The notes under the pieces were generated by a model. It saw nothing but the letters and a program-made list of their open reading frames with translations. It ran no database searches and was not told the origin of the DNA. A DNA stretch of 64,000 bases, taken from a virus. Below are positions 1-64,000 of the stretch, in pieces. Location of the stretch: the IMG/VR virus record IMGVR_UViG_3300021171_000005, positions 29,866-93,865 of that record; one strand, given 5' to 3'. The position numbers and the translations under genes were made by a program. Each line of letters opens with the position of its first letter. The stretch's first letter is position 1.

Positions 1-522
1 GTGGCGATTCAAATATTAGTAAAACGCGGTGTAGACGCAAATCGCCCGGTTTTATCAGATGGCGAATTCTATTTCGCGACGAACACCAAGAGACTGTTCA
101 CGGGATCGGTTCCAAACAAAATTCCGGTAGTTGCGGCGGAAGTAGATTTAACCGCGCAAGCAGCCGCGATCACGGCAACTACGATTTTAACACCGTCAGC
201 GACGGGTCGATTCCGTATTAATGTTTATCTAAAAGTCACGCGAGCCGCTACAACTTCAAGCACATTGGGCGGTGCGACTGGCGTGGTAATTACCTACACA
301 GATGGTACTGATTCTGTTGCGCAAAGTCTTACATGTGCTTTGGCGACACAAGCCGGAGCAATTGCAACCACCAACGCGGGAAACACAACCGCCTCAAAAC
401 TGGTTGGATCGGTGGTTATCTACGCTTTAACCGGTGTAGCAATTCAATACGCGATAGGTTATACATCTTCCGGAACCACCACAATGCAATTTGAAGCACA
501 TTTGTCTTGCGAGGCAATGTAA
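1..522 (+). CDS. Virion protein, tropism-determinant-like N-terminus plus recurrent C-terminal domain
   Basis: The reading frame begins with GTG at the first base, so the start may be genuine or the gene may be cut by the window edge. The N-terminal 35 residues (KRGVDANRPVLSDGEFYFAT then NTKRLFTG) resemble the short fold at the head of phage fibre and tropism-determinant proteins, where a GE(F/L)xFATDT-type motif is usual. Residues from about 45 to the end form a Thr/Ala-rich beta domain starting AEVDLTAQAAAITATT. That domain recurs at the C-termini of three other proteins here (4086, 24500 and 25819). A structural or fibre role is inferred from this sharing and from position at the start of the virion gene run. 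Confidence 0.6.
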   Translation: MAIQILVKRGVDANRPVLSDGEFYFATNTKRLFTGSVPNKIPVVAAEVDLTAQAAAITATTILTPSATGRFRINVYLKVTRAATTSSTLGGATGVVITYTDGTDSVAQSLTCALATQAGAIATTNAGNTTASKLVGSVVIYALTGVAIQYAIGYTSSGTTTMQFEAHLSCEAM

Positions 523-558
523 ACGAGTCTACTGGCCAATCCCTCAGACTAGGAGATC

Positions 559-1272
559 GTGTTGATTAATATAGATTGTGTGAACGCAAGTACAGAAGCC
601 AGCGATCAGATGATTAAATGGCTGACCGCCGCACTTCAGATTCAGGTAAATAGAGATTTTGCCCCCATTTGGGGATTTGGAGCGAATTTGTTTTTCGTTC
701 CAAAAGGCGGGGCGACGAATCCCGCACATTGGCAGCTAGTATATCTGGACAATGCTGATGTTTCCGGAGCGCTCGGATATCACGATTTGACCGCATCGGG
801 TTTGCCGCTAGGAAAAGTATTCATCCGCACCACGGAACTAGCCGGGGATGCGTGGTCAGTAACGGCCTCGCATGAATTGCTGGAAATGCTTGTCGATCCT
901 TGGATAGATACAGCGGTCATTCTTTTGAATAACGATGGGTCCGGCACGGCTTACGGATACGAAGTCGGCGATCCGGTTGAAACAGATTCTCTTGGCTACG
1001 TCATCAACGATTTCAAGATGTCCGATTTCATTACTCCTGATTGGTTCAACCCTCCGACACTGATTCCGGGTGGCAAATTTGATTTCATGGGGCATGTTAC
1101 GGCTCCGCTTCAAATTTTGCCGGGCGGATACGCTGGAGTATTAAACATCGGTAGTAGCGGCGGATGGACCCAAATATTCGGGGACGGGACCACTACCACC
1201 AATGTTCCTAAGGGCTCCCGACGAGAACTTCGTACTAAACCTCACGCACAACGAGTTCGCAGCAAAGTTTAA
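559..1272 (+). CDS. Putative zinc metallopeptidase-like phage protein (HELLE motif)
   Basis: A 237-residue protein with the segment SVTASHELLEMLVDP at about 99-113, followed some 20 residues later by YGYEVGDPVE. The HExxE-like helix and the downstream acidic motif match a family of phage and bacterial proteins annotated as uncharacterised or metallopeptidase-like. The canonical HExxH is absent, so catalysis is not assured. Start is GTG with AGGAG at 551-555; the next codon, TTG at 562, gives better spacing and is an alternative. It sits among virion genes, which would suit a virion-associated or maturation function, but that is inference. Confidence 0.6.
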   Translation: MLINIDCVNASTEASDQMIKWLTAALQIQVNRDFAPIWGFGANLFFVPKGGATNPAHWQLVYLDNADVSGALGYHDLTASGLPLGKVFIRTTELAGDAWSVTASHELLEMLVDPWIDTAVILLNNDGSGTAYGYEVGDPVETDSLGYVINDFKMSDFITPDWFNPPTLIPGGKFDFMGHVTAPLQILPGGYAGVLNIGSSGGWTQIFGDGTTTTNVPKGSRRELRTKPHAQRVRSKV

Positions 1273-1316
1273 GGTTTGATGTTCCAAGGAACGATAAGAG
1301 GTTCGGATTAACTTCT

Positions 1317-1332
1317 TGTCCGGAACTGGACA
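1317..1332. repeat. Dispersed palindrome site (stoperator-like)
   Basis: TGTCCGGAACTGGACA, a copy with both arms intact. It is intergenic, upstream of a folded stretch and about 390 bp before the first HNH gene. Confidence 0.75.
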
Positions 1333-1339
1333 TCGCAGT

Positions 1340-1510
1340 CGGGTCGCTCCCGGCAAACCCCGCGTTCTGGGGGTTTACAGAACAAAGAATCGTCTTAGCG
1401 GATGATTCTGCGTGCTGGTGGATGACTGGCCGTCGGATATCAGCATCGGATTTCGGCTCTGTCCAAGCCGCGTCCGAGAAGCCTGATCAATCTTCTCGGA
1501 CTCCGAGTTT
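1340..1510 (+). ncRNA. Candidate structured RNA: three consecutive hairpins
   Basis: This noncoding stretch holds three perfect hairpins in a row. AAACCCC (1355-1361) pairs with GGGGTTT (1370-1376). AGAATC (1386-1391) pairs with GATTCT (1404-1409). GTCCGAGAAG (1472-1481) pairs with CTTCTCGGAC (1492-1501) across a 10-nt loop, followed by a TTTT at 1507-1510. The last could serve as a weak terminator. No reading frame with a good start covers it. It could be a leader, a processed RNA or a terminator cluster; no known RNA family was recognised. Confidence 0.4.
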
Positions 1511-1522
1511 TAGGTGAATCAA

Positions 1523-1624
1523 ATGTGGGTTCGTGCCTGCCCGATTTGCCGTGTAATTTTATGCAAGAAAACCCTTCAGGAAATCCTCTACTGCATATGC
1601 GGAAAATTCGTGTGGGGCCGGTAG
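1523..1624 (+). CDS. Small zinc-ribbon-like protein (33 aa)
   Basis: ATG follows TAGGTG-AATCAA, a usable ribosome site. The peptide has CPIC near residues 6-9 and CIC-G near 25-28, the two knuckles of a compact zinc ribbon, and ends KFVWGR. Such tiny ribbon proteins are common beside phage structural genes, but their role is not known. The cysteine pattern and ribosome site are the reasons to call it. Confidence 0.5.
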   Translation: MWVRACPICRVILCKKTLQEILYCICGKFVWGR

Positions 1625-1654
1625 AGGAAATTATCGCTGAATTGCCCGCCATTC

Positions 1655-1675
1655 CTCCAATCACATTGGAGTTTT
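1655..1675 (+). terminator. Hairpin with T-tail
   Basis: CTCCAAT (1655-1661), a CAC loop, then ATTGGAG (1665-1671) followed by TTTT. This short AT-rich stem is a plausible weak intrinsic terminator just upstream of the endonuclease VII gene at 1721. Confidence 0.4.
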
Positions 1676-1720
1676 GCATATTTTTACAATCCAATTTTGA
1701 CGAAATCATAAAAGACTTAC

Positions 1721-2281
1721 ATGACGACAAAGACCTGCACACATCCTAATTGCAACCGACCGTTCTATGCTAAGAATTCTTGTAAATATCACTATTACGC
1801 CAGCCGCAAAACGGATGATGTAAAATTAAAACAACAAGAATACCAAGCACAATATTACCAAGATAATAAGGAAAGGATTCGAGACCGGAATCTTGAACAT
1901 AGAGACCAACGCCTTCAGTATCTAAAGGAGTGGAGGCTGGCTAATCCCGATATGTACCGACATTATCGTATGACCAATCCTGAACGGTTTATTGAAACTA
2001 GTCGTAAACAGAATTATGCCAAGTATGGCATTACATATGAAGAAAAACTTCAAAGAATAGAACTTCAAGGAAGCAAATGCGCCATTTGTGGGGTAAGCGA
2101 ACCCGGCGGCAAGCACGGACAGTGGGTTACTGATCACGACCACGCTACAAATTGTCTAAGAGCTGAATTATGCAATAGTTGCAACTTAATGCTAGGATTA
2201 AGTAAAGATAATCCAGAAATCCTAAAACAGGCAGCTAAATATTTAGAATCTTGGTCGCAATCTAAAAAGGGTGCGGCATGA
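1721..2281 (+). CDS. Endonuclease VII-type HNH nuclease
   Basis: A 186-residue protein. The C-terminal half carries the recombination-endonuclease VII signature: CAICG (about 122-126), VTDHDH (about 137-142), then an LCNSCN knuckle and LGLSKDNPEILKQAAKYL. The N-terminal part is basic and charged, with a C-x4-C/C-x3-H cluster (CTHPNCNRPFY, CKYH), probably a small zinc finger for DNA binding. T4 gp49 of this family resolves branched DNA, but free-standing phage members are often homing-type nucleases. Its stop overlaps the next start by ATGA. Similar genes occur at 5721 and 33791. Confidence 0.85.
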   Translation: MTTKTCTHPNCNRPFYAKNSCKYHYYASRKTDDVKLKQQEYQAQYYQDNKERIRDRNLEHRDQRLQYLKEWRLANPDMYRHYRMTNPERFIETSRKQNYAKYGITYEEKLQRIELQGSKCAICGVSEPGGKHGQWVTDHDHATNCLRAELCNSCNLMLGLSKDNPEILKQAAKYLESWSQSKKGAA

Positions 2282-2862
2282 CCAAAGCCCGCTGGGAAAC
2301 GTATAACGACGAGATTCTGGGCAAGGACACGCCAGAGATGGAAGCGGCGATGGCCGCATATGCCCGGAATCGGCATGAAACCAGCAGTGAGCAAAATAAA
2401 GAAGAATTAGCTCGCTGGAAAGAGGGCAATGCCGCAATCGCTTCGCAGTATCAGTGGGTTAAACCCGAAGAATACGCCGATATGGGACCGCGCGTCGGGC
2501 GCATTCTAACCTATGACCAGTTCATTAACATTCTGCGCGAGAAGTGCAAGTTGACATGTTTTTATCGAGAGATGGGGCACCCCCAGAAACTCGCCCTGTG
2601 GGTCCAGAAGAATGGAATGACCGAACCACAAGTTGCTTGCTGGGTGCAAAGACCCTACATGATCGAGTTCGAAGTAATGCGCTTTGATGATAAGGGTGTT
2701 CCGCTGGATAGCCGGTATAGGGGGTGGCGCACTTGTTTGTTGCAAATGAGAATGAAAGAAATGTTGACCGAACAACAAATTAACAAGGCATTCGGCTCTG
2801 CCACCGGCCCCGCATCTGAACGATATAACATGACAATGAAAAGCTTACGGAACAATTTCTAA
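2278..2862 (+). CDS. Conserved phage protein of unknown function
   Basis: 194 residues, overlapping the upstream gene by ATGA and the downstream one by TAATG, so it is translationally coupled on both sides. It is soluble and mixed alpha/beta, with the segments KPEEYADMGPRVGRIL and PYMIEFEVMRFDDKGVPL. No catalytic motif or membrane segment was recognised. Its place in the virion gene run suggests a virion or assembly role, which is inference. Confidence 0.7.
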   Translation: MTKARWETYNDEILGKDTPEMEAAMAAYARNRHETSSEQNKEELARWKEGNAAIASQYQWVKPEEYADMGPRVGRILTYDQFINILREKCKLTCFYREMGHPQKLALWVQKNGMTEPQVACWVQRPYMIEFEVMRFDDKGVPLDSRYRGWRTCLLQMRMKEMLTEQQINKAFGSATGPASERYNMTMKSLRNNF

Positions 2863-3128
2863 TGCAATACCAAACTCAAGATTCGCGGTTGGCTGCCTTT
2901 TTCCTGACAAATGGTATTCCATTCTCGGGGACAGAACTCCGTTATCAGGATGAAGATGATCGCGTGTTGTTGAATTTTACCATCACTGATCAGGACAAAT
3001 TCGCGCAGCTTAAGCGAGATTTCTTCGAGAATGGCACGGTTCCGGCATTGCTGTTCGCCAACAATCTTAAGTTTATTATGCACGCAATCCGCGAGGCCCG
3101 CGAATTGGCAAGACTTTCTGTTCGATAA
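2862..3128 (+). CDS. Small phage protein, DUF5659-like
   Basis: 88 residues. The pattern (LAAFFLTNGIPFSG, a short beta pair with VLLNFTI, then a helix ending in FIMHAIREARELARL) resembles small phage proteins of the DUF5659 type whose function is unknown. The assignment is by pattern only. The start overlaps the preceding stop (TAATG). Confidence 0.6.
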   Translation: MQYQTQDSRLAAFFLTNGIPFSGTELRYQDEDDRVLLNFTITDQDKFAQLKRDFFENGTVPALLFANNLKFIMHAIREARELARLSVR

Positions 3129-3159
3129 AGAACCTTACCTCAAACCTTAATAGGATTAT

Positions 3160-3759
3160 ATGACTGACGAAGTGAAAGCAAAACAAAAGACTAAAGCACA
3201 GTTATTGGCAGCAGATGTTGATTCGTTGACCACAGAAGAACTCGAACGACGTAAATTGTTCATTACGTTGGATAAAGAAGAAGCCGACTCGCAGGATATT
3301 CGCGAACGCCTCGCAGAGCGCGACAATAAACGCACGATGCGTTTTGAAGGGTATAAATCCAAAGGCCGCGAGCTGAAGAAAATGGTCGCGGACCAGACAG
3401 TTCAGCAGGCCAATTGCAGCCATCGTAAGGGCGGTCGTGGTCTAGAAGCCCTGCAACGCGGGGGCACTGATAGCGATTACGCGGTTATCCGCCATCTGCT
3501 TCCTACCAATGAGATTTGGCAGCGCTGTCAGCGGTGCGGAAAGACATGGCGTCCCCCAAATCAACTCGATTATGCAATGGATGCATCGGAAGGTCGCTTG
3601 GCATTTGAATCCGATATGCGAGCCTACAAAGAGGCCATTGGCTGGCCGACCGACAATATTATGAGTACTGGTATCACCTTCCAGCACCACAGCGAGGACA
3701 ACGATGTTCGGGCGAAGCAATTTGTTCACGATGTCATGAAAGATACCAATCTTCGTTAA
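3160..3759 (+). CDS. Zinc-binding phage protein of unknown function
   Basis: 199 residues. A charged helical N-terminus (about 1-75, likely coiled coil) is followed by NCSHRKGG (about 85-92) and then CQRCGKTW (about 122-129), together a CxH...CxxC zinc site. AGGA lies four bases before the ATG. Phage proteins of this type sit beside head and tail genes, but the function is not established. It couples to the next gene by TAATG. Confidence 0.65.
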   Translation: MTDEVKAKQKTKAQLLAADVDSLTTEELERRKLFITLDKEEADSQDIRERLAERDNKRTMRFEGYKSKGRELKKMVADQTVQQANCSHRKGGRGLEALQRGGTDSDYAVIRHLLPTNEIWQRCQRCGKTWRPPNQLDYAMDASEGRLAFESDMRAYKEAIGWPTDNIMSTGITFQHHSEDNDVRAKQFVHDVMKDTNLR

Positions 3760-4085
3760 TGCCTAATCAGCAACTCTATCCTCAAACCACATATCCCCTC
3801 ACTGGAGATATTCAGAGTACGCCCGGTCTGCCGACGGTAACGGTTACGGGGATTCAAACAATCCCCGTTTCCCCTACAACTCCAACTGATCAGCAAGTTC
3901 TTATATTCCAGCAAGCGTTACTGCAATACGTCCCCAGTAATATATTTACTAATAAAAGCATTCAAATAAACGGCGCTCCGGTGAGCGACGATTACGATTT
4001 CTATGTGAATTTCTATGATACTAGGATTCAAGTTAATTCAACAAATCCACCCAATGGAAAACCAGTATTGGTCAACGGAGCGTAA
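3759..4085 (+). CDS. Small putative virion protein
   Basis: 108 residues, rich in Pro, Thr, Gln and Asn, with a Pro-Thr stretch (PVSPTTPTDQQ) and an acidic/aromatic segment DDYDFYVNFYD. It is predicted to be beta-rich. The start overlaps the upstream stop. No family was recognised; a structural role is inferred from composition and neighbours. Confidence 0.55.
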   Translation: MPNQQLYPQTTYPLTGDIQSTPGLPTVTVTGIQTIPVSPTTPTDQQVLIFQQALLQYVPSNIFTNKSIQINGAPVSDDYDFYVNFYDTRIQVNSTNPPNGKPVLVNGA

Positions 4086-4559
4086 ATGAGCGTCAATCTT
4101 AATAATACTACGCCAGCAGCTCCGGGTGGTGGTACTAATGTATCGTGGCAAGTTGACGGCTCAGGCAATATTAGTGCTTATACCTCGACGGCGGCTTCAG
4201 TTGCAACAGAGGTTGATTTAACCGCACAGACTGCGAATATTTCTGCAACAACTCTGGTAACTCCCGGTTCTGCGGGATTCTATCGTGTATCGGTATACAG
4301 CATCGTAACTACGGCTGATGGCGCGTCCTCGACTCTTCCTAAAACCACTATTACATGGACAGACGCGCATAATACAACTGCGCAGACTTTCGATGTGACT
4401 CCAACTAATGCTGGAAATACTCTTACTACTTTTCAGCAAGGTTCGATGCAATTAAATTCTGTATCTGGCACAGCGATTAAATACGCAACTTCTGGGTATG
4501 CCTCCGGAACTCCGGCGACGATGCAATACGCATTGCGCATCACCTTGGAGAAAATCTGA
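4086..4559 (+). CDS. Virion protein built on the recurrent VDLTAQ domain
   Basis: 157 residues. After about 35 low-complexity residues the rest is one copy of the domain also found at the C-termini of 1-522, 24500-25819 and 25819-27297 (ATEVDLTAQTANISATTLVT ... TMQYALRITLEKI). The domain has alternating beta segments and a conserved GNT(T/L) turn. It may be a surface decoration or fibre knob. It is directly joined to the genes on both sides. Confidence 0.6.
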   Translation: MSVNLNNTTPAAPGGGTNVSWQVDGSGNISAYTSTAASVATEVDLTAQTANISATTLVTPGSAGFYRVSVYSIVTTADGASSTLPKTTITWTDAHNTTAQTFDVTPTNAGNTLTTFQQGSMQLNSVSGTAIKYATSGYASGTPATMQYALRITLEKI

Positions 4560-5659
4560 TGGCGTTAATTAACAACGGCAGTACAGTTTCTCTTCAGCAG
4601 GTCGTCGATAATGCCTTGGCTAACGGCGATACCGCACCTGCATTGGCCACGGGTGGTTACTCAGATCAACCAGCCCTGCAAATTGCAAACACCGTGTTGT
4701 CTGAAATGATCAACGGAGGTCCCGGAACCCAGCCATATAATTGGAAATGGAATAGAGTTAATATCACTCCGTTTTTCACCAATAGCTGGCAGCAGGATTA
4801 TTTCATTCCGGGTTTGGTAGGAATCTCGTGGCTTGAGAGCTGTTACGCGAACGAATTTAATCTCACTTCTCAACCAAAACCTAAGATTCCGATGGAAGCC
4901 CGCAAGGATTTGATTGCCACGTACGTTCAATACGGATGGCCTTCGAAGATTGCGGCACTTCCAAATAAATTATTGTTTACAGGAACATGGGGGGCGACGG
5001 AACTGGCAACTCCGACTGGACAAAATAATCCCGGCCCCGGCGTTGTCATTACAAATCCGGCGGGGCAGCCCGCAATGCCACTTAATCCTATTACTCAAGT
5101 ACAGGATTCCTTCGGCAATTTGTGGGTAGTTACCACGTACGGCACTTGCGGAAATACTAATCCATTTCTGACAAATCAGAACCCAAGCAATCAGTATCCG
5201 ACGCTCCAAAATCCCACAACTTCCGCCGTAACAGTAAATGATGGAAGTGTGGTTTGGACCGCTATTAATCCCAATGGACAGGGATTTCGCTTGAGTCCAA
5301 TTCCTCCGCAGCAAGGACAGGTTTGGCAAATAAACCCCCTTGCTCAGATGAGTTTTCAGAGATTTACTGCTTTAACGCAAACCATTGATCCCATCCCCGA
5401 TGCCTATAGCCAATATTTCATGGATGGGTTTCTTGCCCAATGCTATCGGCGTCATCCCGATGCCAAGGTGCGAGCAAGATTCAATGACGAATACAAATTG
5501 TGGCTGACCAGCCTCGACGCCGCCGTGAAACAGGCCGATAGAGAATTGGATGATTACGGTTTCTATCCCGGAAGTAGCTGTATGGACGGCGGAGGACTAG
5601 GGGGCTGGTTCGGACCGAGCTGGCCGTTCTCGGGTCCACCATTTGGTAGTGCTTATTAA
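4559..5659 (+). CDS. Connector/tail-adaptor-like protein, copy 1
   Basis: 366 residues, related to the product at 7834. Both have PYNWKWNR / PFKWRWNR, then QQDY and GxxWLE / GWIE, and a C-terminal DPIPDAYSQYFMDGF / GPIPDEYSYIYQLGF followed by a helix. This copy carries a long insertion in the middle (about 130-255) rich in Pro, Gly and Asn. Position ahead of a gp12-like tube protein suggests the slot of a head-to-tail adaptor such as podovirus gp11. That assignment is inferred from order, not from clear homology. Confidence 0.5.
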   Translation: MALINNGSTVSLQQVVDNALANGDTAPALATGGYSDQPALQIANTVLSEMINGGPGTQPYNWKWNRVNITPFFTNSWQQDYFIPGLVGISWLESCYANEFNLTSQPKPKIPMEARKDLIATYVQYGWPSKIAALPNKLLFTGTWGATELATPTGQNNPGPGVVITNPAGQPAMPLNPITQVQDSFGNLWVVTTYGTCGNTNPFLTNQNPSNQYPTLQNPTTSAVTVNDGSVVWTAINPNGQGFRLSPIPPQQGQVWQINPLAQMSFQRFTALTQTIDPIPDAYSQYFMDGFLAQCYRRHPDAKVRARFNDEYKLWLTSLDAAVKQADRELDDYGFYPGSSCMDGGGLGGWFGPSWPFSGPPFGSAY

Positions 5660-5679
5660 TTGACCACAATATATTGTTG

Positions 5680-5708
5680 TTGTTAAGAACATATAAATGG
5701 TGTATAAT
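5680..5708 (+). promoter_or_regulatory. Sigma70-like promoter for the HNH gene at 5721
   Basis: TTGTTA (5680-5685), 17-bp spacer, TATAAT (5703-5708). Transcription should begin about 5715, only about six bases before the ATG at 5721. This rules out the upstream in-frame ATG at 5697. Confidence 0.65.
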
Positions 5709-5720
5709 ATAGAGTATTAT

Positions 5721-6278
5721 ATGCCTGCTTCAAGAACACATTGTAAACGCGGACACGAATTAACCGAAGATAATGTCTATTACGCAATTGAAAATGGTCG
5801 CAGGCGCAGACGATGCAAGCAATGTGAATTGAATCGTCGTCAAACCGACCGAGCCAAAGCAGTAAAGAAAGCGGGTCGCCCACCCTACGATCCAAGTAAA
5901 TATCAAAAATGGTACGCCGCAAATGCCGAAGTTGCCAAACAAAGGCAACGCGACGCACGGAAGAACAACCCCGATCAATTTCGTGGGTATGAATATAAAA
6001 AGAGATTTGGCATAACGCTCGAAGAATACAATAAAATGCTTGCCGATCAGAATAATCGGTGTAAAGCATGTAAAACCGATGAACCGGGTGGCAAATACAA
6101 TCGATTCATGGTTGATCATGATCATTCCTGTTGTCCCGGAAGAAAATGCTGCGGAAAATGTATTCGTGGTCTTCTTTGCCATTCGTGCAATTTGACATTA
6201 GGAAACGCCCTAGATAATCCAAAGCGTCTAGCTAATCTTGCAAAGTATATTAGAGATTTTAGGGCACCTTCTCAATAA
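5721..6278 (+). CDS. Endonuclease VII-type HNH nuclease with own promoter
   Basis: 185 residues from the ATG chosen because the promoter lies inside the longer frame. The N-terminal zinc module is CKRGHEL ... CKQCELNRRQ. The C-terminal endonuclease VII core is RCKACKTDEPGGK, FMVDHDH, then CCGKCIRGLLCHSCNLTLG and DNPKRLANLAKYI. It is a free-standing cassette between a connector-like gene and a glycosyltransferase, the usual placement for a homing-type nuclease. The leader is nearly absent, so translation would be leaderless or almost so. Confidence 0.85.
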   Translation: MPASRTHCKRGHELTEDNVYYAIENGRRRRRCKQCELNRRQTDRAKAVKKAGRPPYDPSKYQKWYAANAEVAKQRQRDARKNNPDQFRGYEYKKRFGITLEEYNKMLADQNNRCKACKTDEPGGKYNRFMVDHDHSCCPGRKCCGKCIRGLLCHSCNLTLGNALDNPKRLANLAKYIRDFRAPSQ

Positions 6279-6425
6279 CTTCGTCGCGGCAGTAGACCTT
6301 CCAATAAATCCTATGCGGGGCCAGTAGGCGGAATTCCTTCTACCTACTGCTTGCGATTGGCCCTATTAATCCTTCGTCTGCTCGGCAGGCGTAATCCCCA
6401 CCCTACTCTGACTTAAAGGATTAAA
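6279..6425 (+). other. Intergenic stretch with a stem-loop
   Basis: CAGTAGG (6322-6328) pairs with CCTACTG (6343-6349). Flanking GGGC and GCCC can extend the fold into an outer stem. There is no T-tail. It is possibly a processing or regulatory element in the late transcript. AAAGGATTAAA directly precedes the next start. Confidence 0.35.
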
Positions 6426-7448
6426 ATGAAAGTATTATTTCTAGTAAAGCAAAGACACGCCTATCACGATGGATATAGTCAAACGTTTCCTAGCGGACTG
6501 TTGAATTCGGCGCAATTTGTCGTAGATATGTTGAACGCCATAGGAATCGAAGCAAAATTGGTCGATGTTGTGGACAACAATTCAATTGACAAAGAAGTTC
6601 ATGATTTTAATCCGGACGTAGTAATTATCGAAGCCTTGTGGGTAGTGCCTTCCAAATTCGATGTTTTGAAGCAGCTTCATCCCAATGTTAAATGGGTAGT
6701 TCGCATTCATAGCGAAGTTCCGTTCTTGGCGCAAGAAGGAATGGCTGTCGAGTGGCTGAAAGCATATGTACAGATTCCAGATGTGCTCGTAGCTACTAAT
6801 TCTACGCGGGGACTGGACGATCTTCAATCTATTGTTGAGAATGATTCCAAGGTCTTCCTGCTTCCTAATTTTTACCCCAAAGTTCCGCTATTGCACAATC
6901 CGGGGTCGGATAACGTTCTGAATGTTGGATGTTTTGGCGCGATTCGACCCTTTAAGAATCAGCTTATCCAAGCGGTAGCCTCGATGGAATACGGGGAAAT
7001 GACGGGCACCAAAATCCAGTTTCACGTCAACGTCAGCCGGGAAGAGACCGGAGGAGACAGTGTTCTCCGAAATCTACGCGCTTTGTTTCTTGGTTCCCGC
7101 CATGTTCTTGTTGAGCATCCGTGGCAGGATCATGCAGACTTCATCAAGACGCTAGCCACGATGGACGTATCCTTGTCCGTATCCTTCAGCGAGACCTTCT
7201 GCATCGTCGCGGCAGACGCCGCTTCAGTTGGTGTTCCCATTGTCGTTTCTGATCAGGTTCCGTGGAGCATTCAATCATCGAGAGCTGACACCACAAATTC
7301 AAGCGATATTGTCCAAAAGATTCGGACTGCTATTGGCTGGAAATCTGCAATATTGAACTATAAGAATCGTACGAGTCTTCAGAAATATTCTGCTAAGAGC
7401 CGCCAAACGTGGCTTAAAGAACTGAAAATTATCAGTCAACAGGGATAA
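6426..7448 (+). CDS. GT-B fold glycosyltransferase
   Basis: 340 residues with the layout of a GT4-type transferase. An N-terminal Rossmann half begins MKVLFLVKQR and contains FPSGLLNSAQFVVDML, DVVIIEALWV and WVVRIHSEVPFLAQEG. A C-terminal half contains LPNFYP, GCFGAIRPFKNQ and SFSETFCIVAADAASVGVPIVVSD; the last is the usual donor-binding E(x)7E-like region. Close relatives occur in structural regions of many phages, where they may glycosylate virion proteins or the host surface. The acceptor is not known. A strong ribosome site (AAAGGA) precedes it. Confidence 0.8.
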   Translation: MKVLFLVKQRHAYHDGYSQTFPSGLLNSAQFVVDMLNAIGIEAKLVDVVDNNSIDKEVHDFNPDVVIIEALWVVPSKFDVLKQLHPNVKWVVRIHSEVPFLAQEGMAVEWLKAYVQIPDVLVATNSTRGLDDLQSIVENDSKVFLLPNFYPKVPLLHNPGSDNVLNVGCFGAIRPFKNQLIQAVASMEYGEMTGTKIQFHVNVSREETGGDSVLRNLRALFLGSRHVLVEHPWQDHADFIKTLATMDVSLSVSFSETFCIVAADAASVGVPIVVSDQVPWSIQSSRADTTNSSDIVQKIRTAIGWKSAILNYKNRTSLQKYSAKSRQTWLKELKIISQQG

Positions 7449-7450
7449 AC

Positions 7451-7831
7451 ATGGCCATTACCCAAGTAACTGTCGCTTCGCCCGCAAGTGAAATTATATT
7501 TCAAGATACCGCAATGGGCGGTACCGCAGATGGGATTAAAGCCTCCTCTGCTGTTGTGTATTACGTTCAAGTTGATAATACTTTGAATGGCGCGGCGTCC
7601 TATGTGAAGTTGTACAATCTCGCTAGCGGCAGTGTCACTGTAGGAACGACCGTTCCCGATCAGGTGCTCCTCGTCGCCGCCAACAAAGTACAAACTTACG
7701 TGTTTAGTACTGCGGCATCTTCTGGGATGACTTTTGGAACTGCTTTGTCCGCTGCCTGCACTACGGCGGGCGGCACCGCTGGAAATACTTCGCCTAGTTC
7801 GAGTGTAGTCGTAACCGTTGTCTACGTCTAA
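7451..7831 (+). CDS. Putative virion protein
   Basis: 126 residues, Thr/Ser/Ala/Val-rich and predicted to be all-beta (VVYYVQVDNTLNGAASYVKLYNL, ending VVVTVVYV). It has the composition of small phage decoration or tail proteins. No family was recognised. It starts two bases after the glycosyltransferase stop, with AGGGA upstream. Confidence 0.55.
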   Translation: MAITQVTVASPASEIIFQDTAMGGTADGIKASSAVVYYVQVDNTLNGAASYVKLYNLASGSVTVGTTVPDQVLLVAANKVQTYVFSTAASSGMTFGTALSAACTTAGGTAGNTSPSSSVVVTVVYV

Positions 7832-7833
7832 TC

Positions 7834-8553
7834 ATGCCAGCTTCTTCTACAAATACGCTTCTCTCTAGCATGGAGTGGGCGAAGAAATTCGTGTTTAATC
7901 GCCAACTTTCGCTTGGGGATTTTAAGGAACCCGCGATTACGTCGGCCAACGTGGTAAAACAAACCATGATGGGGCCGCCATTTAAATGGCGCTGGAATCG
8001 GCAAGTAATTACTTTCAATACCATTATTGGGCAGCAAGATTACGCTCAAGCAAGTAATTTCGGGTGGATTGAAAACGCATCGGTTCAAGATACCGGAGTT
8101 AGCCCGAGCAAATGGTATCCATTAACCCCCAAAATTGATTTGACGCTCGATACTTCATTGGCGAGGCCCGCCAATATTTCGGCACAATTGGATGATTTGA
8201 ACGGAACCATCACTTTCAGGCTGCTACCCGTTCCGGATAAAGTCTATCCCGTGTCCATAACTGTACAAAATAAAGCCGCGTTATTTACGTCTTTGAATCA
8301 AACATGGGGGCCGATTCCCGATGAATACTCTTATATTTATCAATTGGGATTTCTGTCCTATATGTACGAATTCGCCGACGATTCCCGCTGGATTGGCGCT
8401 CGCCAGAGATTTATTTCCTCGTTGCTAGGAGCTTCACAGGGCCTTACCGCCACAGAAGTTAATCTTTTCCTTAATAATTGGCAGACTGTTTCGGCTGCAA
8501 CGACTCAGAAAGAAATGATATTGCAGCAAGGCACGCAGGCGCGACAAACTTAA
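7834..8553 (+). CDS. Connector/tail-adaptor-like protein, copy 2
   Basis: 239 residues, paralogous to the protein at 4559 (see the shared WxWNR, QQDY, GWIE and GPIPDEY blocks) but without the Pro/Gly-rich insertion. The N-terminus is helical (SSMEWAKKFVF) and the C-terminus is helical (LFLNNWQTVSAATTQKEMILQQG). It lies directly upstream of and overlaps (TAATG) the giant tube-like protein, matching the gp11-gp12 order of T7-like phages. The function is inferred from order. Confidence 0.55.
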   Translation: MPASSTNTLLSSMEWAKKFVFNRQLSLGDFKEPAITSANVVKQTMMGPPFKWRWNRQVITFNTIIGQQDYAQASNFGWIENASVQDTGVSPSKWYPLTPKIDLTLDTSLARPANISAQLDDLNGTITFRLLPVPDKVYPVSITVQNKAALFTSLNQTWGPIPDEYSYIYQLGFLSYMYEFADDSRWIGARQRFISSLLGASQGLTATEVNLFLNNWQTVSAATTQKEMILQQGTQARQT

Positions 8554-11500
8554 TGACCGGATCATTACAGCTTGCAGGAGCGCAGAGTCAGAAACCACCG
8601 CGCTATGCCCCGCTATACACGTCGAGGTTTTGGAGCGGTTTAAACACTAATCGCTCTCCTCTTCGAAGTGCGGGGTCTGCATACGAGGAACGTTATCTCG
8701 GCACGCGGGGCGACGCACTTATCGATGGCAGTAATTGTGAAATTACGCCACGTCTGACGCTTGCTCGTAGGCCGGGCAATCCTGTCTATAATTCCAGCAC
8801 TTTTGGCCCGGTAGATGCGTTTTATTCCTTCAGGGAATTTAACGCTACAACCGAGCAAATCCGTGTCATGGTGGACGAAACCACTGCGCTATATGACGGA
8901 ACTGCCAATTCACGAATTCTAGTATTCACAAAGAGTTCGGGTGCTGGGCAGTCTTTCATGCAGTCGGTCGGAAACAATCTTTTCTTTGCCAACGGCATTG
9001 ACCAAAAGAAATGGGTCCAGACGTTGTTTACCCGCAATGCGAGCGGGGCACTGCCGAACATTGCCAATAGCACAACTCTGAGCACCGTCAGTACACCATT
9101 TCTGACGACGTATGTAATCGACAGCAACGGCAATCTTCAGCAATTGCTGGCAACTTCGCTTACAACGATTTCTAACGTTGCGTATACTGCGCCGACCCTG
9201 ACCTTGACAGTTGGTTCAACTGCCGGGATTACGGTCGGACAGAATTACGTTATCTGGAATATGGCAACGGCGGTGTGGTTGGACGGCATGACGATTAACG
9301 TCGTCACTGCGAGTGGCACTACCGTAACCGCGACGTTAGTTAATGCCGCTCACGCCAATTATGCTTCTGCCGCCGATACCGGAAATTTCACGGTTATTGG
9401 CGGGACGCCTTCGGCTGTAACTGGGGGCAGTGTTCCGACTTGGAACACGACAGTACCTGCTGCTGGCAATACTCCTCCGTGGCAGGGCGGATTCACAGTT
9501 GACGGTACGGCTATTTGGGTTAATCGCGGAAATCCCGTAGAAAATTGGGGGATAGCGCAAACTACTTCACCCCCGACGGTAACTGTGGGTTCGGCGTCTG
9601 CCGCGTGGCACGCGAACACGTACTATTCCTTGCCGGGCGTGGTAATTGACACTCGTAGCAGCAATAACAATATTTGGCAGGCGACGACTACTGGAACCAC
9701 CGGTTCTACGATTTCATTTCCAACGTCTCCTTCTGTCGGCGATAATTTTACTGAAGGAACAATTGTCTGGCATTGCGTGGCGAACACTGCTTCGGCGGTC
9801 TGGGCCTCGCATACTAATTTTGCCTCTGGCGCTCTCATTGTAGAAACTGCCGGAGGAACGCCATGTCTGTTCCGGCTTTCCATCGCCCAACCTTCCGTTC
9901 AACTGTCCACGTTGATGACGGCGAAGTTTGTCGCTCACAGCGCTTCCGGCGTATTTGATGGTGACTGGGGCGGTTCGGTGGGCGCACCGGTTCTATTTGG
10001 CACGGCTACTCCGCTAGTAATTGCCGCGACCGCGACCAATATCAATTCGCATCTGTGGAATCGCTACAATACCTCCCTCCAGCCGATTGTGGTCTATACC
10101 CTTAACGGCGCGGGCGAGAGCAGCGCGGCTACCTCCACAACCCCGTGGGCGGGTGCTACAACGAACTGGGAAATGATGCTGTTTGGGACCATGACCGTCA
10201 ATCAGGCGGGTCCTGTCAGTTTTCTAGTTGGGCATAACGATGGGTTTTATCTTGGGATGGACGGCGGGGCGACGTACGTCTCGGGGCCGAATACCGGTTT
10301 GTCTACCCGTACTCTTAGCCCTTGGAATGGATATCCGCTGGTTGGTGGAAACAACGTTCCCGGCGATTTTAGCGCGGGTGAGACATTAACTGTAAACTGC
10401 CCAACCGCTGGTACGTACAATTTCGAATGGGCGTTCGCGCAAAAAGATACGTTCCAAGTATTCACGGTTACTGCGAACGGCGCTCAGATTACGCCCACTC
10501 CGCTTGAAACGGGAACGTCAATTCCCAGTTTTCCGGGATTCAGTAAAGCTTTTGCTCCCAATTACGCAAACATTGTCGAAACTCAAATCGGCAACCCAGC
10601 GGTTCCATCTGTTCCGGGGAGCAAGGCATACGAATGGGACAATTTAGGACCAGTTACAGATTTTGCGTGGCGGGCTAAAGTTGCCGTTACGTTGGCGAAC
10701 ACCACGATCACCGATCCGAATAATAACACCGAAGCGCCCTTCGAGGCTGGTGTTAGCGGAACGGTAACGCCGACGTTTGCTACCGGCCTTAATCAGCTTA
10801 CCAACGATAATCCAAATCTAGTTTGGATCAATAAAGGTCCAGCGTCCGCGCCAACTCCCGGCACGATTAGCGCTTTCAACGGCGGTTTTCAATACGTCGT
10901 AGCGTTAGTCAACACCATGACTAACACGGTTTCGAATGCTTCTGGGTTTAGTGTTGCGACAGGCAATTTCATCGGAGCTTCGGGAATCACCATTACCGGC
11001 GGGCTGCCCGCAACCGCAAACATCGATCCGCAATCCGATTGGGTCGCCATATTCAGAACAACGGATGGGCAAACCACGCCGTTCCTCATTCCCGGAACTG
11101 GAAATTCGATCTATACCGTTCCTCTTTCTCAATATCTTCAGAATGGATACGTAGATAGCACCCCGGATACGGGGCTGAACAATTTAATTGAGGCTCCGAT
11201 TGCGGGCGAGAACACCCCTCCGGCGAATGGCGCTCAAAATCTAACCTACCATCTCAGCCGCATCTTCTTCAGCGTCGGAAACACGGTTTATTGGACTTCT
11301 GGACCGGATGCGCCCGTAGGAAACGGAATCGAAGGTGTTGCCCCAGCGAATACCCAAGTATTTCCTTCGTTGGTGCGACGACTTGTTCCGACTACTGCCG
11401 GGTTGTTTGTATTTACGGTGTCCGATATATACGTAATCATCGGGCAGGGAACCGCCAGCAACCCAATTCAGCCCGCGTATCCGTATTTACAGGGCATTGG

Positions 11501-12269
11501 TCTATTGAACTACAACGCGCTTGATATTAATGGCGCGGATATGGGTTTCTACACGTCTGATAAGCGATTCGTTATTCTGAATCCGTCCTCGGGTCCGTCA
11601 GACGTTGGATTTACGATTGGCAATGTAATTACGTCGATCAGTCCTACTGCTGCGTATGTTACGTGGCATTCTTCTGGGGAAGATTCGGCGTGGTTCATCT
11701 CTAATGGTTCGACTGGATGGTACCGAGTCAGCCCAACTCCTTCACCGGAGCAGGGAATCACATGGTCACCTTTTGCCTCCATTGTTGGCGGGGCGAAGGC
11801 GGTCCAATCAATTGAAACCTCGCCGGGCGTGCATAATCTTTTGTTGGGACCAACGACCTCCGGTCCTATTCTGAATCGCAGCATCAGTTCATTTCAGGAT
11901 AATAGCAGCAACTATTCGTGGTTTGCGACGGTCGGCAGTCATGTGCTGGCGAATCCCGGACAGCTCGCCGAAGTGATGTTCTTGGCAGTGGATTCAGTGG
12001 CAATCGGAACCCCACCGTCGATTAGTGTAGTGTTCGACGAGGCCGTGCCTTATTACACGGGAGCATTCGAGCCGATTAATAACCCGGTGTACGATCCACC
12101 GACAACTCATCCTAGTGCCTCTCTTTATCAACAGAGATTCTATTTGTCCGAAACTGGACAACCAGCGGTGTGTCGGTCAATGCAGTATAGGATCGATTTC
12201 CCGGCGGAAAATGTGCAAAACGAAATCTTAAGCTGCACCGTCTTTGGCGCGTTGCTCGTGGAGCAATAA
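8553..12269 (+). CDS. Large tail-tube-like virion protein with PA14-like insert
   Basis: 1238 residues from ATG at 8553. This start overlaps the preceding stop as TAATG and avoids an unlikely 75-base extension. The early segment (SGLNTNRSPLRSAGSAYEERY, then TPRLTLARRPGNPVYN) is the 'all sites, R-P-G' opening seen in tail tubular protein B and other propeller-type tail proteins. The late part has a FVFTVSDIYVIIGQG-type propeller blade. Residues about 500-665 look like a PA14 carbohydrate-binding domain (SFLVGHNDGFYLGMDGGA, then TAGTYNFEWAFAQKDTFQVF). A role as tail tube or nozzle with a sugar-binding insert is inferred. Palindrome site 12145 lies in its 3' end. Confidence 0.65.
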   Translation: MTGSLQLAGAQSQKPPRYAPLYTSRFWSGLNTNRSPLRSAGSAYEERYLGTRGDALIDGSNCEITPRLTLARRPGNPVYNSSTFGPVDAFYSFREFNATTEQIRVMVDETTALYDGTANSRILVFTKSSGAGQSFMQSVGNNLFFANGIDQKKWVQTLFTRNASGALPNIANSTTLSTVSTPFLTTYVIDSNGNLQQLLATSLTTISNVAYTAPTLTLTVGSTAGITVGQNYVIWNMATAVWLDGMTINVVTASGTTVTATLVNAAHANYASAADTGNFTVIGGTPSAVTGGSVPTWNTTVPAAGNTPPWQGGFTVDGTAIWVNRGNPVENWGIAQTTSPPTVTVGSASAAWHANTYYSLPGVVIDTRSSNNNIWQATTTGTTGSTISFPTSPSVGDNFTEGTIVWHCVANTASAVWASHTNFASGALIVETAGGTPCLFRLSIAQPSVQLSTLMTAKFVAHSASGVFDGDWGGSVGAPVLFGTATPLVIAATATNINSHLWNRYNTSLQPIVVYTLNGAGESSAATSTTPWAGATTNWEMMLFGTMTVNQAGPVSFLVGHNDGFYLGMDGGATYVSGPNTGLSTRTLSPWNGYPLVGGNNVPGDFSAGETLTVNCPTAGTYNFEWAFAQKDTFQVFTVTANGAQITPTPLETGTSIPSFPGFSKAFAPNYANIVETQIGNPAVPSVPGSKAYEWDNLGPVTDFAWRAKVAVTLANTTITDPNNNTEAPFEAGVSGTVTPTFATGLNQLTNDNPNLVWINKGPASAPTPGTISAFNGGFQYVVALVNTMTNTVSNASGFSVATGNFIGASGITITGGLPATANIDPQSDWVAIFRTTDGQTTPFLIPGTGNSIYTVPLSQYLQNGYVDSTPDTGLNNLIEAPIAGENTPPANGAQNLTYHLSRIFFSVGNTVYWTSGPDAPVGNGIEGVAPANTQVFPSLVRRLVPTTAGLFVFTVSDIYVIIGQGTASNPIQPAYPYLQGIGLLNYNALDINGADMGFYTSDKRFVILNPSSGPSDVGFTIGNVITSISPTAAYVTWHSSGEDSAWFISNGSTGWYRVSPTPSPEQGITWSPFASIVGGAKAVQSIETSPGVHNLLLGPTTSGPILNRSISSFQDNSSNYSWFATVGSHVLANPGQLAEVMFLAVDSVAIGTPPSISVVFDEAVPYYTGAFEPINNPVYDPPTTHPSASLYQQRFYLSETGQPAVCRSMQYRIDFPAENVQNEILSCTVFGALLVEQ
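12145..12160. repeat. Dispersed palindrome site (stoperator-like)
   Basis: TGTCCGAAACTGGACA, arms intact, inside the 3' end of the tube-like gene. Confidence 0.7.
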
Positions 12270-12964
12270 TGGCAACGATCCAAGAAGCAATTAACAGAGA
12301 TACATCTGGATATACGCGGCAGGATAACCCTTCTACTCCGGCTCACCAGATAGAAGAATACATGCTCCCGCCTCGCAATGTAATCCAGATTTGTTCTCTG
12401 CCTAATTTGCCGGGCATTTTTCCTTCGACCAACAACATCATCGATTTCCACGTTGGCGGCAAGGTTCCTCAATTTCGCGCACCACTGGCCGCGCCGGTTA
12501 CTTCGCAAGGATCGTCTACAACTACAACCGCCGTCATTACTGCAACTAGTTCAGGCGGCTCTACGACGCCCGGCAATCCTCCGACTTCAAAGACAGCCTC
12601 GATAACAACTCCCATTATCATTTCAGGGAATACGTTTCAAGGCACGATTCTGTTAGCGAAGTCATTTTTATTGTATACCTTGGCCGTCAATAATGCTTGC
12701 CGGGTCCGGCTGTATTCTACGTCTTCCGCGCAATCTACAGATTTATCACGCGGTTTAGGAATTCCGGTAGGGCTAGGAACGGGGCAGGGAATTATCTCGG
12801 ATGTTGAAATCGACTCAGCTCCTACGATATTCCAATATACGAATACCGATGGATCGAATGGTGACAATCCACAAGGCAATGTCGTGTATGTAACTATTAC
12901 TAATTTAAGTTTATCGAACGTCGCTATAACAGCGACCATTACGTATATCCCCTTACAATCCTAA
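12269..12964 (+). CDS. Putative virion/tail protein
   Basis: 231 residues. A short helical start (ATIQEAINRDTSGYTRQD) is followed by a Thr/Ser/Pro-rich linker (about 80-112) and a beta domain ending VAITATITYIPLQ. It overlaps its neighbours by single-base TAATG junctions. No family was recognised; the composition suits a tail accessory protein. Confidence 0.55.
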   Translation: MATIQEAINRDTSGYTRQDNPSTPAHQIEEYMLPPRNVIQICSLPNLPGIFPSTNNIIDFHVGGKVPQFRAPLAAPVTSQGSSTTTTAVITATSSGGSTTPGNPPTSKTASITTPIIISGNTFQGTILLAKSFLLYTLAVNNACRVRLYSTSSAQSTDLSRGLGIPVGLGTGQGIISDVEIDSAPTIFQYTNTDGSNGDNPQGNVVYVTITNLSLSNVAITATITYIPLQS

Positions 12965-13338
12965 TGATATTAAGAACCTTAGACGAGAACGATAAAGCAT
13001 TATTGGCCGAATGGATCGCGGCGGAGCCCGATCACAGCAATAGTACACCTGATTTTTACTATACGCCGGGTACGAAAACTATTCTTTATTCTGATGAACA
13101 AGGTCCGGTCTGCGTGGTTCGATATTCATCGTCCCTTCGCCTCGATATCGATTTTTCACCCACTGCTGGGAAAGATAGAATTAAGAAAATGCTTTCGGCC
13201 AATTTACCGGAAGTTGTGAATCAAGCAAAAGCACAAGGTTTTAGTGAATTAGTTTTTGACAGTACGTCAAAAGCGCTGATTCGGTTCTGTGAAAAATTAG
13301 GATTTACAGTTTGTCCTGATTATCGGAAAACCTTTTAA
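12964..13338 (+). CDS. GNAT-like acetyltransferase-type protein
   Basis: 124 residues. The fold order (beta-beta GPVCVVRYSSSLRLDIDF, helix, SELVFDSTSKALIRFCEKLGFTVCPDY) matches small GNAT proteins found in phage structural regions. The final 'F-CEKLGF' block is typical of the acetyltransferase C-terminus. The usual Q/RxxGxG/A acetyl-CoA loop is not evident, so it may be a non-enzymatic relative. Confidence 0.6.
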   Translation: MILRTLDENDKALLAEWIAAEPDHSNSTPDFYYTPGTKTILYSDEQGPVCVVRYSSSLRLDIDFSPTAGKDRIKKMLSANLPEVVNQAKAQGFSELVFDSTSKALIRFCEKLGFTVCPDYRKTF

Positions 13339-13835
13339 TCAACGTGTTTCCATATTTGCCGATGGCAAATTGAACTGAGCGTTGATTCGCTAAGTTTAAA
13401 CATTGAAGACAGTTGGCGAAGTAAATAACCTTCCGCTCGCAACTGTCGAATCCGCTTCACGTCCTCTTCGGATATCTTTGATTGGCTGTGTGCTGATCCA
13501 ACAGATGCGAGGCCCGTTTGGTAGGCGTGGGTCTCGTTTTCCGAACGAGTTGACCATTCTAAATTACATGCTCGATTGTCTGTTTTAATTCCATTGATAT
13601 GGTTTACCTCTGATTTGTTATCCGGATTAGGAACAAATGTGACGGCGATCAATCGTGACACATATTTGTTAATTTGTTTTCCATTATCAACATGCATACA
13701 AACACGATGATAACCAATATTGTTTGTAGATGGAGTTAGAACTTGAGATTTTCCTATTCTACGAATATGCCCGTCAGTGGATGCTTCATAAAACTTGTCA
13801 TATCCGGGAATTGGTTTCCAAACTGGCTTAATCAT
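13335..13835 (-). CDS. HNH homing endonuclease with NUMOD4-type N-terminus
   Basis: 166 residues, antisense to its virion-gene neighbours. The N-terminus WKPIPGYDKFYEASTDGHIR is the NUMOD4 motif. The HNH core contains YVSRLIAVTF, EVNHINGIKTDNRACNLEW and STRSENETHA. The C-terminal helices (KISEEDVKRIRQLRAEG, then LSESTLSSICHRQIW) are a NUMOD/helix-turn-helix DNA-binding tail. It is inserted between the GNAT-like and internal-protein genes, with its own promoter, as expected of a mobile homing gene. Its 3' end overlaps the upstream convergent gene by four bases. Confidence 0.9.
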   Translation of the reverse strand: MIKPVWKPIPGYDKFYEASTDGHIRRIGKSQVLTPSTNNIGYHRVCMHVDNGKQINKYVSRLIAVTFVPNPDNKSEVNHINGIKTDNRACNLEWSTRSENETHAYQTGLASVGSAHSQSKISEEDVKRIRQLRAEGYLLRQLSSMFKLSESTLSSICHRQIWKHVD

Positions 13836-13841
13836 CCAAAT

Positions 13842-13870
13842 ATGATATCACATAAGGCGCGATAATGCAA
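13842..13870 (-). promoter_or_regulatory. Promoter for the HNH gene at 13835
   Basis: On the minus strand: TTGCAT (13870-13865), 17-bp spacer, TATCAT (13847-13842), then only six bases to the ATG. Transcription would start at or next to the start codon, giving a leaderless message. Confidence 0.5.
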
Positions 13871-14659
13871 TATATTTATACAACAATAACCGTCGATATG
13901 GTATCAGGCCAAGTCCTTGAGAAAGAAGGATTTTGGTACGACGGATTGACTGAATTAGCTTGTGGAGCCGGAACCGACCAAAAGCAAATCTATAATCAGC
14001 AGCTTGACAATCTAAATAGTCTAAGCAATCGCGCTCAACAAATATTTGGGGATTCGTCAAATATTTTCAATAGCTTAACCGCTGGTTTTGAACCAATTGC
14101 CGCAGCCGGTCCCGGTCAAAACGGATTTACCGCACCGGAATTGGCTAATCTTCAATCTCAAGCCATTACGCAGACCGGGCAGGCTTATCGTAATGCTGCA
14201 CAGGCCGCCGGAGAACGATCTGCCGCAGCGGGTGGAGGAAATGCTTTACTTCCAAGTGGCACTACTGCTCAGTTGCAAGCAAATATTGCACAAGCTGGAG
14301 CTGGCCAAACCGCCAACGAACTGTCAAATATTAATCTACAAAATGCCCAAGTCGGCAGACAAAATTGGTTGTCAGCTGCTGGAATTTTATCCGGTGCTCC
14401 CAATGTATTTAATCCTGCCATAAGTGCGGGGAATTCGGTTACTGGAGCAGGATCGGCGACTGCAAATACGGCAAATCAAATTGCTCAGCAAGACAATTCT
14501 TGGATGAATGTCGTTGGCGGGGCGCTCGGGGGGATCACCAGTGGACTTACTAGCGGCTTGATGAAGGGCAGTAGCGGCGGCTCTGGTGGCGGGGGCGGAG
14601 GAGGATTCCTTCCGTCGGATTCAGGTGGTTGGGGCGACGTAGGTTCATCGACAGGATAA
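13865..14659 (+). CDS. Putative internal virion (ejection) protein 1
   Basis: 264 residues. Helical and Ala/Gln/Asn-rich through the middle (NLQSQAITQTGQAYRNAAQA, NELSNINLQNAQVGRQNWL), then a Gly/Ser-rich tail with runs of Gly near 237-250. Such composition, and position before two much longer proteins of similar style, resembles the three internal core proteins of podoviruses. No sequence family was recognised. A later ATG at 13898 is an alternative start. Confidence 0.5.
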   Translation: MQYIYTTITVDMVSGQVLEKEGFWYDGLTELACGAGTDQKQIYNQQLDNLNSLSNRAQQIFGDSSNIFNSLTAGFEPIAAAGPGQNGFTAPELANLQSQAITQTGQAYRNAAQAAGERSAAAGGGNALLPSGTTAQLQANIAQAGAGQTANELSNINLQNAQVGRQNWLSAAGILSGAPNVFNPAISAGNSVTGAGSATANTANQIAQQDNSWMNVVGGALGGITSGLTSGLMKGSSGGSGGGGGGGFLPSDSGGWGDVGSSTG

Positions 14660-14661
14660 TT

Positions 14662-16848
14662 ATGGCAGATGATGATCAGGTAATAGAAGCACCAGAAGTA
14701 GACGAGTCTCCCGAACCGGATCAGTCCAGTTCTGGACAACCTCCGGTCGCTGCCGCGCCGATGGCTCCGCCTGCCCAGCCGCAGGGTCCGCCCATTCAGG
14801 TCGTAGCCGCGCATCCAAAGGCGAATCTTTTTCATAATCTCTTGAACGCTCTGGGGGGCGGGGATCAAACGCAATATTCCGTCGATCCACAAACTGGGGC
14901 GATGTCGGTTACCCGTGTTCCTCAAACTTCTGGCCAATTGGCTAAGGGAATCCTAGCCGGTGCCCTCACGGGAATGTTCGCGGGCGCGGGGGAGCGCGGT
15001 CCCGGAAGCGAAGGTCGATCCGCCGCCGCTGGATTCGCCGCCGCACAACAGCAACGCAATGCTGTTCAGGCACAGAACCAAGCAATGGCTAAGGAAGATT
15101 TTGAGCGCCAGCAACAGGCCAAAGTCCGCCAAGCGCAGATTATGAAGGCGAATTTCGACGCCATGAAATCTGCTTACGCTATCGGCAAGGAAAACGACGA
15201 ACAGAAAGATAAAATCGTTTCCAATCATGCCGATGATTTGGCTCAGTGGGCTAATACTGGAGCGGTTAAAGACAAAGACGTTCCGTCCGATCAATTGATG
15301 AAGAAAGGTTACGATCCGTCCAAATATATCGCAGTGCCGGATGGTAAAGTTGCTGTCTTCAAACCGGATGGCTCGCGGGCGACGGACGAAAATGGCGTTC
15401 CGCTTTCTCAACTGACGTACAGCGTTATCGACGGAACTACGCAGGCCCCGCTTACGCAAGAAAAATATGACAAGATGGTGAAATACGGCCTTCAGAAGCA
15501 GGGATCGTCTACACAAATTCCTGAAGGTGCAACCGTTTCTTCCGCAGTTCTGGCCCAAATGAATCATCGTATGGACCTCGTTGATCAGACGCAGAATGAG
15601 ATTGATAAGGCCATTGGACCGGGCAAAGTTAATGTAGTGGACAAGATCAAAGAGAATCCGGGATTATTGCCCGCCATTGAAGCCTACCACAACGATGGTT
15701 CCTCTACAGAAATCGACAATCAGATTAATAACCTTCAGGCAAAGAATCCTCAAGCTGCGGGGCTTATGCGTAGTTTGGTGGGTAAAGACGAACTCGAAGG
15801 TCTCAAGGAAAAACGCGAGGATCGTATCGCTGCTGGAAAAGCCGCAGCTACGGAAACCGCACGAATCAACGCCGAAGAAGGCACTCCAACTGGAAAAGCA
15901 AAAGCTAAGAAAGAATCTCAGCAACTAACTAACGAACAACTCGAAGGCCAAATTAAGCAACTAGATTTGGCTAAGAAAAAAGCCGAAGCCGCGCCCGCAA
16001 ATACTCAACACGGCCCACTTGAGAACGGTATCGATAATACGTATATAAATAGCTTACCTTCGGAAAAACAAAACGCAGTGCGTTTGATTGGCAAAGGAAC
16101 CATTCCATATACTGCTCAAGCCCTGCGTACTTCGGTAGGTCAGAATTATTTAGAAATCCTCGCCAATGCTTTCCCCGGAGATGCTACTCATCCGGGATTC
16201 GATGCTTCTCGTTTTCCAATATACGAGAAAACTCGTATGGGATTTACTTCGGGCAAAGAAGCTCAAGGTACCCGAGCATTTAGCACAGCAATGGAACACT
16301 TGAAGGAGGCAAATGACAATATCAGTGCCCTTTCTACCATTGGCGGATTAAAGGATTTAACTCAAATCGGAGCGTTCGGTTCTTCTGCTCGTCAACAAGC
16401 GAATCGTCTAAACGTGGCAAAAGATGCGGTCGGAGAAGAACTAGCAAAAGCGTATAAAGCGGGTGTAGCCGATAAAAATGAAGTTGAAGGTTGGAAAGAT
16501 AAGTTGAATACCAATGTTCCTAGTAAATTGAAAGATAATATTCAAGAAGTTGCCCGACTACTCAAAGGTCAATTCGATTCTTTGCAGTCTCAATGGGATA
16601 ATGGCTCTCCTCCGGGGATGGTTTCTCCATTGAATAATTTGATTTCGCCGCAAGCACAAAAAGCCTATAAAGGCATCATTGGGCAAGATATCGGATATGG
16701 CACGTCGGCAGGGAGCGCACAGAATCCGCCAGCAGCCCCGCAATCTCATACATTTAGTCTCAGCGCGTGGCAGAAAGCCAATCCTACCGGCGATGCGAAT
16801 GCTGCTAAAGCCGCCGCGCAAGCTCAAGGATATCAGGTCACAAATTAA
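14662..16848 (+). CDS. Putative internal virion (ejection) protein 2
   Basis: 728 residues from ATG 14662 (AGGATAATT upstream), preferred to an earlier in-frame ATG that would overlap the previous gene. An acidic/Pro-rich head (APEVDESPEPDQ) is followed by an Ala/Gly segment KGILAGALTGMFAGAGERGP that could interact with membranes. Long charged helices follow (RQQQAKVRQAQIMKANFDAM and others). Large alpha-helical proteins in this slot eject with DNA in T7-like phages; that role is inferred. Palindrome site 14723 encodes the SSSGQ stretch. Confidence 0.55.
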   Translation: MADDDQVIEAPEVDESPEPDQSSSGQPPVAAAPMAPPAQPQGPPIQVVAAHPKANLFHNLLNALGGGDQTQYSVDPQTGAMSVTRVPQTSGQLAKGILAGALTGMFAGAGERGPGSEGRSAAAGFAAAQQQRNAVQAQNQAMAKEDFERQQQAKVRQAQIMKANFDAMKSAYAIGKENDEQKDKIVSNHADDLAQWANTGAVKDKDVPSDQLMKKGYDPSKYIAVPDGKVAVFKPDGSRATDENGVPLSQLTYSVIDGTTQAPLTQEKYDKMVKYGLQKQGSSTQIPEGATVSSAVLAQMNHRMDLVDQTQNEIDKAIGPGKVNVVDKIKENPGLLPAIEAYHNDGSSTEIDNQINNLQAKNPQAAGLMRSLVGKDELEGLKEKREDRIAAGKAAATETARINAEEGTPTGKAKAKKESQQLTNEQLEGQIKQLDLAKKKAEAAPANTQHGPLENGIDNTYINSLPSEKQNAVRLIGKGTIPYTAQALRTSVGQNYLEILANAFPGDATHPGFDASRFPIYEKTRMGFTSGKEAQGTRAFSTAMEHLKEANDNISALSTIGGLKDLTQIGAFGSSARQQANRLNVAKDAVGEELAKAYKAGVADKNEVEGWKDKLNTNVPSKLKDNIQEVARLLKGQFDSLQSQWDNGSPPGMVSPLNNLISPQAQKAYKGIIGQDIGYGTSAGSAQNPPAAPQSHTFSLSAWQKANPTGDANAAKAAAQAQGYQVTN
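14723..14738. repeat. Dispersed palindrome site (stoperator-like)
   Basis: AGTCCAGTTCTGGACA: GTCC and GGAC arms intact, outer base changed. Within the second internal-protein gene. Confidence 0.65.
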
Positions 16849-18779
16849 TGGCTACTCCGACACCACAGCCAATTGATATTTCGGCGGGTTTGGTTCCCAA
16901 ACAAGATGCGGGGTCCGGTATAGATTTATCTGCCGGTCTTGATCAGTCCACATCCGGACAACCCGCCGCCCCGCAAGCACCATTCTTAGAACGAATGGGG
17001 CAGGGAATTGCTTCTGGTGCTGCTGAAACAGTTGCGGGGCTGGGCAAGATCGGCAGCCACATTCCCGGTACAAGTTACGTTTCCGAGAAATTAGGTGATG
17101 CTCTCGGTCTTCCTAAACTAGGACCCGATCAGAATCCCTATGACACCGTAGAGAAATCCGTCCAGCACAATAAAGAGCAAGCCACTAATAATACTGCGGG
17201 GCGGATTGGATACGGAGGGGAAACGCTGACTGAATTTCTCTTGGGCGACGAGGCTCTAAAAGGTTTGTCGTTGGCGGATAAACTTAAGGCCGCCTCTGGC
17301 GTTGCTCAAATGTTTGAGAAATCCCCGAAATTGATGAAAGCTGTTCAGATTGGCGCGGATGCCATGAAGAACTATCCAAAGGCTACTGAAATTGTCGGCG
17401 AGGCTATGCGGCAAGGAGCGGTACAAGGAACGCAGACTCTTGCCAAGACTGGCGGGGATGTTGACGAGGCCGCCAAAGAAGGCGCAACGATGGCCGGGAC
17501 TTCCGGTGTTCTTGGCGCAGTCGGGGCAGGTGCCGGAAGCCTTCTTGAAAAAGGCGGCAAAGCCGCACAAACCGTAGAAACACTCGGCAAGGTTGCCGAA
17601 GCTGCACCATCCAAGGAAGAAGTAACCGAAGGTGCTAAAAACGCCGTAGATGCCGCCAAGCAATCCATGCACACGAAGTTCGAGGCGGGCATTCAAGATT
17701 TGACCGAACGTTTGGGCGATAAAGAAGTTCCTCATGCGGACAGTCCTATCGCCGCTACTGCAAAAGAATTGATTAAGGCTCCCGAACCAGCCGAGCACGG
17801 GTTGGTGGCTGCTGCGAAAGAAGCCGCTGGCGAAAGAATGGACAAACCAGTGAAGGCTTTGCTTGATAAGGCCGCTGCGCAAGAAGGGCAGGCGTGGAAA
17901 GTAAATGATTTAGTTGATTTCCGGCAAGCCGTTAGAAAATTGGCGGATTCTTACCCGCCCGGCGACCCTAATGCCCGAACGCTTTATAAATTGCTACCTT
18001 CCGTGGACGATACTTTGGGAAAGTTGGCAGATCAATCTGGGGATACTGCTGCTAAATCCGATTACGCGGCACTTCGAAAAGACTACAAAAACAAAATCAA
18101 ATATTTCACTCCGTCTGGAAAACCAGAGGATCGCATTGCTTATGCGACAGCCAATGTTTTACGCACAGGGACCAAAGAAGACATTGGCAAGTATCTCATG
18201 AGTGGTGATGCCCGAGCCAAGGTTAAAGCCTTGACTGGACTGTTGGGCGATGACGGGGCTAAAGATATTGGTAAAAATGTTTTCAGTACGATGCTAGAAG
18301 ATGCTTCTCCAAATGGAAGATTGAATCCGACAGCTCTTGTCCAGAAGTGGGCAAAGTTACCAAATGAAGCCAAGAACAGTCTCTTTGATTCTAAGATTGG
18401 CGACACCGCTATCCAACAGCTAATGCAGGATACCAAAAGCGCCGCTCAAGTTCAGAGATTGATGCGTTTAGGTGTGTTGTCTGCCATCTCTGGACCCATC
18501 GCTCATCCTATAGGCGCAGGAGTTGGAACTTTATTAGGATTGACAATCGAAGGCGGAGGATTTGAGGGCGGACGGAAAATGCTAGATTACGTTGCCAATC
18601 ACCCCGCAGTTTGGAAAAGTCTTGGATTGGCGGGAAAAGTTGCAAAAGCCGCCGAGTCCGGAACTGGACAAGCTCTCGGCACCGTAATCAAACAGCAGGC
18701 CGGACGCGGACTTAGCAGTGTAATGCAAGGGGCCTCGCAACCTTTGAGCGAACCCGCACCAATAGGAGAAGAACAATGA
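16848..18779 (+). CDS. Putative internal virion (ejection) protein 3
   Basis: 643 residues, Ala/Lys/Glu-rich and mostly helical, with several Ala/Gly stretches able to lie in membranes (GTSGVLGAVGAGAGSLLEKG about 218-237, ISGPIAHPIGAGVGTLLGLT about 546-565). The N-terminus repeats the DQS(T/S)SGQP phrase of the preceding protein, because both genes carry a palindrome site there. It starts on a TAATG overlap. The ejection role is inferred from composition and order. Confidence 0.5.
   Translation: MATPTPQPIDISAGLVPKQDAGSGIDLSAGLDQSTSGQPAAPQAPFLERMGQGIASGAAETVAGLGKIGSHIPGTSYVSEKLGDALGLPKLGPDQNPYDTVEKSVQHNKEQATNNTAGRIGYGGETLTEFLLGDEALKGLSLADKLKAASGVAQMFEKSPKLMKAVQIGADAMKNYPKATEIVGEAMRQGAVQGTQTLAKTGGDVDEAAKEGATMAGTSGVLGAVGAGAGSLLEKGGKAAQTVETLGKVAEAAPSKEEVTEGAKNAVDAAKQSMHTKFEAGIQDLTERLGDKEVPHADSPIAATAKELIKAPEPAEHGLVAAAKEAAGERMDKPVKALLDKAAAQEGQAWKVNDLVDFRQAVRKLADSYPPGDPNARTLYKLLPSVDDTLGKLADQSGDTAAKSDYAALRKDYKNKIKYFTPSGKPEDRIAYATANVLRTGTKEDIGKYLMSGDARAKVKALTGLLGDDGAKDIGKNVFSTMLEDASPNGRLNPTALVQKWAKLPNEAKNSLFDSKIGDTAIQQLMQDTKSAAQVQRLMRLGVLSAISGPIAHPIGAGVGTLLGLTIEGGGFEGGRKMLDYVANHPAVWKSLGLAGKVAKAAESGTGQALGTVIKQQAGRGLSSVMQGASQPLSEPAPIGEEQ
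16945..16960. repeat. Dispersed palindrome site (stoperator-like)
   Basis: AGTCCACATCCGGACA, arms GTCC/GGAC intact, near the start of the third internal-protein gene. Confidence 0.65.
18348..18363. repeat. Degenerate dispersed palindrome site
   Basis: TGTCCAGAAGTGGGCA: one base off the palindrome arms. It is only about 300 bp from the good site at 18655. Confidence 0.4.
18655..18670. repeat. Dispersed palindrome site (stoperator-like)
   Basis: AGTCCGGAACTGGACA, within the third internal-protein gene, encoding SGTGQ. Confidence 0.65.
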
Positions 18780-19087
18780 AATGCAGCGATCCCAATTGTG
18801 TATACGATCAATGTGCCGGGCATACTGAAGTAAAGCCCTTGGATTATACACACGAACATCAGAAAGTTAAGTCTCGTCTCACCGGTAAAAACGTCGAGAT
18901 CGCACAAGGGCCGATGCCCGCTGCCGCCGACCCGTCGAAAGGTGGATTGGTGCCCAGCAATCCGTTTGTTTCGCAGGCTCAAGCTGGCTATCTTCACAGT
19001 CATCCATCCGTACTCGGGGCCTCGCGATTGAAAGAATGGGATAACGCAACTCGTGGCAAGCACCTGCCAAAGCATGTGAAGAAATAA
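18776..19087 (+). CDS. Small phage protein with N-terminal Cys cluster
   Basis: 103 residues. CSDPNCVYDQCAGH at 3-16 is a likely metal knuckle. The C-terminal HPSVLGASRLKEWDNATRGK motif recurs in small proteins next to virion genes of other phages. GGAGAAGAACA precedes the ATG, which overlaps the previous stop. Function unknown. Confidence 0.6.
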   Translation: MKCSDPNCVYDQCAGHTEVKPLDYTHEHQKVKSRLTGKNVEIAQGPMPAAADPSKGGLVPSNPFVSQAQAGYLHSHPSVLGASRLKEWDNATRGKHLPKHVKK

Positions 19088-19548
19088 TGGGATATTCGTT
19101 GGGAAATTACGGTATCAGTACCGCCCCGCAACAAACGGTAGGCAGCAGTCGCTACGCAGACCTAATCAAAGGTCAGCTAGCATTGACAGCTTGGCGACAC
19201 GGCAGGACCTACGGTGGCCACGCCGCAAGTCTCTTGATCGCGCAGGTGATCGCTACGAGAGTTAAAAAGGGCTGGGGTAATTGGTTCGACGTTATTCAGA
19301 ACATCTATAAATGCTCCGCAACTTTGGAACAACCCATTGGCTTTCCGAATGCTTGGGACCGGGATTTTTTGAGAGTACTCGCAGAAATCGATGGCGTGTT
19401 CGATGGCACTGCCAAAGACAATACGAATGCGGCACTGTTTTGGGCAGACCTTAATAATATAACCTCCGAGTGGTTCCTAGAAAATGTGGCGCGGTCACCT
19501 AATCATACCCGTGTAGCAGATATGAATTCATTGACGTTCTGGAGCTAA
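19087..19548 (+). CDS. SleB-like cell-wall-hydrolase-related protein (tentative)
   Basis: 153 residues. The layout (HAASLLIAQVIATRVKKGWGNWFDVI, ... NAALFWADLNNITSEWFLEN, ... RVADMNSLTFW) has the feel of the Hydrolase_2/SleB cell-wall hydrolase fold, in which a 'VAxVxxNR' helix precedes the active-site region. The usual catalytic Glu is not obvious, so it may be a structural relative. It sits between ejection proteins and fibres, consistent with a virion-associated wall-opening function if active. Confidence 0.4.
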   Translation: MGYSLGNYGISTAPQQTVGSSRYADLIKGQLALTAWRHGRTYGGHAASLLIAQVIATRVKKGWGNWFDVIQNIYKCSATLEQPIGFPNAWDRDFLRVLAEIDGVFDGTAKDNTNAALFWADLNNITSEWFLENVARSPNHTRVADMNSLTFWS

Positions 19549-20286
19549 ATGGCGACACCTACGGGCATGGCGCAGATTAAGGGTGGATTGTTTCAGGACC
19601 TAGAAGGCTCCCCGCTTTCTAATGGCACCCTGCTTATTGAACTCAGCCATGACTGCAATTTAGGCAGTGTTCCTGAGCAAGTGGTTGCGGGGCTCAAGCG
19701 AATTGTCACGCTGGATACTAACGGAAATATTCCAAGTAATCCGCCAACGTATTTGTTTATTAATTCGTTGCTTACACCCGCAGGTAGTTACTATATTGTT
19801 CGGGGCTTTAAGAGCGACGGCACCAACGCTTTTGGACCGCAGTTTTGGGTGATATCCACCGATCCAACCGACGTAGGCACTTTGATTCCTACTAATCCGC
19901 CGGGCGGTATTCCGATTGTAGCGGCGGCGACACGAGTTGCATCGTTCAATTTTCAAGTTGATGGCGGCGGTTCTGCGATTACAACCGGCGCAAAAGGACA
20001 GTGGTCAGTTCCGACCGCTTGTACGGTGACCGGGTGGGTTTTAACAGCGGATCAATCTGGCTCCTGTGTAATAGACGTTTTGCGCTCGACGTATGCGGGG
20101 TTTCCTACGACTGTCAGTATTGCCTCGACCGACAAGCCAACTTTAAGTTCGGCGCAGAAAAATGAGAACCTTGCGTTAAGTGTTTGGACGACGGCTCTCG
20201 CACAGGGTGACGAACTCCAAATAAATGTCAATTCGGCCTCTACGGTGACCCGCGTAAATCTTAGTATTTTGGTTTCGATTCCGTGA
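19549..20286 (+). CDS. Tail fibre protein with shared anchor domain, A
   Basis: 245 residues. The first 125 residues (GLFQDLEGSPLSNGTLLIEL, SNPPTYLF, YYIVRGFKSDGTNAFGPQFW, DVGTLIPTNPPGG) are closely related to the first 125 of the protein at 21014, so they form a common attachment module. The remaining about 120 residues are a unique beta domain, presumably receptor binding. It ends in an overlap with the next gene (GTGA). Confidence 0.65.
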   Translation: MATPTGMAQIKGGLFQDLEGSPLSNGTLLIELSHDCNLGSVPEQVVAGLKRIVTLDTNGNIPSNPPTYLFINSLLTPAGSYYIVRGFKSDGTNAFGPQFWVISTDPTDVGTLIPTNPPGGIPIVAAATRVASFNFQVDGGGSAITTGAKGQWSVPTACTVTGWVLTADQSGSCVIDVLRSTYAGFPTTVSIASTDKPTLSSAQKNENLALSVWTTALAQGDELQINVNSASTVTRVNLSILVSIP

Positions 20287-21011
20287 GTATCGCCCTAGTA
20301 CAATCTACGCTCGGCGGCCATACCACATCCTCAAGTAACGGCAGCATATCTTGTACTGGAAATTTTTCTTCAAATACAACAAGCGGCAATTTTCTTATGG
20401 CCGCGTGCTGGTTCACTAGCAGTAATGCAACTCAACCGGGACCACCCACTTTATCCACATCTGGACAAGGTGCGGGATTTTGGACACAGCTCGGCGGCTC
20501 CGCAGGCGCGGATGGCGGCACTCTTTGGAAGGGAAAAACGCTTATTGGAATAGTTCCTAATGCCCCTGCCATCTCTTCTGGAACCGCGACAACTTTTAGC
20601 TATGCTTCCGGCGGCAATGGTGGAACTAAAACAGTAGAATTTGCATTATTTGAATTCTCCGGAGTGTCTCAAACTGCGGGGGCAGGCGGTGTGGATAATA
20701 GCGGTAACACGTCCGGGGCGGCGAGTACTCCCAATCCCGGCAATCTTACCACTACAGCTTCAGATTTATTAGTGGCTATTTATGCTGGGGAAACTGGTTT
20801 GATCTCTGCGGGGTCGGGATACGCTCTAGGACCAAATCCCGTCGCAGTTCAGTTCGGACAAGTGCAGTATGCTTTAAACGTAACCGCAGGAACAATAGCT
20901 ACTGCTTTCTCTGGAGGAACCGAAACGCAGTGGGGCGCGGCAGCTATTGCGTTTTTACCCAGCGTACCGAGCAGTAGTGGCAATAATTCATATGGATTCT
21001 ATTTCGGATAA
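20283..21011 (+). CDS. Putative receptor-binding/fibre protein
   Basis: 242 residues starting at GTG that overlaps the previous stop. All beta, Gly/Ser/Thr-rich, with a ConA-like feel (FLMAACWFTSSN, VEFALFEFSGVSQTAGAGGV, TTASDLLVAIYAG, GAAAIAFLPS), a pattern often seen in phage and bacterial jelly-roll surface domains. It lacks the anchor domain of its two neighbours, so it may bind to one of them. Confidence 0.55.
   Translation: MSIALVQSTLGGHTTSSSNGSISCTGNFSSNTTSGNFLMAACWFTSSNATQPGPPTLSTSGQGAGFWTQLGGSAGADGGTLWKGKTLIGIVPNAPAISSGTATTFSYASGGNGGTKTVEFALFEFSGVSQTAGAGGVDNSGNTSGAASTPNPGNLTTTASDLLVAIYAGETGLISAGSGYALGPNPVAVQFGQVQYALNVTAGTIATAFSGGTETQWGAAAIAFLPSVPSSSGNNSYGFYFG
20452..20467. repeat. 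Dispersed palindrome site, one-base variant
   Basis: TATCCACATCTGGACA: left arm has one change. Within a fibre gene, encoding STSGQ. Confidence 0.55.
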
Positions 21012-21013
21012 AT

Positions 21014-22207
21014 ATGCCCGTACCTAATCTCCAGCTCACCGGCGGACACTTTCAGGACGAGTTTGGCTCGCCACTGAGTTTTGGATATATTTTACTGGAA
21101 TTGAGCCACGATGCTAAGGAAACTACTGATCCGGGAACTGTTTCCGGAGCGCTTAAGAAAACAATCAATCTTGATATAAATGGCAGTATCCCCAGCAATC
21201 CACCGGTTTTGCTATGGGATAATGCCGATCTTCTACCCAGCGGCACCTTCTACATCGTTCGCTGGTTCAAGCAAGACGGCACGGAAGCCTCTAAATACCC
21301 GCAGTACTGGCAGTTAACGGCCTCCCCGAACCCCTTAGACGTAGGAACGATCATTCCCGTCAATCCGCCCGGTGGATTAATTGGTGGGGGCGGTAGTGGC
21401 ACAGTAACCAGCGTCGGCCTCGTCATGCCCGCCGAATTTACGGTTTCCGGAAGCCCTGTTACGAGTTCCGGAACTATAACAGTTACAAAGGCTAATGAGA
21501 CGGCCAATACATTATTTGCGGGGCCGGGTAGTGGCGCAGCCGCCGCGCCAACATTCAGAACACTCGTAGTCAATGATTTCAATTCTGGAACAGGCGCAAC
21601 GTCTTCTACCTTTTGGCGGGGCGACGGCACTTGGGCTGCCACCGGAGTCTCGCTAGCTACTGCGGGACAAGGCGGATTTTTCGGACCCGGACTATTCATA
21701 GACGGGTCACAGATGGATCAAATTGGCGTTACCTCCGCTACAGTTGTGAACGCCAATAACCAAGTTCGCGTCACGCAATTCGTTCTCGCGTACTCTATCA
21801 CGATTCGAAATATCAGCACTGCGGTTTCGAACAACGTAGCGGCGAATTCGATCACATTCGGTATTTATAATATGTCCGGAAACAAGTTACTGGATTCCGG
21901 CACATTTGCTATAGCTACTTCTCCGACCATACAGACAAATACTCTTGGTAGCCCCGTGACACTGAGCCCCGGAGTATATTGGCTTGCTCAATCCTCGACT
22001 ACGAACTCCGGTTGCACGGTGTTAGGTATCCAGCCGTCTGATGATACGAAACACGGCGAGATCATGTATAACACGAACTCAGTTCGATACGGGACGGCGG
22101 CGAACGCTGCATCCTTCGGAGTGCTCCCGGCAACTCTCGGAACCGTGACCTCACACTTGCCGAATACCGACGGTGTGGGTATTTCTTGTCCGTTCTTCGA
22201 ACCATAA
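21014..22207 (+). CDS. Tail fibre protein with shared anchor domain, B
   Basis: 397 residues. Anchor module at 1-125 as in the gene at 19549 (GGHFQDEFGSPLSFGYILLEL ... DVGTIIPVNPPGG). A Gly-rich hinge and a GSGTVTSVGL segment follow; the latter is shared with the gene at 23389. Then come a repetitive shaft and a unique C-terminal domain (NNQVRVTQFVLAYSITIRNI ... VTLSPGVYWLAQSSTTNSG). The domain order is that of a trimeric fibre: base, hinge, shaft, knob. Confidence 0.65.
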   Translation: MPVPNLQLTGGHFQDEFGSPLSFGYILLELSHDAKETTDPGTVSGALKKTINLDINGSIPSNPPVLLWDNADLLPSGTFYIVRWFKQDGTEASKYPQYWQLTASPNPLDVGTIIPVNPPGGLIGGGGSGTVTSVGLVMPAEFTVSGSPVTSSGTITVTKANETANTLFAGPGSGAAAAPTFRTLVVNDFNSGTGATSSTFWRGDGTWAATGVSLATAGQGGFFGPGLFIDGSQMDQIGVTSATVVNANNQVRVTQFVLAYSITIRNISTAVSNNVAANSITFGIYNMSGNKLLDSGTFAIATSPTIQTNTLGSPVTLSPGVYWLAQSSTTNSGCTVLGIQPSDDTKHGEIMYNTNSVRYGTAANAASFGVLPATLGTVTSHLPNTDGVGISCPFFEP

Positions 22208-22266
22208 GACTCTACGGCCCAAATCCCCTGCGAGGCCGATAAATCAATCCTAAGGATATTCTGGCC

Positions 22267-22542
22267 ATGCAAGATTCCACCCCTTTTGCGTGGGCAGTCG
22301 ATCATATTCAGTTGATTGGCTGGCCCGCAGTGTGTATTGCTGTTTATAAATTTGCGCGATTTTTGGATCAAATGCAACATCGCGCAGCCGTTGTAGAAGA
22401 TAACGTAAATTCAATGGCGTCAAATCACTTCCCGCATATGGAAGCCTCATTAAATTCCATCGATGAAACATTACAACGGCAAGAAACTAGATGGGAAGCT
22501 TGGCTGACCGCGCAAGCCGCACACAATCGTAAAGATTCTTAA
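22267..22542 (+). CDS. Small membrane protein, holin-like or unknown
   Basis: 91 residues. One hydrophobic segment at about 14-30 (IQLIGWPAVCIAVYKFARF) is followed by an amphipathic coiled-coil region (VEDNVNSMASNHFPHMEASL ... TLQRQETRWEAWL). Phages often carry such a protein after fibres. It could be a holin, but a single segment and the distance from the lysozyme gene make this uncertain. AAGGATATT lies upstream. Confidence 0.5.
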   Translation: MQDSTPFAWAVDHIQLIGWPAVCIAVYKFARFLDQMQHRAAVVEDNVNSMASNHFPHMEASLNSIDETLQRQETRWEAWLTAQAAHNRKDS

Positions 22543-22543
22543 T

Positions 22544-22559
22544 TGTCCACATCTGGACA
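22544..22559. repeat. Dispersed palindrome site (stoperator-like)
   Basis: TGTCCACATCTGGACA, arms intact and flanked by T and A to give an 18-bp dyad. It fills the 19-bp gap between two convergent genes. Confidence 0.75.
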
Positions 22560-22561
22560 AA

Positions 22562-23056
22562 CTATAGTTTATTGAGGCAGGCAAACTCCCCGAAATATTT
22601 AATTGCAGCTTCGTTATAGGCGCGGGCGGCGTCAACCTCATTATCAAAATATCCAAGATGCAGATTCTTTTTACTTCCATCGTTTAACCAAATAACGGAA
22701 CGCCATCTGCCCTTCTGTTGCGTAACGCCTTTAAATTTGGAGTGGGTATTTGATCTAGTTTTCCGTTTATTTCTAGAATTCTCGTGCGCTTTGGAGAGCC
22801 GCATATTCTCTTTTCGACAGTCCAGCGCATTATGATTGATATGATCAACATAAATACGAGAATCAGTTACGTTCATAATAAATCTGTGTAGTCGAATTTC
22901 CTTCTTCTTGCCGGGACTGATGTATTGCCCGCGATGAGCATAAATCATTCTGCTGTGCGGAGCGATTAGCACAGACCAGTGGTATTGTGACACTCGTTCA
23001 TAATCTTCATCATCAACAATTGCTTCGTAGCCTTGCGTTAACGGTATTCTTTTCAT
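22562..23056 (-). CDS. HNH endonuclease with AP2 DNA-binding domain
   Basis: 164 residues from the ATG at 23056; the longer frame is rejected because the promoter lies within it. The N-terminus is GYEAIVDDEDYERVSQYHW. The HNH core is RLHRFIMN, YVDHINHNALDCRKENMRL and HENSRNKRK. A C-terminal AP2 domain follows (KFKGVTQQKGRWRSVIWLND, LGYFDNEVDAARAYNEAAIK). This HNH plus AP2 architecture is well known in phage homing nucleases. It is inserted antisense among tail genes. Confidence 0.9.
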   Translation of the reverse strand: MKRIPLTQGYEAIVDDEDYERVSQYHWSVLIAPHSRMIYAHRGQYISPGKKKEIRLHRFIMNVTDSRIYVDHINHNALDCRKENMRLSKAHENSRNKRKTRSNTHSKFKGVTQQKGRWRSVIWLNDGSKKNLHLGYFDNEVDAARAYNEAAIKYFGEFACLNKL

Positions 23057-23063
23057 ACCGCTA

Positions 23064-23092
23064 ATTATACCACACAAAACTCATTCTTTCAA
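23064..23092 (-). promoter_or_regulatory. Strong promoter for the HNH-AP2 gene
   Basis: Minus strand: TTGAAA (23092-23087), 17-bp spacer, TATAAT (23069-23064), then seven bases to the ATG. This places the transcription start on the start codon, so the mRNA would be leaderless. Confidence 0.7.
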
Positions 23093-23113
23093 CTATTAAA
23101 AAGGACCAATTTT

Positions 23114-23386
23114 ATGGGCTATCAGTTTTATCCGTTTAAATGTACGCAAGTTACTGTTACCGGAACCGCCACGCAATTAGTGGCAGCAAATGCCTCGCGA
23201 TCTGGATTTCAAGTTGTAAATACCAGCACCACGGACGTTTATCTAGGCGAGTCGAATGTCACTACATCGACAGGGCATCTTCTGACTGGTACGAAGGGCG
23301 CAAGTATTGGGTTCGCAACCACACAGGCTGTTTACGGAATCACTAGCGGTGCTTCCGAAGTAGTCACGATTCTGGAGACGTTCTAG
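23114..23386 (+). CDS. Small virion protein
   Basis: 90 residues, beta-rich (QVTVTGTATQLVAANASRSG, FQVVNTSTTDVYLG, ASIGFATTQAVYGIT). Short proteins with 'A-S-R-xGFxVxNTS...VYLG' are common near phage tail genes, possibly as decoration or tail-tip proteins. It resumes the rightward gene run after the antisense HNH cassette. Confidence 0.6.
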   Translation: MGYQFYPFKCTQVTVTGTATQLVAANASRSGFQVVNTSTTDVYLGESNVTTSTGHLLTGTKGASIGFATTQAVYGITSGASEVVTILETF

Positions 23387-23388
23387 AT

Positions 23389-24498
23389 ATGAACAAACAA
23401 TATACTGTTCCTACTGGAAATACTCCGGGTTCTGGCGGCGGGGGCGGAGGAAGCGGCACCGTAACGTCCGTGTCCATGACCGGGGACGGAACCGTACTTA
23501 ATTCTGTAGTTCCCGGTTCTCCGGTAACGACTTCCGGTACTTTGGCCCCTACTCTCGCAAACGCGGGGGGCGGCACAGTATTAGGAAATAATACTACGTC
23601 GTCTGCAGCTCCTGCTTATACGACCGCGCCTGTGTTGGGAATCCCCGGTACGTCCACTGGTTCCATAGCTTTGGCGTCTTCCACTGCTTCGGGTAAATAT
23701 ACAATTACCGCTCCCGCAAATGCGGCGACCCCGACGCTAACGTTGCCAACGGGAACGGGAACATTTGCTGTTACCGCATCTGCGCCAATTGTCCTGAATG
23801 CGACCACTGGGGCATTGACCGCTCCGACCGCAGTTACATCTGCTGCATCGTTGACTTCGAATGCAGTGGTTCTTGGCGGGGGTGGGCAAGCAACTTCTAC
23901 TCAGACTTTTTTAACCACAGATGGTGCGGCCAAGCTCACTGTCGGTGTGATTGGCGGTGGAAATGGTGTGTTGGCGCTGGCGGGTAATACTAGCGGAACC
24001 GCGACATTCACTGCTCCGGCAGTCGCGGGTACTTCTAACAATCCCGTAGCAGTAAGCAATATTTTAACCGGACCCGATGGAGGGCTGACCACTCCGACTT
24101 ACGGGTTCACGAATTCAACGAGCATAGGCATGTCGCAGAGCGGCGGCTCGATGAACCTCAATTCCGCCAGCAACATCAATCTTGCCTCCGGTGGCTCGAT
24201 CCTGTGGCAGTTTCAGGGCGGCGGCGATTTCCTATTTAACAAAGGGAAAGGAGCACACATCCGTACCCAAGCGGCTAACAATGATATGGCCGGTACCCTC
24301 ACTTCCGGTTCAGGCACAACGGTATCTGCCACGTTTACCACCAATTATACATCTACTCCTGCCATCGTGATCACTCCTACTACTGCTGGAATCACGTCTG
24401 CCATCATTACCTCTCAATCGAATTCAGGATTTACGATAACTTACGCTCCTAGCGGAGCCGCTACGTTTAACTATCTCGTTATTGGTAATCCTAATTAG
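23389..24498 (+). CDS. Tail fibre protein
   Basis: 369 residues. A short head, a Gly run (about 14-22), GSGTVTSVSMTGDGTVLNS as in the gene at 21014, then a long Thr/Ala/Gly-rich repetitive shaft. The C-terminal domain begins near 'GGDFLFNKGKGAHIRTQAAN' and ends in a beta fold (TTNYTSTPAIVITPTTAGIT). Typical of side-fibre shafts and knobs. Confidence 0.65.
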   Translation: MNKQYTVPTGNTPGSGGGGGGSGTVTSVSMTGDGTVLNSVVPGSPVTTSGTLAPTLANAGGGTVLGNNTTSSAAPAYTTAPVLGIPGTSTGSIALASSTASGKYTITAPANAATPTLTLPTGTGTFAVTASAPIVLNATTGALTAPTAVTSAASLTSNAVVLGGGGQATSTQTFLTTDGAAKLTVGVIGGGNGVLALAGNTSGTATFTAPAVAGTSNNPVAVSNILTGPDGGLTTPTYGFTNSTSIGMSQSGGSMNLNSASNINLASGGSILWQFQGGGDFLFNKGKGAHIRTQAANNDMAGTLTSGSGTTVSATFTTNYTSTPAIVITPTTAGITSAIITSQSNSGFTITYAPSGAATFNYLVIGNPN

Positions 24499-24499
24499 T

Positions 24500-25819
24500 A
24501 TGGCAACCCCAAAACCATTCACAAAGCAATCGATAGTAACAACTTCTGACCAAGATGCCCTTCAAATTAAGGACATTAAAGGAGATGTTGTTGGCTGGAT
24601 TGATTCGTCCGGAACTGGACAGGGTAATTTGGCGAGTGGAGGCGGCGGTGGAACTCCCAGTGGATCAAATACTCAAATACAATTCAACGATTCGGGTTCG
24701 TTCGGCGGCAATGCAAATTTTGCTTTCAACAAAAGTGTGAACACAGTTGGAGGCGTAGGAATTGGGCCGGGTAATACTCCGGGTCAAATTGATCCTATTT
24801 CTGGCGAAACTTCAGGCCCGACCGGTACATCAATCCTCGATGTTACTCAAAGTATATCATCGTCTTCGTTGCCCAATAATACAAGTGCAACATTAGTTAG
24901 TGGCATCGAGGCAAATCCATCGGCTGATAGTAGTAATACATATTTCGCCTTATGGAACATCGCCTCTTCGAAATCCACTAATACTCACGCAATTAGTCAA
25001 ATTGTCGCGCAGCTAGTTGAAGCTGATCATCTTGGTAGTGGGGCTGTTACAAATATTATTGGCGTAACTGGAGGCGCGTTCAACGACAGTTCAGGTAGCG
25101 TCGCCTCTATAGCGGGATTACTTTATTCAGCCCAAAATACGGGTAGCGGCCCTGCCACAAGCGTAACAGGAATATTAATTGAGAGTACCGGAGCGGCGGG
25201 TTCCGGAACTGTTACAAATAATTATGGAATTCGTGTTGCCAGTCCCTCAACCGCTGCGGTAGTTTCTCACAACTACGGTCTTCGGATAGAAGATCAAACA
25301 GGCGGAGGGGGCAATAACCCAGATACTTGGGCAATTTTCGTCGCTGCAGCAGCGGATAAGAGTCAACTTGGCATCGTTCAGATGCAGGGTGCTCTTACCA
25401 AATATAATAATATTTCAACAGTTGCAAACGGCATTCCATCCATATACGGACAAGCGAATCTTACTGCGCAAGGGGCGAATGTAGCGGCAACGACATTATA
25501 CGCGGTCCCCGCTTCCGGAACCGGTATTTACGAAATAACTGTTTATATTGTTGTATCGCAGCCGGGAACAAATTCATCCACTTTGCCGGATTCTCGCCTT
25601 ATCTATACTGATCAAGATTCCTCGGCCACAATTACAGTAAATGCGACGGCGTCAAGTACAGGCAATACCACATCAACCTTCCAACAGTTTACATTTGTGG
25701 TAAATGCAAAAGCCTCAACTAATATTCAATACGACATTGGCCAAGTTACCCCCTACGCCACATCCGGAGCAACCTCAATGCAATTTGCGTATAGAGCACG
25801 AGCGAAATATCTAGGCTAA
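24500..25819 (+). CDS. Tail fibre protein with VDLTAQ-type C-terminal domain
   Basis: 439 residues from the ATG two bases after the previous stop. The N-terminal part (VTTSDQDALQIKDIKGDVVG, then GGGGGTPSGSNTQIQFNDSG) is typical of fibre heads. The shaft is Ser/Asn/Gly-rich. The last about 125 residues are a copy of the recurrent domain (QANLTAQGANVAATTLYAV ... TSMQFAYRARAKYLG). It overlaps the next gene by TAATG. Confidence 0.6.
   Translation: MATPKPFTKQSIVTTSDQDALQIKDIKGDVVGWIDSSGTGQGNLASGGGGGTPSGSNTQIQFNDSGSFGGNANFAFNKSVNTVGGVGIGPGNTPGQIDPISGETSGPTGTSILDVTQSISSSSLPNNTSATLVSGIEANPSADSSNTYFALWNIASSKSTNTHAISQIVAQLVEADHLGSGAVTNIIGVTGGAFNDSSGSVASIAGLLYSAQNTGSGPATSVTGILIESTGAAGSGTVTNNYGIRVASPSTAAVVSHNYGLRIEDQTGGGGNNPDTWAIFVAAAADKSQLGIVQMQGALTKYNNISTVANGIPSIYGQANLTAQGANVAATTLYAVPASGTGIYEITVYIVVSQPGTNSSTLPDSRLIYTDQDSSATITVNATASSTGNTTSTFQQFTFVVNAKASTNIQYDIGQVTPYATSGATSMQFAYRARAKYLG
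24606..24621. repeat. Dispersed palindrome site (stoperator-like)
   Basis: CGTCCGGAACTGGACA, arms GTCC/GGAC intact, near the start of a fibre gene, encoding SGTGQ. Confidence 0.65.
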
Positions 25820-27297
25820 TGACGATACAAATTCCTATTACTGGTTCGGGACTTCTCTCATCAACATCCGGTCTACAACTGTCTACGGGTTCGATTCCGG
25901 CGAATTCCGCCACTTCTGTTAATGGATTTGGGTCGTCGATCACTGTTGGTTTTGGTCTATCAAGTCCTTCAACACAAAATTATTTCGCGTTAACGTGCGC
26001 CAAAAATGGATGGGTTGGCACCAATAATGCAATTTCGGGAAGCGGCATCGCCGATCAAATTACAAGTATCAATGGAATTACCCAAGCTGTTGGAAACATA
26101 AATGTGGTTGAGACCGGCATAAACGACTCCTTTACCGGAGGATCGTCCGTCAGTTATCAGGCGCAATATCAGGCCGGATTGTTGTATGCTCTAGTTAGCG
26201 CCGGACTTCCTGATGTAAATAAATTCTGGGCAAATAATGCCGCTATTTCTTATGTAAATTGGTCGAGTAGTACTACGGTATTTGGCCAACCTTTTAAATT
26301 TACAAGTACTATCGGGGCGACTGCTACCGCAACTGTTAACGGTTCGGCAGTTTATGTTGGCGGACTGACTCAACAAACGAACGATTCTACATTATCTGTG
26401 ACCGTTGACGGAATAAATTACGGAAATATTGTCAATCAAGGCGCAAATGCCAGCCCTCTCAGCTCATTCAATTGGCCTTATGCTATAAGGATCGGCGGAT
26501 TGTTTCCGGGGCCGCACACCGTAGTGGTTACATACGCTTCCGGAACAAACAACGGCGGGATTAGTTTTATTGCCGGGAATGGCGGCTTGACCGCGAACGC
26601 GGGTAACGCTTTCAATCCCTCTGGGCCGTCCACATATGTTGTAAATGCAATTCAGGCGGCAAATAGAACGGGCTCCGGAGAAGCTCCCTATAATAATATT
26701 ATCAATATTGTTTCCAGTCAGCTAGCAAGAGATGGTGTTAACGTTGTTGTCGTTGACGCGGCTAGTGCGTTCAATGGAACACTCGCGGCAAATATAAACG
26801 CGGGTGCGTCAAATCACCCTAGCGCGGTGGGGCAGCAAGTTCTTGCAAATTCTCTTCAAGCTGTGTTGAGCCCAGCAGCTACCCCGATGGACCGGCAACG
26901 GGTTCCTGTCCTTGCTTCGCCATTTGAAGTTGCCTCCGTAAATCTTACGGCACAATCTGCCGCTATTTCTGCTACGACGATTGCGACCGCTTCCCAAACG
27001 GGCATGTACCGTATTTCTTGGTCGGCAGCGATTACTACTGCGGACGGTGTATCGTCTACATTGGGAGGAAGCAGCGGGTTTCAGATTTTATACACGTCTC
27101 CCACAGATAGTGTTTCAAAAACAACTGTATCAGGAAATAGTGTTACTTCGGCGGCGAATACAACTGGAACGGCATTAGGTGGAGAAATTGTCATTTATGC
27201 TCAAAACGGCACCGTTATCCAATATCAATACGGGTACACATCTAACACTCCGGGTCAGATGATTTATGAGCTGCATATAAAATTGGAAACAATGTGA
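25819..27297 (+). CDS. SGNH/GDSL-type hydrolase-like tail protein with recurrent C-terminal domain
   Basis: 492 residues. Residues about 33-350 look like an SGNH esterase: NGFGSSITVGFG (block I with Ser at 39/40), VVETGINDSFTG (the N-D block), and GASNHPSAVGQQVLANSL (the His block). The Asp three residues before that His is replaced, so the triad may be altered. A beta insert lies in the middle. The C-terminal about 120 residues are the recurrent domain (ASVNLTAQSAAISATTIATA). A virion-bound esterase could deacetylate surface polysaccharide. Confidence 0.65.
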   Translation: MTIQIPITGSGLLSSTSGLQLSTGSIPANSATSVNGFGSSITVGFGLSSPSTQNYFALTCAKNGWVGTNNAISGSGIADQITSINGITQAVGNINVVETGINDSFTGGSSVSYQAQYQAGLLYALVSAGLPDVNKFWANNAAISYVNWSSSTTVFGQPFKFTSTIGATATATVNGSAVYVGGLTQQTNDSTLSVTVDGINYGNIVNQGANASPLSSFNWPYAIRIGGLFPGPHTVVVTYASGTNNGGISFIAGNGGLTANAGNAFNPSGPSTYVVNAIQAANRTGSGEAPYNNIINIVSSQLARDGVNVVVVDAASAFNGTLAANINAGASNHPSAVGQQVLANSLQAVLSPAATPMDRQRVPVLASPFEVASVNLTAQSAAISATTIATASQTGMYRISWSAAITTADGVSSTLGGSSGFQILYTSPTDSVSKTTVSGNSVTSAANTTGTALGGEIVIYAQNGTVIQYQYGYTSNTPGQMIYELHIKLETM

Positions 27298-27575
27298 ACA
27301 ATAGTGGAATCTCCGCGTTGAGTCAGATCGTTCATAACGGGGATCAGACCTTCATTGTCCTATCAACTCCGGTTGACAATGAAGTCTTGTCAGAACTAAT
27401 TGATGGGATAACAACGAATTTTCCATTAGCTAATATACCGTCGATAGGATCAGTTCGAGTTTATTATAATTCAGGCCGTCAAGACCCGTCGCAATATTCG
27501 GTTCAGAATAACATCCTTATCTTGAACTTCACTCCGCAGCAAGGAGACACGCTTGTCATTGACTACCGCTATTAA
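27294..27575 (+). CDS. Small tail-associated protein
   Basis: 93 residues starting at GTG on the preceding stop. The order LIDGITTNFPLANIPSIGSV, VYYNSGRQDPSQYSVQNN, ILNFTPQQGDTLVIDYRY is a beta-sandwich motif ('L..P..GSV.VY.NG....YTV....I.F...P..GD.I...Y') widespread in phage tail proteins. It overlaps the next gene. Confidence 0.65.
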   Translation: MNNSGISALSQIVHNGDQTFIVLSTPVDNEVLSELIDGITTNFPLANIPSIGSVRVYYNSGRQDPSQYSVQNNILILNFTPQQGDTLVIDYRY

Positions 27576-29283
27576 ATACGGATTAATTCTATTTTTCGCT
27601 ACGTGTCTCATGGCTCAGACTGCGAACACTGGAGCCAATGTTATCAATGTACGAAGTTATGGAGCCAAACCGGATGGTCAAGTTGCTACCGACTGTTCAA
27701 TGGCTGCTTCATCTACAACGCTGACTTGCAAAGCTTCCCATTTCGTCACAGCGGACGTTAATAAAGTAATTTCTGTGTATGACAGCGGTGCAACGCTAAA
27801 TGGTTTCATTCAGCCCCTAGCCACGACGATCTTAAGCGTTCAGAGCGGTACTCAAGTCACTCTCGCGGTCCAAGCTTCGAATTCTTCTTCCCCATCAAGC
27901 AGAGTCGTATGGGGAACGAATAACGACGTTCCATTCACGAATGCAATGAACGCCTGTGCGAGTCGTGGTGGCTGCGTATTCTCGATCCCAAAAGGTTTGT
28001 ATCTTACGCATGGACTCAGCCTTCCGTGTTCAACAATCGGCAATTTCACAAGTCTCGGCCTCGGAGTATGCACGCGGGCGTATAATAATATTGCGATTTG
28101 GGGCGACGGAACTGATGTTACGATACTAGAGAATTGGGAACCGGCAACATCATCTCTTGCGGTGATCTCTTTCGGCAGTCAAGCCGAGTTATCGCCGTAT
28201 AACGGTACTGTGAATCCGATTACCAATGTATCAGTACACGACATAACGCTCCGTCAAGTTAAAAACGCGACGAATCCTATCAAAAATCTTCGAGCCGACA
28301 ATACCGATGGTCTGATCGTCGATCATGTCAAAGCAATTGGAGGATCATATGAGGGATTCTACTTATCGGGGATTAACTACGATGCGAGCCATTTGTACGC
28401 GGCGGGGGTTGGGCTTGGGGGGCCAAAGAATTTTACTTCAACTTCGGCATTGAATCTAATTGGCGCGTGGGGAAGAGTTAGCGAAAGTTATGTAACCGAT
28501 TCAGGACAATGTATAGAGGCAGGGGGACCGCACGAGGAAATATGGCATATTGTGTGCGATGGCCGAGGACCCGACATTACTTCCGGTGTATCCCCTCATC
28601 TAGCAGTAAACATCTCATCGAATAGTTACGGAACGTGGGATGATCATGTTCACGACAATATTTTTGTAGCTTGGGCCGGAGAAGAATTCTTCAATCAATT
28701 AGGAAAATTTAAGGACTCTTCGTTCAATAATAATTTGATCATCGATGATACAGTCGGTTTGACTCTTGGTTCAGGTAAAGAAACGAACAATGTCAATGTT
28801 TATCCTGAGCAGACGATTGGTGCGCATGGTACTAGTTCTTGTTCGAATAATACATTCATCGTTACTTCCGCCGTTCATCCGGTAACATATTTCTTTCGTT
28901 TCGGCGACGGACTAAACCCGATGTTGGAAAACTGGACGTGCGACGGCAATAAAATTACCTACGCTACGCCCTTTTGTGACACCGCACCATATCAGCCAAC
29001 ATTTAATAGCTCTGATTGCAGCAATGGAGGAGTAACAACGATTCCGAATGGAATATTAAACGTGGGATCGATCTCCGGGATAGCTCAAATACGAATGTCC
29101 CATACGACAATTCAGGCTCCTTTAACTGCGTCTCCGTTCGGTACGATTGGTCAAGAAATCAATATTGTATCCGGAGTTCCGCTGAATCAGCTTTGGATAA
29201 CGGATTGGGAATATAATCTGTCAACTCGTAAAGTAATTGTTGGCGGCGGAGCGACAACTATACCCGCTACCATTTCCCAATAA
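27553..29283 (+). CDS. Beta-helix depolymerase/tailspike-like protein with signal peptide
   Basis: 576 residues. It opens with a signal-peptide-like segment (KYGLILFFATCLMAQT), then NVRSYGAKPDGQVATDC, the classic opening of pectate-lyase-type beta-helix tailspikes. A right-handed helix of about 450 residues follows (NNIAIWGDGTDVTILEN, NVSVHDITLRQ, GLIVDHVKAIGGSYEGFYL). The start is TTG with AAGGAG six bases upstream. A secretion signal on a tailspike is unusual: it may be released rather than built into virions, or the segment may be a hydrophobic anchor. Confidence 0.7.
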   Translation: MSLTTAIKYGLILFFATCLMAQTANTGANVINVRSYGAKPDGQVATDCSMAASSTTLTCKASHFVTADVNKVISVYDSGATLNGFIQPLATTILSVQSGTQVTLAVQASNSSSPSSRVVWGTNNDVPFTNAMNACASRGGCVFSIPKGLYLTHGLSLPCSTIGNFTSLGLGVCTRAYNNIAIWGDGTDVTILENWEPATSSLAVISFGSQAELSPYNGTVNPITNVSVHDITLRQVKNATNPIKNLRADNTDGLIVDHVKAIGGSYEGFYLSGINYDASHLYAAGVGLGGPKNFTSTSALNLIGAWGRVSESYVTDSGQCIEAGGPHEEIWHIVCDGRGPDITSGVSPHLAVNISSNSYGTWDDHVHDNIFVAWAGEEFFNQLGKFKDSSFNNNLIIDDTVGLTLGSGKETNNVNVYPEQTIGAHGTSSCSNNTFIVTSAVHPVTYFFRFGDGLNPMLENWTCDGNKITYATPFCDTAPYQPTFNSSDCSNGGVTTIPNGILNVGSISGIAQIRMSHTTIQAPLTASPFGTIGQEINIVSGVPLNQLWITDWEYNLSTRKVIVGGGATTIPATISQ

Positions 29284-29290
29284 GGAGCTT

Positions 29291-29545
29291 ATGATTAAAG
29301 CATACATTCAATCATTTCTGGCGTTCACTAAAAGCGTGTTTTCAGAAGAAGGGCAGGGCAGCTACAGCCGCGTGGCCGGTGGAGTGTTGATAGGCTTCAC
29401 CTGCGGATGGATAACATACCTAGTAATAAAAAACCACGCCATGCCCGATCTTACGGGGCCTGCGTGGTTTGTAACGGCTGCTTCTGGTGGTCTCTACGGG
29501 TTGAATAAAGGCGCTGATTTCATCTCCGCATTCAAAGGTAAATAG
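29291..29545 (+). CDS. Small membrane protein, holin candidate
   Basis: 84 residues from an ATG preceded by AAGGAGCTT, preferred over a longer frame that overlaps the previous gene. Two hydrophobic segments at about 27-46 (VAGGVLIGFTCGWITYLVI) and about 54-68 (AWFVTAASGGLYGLNKG), with a basic C-terminus. Size and topology suit a class II holin, and proteins of this look are common at the end of phage tail operons. The evidence is topology only. Confidence 0.5.
   Translation: MIKAYIQSFLAFTKSVFSEEGQGSYSRVAGGVLIGFTCGWITYLVIKNHAMPDLTGPAWFVTAASGGLYGLNKGADFISAFKGK
29438..29470 (-). terminator. Intrinsic terminator of the leftward arm, inside a rightward gene
   Basis: AAACCACGC (29441-29449) pairs with GCGTGGTTT (29462-29470), and an inner GCCC/GGGC can extend it. 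Read on the minus strand the stem is followed by a T-run (complement of A 29438-29443). It would stop leftward transcription about 100 bp past the last leftward gene. Confidence 0.65.
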
Positions 29546-29788
29546 CTATTTTTTCCGTTTGCGGGGTGGCGGGATAACCTCAATCGCCTCGCCCGGAAGA
29601 TCGTAGTCAGTCTCTCCGGTCCCCGCGTTCCATGTCTGAAAATTACTCTGAGTTTCCTTCTGGATTTCCTCAAAGACTCGTTGCTTCTCTACCATGAGTT
29701 CTTTGAGTTTAATACCGGCCAATTCTGTTTCAAAATATGCGCGGTTCAGGCGCATCAATTGCAGTTCAGTTAGTTTTAATTTAGACAT
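29546..29788 (-). CDS. Hypothetical protein
   Basis: 80 residues, last gene of the leftward arm. A long N-terminal helix (LTELQLMRLNRAYFETELAG, IKLKELMVEKQRVFEEIQKE) is followed by a Pro-rich basic tail (VIPPPRKRKK). No family was recognised. It overlaps the upstream gene by a base, so it is probably co-translated with the MazG-like gene. Confidence 0.55.
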   Translation of the reverse strand: MSKLKLTELQLMRLNRAYFETELAGIKLKELMVEKQRVFEEIQKETQSNFQTWNAGTGETDYDLPGEAIEVIPPPRKRKK

Positions 29789-30135
29789 TAGAATTTCTTC
29801 CCTCCGGGCTGCATCCGCGCTTCATGCGTGTGATCAGCCCTTTTCATGTTATATGACATTTTCTCTTCGAAAGCTCCATCGAGGTCGTACCCGTATGCCC
29901 CGCAATAATCAAATATCCGGATCAGGACATCCGCTAATTCAACTTCAGCCATGCGGCGATGCGGGAGTTTATCGTCCGGCAAGTCCTTGCGCTCGCCTTC
30001 CAGAGCTTCCGACAGCTCGGAATGCATAAGAGCAATCATTTCTCCCTTGTTACGGGAGATTGTATGCCCGGTTGCGGGGTCTTGCCACCATTTCTTGTTG
30101 GCTTCGTGACATCGTTTACTCAAGTCATTAAGCAC
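29788..30135 (-). CDS. MazG-like nucleotide pyrophosphohydrolase
   Basis: 115 residues. The alpha-helical metal-binding signature is visible: ALMHSELSEALEGER at about 35-49 (ExxE) and MAEVELADVLIRIFDYC at about 62-78 (ExxD). These proteins hydrolyse nucleoside triphosphates to monophosphates and are common in phages, perhaps to adjust nucleotide pools or alarmones. It sits in a group with two other nucleotide-related genes. Confidence 0.85.
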   Translation of the reverse strand: MLNDLSKRCHEANKKWWQDPATGHTISRNKGEMIALMHSELSEALEGERKDLPDDKLPHRRMAEVELADVLIRIFDYCGAYGYDLDGAFEEKMSYNMKRADHTHEARMQPGGKKF

Positions 30136-30490
30136 TGTACACCCCTGTTCTCGGTTTTCTGGTATTGAAAATACCCCGTACTAAATTCTCTACTAATGCG
30201 GGGTCCTCTAGCTTCGCCACCCAATTATCCATGACTGTCTGAACTTTGTCCGGAAGTGGATTTTCTTGATACTTCTGCTTCGTACGTTCCCTGATTGCCC
30301 TATTCTTCTTTACTCGCGTCAAATTCCTTTTCTTGTAATAGCACGCCTCGCATAATCCTTTAGCCTTGTGCTTCCTCTCTGGATGGCACTTGGCTATTTT
30401 TATTGTCGGCTCGTGAATATTCTTATAGCACGGTCTGCACAAAGTATAAGCGTAGTGGCGTCGATCTGGATGACACTCCGCGTATTTCAT
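30128..30490 (-). CDS. Zinc-finger protein with two repeated Cys/His modules
   Basis: 120 residues from the ATG at 30490. This start has GGAG upstream and overlaps the previous stop as ATGA. Two tandem modules, KYAECHPDRRHYAYTLCRPC and KIAKCHPERKHKAKGLCEAC, share a CHP(D/E)R-H ... LC-xx-C pattern, each probably binding a zinc. A basic segment follows (RVKKNRAIRERTKQK). It resembles the DNA-binding fingers of HNH proteins without an HNH core. Confidence 0.6.
   Translation of the reverse strand: MKYAECHPDRRHYAYTLCRPCYKNIHEPTIKIAKCHPERKHKAKGLCEACYYKKRNLTRVKKNRAIRERTKQKYQENPLPDKVQTVMDNWVAKLEDPALVENLVRGIFNTRKPRTGVYSA
30247..30262. repeat. Degenerate dispersed palindrome site
   Basis: TGTCCGGAAGTGGATT: left arm perfect, right arm with two changes. 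Within the zinc-module gene. Confidence 0.4.
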
Positions 30491-30867
30491 TTCTTCTCCG
30501 CAATTAACGAATTGAGAGTTTTCATCAGCTTGATACATCCCTCGCCCTTTGGAGGCCGGTCATCTACAAGATTCCCGGTTTCCAAAGCATCCAAGATAAT
30601 TGCGAGGCAGGCCATAGCATGTCCTAGATGATGAACCCCGCTATCCTCCGCTTGTTCCTCGCCTTCCTTCCAAAGCATTACATGTCGTTCTAAAGCATCT
30701 AAATAAATGCTGGCCCGTACTTTCTTTGACCGCCAGTTGAAACTTGAATATTTCCTCGCACCATCCATCATCGCGTGCGCTAAATGTAAAGTGGCTGTTG
30801 TTGGTATAACGAAGGTGGATATCTTCTTAATCCCTAGTAAATCCTTGGGATTTGTTTCGTCGGACAC
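30487..30867 (-). CDS. dATP/dGTP diphosphohydrolase N-terminal domain (DUF5664) family protein
   Basis: 126 residues. Opens with NPKDLLGIKKISTFVIPTTA, then AHAMMDGARKYSSFNWR, YLDALERHVMLWKEGEE and DSGVHHLGHAMACLAIILDA. This is the conserved pattern of the phage family of which MazZ-type enzymes are members. They act in nucleotide-pool shaping, removing diphosphate from dATP/dGTP. No PurZ or DatZ partner is seen in the window, so a diaminopurine genome is not implied. Confidence 0.8.
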   Translation of the reverse strand: MSDETNPKDLLGIKKISTFVIPTTATLHLAHAMMDGARKYSSFNWRSKKVRASIYLDALERHVMLWKEGEEQAEDSGVHHLGHAMACLAIILDALETGNLVDDRPPKGEGCIKLMKTLNSLIAEKK

Positions 30868-30875
30868 GTCATCTC

Positions 30876-31358
30876 CTAATTGATAAAGGCAGCACTTCGT
30901 TTCGGTGACCCAAAATGATGGGCTATGAATTCAACGGCTTCTTCCGTGGTATTGAGATAATGGGATACTGCTTCTTTTACAAAAGGATGGTTGAGCATCA
31001 ATTTATTTGCGGGGTGGACGACCGCGATAATCGGCTTCTTCATCTCCCACGCCCATGCCAGCTCGCAGATTGTTCCTAGCAATGGGCGGGGCGAGCCGAA
31101 GCTCTCCAAATGCATCAGAATGACGTCGGACGCCACGACATCGTGGTAGTCTCGCAGGATGATGTCCTTCGACGTGAGATTAGGATCGGTAATGCCGCCG
31201 TCCGGAGATTCGAGGGCAAGATTCTCTTTGCCCCGCATTGGAGAAAGAACATCAAACTCATGAGCCTCCAGAATGGGAGTTACTTCAATTCTCCACAATA
31301 AAGATTCGGGATAATCAGTAGAAATCAATCCTGCCAAATATATAGTCTTGCGTTTCAT
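30876..31358 (-). CDS. Nucleoside 2-deoxyribosyltransferase-like protein
   Basis: 160 residues. The fold signature is clear: IYLAGLISTDYPESLLWR (phosphate/nucleobase loop), FDVLSPMRG, DIILRDYHDVVASDVILMHL and SPRPLLGTICELAWAWEMKKPIIAV. The G-T-xx-E motif is the usual catalytic Glu region. Phage members rework nucleotides or modify bases. It overlaps recA's end by four bases. Confidence 0.75.
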   Translation of the reverse strand: MKRKTIYLAGLISTDYPESLLWRIEVTPILEAHEFDVLSPMRGKENLALESPDGGITDPNLTSKDIILRDYHDVVASDVILMHLESFGSPRPLLGTICELAWAWEMKKPIIAVVHPANKLMLNHPFVKEAVSHYLNTTEEAVEFIAHHFGSPKRSAAFIN

Positions 31359-32305
31359 ACCAGTTCCTTTTCAATCTCCTCTAGAATTGCGGGGTTCTCG
31401 TCCAAGAACGCTACAGCATTAAATCTTCCTTGCCAGCGATTTTCCCCGTAAGTCATCCACGCCCCGCTCTTGCTCACAACCCCCGCAGTAACCGCCATAT
31501 CAAAAATATCTCCAGAGCGGGAGAATCCTCGGTCGTAGAGCAGATCGAATTCTGCAACTTTGCTAGGGGCCGAAACTTTATTTTTCTGGATTTTAACTTT
31601 TGTTCTTGCTCCAATTACTTCTTCGCCGTTCTTGATTGCTCCCGCTTTTGAGACTTCCAGACGCATACCCGCGTAGAAGCGTAAGGCTTTTCCTCCCGTG
31701 GTTGTGGCCGGGTTTCCGTACATAACACCGATGCGGTCGCGCATCTGGTTAATCATGATGAAAACGCAATTGGACTTGTGAACAAGTGCAGTCAATTTGC
31801 GCATAGCCTGAGACATCATGCGGGCTTGCAGACCCATCTGAGCATCACCAAACTCGCCTTCAAGCTCGGCGCGAGGAACCAGTGCTGCTACGGAGTCCAC
31901 AACAACAACCGCAATATCTCCGGACTCGACCAAAGCCTTAGCAATTTCTAGAGCCTCTTCCCCGCAGCTTGGCTGGCTGATGAGAAGATCGTCTACGTTT
32001 ACGCCCAATTTGGCGGCATGGTCCCGATCAATTGCATGCTCTGCGTCCACAATTGCACAGAGTTCACCACCCCGTTGGGCTTGCCCGATTACTGACATGG
32101 AAATGGAAGTCTTACCGACCGCCTCTTGGCCAAAAATCTCGATCACGCGACCGCGAGGAAATCCACCTACCCCGGTAGCCGAATCGAGGCTTGGTATGCC
32201 CGTAGAAATGACTTGAACCGGAACGTGCTCGGTATCTCCCATACGAATAAGTGCTCCAGCTCCAAATTGTTTGTTAATTCGAGCTGTCGTTTCTTTGATA
32301 GTCAT
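31355..32305 (-). CDS. recA: RecA recombinase
   Basis: 316 residues from ATG 32305 (AGGATT just upstream); the longer frame would run into the neighbouring gene. Walker A GQEAVGKT at 59-66, the DAEHAIDRDHAAKLGV segment, Walker B VVVVDSVAALVPRAE, the L2 region with GGKALRFYAGMRLEV, and KVKIQKNKVSAP. The acidic bacterial C-terminal tail is absent, as in many phage recA genes. It makes DNA-strand-exchange filaments and probably acts in replication repair alongside the ERF annealing protein. Confidence 0.93.
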   Translation of the reverse strand: MTIKETTARINKQFGAGALIRMGDTEHVPVQVISTGIPSLDSATGVGGFPRGRVIEIFGQEAVGKTSISMSVIGQAQRGGELCAIVDAEHAIDRDHAAKLGVNVDDLLISQPSCGEEALEIAKALVESGDIAVVVVDSVAALVPRAELEGEFGDAQMGLQARMMSQAMRKLTALVHKSNCVFIMINQMRDRIGVMYGNPATTTGGKALRFYAGMRLEVSKAGAIKNGEEVIGARTKVKIQKNKVSAPSKVAEFDLLYDRGFSRSGDIFDMAVTAGVVSKSGAWMTYGENRWQGRFNAVAFLDENPAILEEIEKELV

Positions 32306-32313
32306 AATCCTCG

Positions 32314-33069
32314 CTAGCAATTCGTCGTGCGAGCGCCATCCTCGCACTTCACAGCCCGACCCCAACCTCCGCAATCAAGACATTGAAAGCGACGGTATCG
32401 ACGAGACTGCGTAATCGTGAATCCACGGTATTGAATGTTCTTTGAATTACATTTCGGGCAAAATGCGCGGTTGACTACAGTGAAATTAGGATGATTGCTG
32501 ATCCAAGGACGCAGCCGGAGATATAGCTTTTCCAGCAACAGAATATCTTTCTTGTTGTACTTCACCATTAACGCCCATGATTTAGGATCACCTTCAATGC
32601 ACCCCTGCCACAAATCGAAGTCCGTCTTAATCTTTTTCTCATTCTCAAGTAGCGCGGACAAATCATCCAATTTATTGCTATTGAATCTTGCTACCTTCTT
32701 CGTCGCTTTCTTGGTATCGATGGTCTTAAACGGCTTCGGAGGTTTCAACCCGTGAAAGATAAATCGCGCTTGGAATACTTTTATATCGAATTGGTCTCCA
32801 TTGTGCGCAACAATAATATCAGCTTCGTTGACTAAAGTCCACAGGTCTTTCACCAATTTCTCGTCATTGTACGATCCGGGGCGATAGCCTTTGAAATCCG
32901 GCAAAGCCTTTGCGAATACCTCTTTCTCATCTAGCCATTTGGCTGCGTAAGTTGCGAGGCAGGTCTCCTGTTTGAATCGAATGATATTCTGTTCATACTT
33001 GCCCCATGAATATCCAATGTTGGGGAATGTCTCCAGATCGAGAAAAAGTATTCTAGGTCGTTTTTGCAT
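32314..33069 (-). CDS. DnaQ/RNase H-fold 3'-5' exonuclease with zinc ribbon
   Basis: 251 residues from ATG 33069, chosen because AAGGA lies seven bases upstream and a longer start would overlap the spanin-like gene. Exo motifs: RILFLDLETFPNIGYSW (D-x-E), IIVAHNGDQFDIKVFQARF (the N-x-xFD block) and YNKKDILLLEKLYL (the Y/N-x3-D block). C-terminal zinc ribbon: FCPKCNSKNI ... FQCLDCGGWG. Likely a DNA exonuclease in repair or degradation, fitting its place next to recA. Confidence 0.8.
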   Translation of the reverse strand: MQKRPRILFLDLETFPNIGYSWGKYEQNIIRFKQETCLATYAAKWLDEKEVFAKALPDFKGYRPGSYNDEKLVKDLWTLVNEADIIVAHNGDQFDIKVFQARFIFHGLKPPKPFKTIDTKKATKKVARFNSNKLDDLSALLENEKKIKTDFDLWQGCIEGDPKSWALMVKYNKKDILLLEKLYLRLRPWISNHPNFTVVNRAFCPKCNSKNIQYRGFTITQSRRYRRFQCLDCGGWGRAVKCEDGARTTNC

Positions 33070-33079
33070 TGGGTCCTTT

Positions 33080-33790
33080 TTAGAATCTATGCCCGAGGGC
33101 GAAGCCGATACCAATTCCGATGCCAACCTGCTTTAATGCTGTTTTAACTTTTCCAAAGAATGTTGGCTTCGCTACGGCCAATTCTGCTTTACATGCATCA
33201 TTTGCTTTCTTGATTTGATCATTGAGTCCTTGAATTTGCGCGGCCTGCGTTGTATTCACCGCCGCGCAACTCGTTAACTGCTTATTGAGATTATCCTCCA
33301 CTGTATGCCCAGCCAATACCTCCTGATGCAGCGAGTCAACCAATTCTAAGTTCTGTACGGTCGTCACCCCGGCTTGTCCAGATACGGACAAATTCTCTCC
33401 GGCGGGTTGCACATCTTGGGGATTGGCCGAACTAATCAGCGTCCGCCACCTAGCCGCCAGCTCCGCAATTGTAAGAGTTGAATCTACTTTCTGTTGTTGC
33501 GCGGTTTTGTCCTTCAGCGCCGCAATTTGCGTAGCAATTAACGCATTTTGCGTAGACATTTGCGCGGCAAGTTGGGTGTACGCTTGTTGCGAGGCGGCGA
33601 CTTGCTGGGCGAGCTGCTGGTTCTTGGCTACCTGATCATCTAACACTTGCTTCGCAACGGCAGCGGCAGCCACAGCTTCGTCGTGTCTGTGGTTCTCAAA
33701 CTTATTCAACAAGAATAGAAATACACCGAGCCCCGCAAGAATCAGGAAAATCCTCTCGTGAGCTTTTATGAATGTAATCCAGCCAATCAT
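33080..33790 (-). CDS. Rz-like inner-membrane spanin candidate
   Basis: 236 residues. An N-terminal membrane anchor at about 12-29 (RIFLILAGLGVFLFLLNKF), then a long Ala/Gln-rich coiled coil (VAKQVLDDQVAKNQQLAQQV ... QAAQIQGLNDQIKKANDACK), and a C-terminal hydrophobic/Gly stretch (VGIGIGIGFALGHRF). This is the topology of i-spanins, though it is longer than lambda Rz (153 residues). No Rz1-type lipoprotein was found embedded in it. Confidence 0.55.
   Translation of the reverse strand: MIGWITFIKAHERIFLILAGLGVFLFLLNKFENHRHDEAVAAAAVAKQVLDDQVAKNQQLAQQVAASQQAYTQLAAQMSTQNALIATQIAALKDKTAQQQKVDSTLTIAELAARWRTLISSANPQDVQPAGENLSVSGQAGVTTVQNLELVDSLHQEVLAGHTVEDNLNKQLTSCAAVNTTQAAQIQGLNDQIKKANDACKAELAVAKPTFFGKVKTALKQVGIGIGIGFALGHRF
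33375..33390. repeat. Dispersed palindrome site (stoperator-like)
   Basis: TGTCCAGATACGGACA, arms intact, within the spanin-like gene (encodes LSVSGQ). Confidence 0.7.
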
Positions 33791-34417
33791 TTACGTTTCC
33801 TTCCTTCGTAACGCGGATTGGGCGGGCGGTTCTTTTAAATATTCTAGTACATTTGTTAGCCAGTCAATCTTATCGATTCTGCCCAATTTTCTATTACAAC
33901 CAGCCCACCGTCCTCCGCATAAAAGCCCACGAACAGTATCTTTTTTAGGCTTCTTAGTTCCGTGCTCGTGGTCTACTTCTATCCGACATCCGTTACCATA
34001 TCCGGGTTTGCCCGGTCTATAATCACCTAGAGGTTTTTTGCACGCCGCACACAAACCCTTTTGAAAATCATATATTACGAAGAATTCTTCTAATGTTATT
34101 CCGTAGTGACTTCTTAAATGTTTATCTCTTAAACATGCCCGACAAGAGTAACTAGATGTTCGTCCCCATAATTCGGTATCGTGCCCTTGAGCGCAAAATC
34201 GCTTGCGGGTGGCTTGTCTTCCACAAAACCAACATTGGGTAGACTTTCCCCTAATAAGACTAGTACTAGATATTTTCCCATTCTGGCCGCATTCGCACTT
34301 ACATCTCCAAAACATACCACCATTACTACTTCGCTGAGTATGCGGCCCCGTGACTGTCCACTTTCCGAACTGCTGCCCGGTTAAATCTTTACTTGTTGAC
34401 TTTTCGCTTTTTGTCAT
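33791..34417 (-). CDS. Chimeric HNH nuclease: LTGxxFG module fused to endonuclease VII core
   Basis: 208 residues. The N-terminal part (DLTGQQFGKWTVTG, FWRCKCECG, CWFCGRQATRKRFC) is the zinc-bearing module usually found at the front of other HNH homing nucleases. The C-terminal part is endonuclease VII: LCAACKKPLGDYRPG, RIEVDHEHGTKK, RGLLCGGRWAGCNRKLGRID. It sits between the membrane genes and the Rz-like gene of the lysis group, and overlaps the next upstream gene by 29 bases in another frame. Confidence 0.85.
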   Translation of the reverse strand: MTKSEKSTSKDLTGQQFGKWTVTGPHTQRSSNGGMFWRCKCECGQNGKISSTSLIRGKSTQCWFCGRQATRKRFCAQGHDTELWGRTSSYSCRACLRDKHLRSHYGITLEEFFVIYDFQKGLCAACKKPLGDYRPGKPGYGNGCRIEVDHEHGTKKPKKDTVRGLLCGGRWAGCNRKLGRIDKIDWLTNVLEYLKEPPAQSALRRKET

Positions 34418-34673
34418 ATTTCTTAATGCCTACCATTTTCTCTAAACCACGTACTTCTGCTAATCTGCGGCCAACCTCAATACCACACCTGATAGCATCT
34501 GCCATAACCGTATAATTGTCGTTTTCGTCCTCAAACATTGCGTCTACCAAGAAATGAAATGCCTCGCTATGCATGAGAGAATCTTCGATATCAGGCAATT
34601 GCTCGAAAGACAGTTCGAATACTTCCTCGAACATGTCAATCAATGGTTGGTCGATTTTGCAATCGCATCCCAC
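34389..34673 (-). CDS. Hypothetical acidic protein
   Basis: 94 residues. A CDC near the N-terminus, then an acidic helical body (MFEEVFELSFEQLPDIEDSL, FHFLVDAMFEDENDNYTVMA) and a very basic tail (KKYDKKRKVNK). Its 3' end is overlapped by the HNH gene at 33791, which suggests that gene was inserted at its end. No function recognised. Confidence 0.55.
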   Translation of the reverse strand: MGCDCKIDQPLIDMFEEVFELSFEQLPDIEDSLMHSEAFHFLVDAMFEDENDNYTVMADAIRCGIEVGRRLAEVRGLEKMVGIKKYDKKRKVNK

Positions 34674-34924
34674 TAGTTAAGCCTTTCCGGATCAGATAAA
34701 TTTGCAATAGCCAGCGACACGGACTGGCACATCTCAGTTACGATGTATCGCATTTGTTCATCTGATAGCGCGGCGACGATTGTCCGTTCCGAGAACAACT
34801 TGATTAAATTGCGCAGGGATTCGGTTTCTTTATTCGCCGTATCGACACGGCCCCGCAAATAAATAATGTACGCCGCCAATACGGTAAATCCACTTCCGGA
34901 CAATCCCGCCAATAAGATGAGCAT
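34673..34924 (-). CDS. Small membrane protein in the lysis group
   Basis: 83 residues. N-terminal hydrophobic helix at about 2-22 (LILLAGLSGSGFTVLAAYIIY), then a charged helix (RVDTANKETESLRNLIKLFS). This N-in, one-segment-plus-coiled-coil form occurs in holin regulators and small spanin-like proteins; which applies is unclear. Its start overlaps the stop of the small gene upstream. Confidence 0.5.
   Translation of the reverse strand: MLILLAGLSGSGFTVLAAYIIYLRGRVDTANKETESLRNLIKLFSERTIVAALSDEQMRYIVTEMCQSVSLAIANLSDPERLN
34887..34902. repeat. Degenerate dispersed palindrome site
   Basis: AATCCACTTCCGGACA: right arm perfect, left arm with two changes. Within the membrane-protein gene at its N-terminus. 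Confidence 0.4.
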
Positions 34925-35052
34925 TACTTACCTTTCTTGGTCTTAGGCTTCTTCTTTTCTTTGCGGGGCGGCCCGAACGCCTTCTCCCACATCTCGTTCG
35001 TAATCTTCGAACTACCAGCCGGTAAAGTGAACGACCCTTGCAAATATTTCAT
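34924..35052 (-). CDS. Small basic protein (42 aa)
   Basis: Starts ATG at 35052 and ends on a TAATG overlap with the next gene. Peptide begins MKYLQGSFTLPAGSSKITNE and ends in a Lys-rich tail (RKEKKKPKTKKGK). A 'MKYxxGSFTLPAGS...WDRAFG' opening is common in short phage proteins beside lysis genes. Function unknown. Confidence 0.6.
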   Translation of the reverse strand: MKYLQGSFTLPAGSSKITNEMWEKAFGPPRKEKKKPKTKKGK

Positions 35053-35155
35053 CGTCCTCTAATTCCTTTGCTCTGTCATATTTATCGGCCAATCTCTGAA
35101 GCACCACGAAAAGATCGGCATCTTCATACACATCGTCTATCTCAATCACTTCCAC
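35012..35155 (-). CDS. Small acidic protein (47 aa)
   Basis: Opens with GTG at 35155, or GTG at 35149 with a better ribosome site, at the end of the lysozyme gene. It reads through an acidic helix (VIEIDDVYEDADLFVVLQRL) and overlaps the following small gene by 41 bases. Called from continuous codon structure and tight packing; less certain than its neighbours. Confidence 0.4.
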   Translation of the reverse strand: MEVIEIDDVYEDADLFVVLQRLADKYDRAKELEDDEIFARVVHFTGW

Positions 35156-35565
35156 TCACCCGTTCTTATTTGTTCACTTAATCTTTGGGCGCGGTCGCCT
35201 ACTTGTTGCGCCCACACCGAATGCAGCATTTCCGCAGCCGCCGCCTCATAATTCCCTTGCTGGATGTATTCAAGGGTTTGGCGGAATTTTAGAAGGCCCT
35301 CGACGCCCATGTTATAGGCCATATTCGTGATAGCGCCTTGCCGCGCGGCGTCCAGCTCCGCAAACCAAGGAAGCTGTTGCTCTAGTTGCGTGGTAATTCT
35401 ATCCACGCGATTCTGCGTTAAAATGTCGGATTCCGCTTTAGTGATTCCGCAATTAACACGGGCATCAATGCACACGCCAACGCCAATCGTGGTATAACCT
35501 CGACTGTCTGTATAAGCATGAAGGACTTCTCCTTCATCTCGGCGAAGCTGATCTATGATATTCAT
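35146..35565 (-). CDS. T4-type lysozyme endolysin (GH24)
   Basis: 139 residues. The catalytic triad falls at the same numbers as in T4 lysozyme: Glu11 (RRDEGEVL), Asp20 (AYTDSRGY) and Thr26 (TTIGVG). The rest of the domain (AITNMAYNMGVEGLLKF, VWAQQVGDRAQRLSEQI) also matches. There is no signal peptide, so it needs a holin. It cuts the glycan strands of peptidoglycan for lysis. It sits in the leftward (non-virion) arm with the Rz-like gene. Confidence 0.92.
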   Translation of the reverse strand: MNIIDQLRRDEGEVLHAYTDSRGYTTIGVGVCIDARVNCGITKAESDILTQNRVDRITTQLEQQLPWFAELDAARQGAITNMAYNMGVEGLLKFRQTLEYIQQGNYEAAAAEMLHSVWAQQVGDRAQRLSEQIRTGEWK

Positions 35566-36095
35566 TAGTTTGGATATCCAGTCGAATCCTCGACGGCCTC
35601 CACAGTTTGCGCGGCAAATTCAGTAGGCTCCCCGAATGGCAGAACCATCTGACTACGGCGGTCAAACTCCGCATTTGCCTTATATCCTTCGGCTAGAGCT
35701 TCATCGATTGCTTCTTGCGCGGCGGTGTTAATTACAAGTTTTTCTGCTCGCTCTGCGATGATTTTCTTAGCGGTATTAGGCTTAACATAAGAGTATGTAT
35801 AGAAATCTTTTCCGCATTCTCGGGAGCAAACCCAGACAATATATTCATCGTCGAAAGGGTTGGGATAAATCCTATGAAAACCTTCGTAACCATCAGGCAG
35901 GGTGGAGGAATCTTCTTTCGCCCGAATATGATCCCATGTAATGAAACTCGCGTTTTCGTGTCGGGCGGCGCATCGAGGAGAATCACAAATTATCCCAATC
36001 GTTTGGGATTCAGTGACTCTATCTTTATCGGGGCTGAATACTACCGTCTTGCCGTCTACTTCTACACTGACTTGTCTTGTAATTTTAACGCCCAT
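35565..36095 (-). CDS. Hypothetical phage protein with Cys pairs
   Basis: 176 residues. An N-terminal beta region (VEVDGKTVVFSPDKDRV), then CDSPRCAARHENASF and CSRECGKDFYTY, which together could bind a zinc. A charged helical C-terminus follows. Both ends overlap neighbours (TAATG upstream; adjoining the lysozyme start downstream). Function unknown. Confidence 0.55.
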   Translation of the reverse strand: MGVKITRQVSVEVDGKTVVFSPDKDRVTESQTIGIICDSPRCAARHENASFITWDHIRAKEDSSTLPDGYEGFHRIYPNPFDDEYIVWVCSRECGKDFYTYSYVKPNTAKKIIAERAEKLVINTAAQEAIDEALAEGYKANAEFDRRSQMVLPFGEPTEFAAQTVEAVEDSTGYPN

Positions 36096-36244
36096 TATTC
36101 TCGCTCCAAAACTACTTCGCTATCCCACTCAAACACCTTGGCAATCGATCCAGCCACGTCGATAGCTTTGCGGTGCGCCTCGTCTCGTGAGTCCGCTTCG
36201 ACTTCGATGTAATCTTCAGCTTTTACATGTACTGTATATTTCAT
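36095..36244 (-). CDS. Small protein, beta-beta-alpha type (49 aa)
   Basis: ATG at 36244. The peptide begins MKYTVHVKAEDYIEVEADSR followed by DEAHRKAIDVAGSIAK, a pattern common in short phage and bacterial proteins with two strands and one helix. It stops on a TAATG overlap with the next gene. Function unknown. Confidence 0.6.
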   Translation of the reverse strand: MKYTVHVKAEDYIEVEADSRDEAHRKAIDVAGSIAKVFEWDSEVVLERE

Positions 36245-36253
36245 ATATTTCCT

Positions 36254-36493
36254 TTAATATAGCGTATAACTATCAAATCCACAACGAGGACAGAAATAGT
36301 ACTTATCTTCACTCACATAATTGAATTCTTTGCTGAGGCAAATGGGGCAGTCGGGCAGTTTTTCATCGGCCTCGCATTCATAAACAATTGCCTGAATTCT
36401 CTTGACTTCGATTGGCTGGCAGCCCGAGCAAAATGGGCTAGTCTCCCCCTCGATATCTCTGGGAATGTAAACCGAGTGCTGGCATCTACGCAT
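36254..36493 (-). CDS. Zinc-ribbon protein
   Basis: 79 residues with three knuckles: CSGC (about 22-25), CPIC (about 49-52) and CPRC (about 68-71), plus a CQH at the start. Likely binds two zincs. Overlaps its upstream neighbour by eight bases. Function unknown. Confidence 0.6.
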   Translation of the reverse strand: MRRCQHSVYIPRDIEGETSPFCSGCQPIEVKRIQAIVYECEADEKLPDCPICLSKEFNYVSEDKYYFCPRCGFDSYTLY

Positions 36494-36698
36494 TGTCCCC
36501 GGCCTCGATCAAATCCCTCCAATACTCGTCCCGCCATTTCTTACTATCATTACAATTAAATAAATAGTCCCACAACATATTGCCGGGTTCGTTTTTGTAT
36601 CCCAATTCCTTGACGGCTTTGCGATACAACCGTTCTTGTTCGTTGGCCAGTTTCTTAATTGCGAGGCGGTATGTGTCTGCTACTTTACGTTTGGTCAT
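36486..36698 (-). CDS. Hypothetical basic helical protein
   Basis: 70 residues, charged and helical (KVADTYRLAIKKLANEQERL, WRDEYWRDLIEAG). Overlaps the HNH gene upstream by ATGA. No family recognised. Confidence 0.55.
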   Translation of the reverse strand: MTKRKVADTYRLAIKKLANEQERLYRKAVKELGYKNEPGNMLWDYLFNCNDSKKWRDEYWRDLIEAGDNA

Positions 36699-37039
36699 GA
36701 TTTATTCCACTGCGGGGCGCGATCTTTATGTTCTCCCTTGGGTCCTATGTGACATTTTGCACAGATCATTATTGAGTTCTCCAAGCTAATATCTCCGCCG
36801 CGCCCACGATGTTCTTTTTCGTGCATATGACCTCTGCCAAGCGGCCCCGCGCAATAAGCACATTCTCCGCCACTGCGTCTCACTAACTCGGCCCGTATTT
36901 CCGATACCGCCTCGCCTCTGGGCCATTCCGCAACCAATTCTGTCGGCAAATAAAGAGCGCGAGCCGGGTATTTAAAAATCCGAATCGGTTTGCGGGTCGA
37001 GGGATTGATCTCGCACATCACTCGATTTCTTGAGGACAT
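36695..37039 (-). CDS. HNH endonuclease
   Basis: 114 residues if it starts at ATG 37039; ATG 37018 is possible too. Both overlap the upstream gene. The HNH core is clear: GGECAYCAGPLGRGHMHEKE, HRGRGGDISLENSIMICAKC, then H and a basic tail. This subfamily is common in phages, where it may be a homing or DNA-processing nuclease. No linked packaging genes are present. Confidence 0.85.
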   Translation of the reverse strand: MSSRNRVMCEINPSTRKPIRIFKYPARALYLPTELVAEWPRGEAVSEIRAELVRRSGGECAYCAGPLGRGHMHEKEHRGRGGDISLENSIMICAKCHIGPKGEHKDRAPQWNKS

Positions 37040-37712
37040 CGGGCTCCTTATCCGCCAAATAAGAGGCTGTCCAGCGCCACAAGATTTCCTTCCGGATGTG
37101 TGAGGCGCTGTTGTCATTCCAACGGTCAAGAATAGGTAGCGGTGGATCATCAAGGCACGCTGTTTTAATCGCACGTTCCCATTCTGCCTTTTCTTCGGCG
37201 CTCATATAACAACCGGCAAGATCCACCCATGCACCGGTTTCAAACTCATTGCGAAACTCATATTCCCCGGCTATTTGCTTATCGAATTCCTGAATGGTGA
37301 CTTTGGGGTTCTTAGCTTTTGCGAGGAGTTCGTCGGTTGGCTTCTTCCCGTCAGCCTTCTTCATGGCGGAAGCAAGCTTAGAAGCCTTAGACATGCCCAT
37401 GTCGATTACATCTTGCGGGGCGGCGACATCGAGGAGTTGTTCGGCGATTTGCGCGGTTGCGTATAATTTTGTCCGGCCAGCGTGTTGGAATTTCTCCGCC
37501 AGTGATTTGATAAAGGCGTTGTACCCGCCGTAGCCAAGCGGCTCCCATAATTTGTTCTCTCGAACATCTTGCAACATCACCCCGAGCCGGACGAAATCCT
37601 TGTCCAATTGCGCGGATTGCTGATCGATATCCGTCAGCAATTTGGTTAATTCAACTTGCAGACGATTGGCTTTCTGGGAGTCTTGCTCGATTACGTTTTC
37701 AACGACGCGCAT
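36972..37712 (-). CDS. Hypothetical protein next to the clamp gene
   Basis: 246 residues. An N-terminal coiled coil (QVELTKLLTDIDQQSAQLDK), a middle region with GYGGYNAFIKSLAEKF, TKLYATAQIAEQLLDVAAPQ and SKASKLASAMKKA that resembles helical DNA-binding domains of plasmid and phage accessory proteins, and a charged C-terminus. It overlaps the clamp gene's end by 22 bases. A role in replication or transcription is only a guess. Confidence 0.5.
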   Translation of the reverse strand: MRVVENVIEQDSQKANRLQVELTKLLTDIDQQSAQLDKDFVRLGVMLQDVRENKLWEPLGYGGYNAFIKSLAEKFQHAGRTKLYATAQIAEQLLDVAAPQDVIDMGMSKASKLASAMKKADGKKPTDELLAKAKNPKVTIQEFDKQIAGEYEFRNEFETGAWVDLAGCYMSAEEKAEWERAIKTACLDDPPLPILDRWNDNSASHIRKEILWRWTASYLADKEPDVLKKSSDVRDQSLDPQTDSDF

Positions 37713-38746
37713 AGCAGTCTTTTGGCTCCGGCTTCGAGGTATATTGGTTGGCCTTCCGAATTGGCGTTTAGCAAAACGTCACCGGAGACCTCATTAAAGA
37801 ATTCCTGCAACTGATGCAGCTTAATCCCGAACTTAAATGTATCGAATAAAGGGTCTGATTCTATTGAAATTGCGGGGATTGCATCCTCACCAGAACCGTT
37901 ATTTCCTACTGCATTTAGTATAACATTGGTACTTCCAATAGTCAATGTAATTCTATCGTTTTCTTTATCAACGATGGGTTCAATACGACGTAAGGCTTCT
38001 TTCATTTCTTGCGCGGCTATTTTGGATATAATAGAGAATGTCTTTGGAATGATGGAATTACAGTTGGGAAATTCCTTAGCTAATTGCCGGGCAACGATAA
38101 TCGCGGGGCCGGACTTGAAATACAGATTCGTGGTATCTTGGTAGATCGTGACGACCTCGCCCCGCAAAGCTTTGGTGGCCTGAATGACTTGGACGGGCAT
38201 GATGAATGAAAATGGCGGGGCGGCGCTAGGCATATCCACGATTCCCATGCGTTTGCCATCGGTGCCGTAGGCCGATAGCGTTTGTCCGGAACTGGATAAG
38301 AGGACAGACCCCGTATAGGAAAACTGCTGACCCGACTCCGAGGCCGACGCCGCGTAATTCACCATCTCATTGAACTGTTTCGTATCCAGAACACAGACTG
38401 CATTCAGGGGAAGTGTGATCTTTGGGATTTGCGGGGTCGCGAGGATAGGAATAGTCAGCTTCGACTGTTTTCGTTTCAGTTGTAATTTGCTAATAAGCTC
38501 CGGGTTTGTTTCGACCTTGCCGAGACCATTCAGCAGGGAGATATCGATTTCGTCATCCAACCGCCCGGCAATCTGTGAGAACTTCTCCGCAGAGACACCA
38601 AACGTACCCATATCCGGGCATATAACACCGACTGTTATATTTATCCCGACCGCGTAGGCGAGAGACCCTGCAAAGATCAAGGAATCAGTTTTAACTGTAC
38701 CTAAGACCTTCACTACGTCCTTCAACTGCGTGGCCGGGATTTTCAT
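37691..38746 (-). CDS. DNA polymerase sliding clamp (beta-clamp-like)
   Basis: 351 residues, close to the size of bacterial DnaN (about 366). The three-domain order of the beta clamp is visible: MKIPATQLKDVVKVLGTVK, then LDTKQFNEMVNYAASASES with GSVLLSSSGQTLSAYGTDGKR, then SIISKIAAQEMKEALRRIEP and a C-terminal IYLEAGAKRLL. It would tether the PolA-type polymerase encoded at 53656. It is upstream of the hypothetical gene at 36972. Confidence 0.8.
   Translation of the reverse strand: MKIPATQLKDVVKVLGTVKTDSLIFAGSLAYAVGINITVGVICPDMGTFGVSAEKFSQIAGRLDDEIDISLLNGLGKVETNPELISKLQLKRKQSKLTIPILATPQIPKITLPLNAVCVLDTKQFNEMVNYAASASESGQQFSYTGSVLLSSSGQTLSAYGTDGKRMGIVDMPSAAPPFSFIMPVQVIQATKALRGEVVTIYQDTTNLYFKSGPAIIVARQLAKEFPNCNSIIPKTFSIISKIAAQEMKEALRRIEPIVDKENDRITLTIGSTNVILNAVGNNGSGEDAIPAISIESDPLFDTFKFGIKLHQLQEFFNEVSGDVLLNANSEGQPIYLEAGAKRLLCASLKT
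38283..38298. repeat. Degenerate dispersed palindrome site
   Basis: TGTCCGGAACTGGATA: left arm perfect, one change in the right arm. Within the clamp gene (encodes SSSGQ). Confidence 0.5.
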
Positions 38747-39367
38747 TTATTTCTCGTCTTCCAAATCCAAACAATCATCAAACGTCAATCCAGCTCGTTT
38801 TGCCGCATCAGTAGAGCACAGAACCTTAGCAGCTGCTTTTCGATTCCCGAGTAAAGCAAATTGCCGCGCAAGTTCCCGAGAATCGCATCCTTTGTCAACC
38901 TTGCCACCGCCAAGGGACGCTCCGAACATAGGACCAGTTGCCCCGCCGGAATATCCTTTAACGCAAGGAGAGGTTGGAATTGCTTCAGGAGCGTAAGCAA
39001 GTGGGGTGTTTCGTTCTTGCTTATAGTTTAGGGTTGTGTCATTTCCACTGCTATTGTTGGATTGCTGCTGTTCCTGTTGTGCGGATGAGACCCCGCCTTT
39101 ACCACCTTCTGCCACGTTGGTATTGGTGTTAGATGAATTGCCGGAGTTTTTAACAACGCCGCCGGTGGCTTCTGCTAATCCGCCTTCGGCAATTGCTGAC
39201 GAAACAGAACTAGAATTACTTTCCGAGTTTGCACTAGAAGTAGCTTCTGAATTGATTACTGAATTATTCGTTGTTGGGGGTGGGGTTTGCTTTGGCTTAC
39301 ACTGCTTTTTCTCGTGTGCAAAAGCCGCCGCGCAAATCACAAGAATAACTACCACATTACGAAACAT
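38747..39367 (-). CDS. Exported protein of unknown function
   Basis: 206 residues. Signal peptide at 1-17 (MFRNVVVILVICAAAFA, cleavage near FA-HEK). A long Ser/Asn/Gln-rich low-complexity stretch (about 30-110) and a C-terminal domain GGKVDKGCDSRELARQFALL ... VLCSTDAA, with Cys residues that may form disulphides. Proteins with this C-terminal pattern occur in several phages. A periplasmic role is inferred. The clamp gene starts one base after its end. Confidence 0.6.
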   Translation of the reverse strand: MFRNVVVILVICAAAFAHEKKQCKPKQTPPPTTNNSVINSEATSSANSESNSSSVSSAIAEGGLAEATGGVVKNSGNSSNTNTNVAEGGKGGVSSAQQEQQQSNNSSGNDTTLNYKQERNTPLAYAPEAIPTSPCVKGYSGGATGPMFGASLGGGKVDKGCDSRELARQFALLGNRKAAAKVLCSTDAAKRAGLTFDDCLDLEDEK

Positions 39368-39428
39368 GCTTCTCCTTTACGTTTTTACGCACTTCTTCTT
39401 AAAATCCTGCCAGATCACGCCTAGTGAT

Positions 39429-39593
39429 TTAAGCCTGAGACGATCCGCCGTAGTTCAATTTGTCCTCGTCCAGAAACGCCTCGAATATATACCGCACTTC
39501 CTCGCTTTGTGAAATGCACCAAGTCTCGTGGCGGATTACGCCCCCGCAAACCTCGCAGGCCGATTCCGCCGCGTATTTATTCGAATGCTTCAC
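39429..39593 (-). CDS. Small Cys-containing protein (54 aa)
   Basis: Starts GTG at 39593, overlapping the previous stop as GTGA. The peptide contains SACEVCGGVIRHETWCI and an acidic helix (EEVRYIFEAFLDEDKL). A single zinc knuckle is likely. It lies in the gap between the exported-protein gene and the primase-helicase. The remaining 39368-39428 shows no gene. Confidence 0.55.
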   Translation of the reverse strand: MKHSNKYAAESACEVCGGVIRHETWCISQSEEVRYIFEAFLDEDKLNYGGSSQA

Positions 39594-39685
39594 TCACCCA
39601 GTACCCATCCGAGAAATTTGTTGATCATGTAGACGAGCCCCGCAATTAAGAAAATTCCTGCAAGCGTAATTCTATAGGCATTCAT
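39590..39685 (-). CDS. Tiny membrane protein (31 aa)
   Basis: ATG at 39685, one hydrophobic segment (ITLAGIFLIAGLVYMINKFL). It overlaps the next small gene by GTGA. Role unknown. Confidence 0.5.
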   Translation of the reverse strand: MNAYRITLAGIFLIAGLVYMINKFLGWVLGE

Positions 39686-39720
39686 CCGATAATTAAACCA
39701 TGAATAATCCAATAACGCAA

Positions 39721-41613
39721 CTAAAATATTGATTCTTCTGGTTGCGAGGTAATTTCCGGGGCTTTAATATCGCTGATAATCTCCGAGAACGTACAAACTT
39801 TCCCCGCAAACATCAAAGTCGTATAAGAACCACCCGGTCCTTTGTCACGGAACTTCTTGACCGCGATTTGGGTAATGGGGCTGTATTCGTTGTCGTTTGT
39901 CGTAAGGTCTTTGTTGTGTTTAACCTCGTCGCGATGGATGCTAAATACCGTTGCCGAATCGTTCTGAACCGCCTTTGTACCGTCCAAATCTGAGATGTGA
40001 TTGGTCTTGCCTTTGTGCTGCTGATCGGCTTTCCGCGCCTGATGGACAACAATGAATTTGAGATTGTAGGTCGCAGCCATGTTGGTAATGCGTTGCATGG
40101 CCGTAGCCTGCTCTTTGTAGGTATCCCGCCCCGTACCCCGGCAAAGAAAATGCAGATTATCCAAAACCACAACCGTTGGTCGGAAGTGCTTAATCCCGGA
40201 TTCAATTAAATCCAGAACTTGGTCAATGGAGGTTAGGGAAGTATCCCGGCCAATGTAGTAGCGAAAATCGGGGCCGAGAATTTGGGCGGCATTTCTATAA
40301 TCCTGCTCATCCAGATTTAGTCTGTCTTTATGGAGTAAATGTGAAGTGAAAATCGTGTCAATTTGATGAGATGTTAATTCGGCTTGGTAGTTGAGTACTG
40401 TTTCTTTATGCTTCTGCGCTCCGTGAATAGTCGCTTGAAATACCCACGACGATTTACCCATGCCGGAATCTGTTGAAAACACGGTAGTTACGGTGCCCGG
40501 CAAGATAATAGCCATGTCGTCTACGGACTTCCAAGGGAACCGAAACCGGTCAGGATGATCAATGAGTTTGGTATGCTCGCCCGTCATCAAGCTGTGTTGA
40601 ACGCTGTATATGCCTTTAAAGGGTTTCGATTTAGCTTCCGCAGTAAGACTCTCTACCTTAGTCCTAAAGGACTCACTAAATCGATTTATCTCCTTCAGGA
40701 ATACATCAGAAGCATCTTTATGAGGTTTGGCCCACTGAAATCCACAAGCGCGGTCCTTGAGCGCCACACGAAAGCGCTCCATACACTCGATTCCGGGTTT
40801 ATCCGTATCTCCGGCCAATACAACATAATCTGCTAATTCCAGTTTTTCTAGCATTTCCGCTGTAGGCTTGATTTCCGCTCCGGGAACACTACAAGCAGCA
40901 AATCCAGATTGCACCAGAATGGCCATATCGTACCCACCTTCTACCAAGTAGACCGGACTTAGTGGGTCGATTAAATGGTATCCAAACAGGGTATCCGTTT
41001 TCATTCCCGGTACCTTCCTGACCTCTTTGCGAATTATCGACCGAACTTCTAGGGCCGTAACTTCATCGCCATCAATTGCTGGTAAGCAAATCCATCCCTT
41101 GTCAAATACATCTTCCAAGCCAGAACGATAAATTTGCATTCCATCTAAAGTTTGGACAAACCCCATGTGGAGTTTCTTGGCAGTATCGAAGGTTATGCCT
41201 CGTTCTTGCAACAACCAGTTCTGCACAAAAGTATTTGTCGCAAGTGCTTCTTCAAATTTTCTGTATCTGGAAAGCGACAACGTAACAGCCGGTACACTTC
41301 GTTTTTGAAATACTTTTTCGGAGCGTTCTTGGTCTGCCGCGCCCGTCAGATTTTCTACAATTTCACACGCTTTGGAAAAATTACAATTGTCAAGTCGCTG
41401 GATGAATTGAAAAATATTGCCAGCTCCTTGGCAACCAAAACACTTCCAAAGCCATACGCCTTCGTGTTGATATACGGTGAACGACGGGGTATCGTCTTTG
41501 TGAGAAGGGAGGGGGCATTTGCCCAAAAGTTCCGTTCCACGCTTTGTGAGTTTGGCGCGACTACGATAGATATTCAATACTTCAGGGCGCTTTTTTAGTT
41601 CTTCTGGAGTCAT
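39721..41613 (-). CDS. Primase-helicase (T7 gp4-like)
   Basis: 630 residues. CHC2-type zinc finger: CPLPSH at 33-38 and CFGC at 58-61. TOPRIM domain: VYLVEGGYDMAILVQSGF with Glu225, and VVLAGDTDKPG with Asp269/Asp271. DnaB-type helicase: Walker A DSGMGKS at 382-388, Walker B VVVLDNLHFL, and an H3/H4-like FIVVHQARKA. It unwinds DNA and makes primers at the replication fork. It overlaps the upstream initiator-like gene by four bases (ATGA), so the two are coupled. Confidence 0.92.
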   Translation of the reverse strand: MTPEELKKRPEVLNIYRSRAKLTKRGTELLGKCPLPSHKDDTPSFTVYQHEGVWLWKCFGCQGAGNIFQFIQRLDNCNFSKACEIVENLTGAADQERSEKVFQKRSVPAVTLSLSRYRKFEEALATNTFVQNWLLQERGITFDTAKKLHMGFVQTLDGMQIYRSGLEDVFDKGWICLPAIDGDEVTALEVRSIIRKEVRKVPGMKTDTLFGYHLIDPLSPVYLVEGGYDMAILVQSGFAACSVPGAEIKPTAEMLEKLELADYVVLAGDTDKPGIECMERFRVALKDRACGFQWAKPHKDASDVFLKEINRFSESFRTKVESLTAEAKSKPFKGIYSVQHSLMTGEHTKLIDHPDRFRFPWKSVDDMAIILPGTVTTVFSTDSGMGKSSWVFQATIHGAQKHKETVLNYQAELTSHQIDTIFTSHLLHKDRLNLDEQDYRNAAQILGPDFRYYIGRDTSLTSIDQVLDLIESGIKHFRPTVVVLDNLHFLCRGTGRDTYKEQATAMQRITNMAATYNLKFIVVHQARKADQQHKGKTNHISDLDGTKAVQNDSATVFSIHRDEVKHNKDLTTNDNEYSPITQIAVKKFRDKGPGGSYTTLMFAGKVCTFSEIISDIKAPEITSQPEESIF

Positions 41614-42647
41614 AGAATTTTTCCAAAGTCTACTGGCTTAGGAATGTTAGATAGAATCTTTTCAGATTCCGCTTGTCCTTTCTCCACTATGGTTTCGATT
41701 TGTTTATTAGTCTGCTCTATTTTTTCTTGTCGCTTGCGGCGTATCTCAATCAACTGCACGGCGGTTTCTGTAAAGTCCTTAGCTGCGTAATTCAAGTTGA
41801 AGTCTCCGCGATTCGCTAAGAATTCATGGTATGCAGCTTTGATGTCCGCATCTGGATAATTTTTCCGCAGCCGCGCAATTTCTGTAGAAAGCTTGTCATT
41901 GAAAAGAACAACCCCATCGGACAAATCTCCGAGTTCGGTAATTAGAACTTGGCACTCTCGGTCTGTGTGGAGAGTTCTGATGCCTCGCAAAATTCCCGGT
42001 GCTACGTCAAGAAACTCGGCCAACGGCTTCTTGACTGAATCCGGGTCTTGCGCGACGGCCCAATCGCGAAAAGCAGTCGTGACTTCATTCTGCCCAAAGG
42101 CGTCTGTCAGTTCTTTAATCTCCGCCCAAATATTATCCCAACGTTCGGCTTTCATCCCTAAAACCTGAAGACATATGACTGGGATTTGTTTTTTGGCTGA
42201 CATGGTTTCCTCTACTTCCTGTTTTACTGAATCTACTTCAGGTTTTATTGTATATACTTCGTGGGTGGTTTTAACCCCCTCGGCCACGGGGGTTTTTAAC
42301 CCCTCCGCCCCGTCCCCCCTCGGGGGTTTTAAACCCCTCCGGCCACGGGGGTTTTTAACCACCACGGTCCCTCGCTTAACACGGAAGACTGGTGTACGGT
42401 GCCCGTCCTTGCTTTTCTTTTCCCCTACTTGTTCTAGCCAGCCATTTGTCAACAAATATTTCCGGGCATCCTTAAGGGCGTCGATACTCATGCCCAGATC
42501 AGTGCAAATAGAATCGCGGGACGGCCAAGAAGTTCGGCTAGGGCCTTCACGACAATAGTGGTACATCCATACTTTGAAAGCCGGAAAGGGAAGCAAGAAG
42601 ACTTCTTTCCTGTCGCAGAAAAGTTTCTTAAACGGTCTGGAGGGCAC
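41610..42647 (-). CDS. Winged-helix replication-initiator-like protein
   Basis: 345 residues. The N-terminal winged helix (KVWMYHYCREGPSRTSWPSR, DSICTDLGMSIDALKDARKY, LLTNGWLEQVGEKKSKDGHR) is the fold of phage initiator and loader proteins. A repetitive linker (about 92-150; PRGRRGLKPPRGDGAEGLKT, then EV-x5 repeats) corresponds to DNA tandem repeats, see the candidate origin. The C-terminal part is a helical domain (WDNIWAEIKELTDAFGQNEV ...). Directly upstream of and coupled to the primase-helicase, it plausibly loads it at the origin. Confidence 0.65.
   Translation of the reverse strand: MPSRPFKKLFCDRKEVFLLPFPAFKVWMYHYCREGPSRTSWPSRDSICTDLGMSIDALKDARKYLLTNGWLEQVGEKKSKDGHRTPVFRVKRGTVVVKNPRGRRGLKPPRGDGAEGLKTPVAEGVKTTHEVYTIKPEVDSVKQEVEETMSAKKQIPVICLQVLGMKAERWDNIWAEIKELTDAFGQNEVTTAFRDWAVAQDPDSVKKPLAEFLDVAPGILRGIRTLHTDRECQVLITELGDLSDGVVLFNDKLSTEIARLRKNYPDADIKAAYHEFLANRGDFNLNYAAKDFTETAVQLIEIRRKRQEKIEQTNKQIETIVEKGQAESEKILSNIPKPVDFGKIL
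42208..42365. other. Candidate replication origin: two repeat arrays inside the initiator-like gene
   Basis: Left part: AT-rich 21-bp direct repeats beginning CTACTTC at 42212, 42233 and 42254 (third copy partial). Right part: about four GC-rich units around GGGGGTTTTTAACCCCTCCG near 42267, 42290, 42323 and 42347, including an exact 21-bp direct repeat (42281-42301 and 42340-42360). Each centre is a GGTTTTTAACC-like dyad. Adjacent AT-rich and iteron-like blocks within an initiator gene resemble the arrangement of lambda ori in gene O. Confidence 0.5.
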
Positions 42648-43124
42648 CTACGGCCTCCACTGAACTCGGTTGCCTGCCTCTCGCCATACAGAGGTTTCAT
42701 CGCAACATAAATAAATTCTCTGAGGCTCAAACCATTGACCCATGTCCGGTACTTTGAATACATTGTTCATATCGGCCCCTAGAAGTAGAATTTCCAAACC
42801 ATCGCACTGATCTTTGACCGAATTATATATTCTATTAAAATCAAATCCGGAGGGAACACTTCCATTCCAATCCGTAACGGTTACTGGACGAATTTCTACA
42901 AGTGGGCTTTGGCATCGAACAAATTTAGTTCCGTAATATTCGTTGGTATTTGCATATGGGGGAAGATAAAGTTCAAAATCTGGAACCCAATAATTTAAAT
43001 CATACGGCTCATATTTCCATTCCCACCCTATGATATCAAAAGCAGCGGCCCATCTTGCTTCGAGGCGTGATCTAAATTGAGTTCCGTTATAAAAAGTGGG
43101 TCGTGCTACCGTCGTATATGCCAT
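42648..43124 (-). CDS. PD-(D/E)XK-like nuclease-fold phage protein
   Basis: 158 residues. Opening TFYNGTQFRSRLEARWAAAF, then WEWKYEPYDLNYWVPDFELY, the pattern 'Y.S.LEARWA.F...G..W.YEP......Y.PDF' of a restriction-endonuclease-like family found in phages. The expected E-x-K follows around PLVEIRPVTV, where the Lys is replaced by Arg, so activity is uncertain. Neighbours are the initiator-like and PD-(D/E)XK nuclease genes. Confidence 0.6.
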   Translation of the reverse strand: MAYTTVARPTFYNGTQFRSRLEARWAAAFDIIGWEWKYEPYDLNYWVPDFELYLPPYANTNEYYGTKFVRCQSPLVEIRPVTVTDWNGSVPSGFDFNRIYNSVKDQCDGLEILLLGADMNNVFKVPDMGQWFEPQRIYLCCDETSVWREAGNRVQWRP

Positions 43125-43126
43125 AA

Positions 43127-43936
43127 TTAAAGTTCCTCAATCCAATTATCAGATTCCTCGGCTTTTATTTTACCACTAATACGATTCCATTCATACACTT
43201 TTCTTAATGCGAGGAAAGATTCATACGCGGCGTCGATTTGTTTTCTTGTGTATTTATACGGGGTCGCCTTCTCCTCGCCGATTTGCAGAATCCAAGCTTG
43301 CTCAATCTTGATGTCCGGTCTTTGCTCCTCAAAAGCTCCTATGTAGGCGGCGAGTTGCATTTCGTAGGGCTTATAAATCGATTTAGCAGCCTTGAAATCT
43401 ATGAGAGAAGGAATTCCATCCACGATTGCGGCGTGGTCGAGAGTCCCTGAAAATTTGTGCTTTCTGGAATAAACCCGGATTTCATTCCCGATTGATTCTA
43501 TCTTTCGTTTGCCGTACCAATTCAAGGCTTCGTCGAATCGAGCACGGATTGGAGTTCCTGACAGTGGCGGAGCGGCATCTGGTTCAGTGAAATATCGTTC
43601 TAAAGCGGCATGTGCCAGTGTGCCAATATCCGCCGCTTTATCACGGACAGTTTTATAATTGGCCGCCGCGTCTTGAAATGCTTCCTCCAAGAACGCAGCT
43701 CCGTGAATTTGGTCAGGCAGGATACGTTGTCGGCAGACTTCGAGACACATCCGAACTGCCCAATTTTGCAGGGCCGAGCTTTTCCCGAAGTCTGCTAGTG
43801 ATGTAATAGTGGTGACGGACGGACACTGCACTTTAACCCCACGGTCAACGATTTTATATCGATGACTTGCGGGGTTAAAAGATATCGTGACTTCGCCATT
43901 ATAAAGGGAAGTCTGTACTTCTTGCGTCTCTTCCAT
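43127..43936 (-). CDS. PD-(D/E)XK exonuclease (RecB/Cas4-like)
   Basis: 269 residues. Pattern of phage RecB-family nucleases: YKIVDRGVKVQCPSVTTITS, ADIGTLAHAALERYFTE (the early G-x-x-x-H motif), TLDHAAIVDGIPSLIDFKAA (D ... D-x-K) and YEMQLAAYIGAFEEQ (Q-x-x-Y). Likely a 5'-3' exonuclease feeding the ERF annealing protein and SSB downstream and upstream in the same run. Confidence 0.8.
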   Translation of the reverse strand: MEETQEVQTSLYNGEVTISFNPASHRYKIVDRGVKVQCPSVTTITSLADFGKSSALQNWAVRMCLEVCRQRILPDQIHGAAFLEEAFQDAAANYKTVRDKAADIGTLAHAALERYFTEPDAAPPLSGTPIRARFDEALNWYGKRKIESIGNEIRVYSRKHKFSGTLDHAAIVDGIPSLIDFKAAKSIYKPYEMQLAAYIGAFEEQRPDIKIEQAWILQIGEEKATPYKYTRKQIDAAYESFLALRKVYEWNRISGKIKAEESDNWIEEL

Positions 43937-43948
43937 TTGCGGGGCCGA

Positions 43949-44350
43949 TTAGAACGGTGAATCTTCCCCCACACCGACGGCTTCGAGTTGCGCAGCCTTT
44001 TCTGTTTGTCCATTTCCGGACGGCTTTGAATCGAGCATAACCAATTCGTTCGCCACGACTTCAGTAACGTACTTGGTCTGTCCATCCTTCTCGTAGTTTC
44101 TTGTGGTAAGGCGGCCCTCCAAATAGACGGAGCTGCCCTTTTTAAGATATTCTCCTGCAATTTCTGCAAGTTTGGTCCATGCTACGATGTTTACATACTC
44201 TACGCGGTCCTGCTTTTGCCCGGCCTTATCCTTGTATGACTCATTCAGTGCGATAGAAAAATTCGCCACGGCAGAGCCGCTCGGTGTGTATTTCACAGCT
44301 GGGTCTTTCGTAAGACGACCCACACAAATAAATTTATTAACGCTTCTCAT
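43949..44350 (-). CDS. ssb: Single-stranded DNA-binding protein
   Basis: 133 residues. Classic OB-fold SSB: NKFICVGRLTKDPAVKYTPS, GSAVANFSIALNESYKDKAG, EYVNIVAWTKLAEIAGEYLK, KGSSVYLEGRLTTRNYEKDG. The acidic tip reads VGVGEDSPF, a good match to the DDxPF tail that recruits partner proteins. Palindrome site 44007 lies in the linker. Confidence 0.93.
   Translation of the reverse strand: MRSVNKFICVGRLTKDPAVKYTPSGSAVANFSIALNESYKDKAGQKQDRVEYVNIVAWTKLAEIAGEYLKKGSSVYLEGRLTTRNYEKDGQTKYVTEVVANELVMLDSKPSGNGQTEKAAQLEAVGVGEDSPF
44007..44022. repeat. Dispersed palindrome site (stoperator-like)
   Basis: TGTCCATTTCCGGACG, GTCC and GGAC intact, in the SSB gene linker (encodes SGNGQ). Confidence 0.6.
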
Positions 44351-44359
44351 TTCATTCTC

Positions 44360-44446
44360 CTATAATCTTCCTATTGCCCATATGATTATTCCCAATATGC
44401 TTACTAAGAAAATCCATTGCGCTGCTAATTCGACTTTGCTTATCAT
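44360..44446 (-). CDS. Tiny membrane protein (28 aa)
   Basis: ATG at 44446 overlaps the ERF gene's stop (ATGA). The peptide has one hydrophobic helix (WIFLVSILGIIIWAIGRL). AGGAGAATG near its end serves the SSB gene. Role unknown. Confidence 0.5.
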   Translation of the reverse strand: MISKVELAAQWIFLVSILGIIIWAIGRL

Positions 44447-45345
44447 TTTACGAGGTCGGCGAGGCTCCCATTTGATTGCGCGGTCGTGAGGTTCGAAATT
44501 ACCGTGTCCCACTGTCTCTTGGTCAAATCCTTGGCGCTGTCGCGTCCCGTAGACTTGAGAACGTATGTCTTAAGCTTATCGCGATCAATTTCAAATTTGC
44601 CGAGCTGCTTCTTGATCTCTGCCATCTGGTCCGAACTTGGCTTGTCACCAATGACATCAGGTACGTCCGAGTCATTAGCAATTGGCGGGGCGGCCTGAAC
44701 TGGTGGCTCTGGGGCGACCACCGTACTCGATTTGGGAACGGTTATACTCTCTTTCAGAACAGCAGGGCGGCCTCGCTTAGCAGCATTTACTTGTGATGGT
44801 ACGGCACCGCCGACTTGCGATTGTCCAGATGTGGACGGCTTGTCTTCCTGAGGGCCGTCGGTATCTTCGTCGGCGGCGATGCCCAGAACAGTCGAAACTC
44901 CGTACCGACGGTAATAGGTCAGATATGTTCCGAGTTCCTGAGGTTTCACTTGGGTGGGAACGGGCAGCCCCGCATCTTCCAAAACCTCATCTCCTAGCTG
45001 AAGCCGCGTGACCACATACAGTTTGTCCCCATCACGGCGAAGGGGCTGGGAAAACGCAATGCCCTGTTTAGAGAGAGCAGGAACAGCCATGCCCAAAATA
45101 TCAGATAAATCCGCGTATTTATATTCGTATTCGTACGCCCGGCCATCCTTTGTAGTTCCGCGAACCTTGCCGGTTTTGCTCTTGTTTACTGGTTTAAATT
45201 CAGATTGTGCTTTGGCTAGCGCGTCCGCCAATTTGCCTTTTGTGTAGACACTTTGTTGGCCGAAATGACCTGCTTTGAGATCGTGGGTAAAAGTATTGCC
45301 TTCGCTCAGAGCTAGGCTTGCTAATGAATTTACTGGAACGCTCAT
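44443..45345 (-). CDS. ERF-family single-strand annealing protein
   Basis: 300 residues from ATG 45345, preferred over ATG 45357 because AAGGAG-TAT sits directly in front of it. ERF core: YEYEYKYADLSDILGMAVPA, LSKQGIAFSQPLRRDGDKLY, VVTRLQLGDEVLEDAGLPVP, LGTYLTYYRRYGVSTVLGIA and ADEDTDGPQ. It promotes annealing of complementary strands in phage recombination. Expression probably comes from the consensus promoter at 45.5 kb through a folded leader. Confidence 0.88.
   Translation of the reverse strand: MSVPVNSLASLALSEGNTFTHDLKAGHFGQQSVYTKGKLADALAKAQSEFKPVNKSKTGKVRGTTKDGRAYEYEYKYADLSDILGMAVPALSKQGIAFSQPLRRDGDKLYVVTRLQLGDEVLEDAGLPVPTQVKPQELGTYLTYYRRYGVSTVLGIAADEDTDGPQEDKPSTSGQSQVGGAVPSQVNAAKRGRPAVLKESITVPKSSTVVAPEPPVQAAPPIANDSDVPDVIGDKPSSDQMAEIKKQLGKFEIDRDKLKTYVLKSTGRDSAKDLTKRQWDTVISNLTTAQSNGSLADLVK
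44822..44837. repeat. Dispersed palindrome site (stoperator-like)
   Basis: TGTCCAGATGTGGACG, GTCC/GGAC intact, within the ERF gene (encodes STSGQ). Confidence 0.65.
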
Positions 45346-45357
45346 ATACTCCTTCAT

Positions 45358-45478
45358 GAAGTAGGGCCGGATGGTTGGAGGTCCACCCGACCCCGATAGT
45401 TCTTAGCTAGGATCGAACCTGCGGGGTGTCCGGTTCCGCCTAGCACGGTAAACCCGTTGGCTGGTTGCCCCGCATATT
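45358..45478 (-). ncRNA. Folded 5' leader RNA of the ERF gene
   Basis: On the minus strand the expected transcript begins with GCGGGG (45473-45468). That can pair with CCCCGC (45426-45421), which lies in the loop of a second hairpin formed by GCTAGG (45444-45439) with CCTAGC (45411-45406) and inner GAACC/GGTTC. This gives an H-type pseudoknot or two alternative folds. A separate stem, CGGGTGG (45389-45383) with CCATCCG (45374-45368), lies near the start codon. It could be a riboswitch, an autoregulatory site or an attenuator; no known class was recognised. A tRNA was considered and rejected. Confidence 0.5.
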
Positions 45479-45484
45479 AGAAAT

Positions 45485-45513
45485 ATTATACTGATTAATC
45501 CATATATTGTCAA
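45485..45513 (-). promoter_or_regulatory. Perfect consensus sigma70 promoter
   Basis: Minus strand TTGACA (45513-45508), 17-bp spacer, TATAAT (45490-45485). It drives the ERF-SSB-nuclease-initiator-primase run. The -35 overlaps the end of the RNA ligase gene. Confidence 0.85.
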
Positions 45514-46412
45514 TCATTATTTGCGAATGCACTATCCAATAACAATCGCTTATAATGCTCTGGCAATCCCGCAGTAGAAGCTCTCAAAATGCGGGGCACC
45601 GCGTATTCTGCTAATTTCTGCTGGATAAACTCCATTTCCTCTTCGCGGATATCGGACTGTACTTCCTTGATCAGCATGCCGATATCTTTGGGAGAGTTTT
45701 CTAGCTTACCCGCCTCGCGAAGCCGCGCAATTGACTTATTCCACCGAACCTCAGAACGCAAGGTAGCAATGATTCGTTCTACGACATCGCCAAGGGTAGG
45801 ATTGTCGGCTTTCCATTCTTTGCTATGCGTTTCCTTGAATTCCTCTGTGACAAACTTGCCCATTTGTACTTTCTTGTCACGGCCAAATTGATTATAGTTC
45901 TTTACAACAATTCCTTCGATCTTACCGCCGCCAAGAATACTGTCTCTATTCAGCAGATTATAAAGGGTTTCCGGATTGTCTACGAGACCTTCGTAGAGCA
46001 CCGGAGTAATTTCTAGTCCTAGCCGCGCAGCTTCGTCCTCCTTCTCGCGCCGCGTCAAATAGACCTCATCACCCGTATTGACGTCGTAGATGATCACATG
46101 GCCGTTAGGCACGCGCTCATATTTCATCGTGTTGTGCTTGGGCTTTTGAAGGAACTCCGTGCGATAGGTCCAGCCTTCGTGGAGTTGCGGGGCGAGGCGC
46201 TTGGCTGTCTCAATGCCCAGAGAGAACATCTTCTCAGGATTATCGGCGTATAATTCCGCGCCTTTGGAGCGCAGAGCAAGCTCGCCGTTCTGGACACCGA
46301 AAGAGAACTGAGAGCCATCGATCTTCTCTTCGACCAAGACGGGGCCTTGGAAAAGCTCGGGGATGCCCCCGTGTCCAATTGCAAAAACTTTAGGATAAGA
46401 ATGAAGGTTCAT
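45510..46412 (-). CDS. RNA ligase (Rnl2-like)
   Basis: 300 residues. Nucleotidyltransferase motif I KIDGSQF with the adenylated Lys30 (EEKIDGS), motif III-like HVIIYDV, motif IV KIEGIVVK (about 164-171) and motif V KKVQMGKF. It joins RNA 3'-OH to 5'-phosphate ends via AMP. The known use in T4 is repair of cleaved tRNA with a kinase-phosphatase partner, which is not visible here. First in a leftward run that follows the integrase region. Confidence 0.85.
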   Translation of the reverse strand: MNLHSYPKVFAIGHGGIPELFQGPVLVEEKIDGSQFSFGVQNGELALRSKGAELYADNPEKMFSLGIETAKRLAPQLHEGWTYRTEFLQKPKHNTMKYERVPNGHVIIYDVNTGDEVYLTRREKEDEAARLGLEITPVLYEGLVDNPETLYNLLNRDSILGGGKIEGIVVKNYNQFGRDKKVQMGKFVTEEFKETHSKEWKADNPTLGDVVERIIATLRSEVRWNKSIARLREAGKLENSPKDIGMLIKEVQSDIREEEMEFIQQKLAEYAVPRILRASTAGLPEHYKRLLLDSAFANND

Positions 46413-46432
46413 TAAATTATCTCTTGTTCGGG

Positions 46433-46894
46433 TTACTTGATTGAGTTCTTAGGTTTCCTGCCTTTGATGCACGTATACTTCGGTTTCTCAAAGGCGTCTT
46501 CTGTACTCCATCCAGATAGAATACGCTGTTTTATCATTTGATATTCTAAACCTAACAATTCCGTCCATTCTTTTAAAAGCCGAGTCTCTCCCTTGTAGGC
46601 TATTAGCTTGACCGATCTGCTATTTCTAACTTGCTGTTTCTGAGTAGCCCACCGAAAATTGGTGGGACCGTATCCGCTATTGTTATCGATTCGGTCTAGA
46701 GACGTTCCCGGTGGCTTTGGACTTACGTCCGCCAAGAAATTATCATATTCATGCCAACGATCACACACAAGAATCCCCCGACCGCCATATCTGTGATACC
46801 AAGGCGTGTTGGGGTTGTAACACCGCTGCATCATCGCCTGCCAAGTTTTGTACAGAGGATCAAGCGATCTTTTAGTTTTAGGTCCGCGTTTCAT
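46433..46894 (-). CDS. HNH endonuclease
   Basis: 153 residues from ATG 46894 (GTG 46900 also possible). Core: LYKTWQAMMQRCYNPNTPWY, RYGGRGILVCDRWHEYDNFL, GTSLDRIDNNSGYGPTNFRW, ATQKQQVRNSR. This is the common phage HNH type with 'LDRIDNxxxYxxxNxRWAT'. A C-terminal helix-turn-helix (LLKEWTELLGLEYQMIKQRI) likely binds DNA. Confidence 0.85.
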   Translation of the reverse strand: MKRGPKTKRSLDPLYKTWQAMMQRCYNPNTPWYHRYGGRGILVCDRWHEYDNFLADVSPKPPGTSLDRIDNNSGYGPTNFRWATQKQQVRNSRSVKLIAYKGETRLLKEWTELLGLEYQMIKQRILSGWSTEDAFEKPKYTCIKGRKPKNSIK

Positions 46895-46920
46895 TAACAC
46901 ATGTGGTGTTGCAGGGAACT

Positions 46921-47217
46921 TTAATTAGTTTCGTGCAATTGGAACTTTACAATTTCCATCATCTCTCGCTGACGGCCTTCAACTTTTTTAGGCTCTGGAT
47001 AAACATCCACGTCCTCGCCATAGTAGCCGCTCGTTACCGTGTGGTTTTCCCACACGCCCTGCAACCAAGCTGTCAGCGCGTTTTGTGCAGATCGTTTCGT
47101 GTAGAACAGGCGAGGCGGTTTTTCATCGGTTGGCTCATCGTAGCTAAAACCCCGCGACTTCTTTCGCATGGGCAAGTATTTTGTAGTACCAAATACCCGA
47201 ATGGCGAATACTTCCAT
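46921..47217 (-). CDS. Hypothetical phage protein
   Basis: 98 residues with 'KYLPMRKKSRGFSYDEPTDE' and 'PRLFYTKRSAQNALTAWLQG', a pattern seen in short phage proteins adjacent to replication genes. Helical C-terminus (GRQREMMEIVKFQL). Function unknown. Confidence 0.6.
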   Translation of the reverse strand: MEVFAIRVFGTTKYLPMRKKSRGFSYDEPTDEKPPRLFYTKRSAQNALTAWLQGVWENHTVTSGYYGEDVDVYPEPKKVEGRQREMMEIVKFQLHETN

Positions 47218-47264
47218 AAAGCCTCGATTAAATCATGAGTTAACTGATGTTATTAAACCTAAAC

Positions 47265-47504
47265 CTATTTCGAAGAAGTCTGCGCCGTCTTGAAAAGAGT
47301 ATGGCAAACAAAACTTAAAATCCACGCTTTTCCTACAGACAACGGGCCTCCAAATAGAGAAGTCAATACCGCAGGTGTGAATAAGTAATTAACCGCCCAT
47401 TTGACAGGATATGCCAGAAGAAAAGATAAAGCGACCACTCCAAGAACCACGATAACAATATTTCCTATAATTTTAGCAGCATCTATCTTATTGTCAGCCA
47501 TCAT
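47265..47504 (-). CDS. Membrane protein, two segments
   Basis: 79 residues. Hydrophobic segments at about 14-34 (GNIVIVVLGVVALSFLLAYP) and 38-56 (VNYLFTPAVLTSLFGG), with a basic tail. Its start overlaps the stop of the next membrane gene upstream (ATGA). Such pairs of membrane proteins can be holins or exclusion proteins, but no specific evidence exists. Confidence 0.5.
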   Translation of the reverse strand: MMADNKIDAAKIIGNIVIVVLGVVALSFLLAYPVKWAVNYLFTPAVLTSLFGGPLSVGKAWILSFVCHTLFKTAQTSSK

Positions 47505-47731
47505 TGCCCCTTCAAATGCGCGATATATTTCGGATCAGTGTATCGAAGCAAGAAATGAAACCACATCCATGTTATGAACGGCATCGTGACCCACCACGGA
47601 CTGTACCGAACTGTGATCTGAGTGAGCATGGGAGTGGATTTGCCCGGCCCCCATCCGGACCAGAATTCGTAAAACGCCAGCCCCGCAAGAATCAAAACCC
47701 ATCCAATCTCCCAAGCTTTATTCCAGTGCAT
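47501..47731 (-). CDS. Membrane protein, two segments
   Basis: 76 residues from ATG 47731 (GGAG seven bases upstream), shorter than the longest frame. Hydrophobic segments at about 7-22 (EIGWVLILAGLAFYEFW) and 43-60 (WVTMPFITWMWFHFLL). Overlaps the integrase gene's 3' end by 14 bases. Role unknown. Confidence 0.5.
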   Translation of the reverse strand: MHWNKAWEIGWVLILAGLAFYEFWSGWGPGKSTPMLTQITVRYSPWWVTMPFITWMWFHFLLRYTDPKYIAHLKGQ

Positions 47732-48599
47732 ATAACAACTCCACGGCCTTCTGAACATATGGCACGTCGGCCTTATCCACGGTCATCGCATACGTGCCAA
47801 GCGTCATTGACTTGCAGGCATGTCCTAGTCTTTGAGCAAGGATTCGCTCAGGCATTCCCACCACACTGGCGAAGAAGGTCGCATTTCCTCGTCTAAGTCC
47901 ATGAAATCCAATGGGTTCCAAACCCTGCGCTCGCATAAGAGGATCGAGCACCCGCGCACGAATTTCCGTAACCCATTGCGGACCACCCGAACGAGTTCGG
48001 AAAACGTAAGCTTCGGCTTGACCCTGTAAACACTGTCCTCGTAGAAGATCAGATAATTCCTTCGAAATGGTAAAACTGCGGTAGGCCGTTGAGGTTTTGG
48101 GTTCTTGAGAACGACCCCCGAAGACAGAACGATTAACTGATAAGGTTCGCTCATTGAAATCAATGTCCTGAGTTTGCAAGCCGAGGGCTTCGCCGATTCG
48201 CAAACCGGTTTCGCACATCAAAGCCACAAAGGGTTTATGATCACCCGCAGCCGAGATAATCTTTTTCATCGATTCGTGGGGCAACCAATCTTGCTGGCTT
48301 TTACGAATCTTCGGCAAAATCGGGGTAGGGAACTCTTTGATAAGACCCTCGCGTTTTGCCTGACCTAAAAGATTCCTGAGAGTTCCGAAGACATTCCGAC
48401 AGGAGCGCGGCATCTGTTCTTTGGCGAGGTCTGAAAAGACTTGTTGGAGCTGCGCGTAGCTGATGTCCGGAAGTGGACAACCGCCAATCTTGGAGTTGAG
48501 CAGTTTAATATGTGAGGACATCGTATGTTGCGACGCCCTTTTCTTCATCGGCAGAATTGTGGTTCGCCAGCGCTCGGAAAATTCTTGAAATGTCTCCAT
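47718..48599 (-). CDS. int: Tyrosine recombinase (integrase)
   Basis: 293 residues with all six conserved catalytic positions: Arg134 (TGLRIGEALGL), Lys168 (EPKTSTAYR), His233 and Arg236 (FHGLRRG), His260 (QRLGHA) and Tyr270 (LGTYAM). N-terminal SAM-like core-binding domain (HTMSSHIKLLNSKIGGCPLP ... CRNVFGTLRNLLGQAKREGL). It would catalyse site-specific integration. No tRNA gene or att core was identified. Palindrome site 48464 lies in its N-terminal part. Confidence 0.92.
   Translation of the reverse strand: METFQEFSERWRTTILPMKKRASQHTMSSHIKLLNSKIGGCPLPDISYAQLQQVFSDLAKEQMPRSCRNVFGTLRNLLGQAKREGLIKEFPTPILPKIRKSQQDWLPHESMKKIISAAGDHKPFVALMCETGLRIGEALGLQTQDIDFNERTLSVNRSVFGGRSQEPKTSTAYRSFTISKELSDLLRGQCLQGQAEAYVFRTRSGGPQWVTEIRARVLDPLMRAQGLEPIGFHGLRRGNATFFASVVGMPERILAQRLGHACKSMTLGTYAMTVDKADVPYVQKAVELLYALE
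48464..48479. repeat. Dispersed palindrome site (stoperator-like)
   Basis: TGTCCGGAAGTGGACA, arms intact, about 120 bp inside the integrase gene. Confidence 0.7.
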
Positions 48600-48616
48600 T
48601 GTGCAACTCCTAACTA

Positions 48617-48634
48617 TTGCATATTATCATGCAA
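48617..48634. repeat. Inverted repeat before the integrase gene
   Basis: TTGCAT (48617-48622) and ATGCAA (48629-48634) with a 6-bp centre. It is 18 bp upstream of the integrase start, so it may be an operator or an arm-type site. Confidence 0.35.
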
Positions 48635-48699
48635 CTGTATTGTTCCAGCTACTCAATTGAGATTTGCGAGGCCCGGTTCGGCCCCGCAATTCATCAATA

Positions 48700-48728
48700 A
48701 TCCTACCAATCTACCCGCATTTTGTCAA
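48700..48728 (-). promoter_or_regulatory. Promoter for the integrase gene
   Basis: Minus strand TTGACA (48728-48723), 17-bp spacer, TAGGAT (48705-48700; four of six consensus bases). Leader of about 95 nt to the start codon. Confidence 0.5.
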
Positions 48729-48734
48729 GCATTA

Positions 48735-49214
48735 TTACGGGGTTGTTAACGTCACCGAACTCGTCAACGTCTTCGTATAGCATCCTCCGAACCGCGCAAA
48801 ACTAAAGAAGAACGTATACGTAGCATCATAATACCCGCCGACGAATTCGACGTGCTCGGAGCTGGGTCCGGTGCAAACCCGGCCATTCGTGTTGGTCGAG
48901 ATTGGCGGTCCCAATGTAACGTCCGTCACGATAGCGCATGGCGGCTGGCTTCCATCCGGAGCCGTGTAAAACACGTATCCCATTGTCCCGCCGCCGGTAG
49001 AGCAGTCAAAGTTAGGAGCGACGACGATTTGGTTAAGCTCGATCCCTGAGTTATCCTGAGCGGTGTAGTGCGTTCCGTAGAGGGAGAAATAGCCGCGTGT
49101 CGCGGTGCCCCGGAATTGATACATCGTGTTTTGGTAGTAGGTGGTGGAGGTTTGCGCGGTCGCCGCAATCGACAGAAGCAGCCCCGCAATTAGCATCAGC
49201 ATTTTCTTAAACAT
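48735..49214 (-). CDS. Exported protein of unknown function
   Basis: 159 residues. Signal peptide 1-20 (MFKKMLMLIAGLLLSIAATA, cleavage after ATA). The mature part is beta-rich with four Cys (FDCSTGG, PPCAIV, RVCTG, GGCYTK) and aromatic repeats. Periplasmic or outer-membrane-exposed; possibly a lysogenic conversion or exclusion protein, which is inference from its place beside the integrase. Confidence 0.6.
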   Translation of the reverse strand: MFKKMLMLIAGLLLSIAATAQTSTTYYQNTMYQFRGTATRGYFSLYGTHYTAQDNSGIELNQIVVAPNFDCSTGGGTMGYVFYTAPDGSQPPCAIVTDVTLGPPISTNTNGRVCTGPSSEHVEFVGGYYDATYTFFFSFARFGGCYTKTLTSSVTLTTP

Positions 49215-49248
49215 TGTTTGTCCTTAGGTTAGGGAATTTAAACAGCTT

Positions 49249-49512
49249 TTACAAATCCTTTTTAGTTTTGCCGAGCAGATTGACGTTGATACGCAATCCC
49301 TTCATGATTTGGTCATACAGTTCACATTTCACGACATATGGACGAAGGTCTCGCTCTAAGCGATCATTCCAAATCTTCGCAGCACTCAGAGCACTATTAA
49401 GCGTCTCTTTGGCCTTCCTAGTCTCGTCCAGTTCGGATCGAACGCAATCTAGCTTCTTTCTGAGTTCTTCTTTTTCCTTAAGCAAATCCTCTTTATCTGG
49501 AAACCAACCCAT
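49249..49512 (-). CDS. Coiled-coil hypothetical protein
   Basis: 87 residues, almost entirely a charged coiled coil (DLLKEKEELRKKLDCVRSEL, DETRKAKETLNSALSAAKIW). AAAGGAGAATT precedes the ATG. Function unknown. Confidence 0.6.
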   Translation of the reverse strand: MGWFPDKEDLLKEKEELRKKLDCVRSELDETRKAKETLNSALSAAKIWNDRLERDLRPYVVKCELYDQIMKGLRINVNLLGKTKKDL

Positions 49513-49534
49513 AATTCTCCTTTAATTGTTTACA

Positions 49535-49627
49535 TTAAACTAGTTTCTGAATTGCGGGGGCCGGATATGACTCTCGATAGGCTTTACGCTGAGTAGTTTT
49601 CCATCCGGCCAGAATGTGCCTATCCAT
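49535..49627 (-). CDS. Small protein ending KLV (30 aa)
   Basis: ATG at 49627. Begins MDRHILAGWKTTQRKAYRES and ends IQKLV, its stop lying inside the boundary palindrome AAACTAGTTT. Basic and compact; role unknown. Called because it ends exactly on the same element as three other small genes. Confidence 0.45.
   Translation of the reverse strand: MDRHILAGWKTTQRKAYRESYPAPAIQKLV
49537..49546. repeat. Gene-junction palindrome AAACTAGTTT
   Basis: Exact 10-bp copy overlapping the stop of the 30-residue gene and 25 bp before the next start. Confidence 0.6.
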
Positions 49628-49678
49628 CCCCGCAAACCTGTGATTAAATCATGTTCAAAGCATCTAGATTAACTAGGT

Positions 49679-50158
49679 TTACAGTTCATCAATCCAATCA
49701 ATTTTCGTTTCGTGAGCGCAGTAACCTCTGTGCCATATAGCGTTGTTGCAATTGTAGCAGAGAAGCCGGAAATCATCTTTCGGCCATCCTCGTTCTTTTA
49801 GCCATCGGCACATAGCGTTACCATCAAAACCGACGATTGCCCGGTGTTCCGCTCCGTTGTCGTTAGTATGATCAAGTGTCAAAAATTCGTACTCCGTAAC
49901 GTCACATCCGCCGGGACATTGGCACTTGTGACCATACGCATTAAGCATCTCAGAACGTAAACGAATGCTATAAGTCTTAAAACTATTCCTACAATTTTCA
50001 CACTGCGACCGGCCTTCGCGGGGTTTCTTCCCGCAGGCACACAAACCCTGTTCTCGAAACTTACGCGCTCTCTCGCGAGAATATACATTCTGCGGATCGT
50101 TCGATAGTTCCTTACGCTTTAATGGCCTTTTTAATACTTTCTTGGGCCGGTAAACCAT
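49679..50158 (-). CDS. HNH endonuclease
   Basis: 159 residues. An N-terminal zinc module (GLCACGKKPREGRSQCENCR) and the HNH core (YGHKCQCPGGC, FLTLDHTNDNGAEHR, FRLLCYNCNNAIWHRGYCAH). Likely a free-standing nuclease. It has a good promoter 40-70 bp upstream that may serve the whole leftward run into the integrase. Confidence 0.85.
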   Translation of the reverse strand: MVYRPKKVLKRPLKRKELSNDPQNVYSRERARKFREQGLCACGKKPREGRSQCENCRNSFKTYSIRLRSEMLNAYGHKCQCPGGCDVTEYEFLTLDHTNDNGAEHRAIVGFDGNAMCRWLKERGWPKDDFRLLCYNCNNAIWHRGYCAHETKIDWIDEL

Positions 50159-50200
50159 TCAATCCAATAGTGACAGTCTGAGATGCAAGTCACTTTGAAT

Positions 50201-50229
50201 ATAATACTCAATTAATCCATCAATGTCAA
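50201..50229 (-). promoter_or_regulatory. Strong leftward promoter
   Basis: Minus strand TTGACA (50229-50224), 17-bp spacer, TATTAT (50206-50201). The spacer shares ATGGATTAAT with that of the 45.5-kb promoter. Confidence 0.75.
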
Positions 50230-50260
50230 GGATAAAATACAATAATTACGAGGCGGGGGT

Positions 50261-50276
50261 TGTCCGGATGTGGACA
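50261..50276. repeat. Dispersed palindrome site (stoperator-like)
   Basis: TGTCCGGATGTGGACA, arms intact. It is in the divergent intergenic region, 32 bp upstream of the -35 of the leftward promoter and 295 bp before the rightward cluster. Confidence 0.75.
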
Positions 50277-50325
50277 GGGAACCCCGCAAACCAAGAAGGG
50301 ACTTGTATTCCACAGGAGACACAAC

Positions 50326-50522
50326 GTAACTTATCGGTCATAAATGGTTACTAAAGGACGACAGGCATCATTGGCCGATAGTTACGTATTGACTAAATGG
50401 TAAAATAAAAACACCGGGAGAACAGATGGCGAAACACCTCTAAAAGACTCGCATTACTATAGTAACTTCCGATAACAGGTACTTTGTTATCAGTGACTTA
50501 CGGGCACTGTACTTAGGTAACG
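50326..50522. repeat. Degenerate repeats in the divergent control region
   Basis: Imperfect copies of GTAACTT(N)CGATAAC: GTAACTTATCGG at 50326, its inverse CCGATAGTTAC at 50375, GTAACTTCCGATAAC at 50462, GTACTTTGTTATCAG at 50479, GTGACTTACGG at 50493 and GTACTTAGGTAACG at 50509. The 412-bp gap 50159-50570 has no gene, so these could be operators of the helix-turn-helix protein or an origin-type array. Confidence 0.4.
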
Positions 50523-50570
50523 TGTGTCTAGACTTTGGTACCTTTGAAGTAAACACGCCTCGCACCCAAA

Positions 50571-50993
50571 ATGGGACCAGTGAGCAAAAGGGGCCAGAAA
50601 GTACTGAACGCCGTGGTTGACTATCTTTATTGGAGCGCTCAGCAGTGCCGGAACACTGACGAGCAGATTCCGATCAAGCTGGCGCTAGCTCTTTGCGGGG
50701 CGATTCGCCGAGGCGACCAACATCCGTTCGAATCGGCTTGCTACAATGCCTTTGGCGGGGCGCTAGAAAATTACACTCGAAAACGTTTAAAGGAGAAATT
50801 CCAACAAGCCTATGAACTCCGCAAATGTATACCTACGACCGTGCCCGATGGGGGACGCGATATGGATACTTCGGCAAGCGAGAGGGTTGTCACAATGCGC
50901 TCTCGGCAAAAAGCTGCGAATGAAGAAAAACGGGGTGAGCAGACTGGAACGCGGGGAGCAGCGCTTAACATTGCGAATGCTCGTAAGGGTTAG
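50571..50993 (+). CDS. Hypothetical protein, first gene of the rightward regulatory cluster
   Basis: 140 residues as read, but only about the first 85 (MGPVSKRGQKVLNAVVDYLY ... KFQQAYELRK) look like a natural protein, with a helical NAVVDYLYWSAQQ and GGALENYTRKRLKEKF. The later part is a different frame of the helix-turn-helix gene. The true gene may be shorter, or the two may be joined by frameshift. Function unknown. Confidence 0.45.
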   Translation: MGPVSKRGQKVLNAVVDYLYWSAQQCRNTDEQIPIKLALALCGAIRRGDQHPFESACYNAFGGALENYTRKRLKEKFQQAYELRKCIPTTVPDGGRDMDTSASERVVTMRSRQKAANEEKRGEQTGTRGAALNIANARKG

Positions 50994-51060
50994 CCGGGCG
51001 CTTCAGATTCCACCCCGCGTTTTGATTGAAGTAGCCGAAGCTCGTAAGTATCGAATGTGA
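50848..51060 (+). CDS. Cro/CI-family helix-turn-helix regulator
   Basis: 70 residues from ATG 50848. The HTH_3 domain is clear: MGDAIWILRQARGLSQCALG, KKLRMKKNGVSRLERGEQRL, TLRMLVRVSRALQIPPRVLI. An ATG at 50812 would add 12 unlike residues. No dimerisation or LexA-type cleavage domain follows, so it is Cro-sized. It overlaps the preceding frame by 146 bases. It is a candidate binder of the dispersed palindrome or of the GTAACTT repeats. Confidence 0.8.
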   Translation: MGDAIWILRQARGLSQCALGKKLRMKKNGVSRLERGEQRLTLRMLVRVSRALQIPPRVLIEVAEARKYRM

Positions 51061-51136
51061 GCAAAATTGAACAGAACAGCGGGCGGTCGGCTGTTGTATT
51101 CTTGTGAGCGAGAGAGGGCAGAGGGAGCTGTTCAGC

Positions 51137-51346
51137 ATGAACAATAACGACACTAGGCAGATTGCTCTGTCGATATTGGAAGGCCTACGCGATGACATTC
51201 TGACAGCGAGAACCCGCGATGGACACCGCATTTTGGACACCGCCGATTTTCGCCAGTACCTCACTGAGCAAATAAACCATATACGCGGCAACTCTCACTC
51301 AGAAGAATACCCAGACTCTTCCCCAGACCAATTAAAACGACCATAG
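51137..51346 (+). CDS. Hypothetical small protein after the HTH gene
   Basis: 69 residues from ATG 51137 (AGGGAGCTGTTCAGC upstream); an earlier GTG at 51104 is possible. Helical (RQIALSILEGLRDDILTART), acidic, with a Ser/Pro-rich tail. It is the last gene of the rightward cluster. No family recognised. Confidence 0.5.
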   Translation: MNNNDTRQIALSILEGLRDDILTARTRDGHRILDTADFRQYLTEQINHIRGNSHSEEYPDSSPDQLKRP

Positions 51347-51382
51347 AAAAAAGCCGCCGGAGAGGAGTATTCTTCGGCGGCT
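51346..51382 (-). terminator. Intrinsic terminator between convergent genes
   Basis: AGCCGCCG (51352-51359) pairs with CGGCGGCT (51375-51382). A-run 51346-51351 becomes a T-tail on the minus strand, so it stops leftward transcription from 51608. Confidence 0.75.
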
Positions 51383-51386
51383 CTGA

Positions 51387-51608
51387 TCATTTATCCTCCA
51401 AAGCTTTTAACCGTCGTTTCCACTTCAAAGCTCCCTTTTTATTCCCGTCTTCTAGCGCCCATTTTAAATGCAATTCACATCGTTCTCGAAGTGCGGTCTT
51501 ACGCTTTTCTGGCGCGATCTGATCAATCCTTATCAAGCCATCCCTGCTGAGATTCGTTCGCTTACCGAACTCAGCCCAATATTTTTCCCATTCTTCTTTC
51601 GTTGCCAT
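51387..51608 (-). CDS. Hypothetical basic protein, isolated between two terminators
   Basis: 73 residues from ATG 51608 (the longer frame is antisense noise over the next gene). Charged and helical (KEEWEKYWAEFGKRTNLSRD, RKTALRERCELHLKWALEDG, KKGALKWKRRLKALEDK). Terminator hairpins lie 12 bases upstream of its start and just past its stop, so it is expressed only by read-through or on a separate signal. Confidence 0.6.
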   Translation of the reverse strand: MATKEEWEKYWAEFGKRTNLSRDGLIRIDQIAPEKRKTALRERCELHLKWALEDGNKKGALKWKRRLKALEDK

Positions 51609-51619
51609 AAGTCTTGCTG

Positions 51620-51653
51620 AAAAAACCCCCGCCAGAATTCTCCTCTGACGGGG
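51620..51653 (-). terminator. Intrinsic terminator
   Basis: Minus strand CCCCGTCAG (51653-51645) pairs with CTGGCGGGG (51635-51627), followed by a T-run (51625-51620). Ends transcription from the gene at 51722. Confidence 0.75.
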
Positions 51654-51721
51654 CTCCCTAAGGATCGACAATGCCAATGCCGACCTAAACGGAGAATACC
51701 ATTGGCCGGGTCTCCCAGCAA

Positions 51722-52075
51722 CTAAACAGCTTTTTTCCGAACCTTGGCGGGCAGCCCCGCATAATCTGCCACGCCTATAAGAACATCCCCGATCTGATGC
51801 GCGATATACGAATTGAACATGATCGTCATCTGAACGTGATCCTTCGCCGATATCTGCATCAGTACTAATTCGCTGGAAACTACATCCACGTTTACATACG
51901 CTCCGTCGCCCAGCGACCACGAGTTCATTGGATTGATCATGGCCGGAACCTCGCGGGATATGATTCGTTCGGCGTCCATCACACAGGATATAGCTTTGTC
52001 GATAGCACCAATCTCCATGTATCCCACGACTGCCTGAAGAATGTTACGTAAAGCGTGCGCTTGCGATCTTCTCAT
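51722..52075 (-). CDS. Hypothetical protein
   Basis: 117 residues. Helical N-terminus (HALRNILQAVVGYMEIGAID, ISCVMDAERIIS) then a beta region (GAYVNVDVVSSELVLMQISA). No family recognised. Bracketed by a structured upstream region and a strong downstream terminator, so probably a single-gene transcript. Confidence 0.6.
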   Translation of the reverse strand: MRRSQAHALRNILQAVVGYMEIGAIDKAISCVMDAERIISREVPAMINPMNSWSLGDGAYVNVDVVSSELVLMQISAKDHVQMTIMFNSYIAHQIGDVLIGVADYAGLPAKVRKKAV

Positions 52076-52272
52076 CTTGCCTCACTAGATGCGGGACCAT
52101 CCCAACGACTCTGAGAGGGGCGCGTCTAGGGGGTACAATCACTCTAGCATCGCGTGCGCACTAGTCGCGTCGCGGTGTTAGGGACTGCCTGACCCCTTGA
52201 CGGTCGGGTGGTCCCGCTTTTGAATTGTACTACTTTTGGCCTAGTCTGGTATACAGCGGATACCCTAGAGAT
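52076..52272. other. Structured intergenic region
   Basis: GCGGGACCA at about 52096-52104 has a perfect inverted partner TGGTCCCGC at about 52210-52218. Between them are many CTAG and GCGCG palindromes that allow nested stems. No gene seen. It could be a long structured leader for the gene at 51722, or a small RNA. Confidence 0.35.
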
Positions 52273-52698
52273 TTATTGCCTCGTCGCGGAAAAAGCGCCG
52301 TTCCTTGGGCCACATCCAGTGAGATTGCCCGCGCCTAGTTGTACAGTTCCGGACAAAGATTTCTGATCGCTCGATAGCGTTCCCGTAAAACTCTCCGCGC
52401 CATCCCCTGATACAACTTGGAACTGTTGCCCGCTGGTGAAATATCTCCCTGAGACTTGGGAATTAAATTGGCAAGATGGCGGAGTGGATATTGCGGAGCC
52501 CGTGACATTACCCGATCCATCTTCCGACAATACTAGTTTCAAATTACCGGTTACTACGGTGAAATTGAGGCCACCTGAGAATGTCCCAGTCATTGGCATT
52601 CCCGGCGGGGGTGGCGGAGGCGGCGGATTTCCGGAACTGCTCTTGGAATTACCGCACCCCGCAAGAAGCAATAGAAAACAAAAGGGGAGGTATTTCAT
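52273..52698 (-). CDS. Lipoprotein
   Basis: 141 residues. Signal peptide with lipobox: MKYLPFCFLLLLAGC, cleaved before Cys15. A Ser/Asn linker and Pro8 run, then a beta domain (MTGTFSGGLNFTVVTGNLKL ... SFTGTLSSDQKSLSGTVQLG). Outer-membrane or periplasmic anchoring is expected. Phage lipoproteins often mediate superinfection exclusion or act as outer spanins; distance from the lysis genes favours the former, as inference. Confidence 0.75.
   Translation of the reverse strand: MKYLPFCFLLLLAGCGNSKSSSGNPPPPPPPPGMPMTGTFSGGLNFTVVTGNLKLVLSEDGSGNVTGSAISTPPSCQFNSQVSGRYFTSGQQFQVVSGDGAESFTGTLSSDQKSLSGTVQLGAGNLTGCGPRNGAFSATRQ
52340..52355. repeat. Degenerate dispersed palindrome site
   Basis: TGTACAGTTCCGGACA: one change in the left arm. 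Within the lipoprotein gene. Confidence 0.45.
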
Positions 52699-53045
52699 TA
52701 TCTTGCTCCTGCCGATTTCTTGGGCACTTGTTTCAGCCCCGTAATTGGCGGGACATGCCCCACCGTCACATAATTGGTATCCTCCAATCGAAATGCTTTG
52801 ATCTCGAAGTCATTGAGTTTCAGTCTACGAAAATCCGACTGCAATGTCCGTTTGAAAGTTTGCAAAATCGTCTTCATCCCCGGTTTTGTGGATACAGGAA
52901 ACGAAACCTCAATGACTTCCTCTGGTTTGAGCCCATTACTGACCTTCGCCATTACATCGCGGTATTCCGCAAGTTGTAGTACAGTTGATCGGCGGCCTCG
53001 AATGCTGATGGCCGCATCTTCTTTTGTCGTTATTCTGACAGGCAT
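52698..53045 (-). CDS. Hypothetical protein
   Basis: 115 residues from ATG 53045 (GGAGG eight bases upstream). A beta-alpha-beta layout (PEEVIEVSFPVSTKPGMKTI, LQTFKRTLQSDFRRLKLNDF, EIKAFRLEDTNYVTVG). A faint likeness to the next gene (EIIEVTLDPLLPFQRAVLKM) suggests an old duplication. Transcribed from the promoter at 53.1 kb. Confidence 0.6.
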   Translation of the reverse strand: MPVRITTKEDAAISIRGRRSTVLQLAEYRDVMAKVSNGLKPEEVIEVSFPVSTKPGMKTILQTFKRTLQSDFRRLKLNDFEIKAFRLEDTNYVTVGHVPPITGLKQVPKKSAGAR

Positions 53046-53068
53046 TTGTAATTCCTCCAATGCAGAGG

Positions 53069-53098
53069 AATCTACAATAACCTGACAATATTTGTCAA
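53069..53098 (-). promoter_or_regulatory. Leftward promoter
   Basis: Minus strand TTGACA (53098-53093), 18-bp spacer, TAGATT (53074-53069). Weak -10 but perfect -35. Confidence 0.45.
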
Positions 53099-53114
53099 GT
53101 ACAAAATGAAGATT

Positions 53115-53393
53115 TTATGCGTTTCCAGACACCAGAGTCATAGTTTCTATGGGTACCACGGTAATGAGGATCACTTCTTTATCCTCAAAGATGTGATGCT
53201 CGACAATATAATCGGAGTTCTCTTCTAGTTTATGGAGATACATTTTAAGGACGGCTCTTTGGAAGGGAAGGAGGGGGTCCAAAGTAACCTCGATGATTTC
53301 AAACGGCGCTGCCGCGCCATCTTCTAGAATCTGGTTAAGTTCATGAATCTCAGGAATTGCAAGCAAAGTGGCCGGTACAGATGTACTGCTCAT
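53115..53393 (-). CDS. Hypothetical protein
   Basis: 92 residues from ATG 53393 (GGGAAGGCAGT upstream). Pattern: ILEDGAAAPFEIIEVTLDPL, QRAVLKMYLHKLEENSDYIV, EVILITVVPIETMTLV. Similar layout to the gene at 52698. No function recognised. Confidence 0.6.
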   Translation of the reverse strand: MSSTSVPATLLAIPEIHELNQILEDGAAAPFEIIEVTLDPLLPFQRAVLKMYLHKLEENSDYIVEHHIFEDKEVILITVVPIETMTLVSGNA

Positions 53394-53555
53394 ACTGCCT
53401 TCCCTTTCTTTCTCCCCTCTCAAAGGTGAGTGCATACTATCGAACAAACACCCCGCAAGGGTAGGTTGCTTCGGTAATCAAAACGCCGTATTACCTTGCC
53501 GAGTGACGGTAATTTCGGCATGTAAATTGCCGCTTACAACATTTACAATTCTATT

Positions 53556-53571
53556 TGTCCACATCTGGACA
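53556..53571. repeat. Dispersed palindrome site (stoperator-like)
   Basis: TGTCCACATCTGGACA, arms intact, 28 bp downstream of a promoter -10, where a bound protein would block the start of elongation. The region 53394-53655 has no convincing gene. Confidence 0.75.
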
Positions 53572-53598
53572 ACCCGCCTCGCATTTCCTACAGGAATA

Positions 53599-53626
53599 AT
53601 CATACAGTTTCGACTGTAGTAGTCAA
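53599..53626 (-). promoter_or_regulatory. Leftward promoter next to a palindrome site
   Basis: Minus strand TTGACT (53626-53621), 16-bp spacer, TATGAT (53604-53599). Transcription would pass through the palindrome at 53556-53571. Confidence 0.55.
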
Positions 53627-53655
53627 GTATTATTTTTTCAAAATGAGACGATTTT

Positions 53656-55605
53656 TTAATGGGCATCAGACCAATTACTACCAGTCTTTGATTCTACCAA
53701 TATCGGCACTACGATGCCTTTCGTGACGGAAGTCTCCATGATTCGTTTAAGCTCGGCCAACGCCTCTTGTCCTTCTTTTGTAGGAGATACGGACCCCGCC
53801 AATTCATCATGCACCGTAAGGCTTAATTGCAAGGGCCGTCTTTCTGTAATCACCCCGGATTCCCACGCCTCAACCATCGCAGCCTTAGTCATGTCCGCTG
53901 AAGAACCTTGTGTATAGCGGTTCAGCGCCCGATGTAGCCCTGCGCGTTTAATATCACCGTAAGCTTCCAGCGCTTGTTTGTAAGGAAGTGCGAGTGTTTT
54001 GTAGCTGCCGGTTGCACTAGTTTTTGCTTCCCACAAATCAAATCTAGAGCGGCGGTTTAATACTGTTCTAATATACCCTTGCTTCTCCGCCTTCCTCATT
54101 GCTGCTTGCGATACTTCTTTAACGAAGGGAACATTCGTATGATATTGCTCCAACGTATCGTATGCTTCTTGCGTGGGCTCTCCTTGCTCGTCTACCATGC
54201 CCAATTCATTAGCTAATTTCTTAGCCCCCATGCTGAACGCCAAGCCAAAATTTATGTTTTTTGCTGCTTTGCGGGGCAATCCAGTTAGCTCGACCACCAT
54301 GTTATGAAAATCGACAGTCGCATCTTCCCTATACCTTTTGAGCGCTTCCGCCGCCCCGCTACATTTAGAAAGAACCGCAGCGTTAACGATCAGTCGGAAT
54401 TCTATTTGACTGTAGTCATTCGCAAAGAAGTCCTTACCTTCGTCGGGCAAGAACATGGAGCGCAGTAACGGGCCAAGCTCTGGATCGCGAGCTGGTATTT
54501 GCTGGAGGTTTGGCGTCGTACAACTGAAGCGCCCACTGACTGTACCTTTATTCCCATCCTCGTCGCTAGCCCGCCGTAAGGGATGAAATTGCGCGTGAAC
54601 TCGGCCATTGATGTTGTCTTCCAATATGTAGCTGCAAACAAAGGGATTACGAGCTTTCTCGTATTTGCGGGCTTCAAGAATTAGCTTAAATGCCTGATGC
54701 GTTTGTCGCTTCATCCATTGGTTCGTAAAGGATGGATTGCCTTTAGCCGTCTGCGGAAATGTGAGATTCAGCTTTTCACACATCTTTACGAGGTCGGCGG
54801 ACGCCGCAATATTTACCGGAAATCCGGCCATGTCTGCGAGTTGGGCCAACGCTTTATCTCGTTTTCCTGCGAGGACTCCATCAACCTCTTGTGCTTTATT
54901 TACGTCCACGCGAACACCCCGCATTCTCATGGAATTGAGCAGAGGAGTCAGGCGACATTCCAGATTGTAGAGGTCCAGCAATCCTTGCTCGGCCAGCTTC
55001 GCCTTCTGCTTTTCAAGGATTAGCGGGGGAAGATCAATATCTACTAAAGCGTACTCTGTGGCGTGTGCGGGATGGACTTCAGCGAAATGCTTCATTACAT
55101 CATCGCCATACAGTTCCGTTAGATACGTGCTCTTTTTGCCTCCGCCTAGATGCTTTTGTGCGAGACTTTCCAAGCTGTAGCTCATCGCTAATTCATCCAG
55201 CAATGGCTCCGCCCACTGTACGTCATGGAATTTGGCGCGTGGCGCGTGAATGCCATATTTGTTTAGGAAGAACATATCGAAAAGGTTTGAATTGGCCCCG
55301 ATAAGGTCGCCCTTGAAATCCTTCAGTTCAGTTTTAAGCCAGCGAACTACCTGCTGCTCCTCGCAGTTCATGCCTTGCTGGTGGCGAATCGGCCAATAGT
55401 CTCGCACGCCTGTATTGGTTTTTATTCCTACCCCTACAATGTAATCGCCCCGCAAAACATCGAAACCGGAAGTCTCAAGGTCCAAACTGACCCATTTACA
55501 TTGCGCTAGGGAAGGGAACTCAACAGGCGGGCGATATTCTACGGTCGTATACGTTGGAATGTGCCTGATCTTGAAGTCCGGAAACAGGAGTCCCGTATTA
55601 TCCAT
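53656..55605 (-). CDS. Family A DNA polymerase with 3'-5' exonuclease
   Basis: 649 residues. Exonuclease: SLDLETSGFD (D-x-E), LIGANSNLFDMFF (D) and EYALVDIDLPP (Y-x3-D). Polymerase motif A DYSQIEFRL (Asp397), O-helix/motif B RKAAKNINFGLAFSMG (445-460) and motif C LTVHDEL (599-601). At the positions of E. coli Tyr766 and Gly767 it has Phe and Ser, unusual for PolA. No 5' nuclease domain. It is the replicative polymerase of the phage. Palindrome site 55610 lies just upstream of its start. Confidence 0.93.
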   Translation of the reverse strand: MDNTGLLFPDFKIRHIPTYTTVEYRPPVEFPSLAQCKWVSLDLETSGFDVLRGDYIVGVGIKTNTGVRDYWPIRHQQGMNCEEQQVVRWLKTELKDFKGDLIGANSNLFDMFFLNKYGIHAPRAKFHDVQWAEPLLDELAMSYSLESLAQKHLGGGKKSTYLTELYGDDVMKHFAEVHPAHATEYALVDIDLPPLILEKQKAKLAEQGLLDLYNLECRLTPLLNSMRMRGVRVDVNKAQEVDGVLAGKRDKALAQLADMAGFPVNIAASADLVKMCEKLNLTFPQTAKGNPSFTNQWMKRQTHQAFKLILEARKYEKARNPFVCSYILEDNINGRVHAQFHPLRRASDEDGNKGTVSGRFSCTTPNLQQIPARDPELGPLLRSMFLPDEGKDFFANDYSQIEFRLIVNAAVLSKCSGAAEALKRYREDATVDFHNMVVELTGLPRKAAKNINFGLAFSMGAKKLANELGMVDEQGEPTQEAYDTLEQYHTNVPFVKEVSQAAMRKAEKQGYIRTVLNRRSRFDLWEAKTSATGSYKTLALPYKQALEAYGDIKRAGLHRALNRYTQGSSADMTKAAMVEAWESGVITERRPLQLSLTVHDELAGSVSPTKEGQEALAELKRIMETSVTKGIVVPILVESKTGSNWSDAH

Positions 55606-55895
55606 TATTTGTCCGGATGTGGACTAGATTGCGGGCGTTTCGCTTGCTCCGCTTTGTCGCAGGCATCCGTCCATTCGATCTCCAATCCCGCATCTTCCAG
55701 ATAATACATATGCTCCGCATTGGTATGCCCGCAGGGTAGGATGCTAGCCATCATTTGAGACCAAGACATATTGCACCATTCTTTCACTCGGGCGGCCAGC
55801 TCAATAGCCATAGATTGGGCCACGGGAATGTTCTCAAATCCGTATTCCCGGAGGCAGTATTTTATAATATCGGCTATGGTCGGCGAATTGGCCAT
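55605..55895 (-). CDS. Conserved small phage protein with PCGH motif
   Basis: 96 residues. Helical N-terminus (ADIIKYCLREYGFENIPVAQ, IELAARVKEWCNMSWSQMMA) and ILPCGHTNAEHMYYLEDAGL, with Cys/His that may bind zinc. Overlaps the polymerase start by TAATG. Function unknown. Confidence 0.6.
   Translation of the reverse strand: MANSPTIADIIKYCLREYGFENIPVAQSMAIELAARVKEWCNMSWSQMMASILPCGHTNAEHMYYLEDAGLEIEWTDACDKAEQAKRPQSSPHPDK
55610..55625. repeat. Dispersed palindrome site (stoperator-like)
   Basis: TGTCCGGATGTGGACT, GTCC/GGAC intact, five bases upstream of the DNA polymerase start codon. Confidence 0.7.
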
Positions 55896-55916
55896 TCTAT
55901 ATTGTTTGTCTGACTT

Positions 55917-55926
55917 AAACTAGTAT
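55917..55926. repeat. Gene-junction palindrome, variant
   Basis: AAACTAGTAT, one change from AAACTAGTTT. It spans the stop of the membrane gene at 55920 and lies 22 bp before the next start. Confidence 0.45.
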
Positions 55927-56051
55927 TTTGCTGTAGCCATCGCCGTAAAGACGCAAAATCCAGCGGCGATGGGATGCTGAAGGTAGAAGAACACCCCCGC
56001 AGCAACTAGAAACATTCCCGGTACCAAAAGTAATCTAAGCTTTTCTTTCAT
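55920..56051 (-). CDS. Small membrane protein (43 aa)
   Basis: ATG at 56051. The peptide has two hydrophobic stretches (LRLLLVPGMFLVAAGVFFYL and AAGFCVFTAMATA). No family recognised. Confidence 0.55.
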   Translation of the reverse strand: MKEKLRLLLVPGMFLVAAGVFFYLQHPIAAGFCVFTAMATAKY

Positions 56052-56069
56052 ATGGTTTAACTCCGCTGA

Positions 56070-56252
56070 TTAATCTAGTTTCTTGTAACTGTAAAATGTA
56101 ATTGGTTCTCCCGTCGGTTTTGGGAGCGGACGTTTTCGTGTAAACTCCAGTCGCTTTGTCCGAGACATCAACTGGTCATAATGCTCATCGTCCAAGTAGA
56201 TGATGTACTTGGACACAAGATCGAATATGAATTTGCCGATTGCTTTCTTCAT
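56070..56252 (-). CDS. Hypothetical small protein
   Basis: 60 residues. Helical N-terminus (MKKAIGKFIFDLVSKYIIYL), basic middle (SRTKRLEFTRKRPLPK), ends KKLD at a junction palindrome. No family recognised. Confidence 0.5.
   Translation of the reverse strand: MKKAIGKFIFDLVSKYIIYLDDEHYDQLMSRTKRLEFTRKRPLPKPTGEPITFYSYKKLD
56072..56081. repeat. Gene-junction palindrome, variant
   Basis: AATCTAGTTT, one change, at the 3' end of the gene at 56070 and 21 bp before the next start. Confidence 0.4.
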
Positions 56253-56264
56253 TGAGTCTGCCGA

Positions 56265-56450
56265 TTAAACTAGTTTCGCCTCTGCCTCTTTTGCTCGCTT
56301 TGCCCAAGCGAGAATGACTCTGTGCTGCATTGCTTGCGCTTCCTTGACGAAGTAGACGCATCGCTTTGGGTCGCCAACGTACTCAGAGCCTCCCGGTGTC
56401 AGTGATTCAAGTGCTCGCATTGCTTCTTCATACTTGGCTTTGTAGTCCAA
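56265..56450 (-). CDS. Hypothetical small protein
   Basis: 61 residues, helical and charged (YKAKYEEAMRALESLTPGGS, AMQHRVILAWAKRAKEAEAK), ending KLV with its stop inside a junction palindrome. The opening matches a common phage style of small regulators. Function unknown. Confidence 0.55.
   Translation of the reverse strand: MDYKAKYEEAMRALESLTPGGSEYVGDPKRCVYFVKEAQAMQHRVILAWAKRAKEAEAKLV
56267..56276. repeat. Gene-junction palindrome AAACTAGTTT
   Basis: Exact copy overlapping the stop of the gene at 56265 and 14 bp before the next start. Confidence 0.6.
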
Positions 56451-56516
56451 TGATCCCCTCCCGACGTACTTAAATCATCTATTGTCTTTCTTGATCTATT
56501 TAGTTCCATTATTGAA

Positions 56517-56690
56517 CTATTCTGACTTAGGCGGTTTATCGCCTAGTCCCTCATTAGGCGGATTTGCGCCTAAGAAAGTCCGTCGTCCCCGATTCCGAAA
56601 CACATACGCAGCGTAGGCTTCTGCGAATGTGTACTTGTCCTGCGGGTCCTGATTCGTCCAGAATTCTGCTTCGAACTCTTTCGCTGTCAC
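56517..56690 (-). CDS. Hypothetical small protein (57 aa)
   Basis: GTG at 56690 with GGAG five bases upstream. The peptide begins MTAKEFEAEFWTNQDPQDKY and ends in GLGDKPPKSE. The upstream 56691-56717 and downstream 56451-56516 show no gene. Called from the ribosome site and protein-like composition. Confidence 0.5.
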   Translation of the reverse strand: MTAKEFEAEFWTNQDPQDKYTFAEAYAAYVFRNRGRRTFLGANPPNEGLGDKPPKSE

Positions 56691-56717
56691 AACTTCTCCA
56701 AACCCTGCTAAATCTTC

Positions 56718-56933
56718 TTAGTTAACGTAGTTCGGCCTCGGACCCATCATAACGGCCAGCTTGATTCGTTTGCAGCCAGTACAGATATTATACCGCTTAA
56801 ACAGAATAGAGAATACCTTTTTTACTCGATCAACACTTACCCCGATTGATATTGCAATATCGTCGTTCTCGGCTCCGAGTAGCAGCAAACTGATCACACG
56901 GTTTTCAATATCGCGGGTTCGGATGCGTTTCAT
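56718..56933 (-). CDS. LuxR/GerE-type helix-turn-helix protein
   Basis: 71 residues. TRDIENRVISLLLLGAENDD, IAISIGVSVDRVKKVFSILF and KRYNICTGCKRIKLAVMM match the GerE helix-turn-helix (recognition helix SVDRVKKVFSIL). No receiver or ligand domain, so a small transcription factor. It overlaps the upstream gene by ATGA. It is one of two candidate regulators in the window. Confidence 0.75.
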   Translation of the reverse strand: MKRIRTRDIENRVISLLLLGAENDDIAISIGVSVDRVKKVFSILFKRYNICTGCKRIKLAVMMGPRPNYVN

Positions 56934-57199
56934 TGTACTAAGCTCTTTTCTTCTTGCGGCGGCTTTTCCAGCTTCAAAACATTCGCCGTCCCGCCAATTG
57001 CGGGGATCAGAGTTGTGAATTCCACCTTAGTGATGATATGCGGTGGTGTTTCGGCACCAGCGGGCTTTCCAGATATGGATAAGCCCTTGGCAATCGCGCC
57101 GTCCTCGACTCGAACAACAACCGCGCAAATGTGATCGGACTTAACTGCTACGAGGTCGCCCGGTTTTAGCTCTGAACCAAGAAGATCAACAATTTTCAT
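56930..57199 (-). CDS. Hypothetical small protein, SH3-like
   Basis: 89 residues. SELKPGDLVAVKSDHICAVV and VVRVEDGAIAKGLSIS suggest a small beta-barrel; Pro-rich acidic C-terminus. A degenerate palindrome lies in it. Confidence 0.5.
   Translation of the reverse strand: MKIVDLLGSELKPGDLVAVKSDHICAVVVRVEDGAIAKGLSISGKPAGAETPPHIITKVEFTTLIPAIGGTANVLKLEKPPQEEKSLVQ
57066..57081. repeat. Degenerate dispersed palindrome site
   Basis: TTTCCAGATATGGATA: one change in each arm, within the SH3-like gene (encodes SISGK). Confidence 0.4.
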
Positions 57200-57203
57200 T
57201 TAA

Positions 57204-57470
57204 TTAAGAACTCTCCATTCGATATGTAAATGCAGCCAACTCGTGCAGGAGGAACGAAATACTTTCATGTGTCAAACTGCATCTATCTGCAATTTTCCAC
57301 GCCCAGTCTAGAATCAATTGTTGTTCTTTCGGCGTAAACTTTCTCGGGATACTGCCATATACGCGGTCGCGCCACTCTTGTGGCAACGCAGATAAAGTAC
57401 ATACGCGATGATGAATACTTCCACAATCAGGACACGGCTCTTCGGGCAGTTCCATTTCGAATGTTGTCAT
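57204..57470 (-). CDS. Hypothetical small zinc-knuckle protein
   Basis: 88 residues. CPDCGSIHHRVC near the N-terminus, then a helix with WRDRVYGSIPRKFTPKEQQL and a helical C-terminus. No function recognised. Confidence 0.55.
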   Translation of the reverse strand: MTTFEMELPEEPCPDCGSIHHRVCTLSALPQEWRDRVYGSIPRKFTPKEQQLILDWAWKIADRCSLTHESISFLLHELAAFTYRMESS

Positions 57471-57486
57471 TAAGTTATATATTGTT

Positions 57487-57861
57487 CTAACTACTCAAAC
57501 TAGTTTCGAGTTCACTGATTGTCGCTTCCGTGCTGTCCACTTCCGGACAATCGGTAGGTTCGATTGTCGCCACGAATTCTGCGATTTGAGCACGAGTCCA
57601 TTCGTGTTGATCGTTGAGATGATAAATGATATGCAACGCTTTTGATTTATATACGTGGCACGCCGGGCAATTATGCTGCTGCTCGATCCAAGGCCAAATA
57701 TCATAAAGCTTGGAATAAGAAGCTTCAACTGTAACTTGAACACCTACAGTCTGCAATGCTCCTCCAAGCGCACAGGGGGCGTCCTTGGAATACATTGAAT
57801 CCGCCCCGAATCCCTGTGGTTTCATCATTCCGTTCATCAAGATTGCGTGTGACAGTTTCAT
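57487..57861 (-). CDS. Hypothetical protein
   Basis: 124 residues. AILMNGMMKPQGFGADSMYS, ACALGGALQTVG-like region (CALGGALQTV) and NCPACHVYKSKALHIIYHLN, 'D-S-C-A-LG-A' style typical of phage and bacterial small proteins. Zinc knuckle CPAC-x-x-H-like. Palindrome 57534 is near its end. Confidence 0.55.
   Translation of the reverse strand: MKLSHAILMNGMMKPQGFGADSMYSKDAPCALGGALQTVGVQVTVEASYSKLYDIWPWIEQQHNCPACHVYKSKALHIIYHLNDQHEWTRAQIAEFVATIEPTDCPEVDSTEATISELETSLSS
57497..57506. repeat. Gene-junction palindrome AAACTAGTTT
   Basis: Exact copy at the 3' end of the gene at 57487, in a reading frame different from the KLV-ending genes. Confidence 0.55.
57534..57549. repeat. Dispersed palindrome site (stoperator-like)
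   Basis: TGTCCACTTCCGGACA, arms intact, within the gene at 57487. Confidence 0.7.
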
Positions 57862-57862
57862 G

Positions 57863-59551
57863 TTATCTCCTATTCGCTAATGCGCTATTGATACCGGGCA
57901 TGTTCGGCCCCGCATTTGGATTAACTCCATTGCCGGGCGGGAAAGCACTTCCTTTGTACGGTACTGTATTAACGAACTCATTGCCGGTCATTGAACCATT
58001 CGGCCAGCACGCGGCCACATGCTGCGCAATCGTACCGGGCAAACTCCAGCAATTCGTAAGACCGCCGCCAGTTGAATATACACCAAAATTACCGATATCT
58101 ACAACATTATTATCGAAATGAAAGTTGACATTCCCGGTAATCGGACCACCGGCATTGAGTATCCCATTGGCCATCGTAGCTGCTTTGTCCACAGCAGGAG
58201 TTAGCCAACCATCGTTTTGGAATACATTATTTGATACAGTAACGTCGTGATATGGTACTGTGCTATTTCCTCCTGCAAGGAGATTCGTAAACGATCCGCA
58301 CAGATAGCACGTTCCGTACTGCAAGTGATCGAATACATTGTCATGGATTGATTCATTGCCACAGGCAGCAGGCCACCCGCCCAAGTCGTTAGGACCGCAG
58401 CCAAGCTGTAAAGCCTGTCCTGCATACGAACTATAATTGAATCTAACCGTAACATTAGTGACCGCGCATATTGGGCAAACACTTCCACTTACTCCTGCCT
58501 GATTCTTTGGAGTTAGCAATATCGAAGCCCCGACTTGAGTAAAGCCCGCCCAATTATATTGTAGTCTGTTGCCTTGGATCAGAGCGCGATTAACATTCTT
58601 CATCTCGACATGATTCTTTACGATCCACGGATGCTTGATACCATCTTTTCCCGCCGTGCCTCCGTCGTATGTCGGGTCTTGAGGATTCCAAGATGTCGGT
58701 TTAAATATATCATTGTATTGAATTGTAACGTCGGGAGTTACGACAGTTGCGGGGCCTCCGCCAAAGATTACATTCTCGCCAGATGCTTCAAGGAAGTTGT
58801 TCTGAATCAAATAGTTACCGTCAGAACCGGTAGACAACCCACCAGAGATGGCTTGCGCATCCCCGCAACTCCCAGAAATCGCCCGGCAATGAAAATCAGA
58901 AAAATAGCTATTAATGACGGAAGAGTTGGGAGAGTTCGATAAATCAATGCCCCGCGTAGTTTCGTCGGTCGCCGTACCGTGGAACCAACAACGATCAACG
59001 ATAACAGTAGAGCCCAGATTGCGATACAGATTGTAAACAATCCCTGTACCAGATGTGCGCGTAACTTCCAATCCAATCAAACGGACAAACGATCCGCCGG
59101 TTAGCGAAGCGTTTTGGCCGTTGAGAATGATTGTCGGCATGAGTTTTGCCGCGCCGCTAGTTGGTTGGGCGTATGCCGGGCGATTGGGCAAAGAAACGAT
59201 CCCCGCAAATGCGGGAGAAACGCGGACATTCTCGCTTGGCAGTAAAGCCGAAGCAGTCTTAATTGTGATCCATTGCTGCGCCGTGCCATTCGGAAGAACC
59301 AATCCGCTTAATGTCGCAATGAATGCTGGATCAATAACAATTGTGTCGCCGGGTACGGCTGCGTTTAACACCGCCTGTAAGCTCGGCACATTGGCCGGAA
59401 CCAGAATCGGAAGGTTGTCGCTAGGCGTAAAGGATTGTCGGATTTCTGGAACCGACATAGGCAACTGAGCGGGGCCGTCGTATGTCTGTCCAGATGCGGA
59501 CAAAAACGCCCCGCAAATCAATATTGGCATTAGAACCTTGGGGAATTTCAT
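57863..59551 (-). CDS. Large secreted beta-helix protein (pectate-lyase-like fold)
   Basis: 562 residues from ATG 59551 (AGGAGATAC upstream), the longer frame being rejected. Signal peptide MKFPKVLMPILICGAFLSAS, cleavage near SA-SGQ. Repeated parallel beta-helix strands (FVRLIGLEVTRTSGTGIVYN, SVINSYFSDFHCRAISGSCG, NYLIQNNFLEASGENVIFGG, DVTIQYNDIFKPTSW) with several Cys. Similar proteins are abundant in host genomes, but a signal-peptide enzyme among early phage genes is unusual. Likely acquired from the host for polysaccharide binding or cutting; activity unproven. Confidence 0.7.
   Translation of the reverse strand: MKFPKVLMPILICGAFLSASGQTYDGPAQLPMSVPEIRQSFTPSDNLPILVPANVPSLQAVLNAAVPGDTIVIDPAFIATLSGLVLPNGTAQQWITIKTASALLPSENVRVSPAFAGIVSLPNRPAYAQPTSGAAKLMPTIILNGQNASLTGGSFVRLIGLEVTRTSGTGIVYNLYRNLGSTVIVDRCWFHGTATDETTRGIDLSNSPNSSVINSYFSDFHCRAISGSCGDAQAISGGLSTGSDGNYLIQNNFLEASGENVIFGGGPATVVTPDVTIQYNDIFKPTSWNPQDPTYDGGTAGKDGIKHPWIVKNHVEMKNVNRALIQGNRLQYNWAGFTQVGASILLTPKNQAGVSGSVCPICAVTNVTVRFNYSSYAGQALQLGCGPNDLGGWPAACGNESIHDNVFDHLQYGTCYLCGSFTNLLAGGNSTVPYHDVTVSNNVFQNDGWLTPAVDKAATMANGILNAGGPITGNVNFHFDNNVVDIGNFGVYSTGGGLTNCWSLPGTIAQHVAACWPNGSMTGNEFVNTVPYKGSAFPPGNGVNPNAGPNMPGINSALANRR
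59487..59502. repeat. Dispersed palindrome site (stoperator-like)
   Basis: TGTCCAGATGCGGACA, arms intact, at the signal peptide cleavage region of the beta-helix gene (encodes SASGQ). Confidence 0.7.
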
Positions 59552-59558
59552 GTATCTC

Positions 59559-59648
59559 CTAGTATCCAAAAAAGCGTCCGTATTTATGTACGAGCCTCGC
59601 AACCTGATAGGCAACGTTGACAGCAAGGGCAAAAGCAGTTCCAATCAT
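59559..59648 (-). CDS. Tiny hydrophobic protein (29 aa)
   Basis: ATG at 59648; MIGTAFALAVNVAYQVARLV then a basic tail. Its stop overlaps the ribosome site of the beta-helix gene. Weakly supported. Confidence 0.35.
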   Translation of the reverse strand: MIGTAFALAVNVAYQVARLVHKYGRFFGY

Positions 59649-59662
59649 ACAGATATTGTACT

Positions 59663-59800
59663 CTATTTCGTATTGCAATGTCTACACAAATAATCAGCAG
59701 CCCAAGCATACCATGTGTAAATGCTGACCGACCACGGCCATAAGAATAAACCATGTTTGCATATAATCGGTCTTGGTTTATGAAAATCCTTGCATTCCAC
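59663..59800 (-). CDS. Small Cys/His protein (45 aa)
   Basis: GTG at 59800 with GGGAG six bases upstream. Peptide: ECKDFHKPRPIICKHG then aromatic stretch and CRHCNTK, a probable zinc knuckle. Called because the cysteine pattern is a known style of short phage proteins; another frame of similar length was judged to be noise. Confidence 0.45.
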   Translation of the reverse strand: MECKDFHKPRPIICKHGLFLWPWSVSIYTWYAWAADYLCRHCNTK

Positions 59801-59815
59801 TGTAAGCTCCCGACT

Positions 59816-59983
59816 TTAGCGTGAAATCGCGGTTTCCAAATGCTCCAATAAGCCCGGAAAATCAGCGATATTGCCTTCAAATCCTATTACATCCGCGATC
59901 ATTCGGAGCTGGCCGCGCAATACCGCCAACTCAGACATAGCGTAAGCTTCTAGTAGTTGTGAAAGTTCGTCGTCTTTCGTCAT
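59816..59983 (-). CDS. Small helical protein (55 aa)
   Basis: ATG at 59983. The peptide is helical and acidic: ELSQLLEAYAMSELAVLRGQ, ADVIGFEGNIADFPGLLEHL. No family recognised. Confidence 0.5.
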   Translation of the reverse strand: MTKDDELSQLLEAYAMSELAVLRGQLRMIADVIGFEGNIADFPGLLEHLETAISR

Positions 59984-59997
59984 GTCGTTACCTCTAT

Positions 59998-60465
59998 TTA
60001 AATGTCGCTATGGGATTCCTTGAGCGCACCCCGCGCAATCTCCATATCAGCCTTGAACGATGGAGCTTGTTCGTCACTAAAGTAAAACGGGTCGCATTCG
60101 ACTGCATAATTTACCCAGCCAATCATTTTTGCTAGCGCTTCATCTTTGGCGGCGAGCTGTTCGCTCAACTCTTCAATTTTCTGGTAATCGATTTCCGACT
60201 GAATCTCTAGTTGCTTAACATCTCGCTGGGCGGATTCGAGTTCCTGACGGAGTTTTTCAGCCAAATCTTGCCATGTTGTAAAGTGTTGCTCGGCTCCCGG
60301 CGTCTCTGGCCGAGGGGCGGGCGCGGTACGCTGTGCGTCGTTATGAAGGATTTGAACTTTCTCGCAGATACAGTTGCTTCCAGTGCGGCATCCCTCAATC
60401 CGATGATCGTGGAGCAGTTGACCAAGCTCGCTTAAGAAATGTGTTGTCGTCTCAGTTTCCGCCAT
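59998..60465 (-). CDS. Hypothetical coiled-coil protein
   Basis: 155 residues. A CRTGSNCICEKVQIL Cys cluster, Pro-rich linker, then a long coiled coil (LAEKLRQELESAQRDVKQLE, IQSEIDYQKIEELSEQLAAK). C-terminal IGWVNYAVECDPFYFSDEQA. Overlaps the next gene by 14 bases. Function unknown. Confidence 0.6.
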   Translation of the reverse strand: MAETETTTHFLSELGQLLHDHRIEGCRTGSNCICEKVQILHNDAQRTAPAPRPETPGAEQHFTTWQDLAEKLRQELESAQRDVKQLEIQSEIDYQKIEELSEQLAAKDEALAKMIGWVNYAVECDPFYFSDEQAPSFKADMEIARGALKESHSDI

Positions 60466-60901
60466 TATTCGCCTCCGGCTCCGTGAGCCAATTCTGTATC
60501 TGCCTCAATCCGCGCTCCGTGCGCTGCTCTTGCGGGGTTGCTAAGTTTTTGTGGCAGCAAGAAAAATCGCAGCAACACTCGTTTGTCATTTCGTTGTGTA
60601 CTGAAATTCCCTGCATCCAAAGAGCAGTCTGCTTTACGAGAGATGCCACATACTCGGGTGTCCGATCTCCATTGCGGTCCCATGCACCTTGCATAATTCG
60701 TTCATTCCTGAACTGATCGTGATGCCAATTTTGGGGCGGCGCAGGCGAGGCGGGAGCGGCGTGCCACGGCGTATGCCACGGATGCGTGCACTCCTGTACT
60801 TCGCCCTCGAATTGCATCGCAGGATGCTTTCGCGGATCGGGACTGTCGCAACGCGGGCACCGCTGGGCCTCCCCGGAAGCGGCTGATTTATCAATTTTCA
60901 T
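60452..60901 (-). CDS. Conserved phage zinc-binding protein
   Basis: 149 residues. CPRCDSPDPRKHPAMQFEGE near the N-terminus (zinc ribbon), EYVASLVKQTALWMQGISVH, and a CCCDFSCCHKNLATP cluster. This sequence pattern recurs in phage accessory regions. Function unknown. Confidence 0.65.
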   Translation of the reverse strand: MKIDKSAASGEAQRCPRCDSPDPRKHPAMQFEGEVQECTHPWHTPWHAAPASPAPPQNWHHDQFRNERIMQGAWDRNGDRTPEYVASLVKQTALWMQGISVHNEMTNECCCDFSCCHKNLATPQEQRTERGLRQIQNWLTEPEANNGGN

Positions 60902-60924
60902 AAGTCCTCAATTAATGTGTGCAA

Positions 60925-61134
60925 TTAAACTAGTTTCCCATCGGCCAGAATGCGGTTGAACTCGGCGTTGTCGTGCTTGCGGCGGTCGTATAGTTCAATG
61001 TCCCAGCCCTCTTGCACGCACAGGACGAACTCCTTCACGGTGACGCCGTGATCCAGAGCAGTTCGAATTGCGTCGGTCAGTTGGTCGCACATGTGGCTGT
61101 AAGCGTAATTCCCCATTCGGTCAGGCAGAGCCAT
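60925..61134 (-). CDS. Hypothetical small protein
   Basis: 69 residues, mixed helical (CDQLTDAIRTALDHGVTVKE, CVQEGWDIELYDRRK), ending DGKLV with its stop inside a junction palindrome. Confidence 0.55.
   Translation of the reverse strand: MALPDRMGNYAYSHMCDQLTDAIRTALDHGVTVKEFVLCVQEGWDIELYDRRKHDNAEFNRILADGKLV
60927..60936. repeat. Gene-junction palindrome AAACTAGTTT
   Basis: Exact copy at the end of the gene at 60925; the next start is 25 bp away. Confidence 0.6.
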
Positions 61135-61186
61135 ATCGTCTTCCCCTGCTTAAATTATGTGTTGTTCCGTTCACTTTGATTATGAT

Positions 61187-61438
61187 TTAATCCCCTACCG
61201 CCTCGTATGTCGCCTCGAAAATGTCTGGTTTGCAGGGGTAGAATTCACCTTTCACGCCCTTAATGATCCAATCAAGCGTGTCGGCTGTCATGCAACCTTC
61301 CAGCGTTTCGATGAACAGCTTCGCGCCAGAGTCACTGACATTGAACTTGCCCGGCATGAATTCTGCTATCTCGTATTCGTTGTTGCCGTCCCAACGGATC
61401 GCTTCAATGACTACTGGTTTCTTGCGAAACTTTGCCAT
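61187..61438 (-). CDS. Conserved phage protein ([13 protein letters not shown] family)
   Basis: 83 residues. The opening [20 protein letters not shown] and the closing [18 protein letters not shown] are highly conserved in many phages and prophages. Function is not known. The small size and lack of membrane segments suggest a soluble accessory factor. Confidence 0.8.
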
Positions 61439-61455
61439 ATTTCCTCACTTCTAGT

Positions 61456-61713
61456 TTAATCAGACAACTCAATTGATGATTTAAGTGCGTTCGGATCGCG
61501 TTCCACCATGTAGCCCATGTCAGCAAGTTCGCGCAGAATCGCCTGTGCCTTGCATCGCTCGTCGCTCATTCCACAGCAGTAGTGGTCGCAAAACTTAGCC
61601 ATCAGAATGGCGTTTATCATCGCGTGCTCTATCTCGGGAACCTTCAAGCAGGCGTGTTTCTCAAATTCCCCGTCCGTTTCGGTCTTGAAATCGCATACCA
61701 CACAATGTTCCAT
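61456..61713 (-). CDS. C2H2-like zinc protein
   Basis: 85 residues. CVVCDFKTETDGEFEKHAC is a C-x2-C ... H-x-C finger. A second cluster KFCDHYCCGMSDERCKAQAI and the segment ADMGYMVERDPN follow. Function unknown. Confidence 0.6.
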   Translation of the reverse strand: MEHCVVCDFKTETDGEFEKHACLKVPEIEHAMINAILMAKFCDHYCCGMSDERCKAQAILRELADMGYMVERDPNALKSSIELSD

Positions 61714-61720
61714 ATCCCCT

Positions 61721-61737
61721 CACTCAACACATGTCTA
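61721..61737. repeat. 17-bp repeat, copy 1
   Basis: CACTCAACACATGTCTA, at the end of the DUF551 gene and just upstream of the gene at 61456. Exact match with 61950-61966. Confidence 0.6.
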
Positions 61738-61941
61738 CTGCCCTTTGCGGGGGCTTGGCGGAGGCGGCAAAGGCATCCAATGAGAAATAGAGCCATCTGA
61801 CCAGTGTGTATCAGACTCTGGTCTGCCGCTACGACTGTCGATGTTTACGAAGTTCTTGTTGCCTTCCATGTCATCGGTTACAAAAATCAGCACATCTCGC
61901 CCTATTTTTGGCAATTGGTCGGCAACGGAAATCCATTTCAT
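61735..61941 (-). CDS. DUF551-family protein
   Basis: 68 residues from ATG 61941 (GGAGGATTT upstream). WISVADQLPKIGRDVLIFVT ... ISHWMPLPPPPSP is the signature of the DUF551 family of phage and prophage proteins. Function unknown. Confidence 0.8.
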   Translation of the reverse strand: MKWISVADQLPKIGRDVLIFVTDDMEGNKNFVNIDSRSGRPESDTHWSDGSISHWMPLPPPPSPRKGQ

Positions 61942-61949
61942 AAATCCTC

Positions 61950-61966
61950 CACTCAACACATGTCTA
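61950..61966. repeat. 17-bp repeat, copy 2
   Basis: CACTCAACACATGTCTA, in the leader of the DUF551 gene. Exact duplicate of 61721-61737. Confidence 0.6.
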
Positions 61967-61979
61967 AAGTTTGTGCCAA

Positions 61980-62492
61980 TTAAACTAGTTTCGCCCGTTT
62001 TTCCTTGAAACCACAGTTATCGCAGTCAATTTGGTCGGGGTTTGCCTGAAATACACAGCGATACTTGCTGTCACACTGAGGGCACGGCTCACAACCATAC
62101 ATGTTGGCCGTTGGGCTATTGTAGTCAATTACATTCGACGGTTTCATCTTTATTTGCGGGGCGCGGCTTTCCTTATTGAAATGCCATCCGTCTAGGCATA
62201 TGTCCTTCCCATTATGATATGCGGGATCAAGACTCAGGCGAATTGCGCGGCTTGTGCTACGGCAGCTTGGACACTCATATAGCGCTCTGATTTCTCTTTC
62301 AATTTGCGCAGCGTGCGGTTTGAGATACTTGTCTGTGAATTCTTCCAAGCTTCGCCGACGGTGATATTCGTCCCATATTATGTGGCAATCGCAGAGCATT
62401 CCTCCCTCGCTCTGCCTCCACGAACATTTAGGATCGTGCTCCTCTGTTTTGGTAAGCCGCATAAACTTCCAAGCATCGGGGAAATCCATCAT
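61980..62492 (-). CDS. Multi-zinc-ribbon phage protein
   Basis: 170 residues from ATG 62492, whose overlap with the upstream stop (ATGA) supports it. AWKFMRLTKTEEHDPKCSWR, GGMLCDCHIIWDEYH, then CPSC, CPQCDSKYRC and CDNCGF, enough for three knuckles. Ends RAKLV on a junction palindrome. Likely a nucleic-acid-binding accessory protein; function unknown. Confidence 0.65.
   Translation of the reverse strand: MMDFPDAWKFMRLTKTEEHDPKCSWRQSEGGMLCDCHIIWDEYHRRRSLEEFTDKYLKPHAAQIEREIRALYECPSCRSTSRAIRLSLDPAYHNGKDICLDGWHFNKESRAPQIKMKPSNVIDYNSPTANMYGCEPCPQCDSKYRCVFQANPDQIDCDNCGFKEKRAKLV
61982..61991. repeat. Gene-junction palindrome AAACTAGTTT
   Basis: Exact copy at the stop of the zinc-ribbon gene; the next start is about 40 bp away. 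Confidence 0.6.
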
Positions 62493-62698
62493 TGTATTTC
62501 GATGTCTCGCGGTACAAACCATTGCCCGACAATGCACGAATTGTGGCCGCTCAGATGATCCGCTGCCCGTACTTCGCCATTGCCGTATTCCACGGCATCG
62601 ATACGAATCCAATCGCCGTATCTGTCCTTTGCGTATACTGGCGTATTCTCAGCTATTGCGCGGCTGGCTTCTTCGAATGTATTCGTTAGCTTTGCCAT
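62489..62698 (-). CDS. Hypothetical small protein
   Basis: 69 residues from ATG 62698; a TTG at 62734 could add 12. ANTFEEASRAIAEN-like helix (TFEEASRAIAENTPVYAKD) then a beta region (GDWIRIDAVEYGNGEVRA). No family recognised. Confidence 0.5.
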   Translation of the reverse strand: MAKLTNTFEEASRAIAENTPVYAKDRYGDWIRIDAVEYGNGEVRAADHLSGHNSCIVGQWFVPRDIEIQ

Positions 62699-62762
62699 AT
62701 GCGAATCATCCCACATATACGGGGCGATTGTCAAGCATTAATCCACAAATCTTTAGTAACCT

Positions 62763-62778
62763 TGTCCAGATACGGACA
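62763..62778. repeat. Dispersed palindrome site (stoperator-like)
   Basis: TGTCCAGATACGGACA, arms intact, two bases past the stop of the zinc gene at 62781. Confidence 0.75.
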
Positions 62779-62780
62779 AC

Positions 62781-62957
62781 TCAGTTTATCGCTTCGTCCG
62801 CACTCAGGCGACGGCACCGAACCAATCCGCCATAATATCCGAAATCAATTACGCATACCGGATGTTTGCCGTGCTGGTATGGGCTATTCGGACAATCGTC
62901 GTCGTTTGTCTCGGGTGATAGTTCTTTACCACATGCGGGGCATGTAATGGGCTTCAT
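62781..62957 (-). CDS. Small zinc-ribbon protein (58 aa)
   Basis: ATG at 62957. MKPITCPACGKELSPETNDD, CPNSPYQHGKHPVC, and a FGYYGGLVRCRRLS tail. CPAC and other Cys/His residues would bind zinc. It is in a 260-bp gap between two larger genes. Confidence 0.6.
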   Translation of the reverse strand: MKPITCPACGKELSPETNDDDCPNSPYQHGKHPVCVIDFGYYGGLVRCRRLSADEAIN

Positions 62958-62991
62958 AGGTTAACTAATACATATATTGTCTAGGTAGATC

Positions 62992-63001
62992 AAACTAGTT
63001 C
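62992..63001. repeat. Gene-junction palindrome, variant
   Basis: AAACTAGTTC, one change, at the stop of the gene at 62995. Confidence 0.45.
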
Positions 63002-63495
63002 GTCGAATCCGCATACCATGTTTGATGTTTTTCGGCAATATGCTCGTTGCCGTCGTATTCGTCAATCTCGTAATCCGTTCCGTCTGGAATTGTCACGATT
63101 GACAGTCGGGCATGAGCACCATTTGCCTTGTCGCCCAATTCTTCAACAACCTGAATCAGTTTAGGATCGTGGCGTTCGAGGCAGCGGCCATGATCGACAC
63201 TGTGACTATCCGCAGCGTCATTAGCTGCCTTACGCTCTTCAAATGTCATGTCGCCCCAGTTATCAGTGCGAGGCAAAACTTCGTTGGGGTTAGGGATGTC
63301 GTAAGCGTACCACACGAATGCTTTTTTTGCTTCCTCGACGGACACGGGTACAAGCGCGTGGGGGTCTAATCCGCCATCCGGCTTCCGCCCCATCACAAAG
63401 AAGTAGCATTCTCGGCCATTGAGTTCAGCAAGTCGCTTTGTCGCAAGCGGTGATAGACTGAACCCACCAAAACAGCTATTGATTACTACTTTCAT
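62995..63495 (-). CDS. Conserved phage protein of unknown function (MKVVINSCFGGF family)
   Basis: 166 residues. The opening MKVVINSCFGGFSLSPLATK and the closing DGTDYEIDEYDGNEHIAEKH are strongly conserved across many phages with unrelated hosts. A Glu/Asp/His-rich C-terminus may bind metal. Function not known. Confidence 0.8.
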   Translation of the reverse strand: MKVVINSCFGGFSLSPLATKRLAELNGRECYFFVMGRKPDGGLDPHALVPVSVEEAKKAFVWYAYDIPNPNEVLPRTDNWGDMTFEERKAANDAADSHSVDHGRCLERHDPKLIQVVEELGDKANGAHARLSIVTIPDGTDYEIDEYDGNEHIAEKHQTWYADSTN

Positions 63496-63522
63496 GTCGC
63501 AGACCTCATTAAATTAATCAAG

Positions 63523-63660
63523 TCAATCATACCTTGTTGTCGCTAGCAACGCCAGTAATCCCACCAAAACCGCATCAATTCTCTGATTCCAATAGAGACA
63601 CAAACACATGCCGATCATTGCCGTGACTCGGAACCCGAAATTGGCTTGTTTGCTCATCAT
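63523..63660 (-). CDS. Small membrane protein (45 aa)
   Basis: ATG at 63660 (a second ATG at 63657). Two hydrophobic stretches (VTAMIGMCLCLYW, VLVGLLALLATT). Role unknown. Confidence 0.5.
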   Translation of the reverse strand: MMSKQANFGFRVTAMIGMCLCLYWNQRIDAVLVGLLALLATTRYD

Positions 63661-63706
63661 TAACTCATGTGTAAAGCTGTTTAGACAATTTATGTCTTAA
63701 TGTCGC

Positions 63707-64000
63707 TTACTCCGCGAACTTAACAAACTTACCGCCCTTAAGCAAGTAAAATGTATCGGCTTTAATCTTCTTGCCATCTACTTTGACAGTTTTAACGTCT
63801 ATGCGGTTCCATTCGTCTTTCACTTCTTTCCATTCAGCCAAAGTCAGCCAGCATCCGACCGCGCCCTTGGCTTTACCTTCTATTCCAAGAGATACGGCAC
63901 AGCCCTGTTTTCCGGTGTTGGTCGCGGCGCTCTGGTAGCCAGTGTTGGTCGCGGCGCTCTGGTAGCCAGTGTTGGTCGCGGCGCTCTGGTAGCCAGTGTT
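63707..64000 (-). CDS. Partial gene with 9-residue tandem repeats
   Basis: The 3' end of a leftward gene that runs off the right edge. The edge is three 27-bp tandem units coding NTGYQSAAT, then NTGKQGCAVSLGIEGKAKGA, GCWLTLAEWKEVKDEW and a basic C-terminus ending FVKFAE. The TG-Y/x-S-A-A repeat with a 'KAKG..G.WL.L.E' cap is a style seen in phage and bacterial repeat proteins (possibly DUF7666-linked). Length and start cannot be known from this window. Confidence 0.65.
   Translation of the reverse strand, partial: NTGYQSAATNTGYQSAATNTGYQSAATNTGKQGCAVSLGIEGKAKGAVGCWLTLAEWKEVKDEWNRIDVKTVKVDGKKIKADTFYLLKGGKFVKFAE

Follow-up and report, generated by a model that had tools for sequence, protein, structure and literature searches.

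A repeat block lying inside the gene for an O-like initiator is probably the replication origin, or one of several, of an uncultivated phage of roughly 94 kb, and its anatomy is that of the lambda type. The block was studied in a window of 64,000 nucleotides, which spans 29866-93865 of a virus contig of 93,865 bp, and provides a testable candidate origin for a poorly studied group, distant relatives of which occur in Acidobacteriota genomes. An earlier sequence-only reading had proposed a candidate origin at this place; all of the points that can be tested on sequence agree with the proposal, including the finding that related initiator genes carry, at the corresponding joint, repeats that are unrelated in sequence. 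The relevant features are as follows, with dyad sequences written on the gene strand:

41610-42647, minus strand: predicted O-like initiator gene (345 aa, GTG start), assigned from PHROG matches and an AlphaFold2 model
39721-41613, minus strand: downstream gene for a primase-helicase (CHC2 zinc finger, TOPRIM, DnaB-like helicase), sharing 4 nt with the initiator gene at the stop of the latter
42263-42365, minus strand: GC-rich iteron block, with four dyads and one long nested inverted repeat
42350-42360, minus strand: dyad 1, GGTTAAAAACC, opening the first exact 21-mer (42340-42360)
42325-42335, minus strand: dyad 2, GGTTTAAAACC
42291-42301, minus strand: dyad 3, GGTTAAAAACC, opening the second exact 21-mer (42281-42301)
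42267-42276, minus strand: dyad 4, GGTTAAAACC
42208-42262, minus strand: A-rich block, candidate unwinding element, with 2.4 imperfect 21-bp direct repeats
42201-42203, minus strand: internal ATG with GAGGAA before it, from which a C-domain-only product might start
42236-42247 and 42159-42170, no strand assigned: arms of a 12-nt perfect inverted repeat (TAAAACCTGAAG / CTTCAGGTTTTA), on either side of the internal start

The initiator is predicted to consist of a winged helix (residues about 17-90), a disordered linker (92-148) and a helical C-domain (149-345). In the AlphaFold2 model, used for its outline alone given a mean pLDDT of 65, the winged helix is made of helices 21-33, 44-51 and 55-67 and strands 71-78 and 84-90, residues 92-148 are without confident structure, and an all-helical C-domain runs from residue 151. 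The low-confidence linker is precisely the stretch encoded by the repeats, and the dyad array accordingly falls between the coding parts of the DNA-binding and C-terminal domains. N-terminal matches to PHROG families are weak but significant: phrog_30408, of unknown function (7.9e-6), the O-like phrog_391 (3.4e-5) and phrog_678 (6.4e-4), and the DnaD-like phrog_186 (2.4e-4). They point to an O-like N-terminal winged helix, at E-values that are modest, those of the better initiator PHROGs lying between 3.4e-5 and 8e-4. A Pfam match to HTH_36 fell below the cut-off, the fold search returned generic winged helices with weak matches that include the DnaD N-domain, and a sequence search of the PDB gave no match. 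A lambda O-like C-domain was not found in Pfam, PHROG or NCBIfam, the O-like match stopping at residue 152, and we therefore do not file the protein as a whole-length lambda O homologue. Searches for close relatives of the whole initiator in viral contigs, and of its N-domain in phages and plasmids, gave no significant match.

The model, the O-like PHROG matches and the identity of the next gene bear out the claim of the sequence-only reading that a winged-helix protein is coupled here to a primase-helicase. Upstream of the initiator are genes for an exonuclease, an Erf annealing protein, an RNA ligase and an integrase; downstream is one for a clamp-like protein. We note in the window a DNA polymerase processivity factor at 37691-38746 (phrog_947, 6.9e-31; sliding-clamp Pfam hits weak), a phage RecA of the full-length type at 31355-32374 (436 bits, over the equivalog cut-off), and, at 53656-55605, a DNA polymerase of family A, for which DpoZ, an aminoadenine-incorporating enzyme, is the top NCBIfam match at 330 bits, short of the cut-off of 500. 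The DpoZ-like polymerase hinted at a 2-aminoadenine genome, a candidate that was rejected as the contig has no relative of adenylosuccinate synthetase. The contig starts and ends with an identical 14 bp, which suggests that the 93.9-kb map closes on itself.

The GC-rich block has a GC content of 64%, equalled in just 0.4% of contig windows of the same size. The about four dyad-bearing, iteron-like units described earlier were recovered as four sites of the form GGTT-N2/3-AACC (42267-42360, inside the minus-strand gene 42647-41610), although they are imperfect, with arms GGTT and AACC around a centre of 2-3 bp. Their start-to-start spacing along the gene, taken from 5' ends, is 25, 34 and 25 bp; counted by plus-strand ends, the first two stand 24 bp apart. 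The A/T-core form of the dyad has a single further site in the whole 93,865-bp contig, in which no second iteron cluster was seen. The exact 21-bp repeat, GGTTAAAAACCCCCGTGGCCG, is likewise present as reported, in two copies 59 bp apart; since 59 cannot be divided by 3, the two copies are translated in two reading frames, and a repeat at the protein level was ruled out on the ground that the exact 21-mer repeat is out of frame. The four dyads also stand in different reading frames. Absent from the earlier reading is the organization of the whole GC-rich block as one nested inverted repeat, or hairpin.

The repeats are a feature of the DNA and not of the protein. Across 5,000 recodings of the linker that followed phage codon usage, no more than two dyads arose and the longest repeat was 13 bp, and not one of the 5,000 synonymous recodings gave four dyads or a 21-bp repeat; the dyads and the 21-mer are thus not explained by the protein sequence. 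When only the linker's own synonymous codons were shuffled, four dyads arose in 11 of 5,000 cases and out-of-frame repeats reached at most 19 bp. The codon choice of the linker is itself among the rarest of the genome (2 of 2064 windows, lowest 0.1%). Direct-repeat coverage at k=9, a measure picked after the feature had been seen, attains its contig maximum here (84 of 160 bp), ahead of the VNTR at the contig end (81) and of the next window (38). That contig end (63915-64000) holds 3.2 copies of an identical 27-bp tandem repeat. The initiator gene piece ranked first of 139 in a codon-aware repeat test, against a background of 8 of 139 gene pieces at 1/60 or less; the second-highest piece belongs to the gene at 33080-33790, in which an imperfect 21-bp tandem repeat is found (33521-33562). 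Lambda O, the positive control, scored 0/300, and its annotated iterons were recovered with their spacing of 20, 24 and 23 and in mixed frames. The test thereby finds the lambda origin by sequence alone and is usable for hidden origins in the initiator genes of unannotated phages. The likeness to lambda in position and form that had been claimed for the block is upheld, the repeats lying exactly in the linker between winged helix and C-domain and being unexplained by the protein, as in lambda O. The low complexity of the linker, also put forward as a sign of selection on the DNA, is a weak argument alone, but takes a stronger form in the frame-independence of the repeats.

Relatives of the primase-helicase were taken from IMG/VR; L046, L047 and L050 came from searching genomes that belong to the same class and family as one with a primase relative. 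L019 is a relative via the primase alone. The initiator genes of the relatives have the C-domain in common at 31-38% identity, and the part before it varies. L002 and L014 carry a fused phrog_1408-like N-domain (weak, E 0.007-0.014). In L003, L015, L030 and L031 the C-domain gene is free-standing, starts MSIKK or MSIQK, and is preceded by a separate gene that overlaps it; this front gene scores as DUF1376/primosomal in L003 and L015, and by eye is alike in L030 and L031. Within the initiator region, repeats peak at the joint before the C-domain in the window and in most relatives; this peak is absent in L005 and L047. The joint repeats are mutually unrelated, consisting of TTGGA units in L014, AAGTAAGTA-type repeats in L015 and L031, AGTAAGAG-type repeats in L003 and L030, and AGCATT in L002. 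Codon-aware recoding matched them in none of 300 trials for the window, L003, L030, L031, L019, L046 and L050, in one for L015, two for L014, four for L002 and 43 for L047; with L003/L030 and L015/L031 being near relatives, the independent cases number about six. L046 has, directly before its C-domain, five 13-bp iterons GAGATCGCCCGAT spaced 22, 23, 22 and 21 bp and read in two frames; the two tandem-repeat blocks of L050 are both in frame. We note in L046 (1964-2068) a second repeat family, GCCATACAGGGAATG-like, with four copies spaced 20, 24 and 43, 3' of the initiator gene. The nearest relative found, L002, is without the dyads of the window, and the DNA-binding domain of its initiator has likewise been replaced; loss of the repeats from an initiator that is otherwise kept, which the sequence-only reading held to speak against an origin, is therefore not what L002 presents. 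Among viral contigs, six further matches to the iteron pair of the window were found, none in such an initiator gene, and were taken as unrelated; against phages, the DNA of the block showed similarity at chance level only. A 24-bp array, CTAGGTTTAAAACCCTGGGTTACT, with a GGTTTAAAACC core, lies upstream of an HNH-like open frame in an unrelated viral contig (L024:4714-4796).

These comparisons bear on whether the repeats might be products of slippage that accumulated in a tolerant linker and have no function at the DNA level. The linker is predicted to be disordered, low-complexity linkers are found in several relatives, and L015 and L031 differ in copy number, as slippage would have it. Out-of-frame exact repeats are, however, rarely left by tandem slippage in a coding linker, the repeats exceed the codon-aware null, and the 13-mers of L046 are conserved at a spacing of 21-23 bp while their spacers have diverged, which argues for selection on DNA sites. 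We regard slippage as quite improbable.

The A-rich block follows the GC-rich block on its 3' side in the direction of the gene. The AT-rich 21-bp repeats reported there are present, but not as three good copies: Tandem Repeats Finder returned 2.4 copies of the unit at 82% match (42211-42260), in frame. An AT-rich tract is thus found on the downstream side of the iterons, of moderate AT-richness (33% GC over 54 bp, a GC content merely in the lowest 4% of the contig); the last 60 nt 5' of the internal ATG are 48% A and 65% AT, compared with 50% A and 68% AT in the AT-rich tract of lambda. The position matching this ATG is where a separate gene starts in L003, L015, L030 and L031. With GAGGAA and ATG kept at the joint (42203), a C-domain-only product is possible.

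The internal start, together with the folding of the block, also lends itself to a reading in which the block acts as a nucleic-acid hairpin, either an mRNA structure controlling the start of the C-domain or a cruciform. The block makes one nested fold (RNA -67.6 kcal/mol, z -3.25; DNA z -3.14), a Shine-Dalgarno sequence and ATG come shortly 3' of it, and relatives encode the C-domain as a separate gene. Yet the iterons of lambda fold more strongly still relative to shuffles (z -5.3), indicating that folding follows from dyad iterons, those of L046 fold weakly (z -1.7), and an Rfam search was without match; a hairpin function is accordingly very improbable. An intrinsic terminator or structured RNA was rejected, there being no Rfam match and the terminator-like hits in the block lying solely opposite the gene strand.

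A protein other than the initiator could bind the dyad array. Sites for a regulator, be it the initiator as autorepressor, a phage repressor or a partition protein, are an unlikely alternative to an origin: GGTT-N-AACC dyads resemble ordinary operator-like sites of winged helix-turn-helix proteins, and the weak fold matches of the initiator include the centromere-binding TubR and AspA. The dyads lie mid-gene and not at a promoter, however, and an A-rich tract adjoins them as in lambda. No partition gene was found among the subset of contig genes scanned, and relatives retain repeats at the joint though both the sequence and the DNA-binding domain differ.

On the origin reading, and by analogy with lambda, we infer that the four GGRGGGGTTWAAAACCCC-like dyads would serve as iterons, to which the encoded winged-helix protein would bind in dimeric form, and that the assembled complex would strain and melt the adjoining A-rich segment. 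Tethered by a disordered linker that the putative origin itself encodes, the helical C-domain may then bring the primase-helicase of the next gene onto the opened strand. Third-position GC skew showed no switch at the site. The relatives further allow us to propose, tentatively, a modular initiation cassette in which a conserved C-domain, a candidate loader of the primase-helicase, is either fused to or encoded in a separate gene overlapping with interchangeable DNA-binding modules (O-like winged helix, phrog_1408-like, DUF1376-like), with matching origin repeats at the joint. A swap of modules would exchange initiator specificity and origin together, and fused forms may keep an internal start for the C-domain only. 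The interest of the family lies in this apparent exchange of initiator and origin as a unit before a conserved C-domain.

Lambda and its relatives are established cases of an origin within the initiator gene (PMC7466680); in lambda, O dimers bind inverted-repeat iterons and open an adjoining 40-bp A+T-rich region (PMC5043065). The block resembles that of lambda in having dyad iterons in mixed frames in the stretch coding for the linker between winged helix and C-domain, followed by a downstream A-rich tract (PMC5043065, PMC7466680). It differs in iteron sequence, in spacing (about 25/34/25 as opposed to 20/24/23), in a C-domain that is not recognisably that of O, in the one long nested inverted repeat made by its iterons, and in the next gene, which encodes a primase-helicase whereas that of lambda encodes the DnaB loader P. 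SPP1 oriL, another origin inside an initiator gene, likewise combines direct repeats and an AT-rich unwinding element within gene 38 (PMC6316719), but SPP1 carries oriR at another place as well, and its loader, gp39, is separate. AP22-like phages of the genus Obolenskvirus, whose mid-gene repeats have been proposed as a possible origin (PMC10888812), gave the nearest tblastn matches to the winged helix in the phage collection, at a non-significant E of about 0.3. AP22 has CCC/GGG dyad repeats mid-gene, upstream of a helicase gene (PMC10888812), although these do not exceed the recoding null (40/300), and the Obolenskvirus protein is short (248 aa) with another C-part and a helicase that is DnaB-like and not a primase-helicase. 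The prophage-type locus L046, from a genome of an Acidobacteriota class, shares the winged helix, the same C-domain family and iterons in the linker, but its iteron is unrelated and the 19 kb fetched hold no primase-helicase relative. The candidate is therefore of a known kind, that of lambda O and SPP1 gene 38, set apart by its nested inverted-repeat layout and distinctive also for an unnamed modular C-domain, free-standing in relatives, and for its phage primase-helicase partner.
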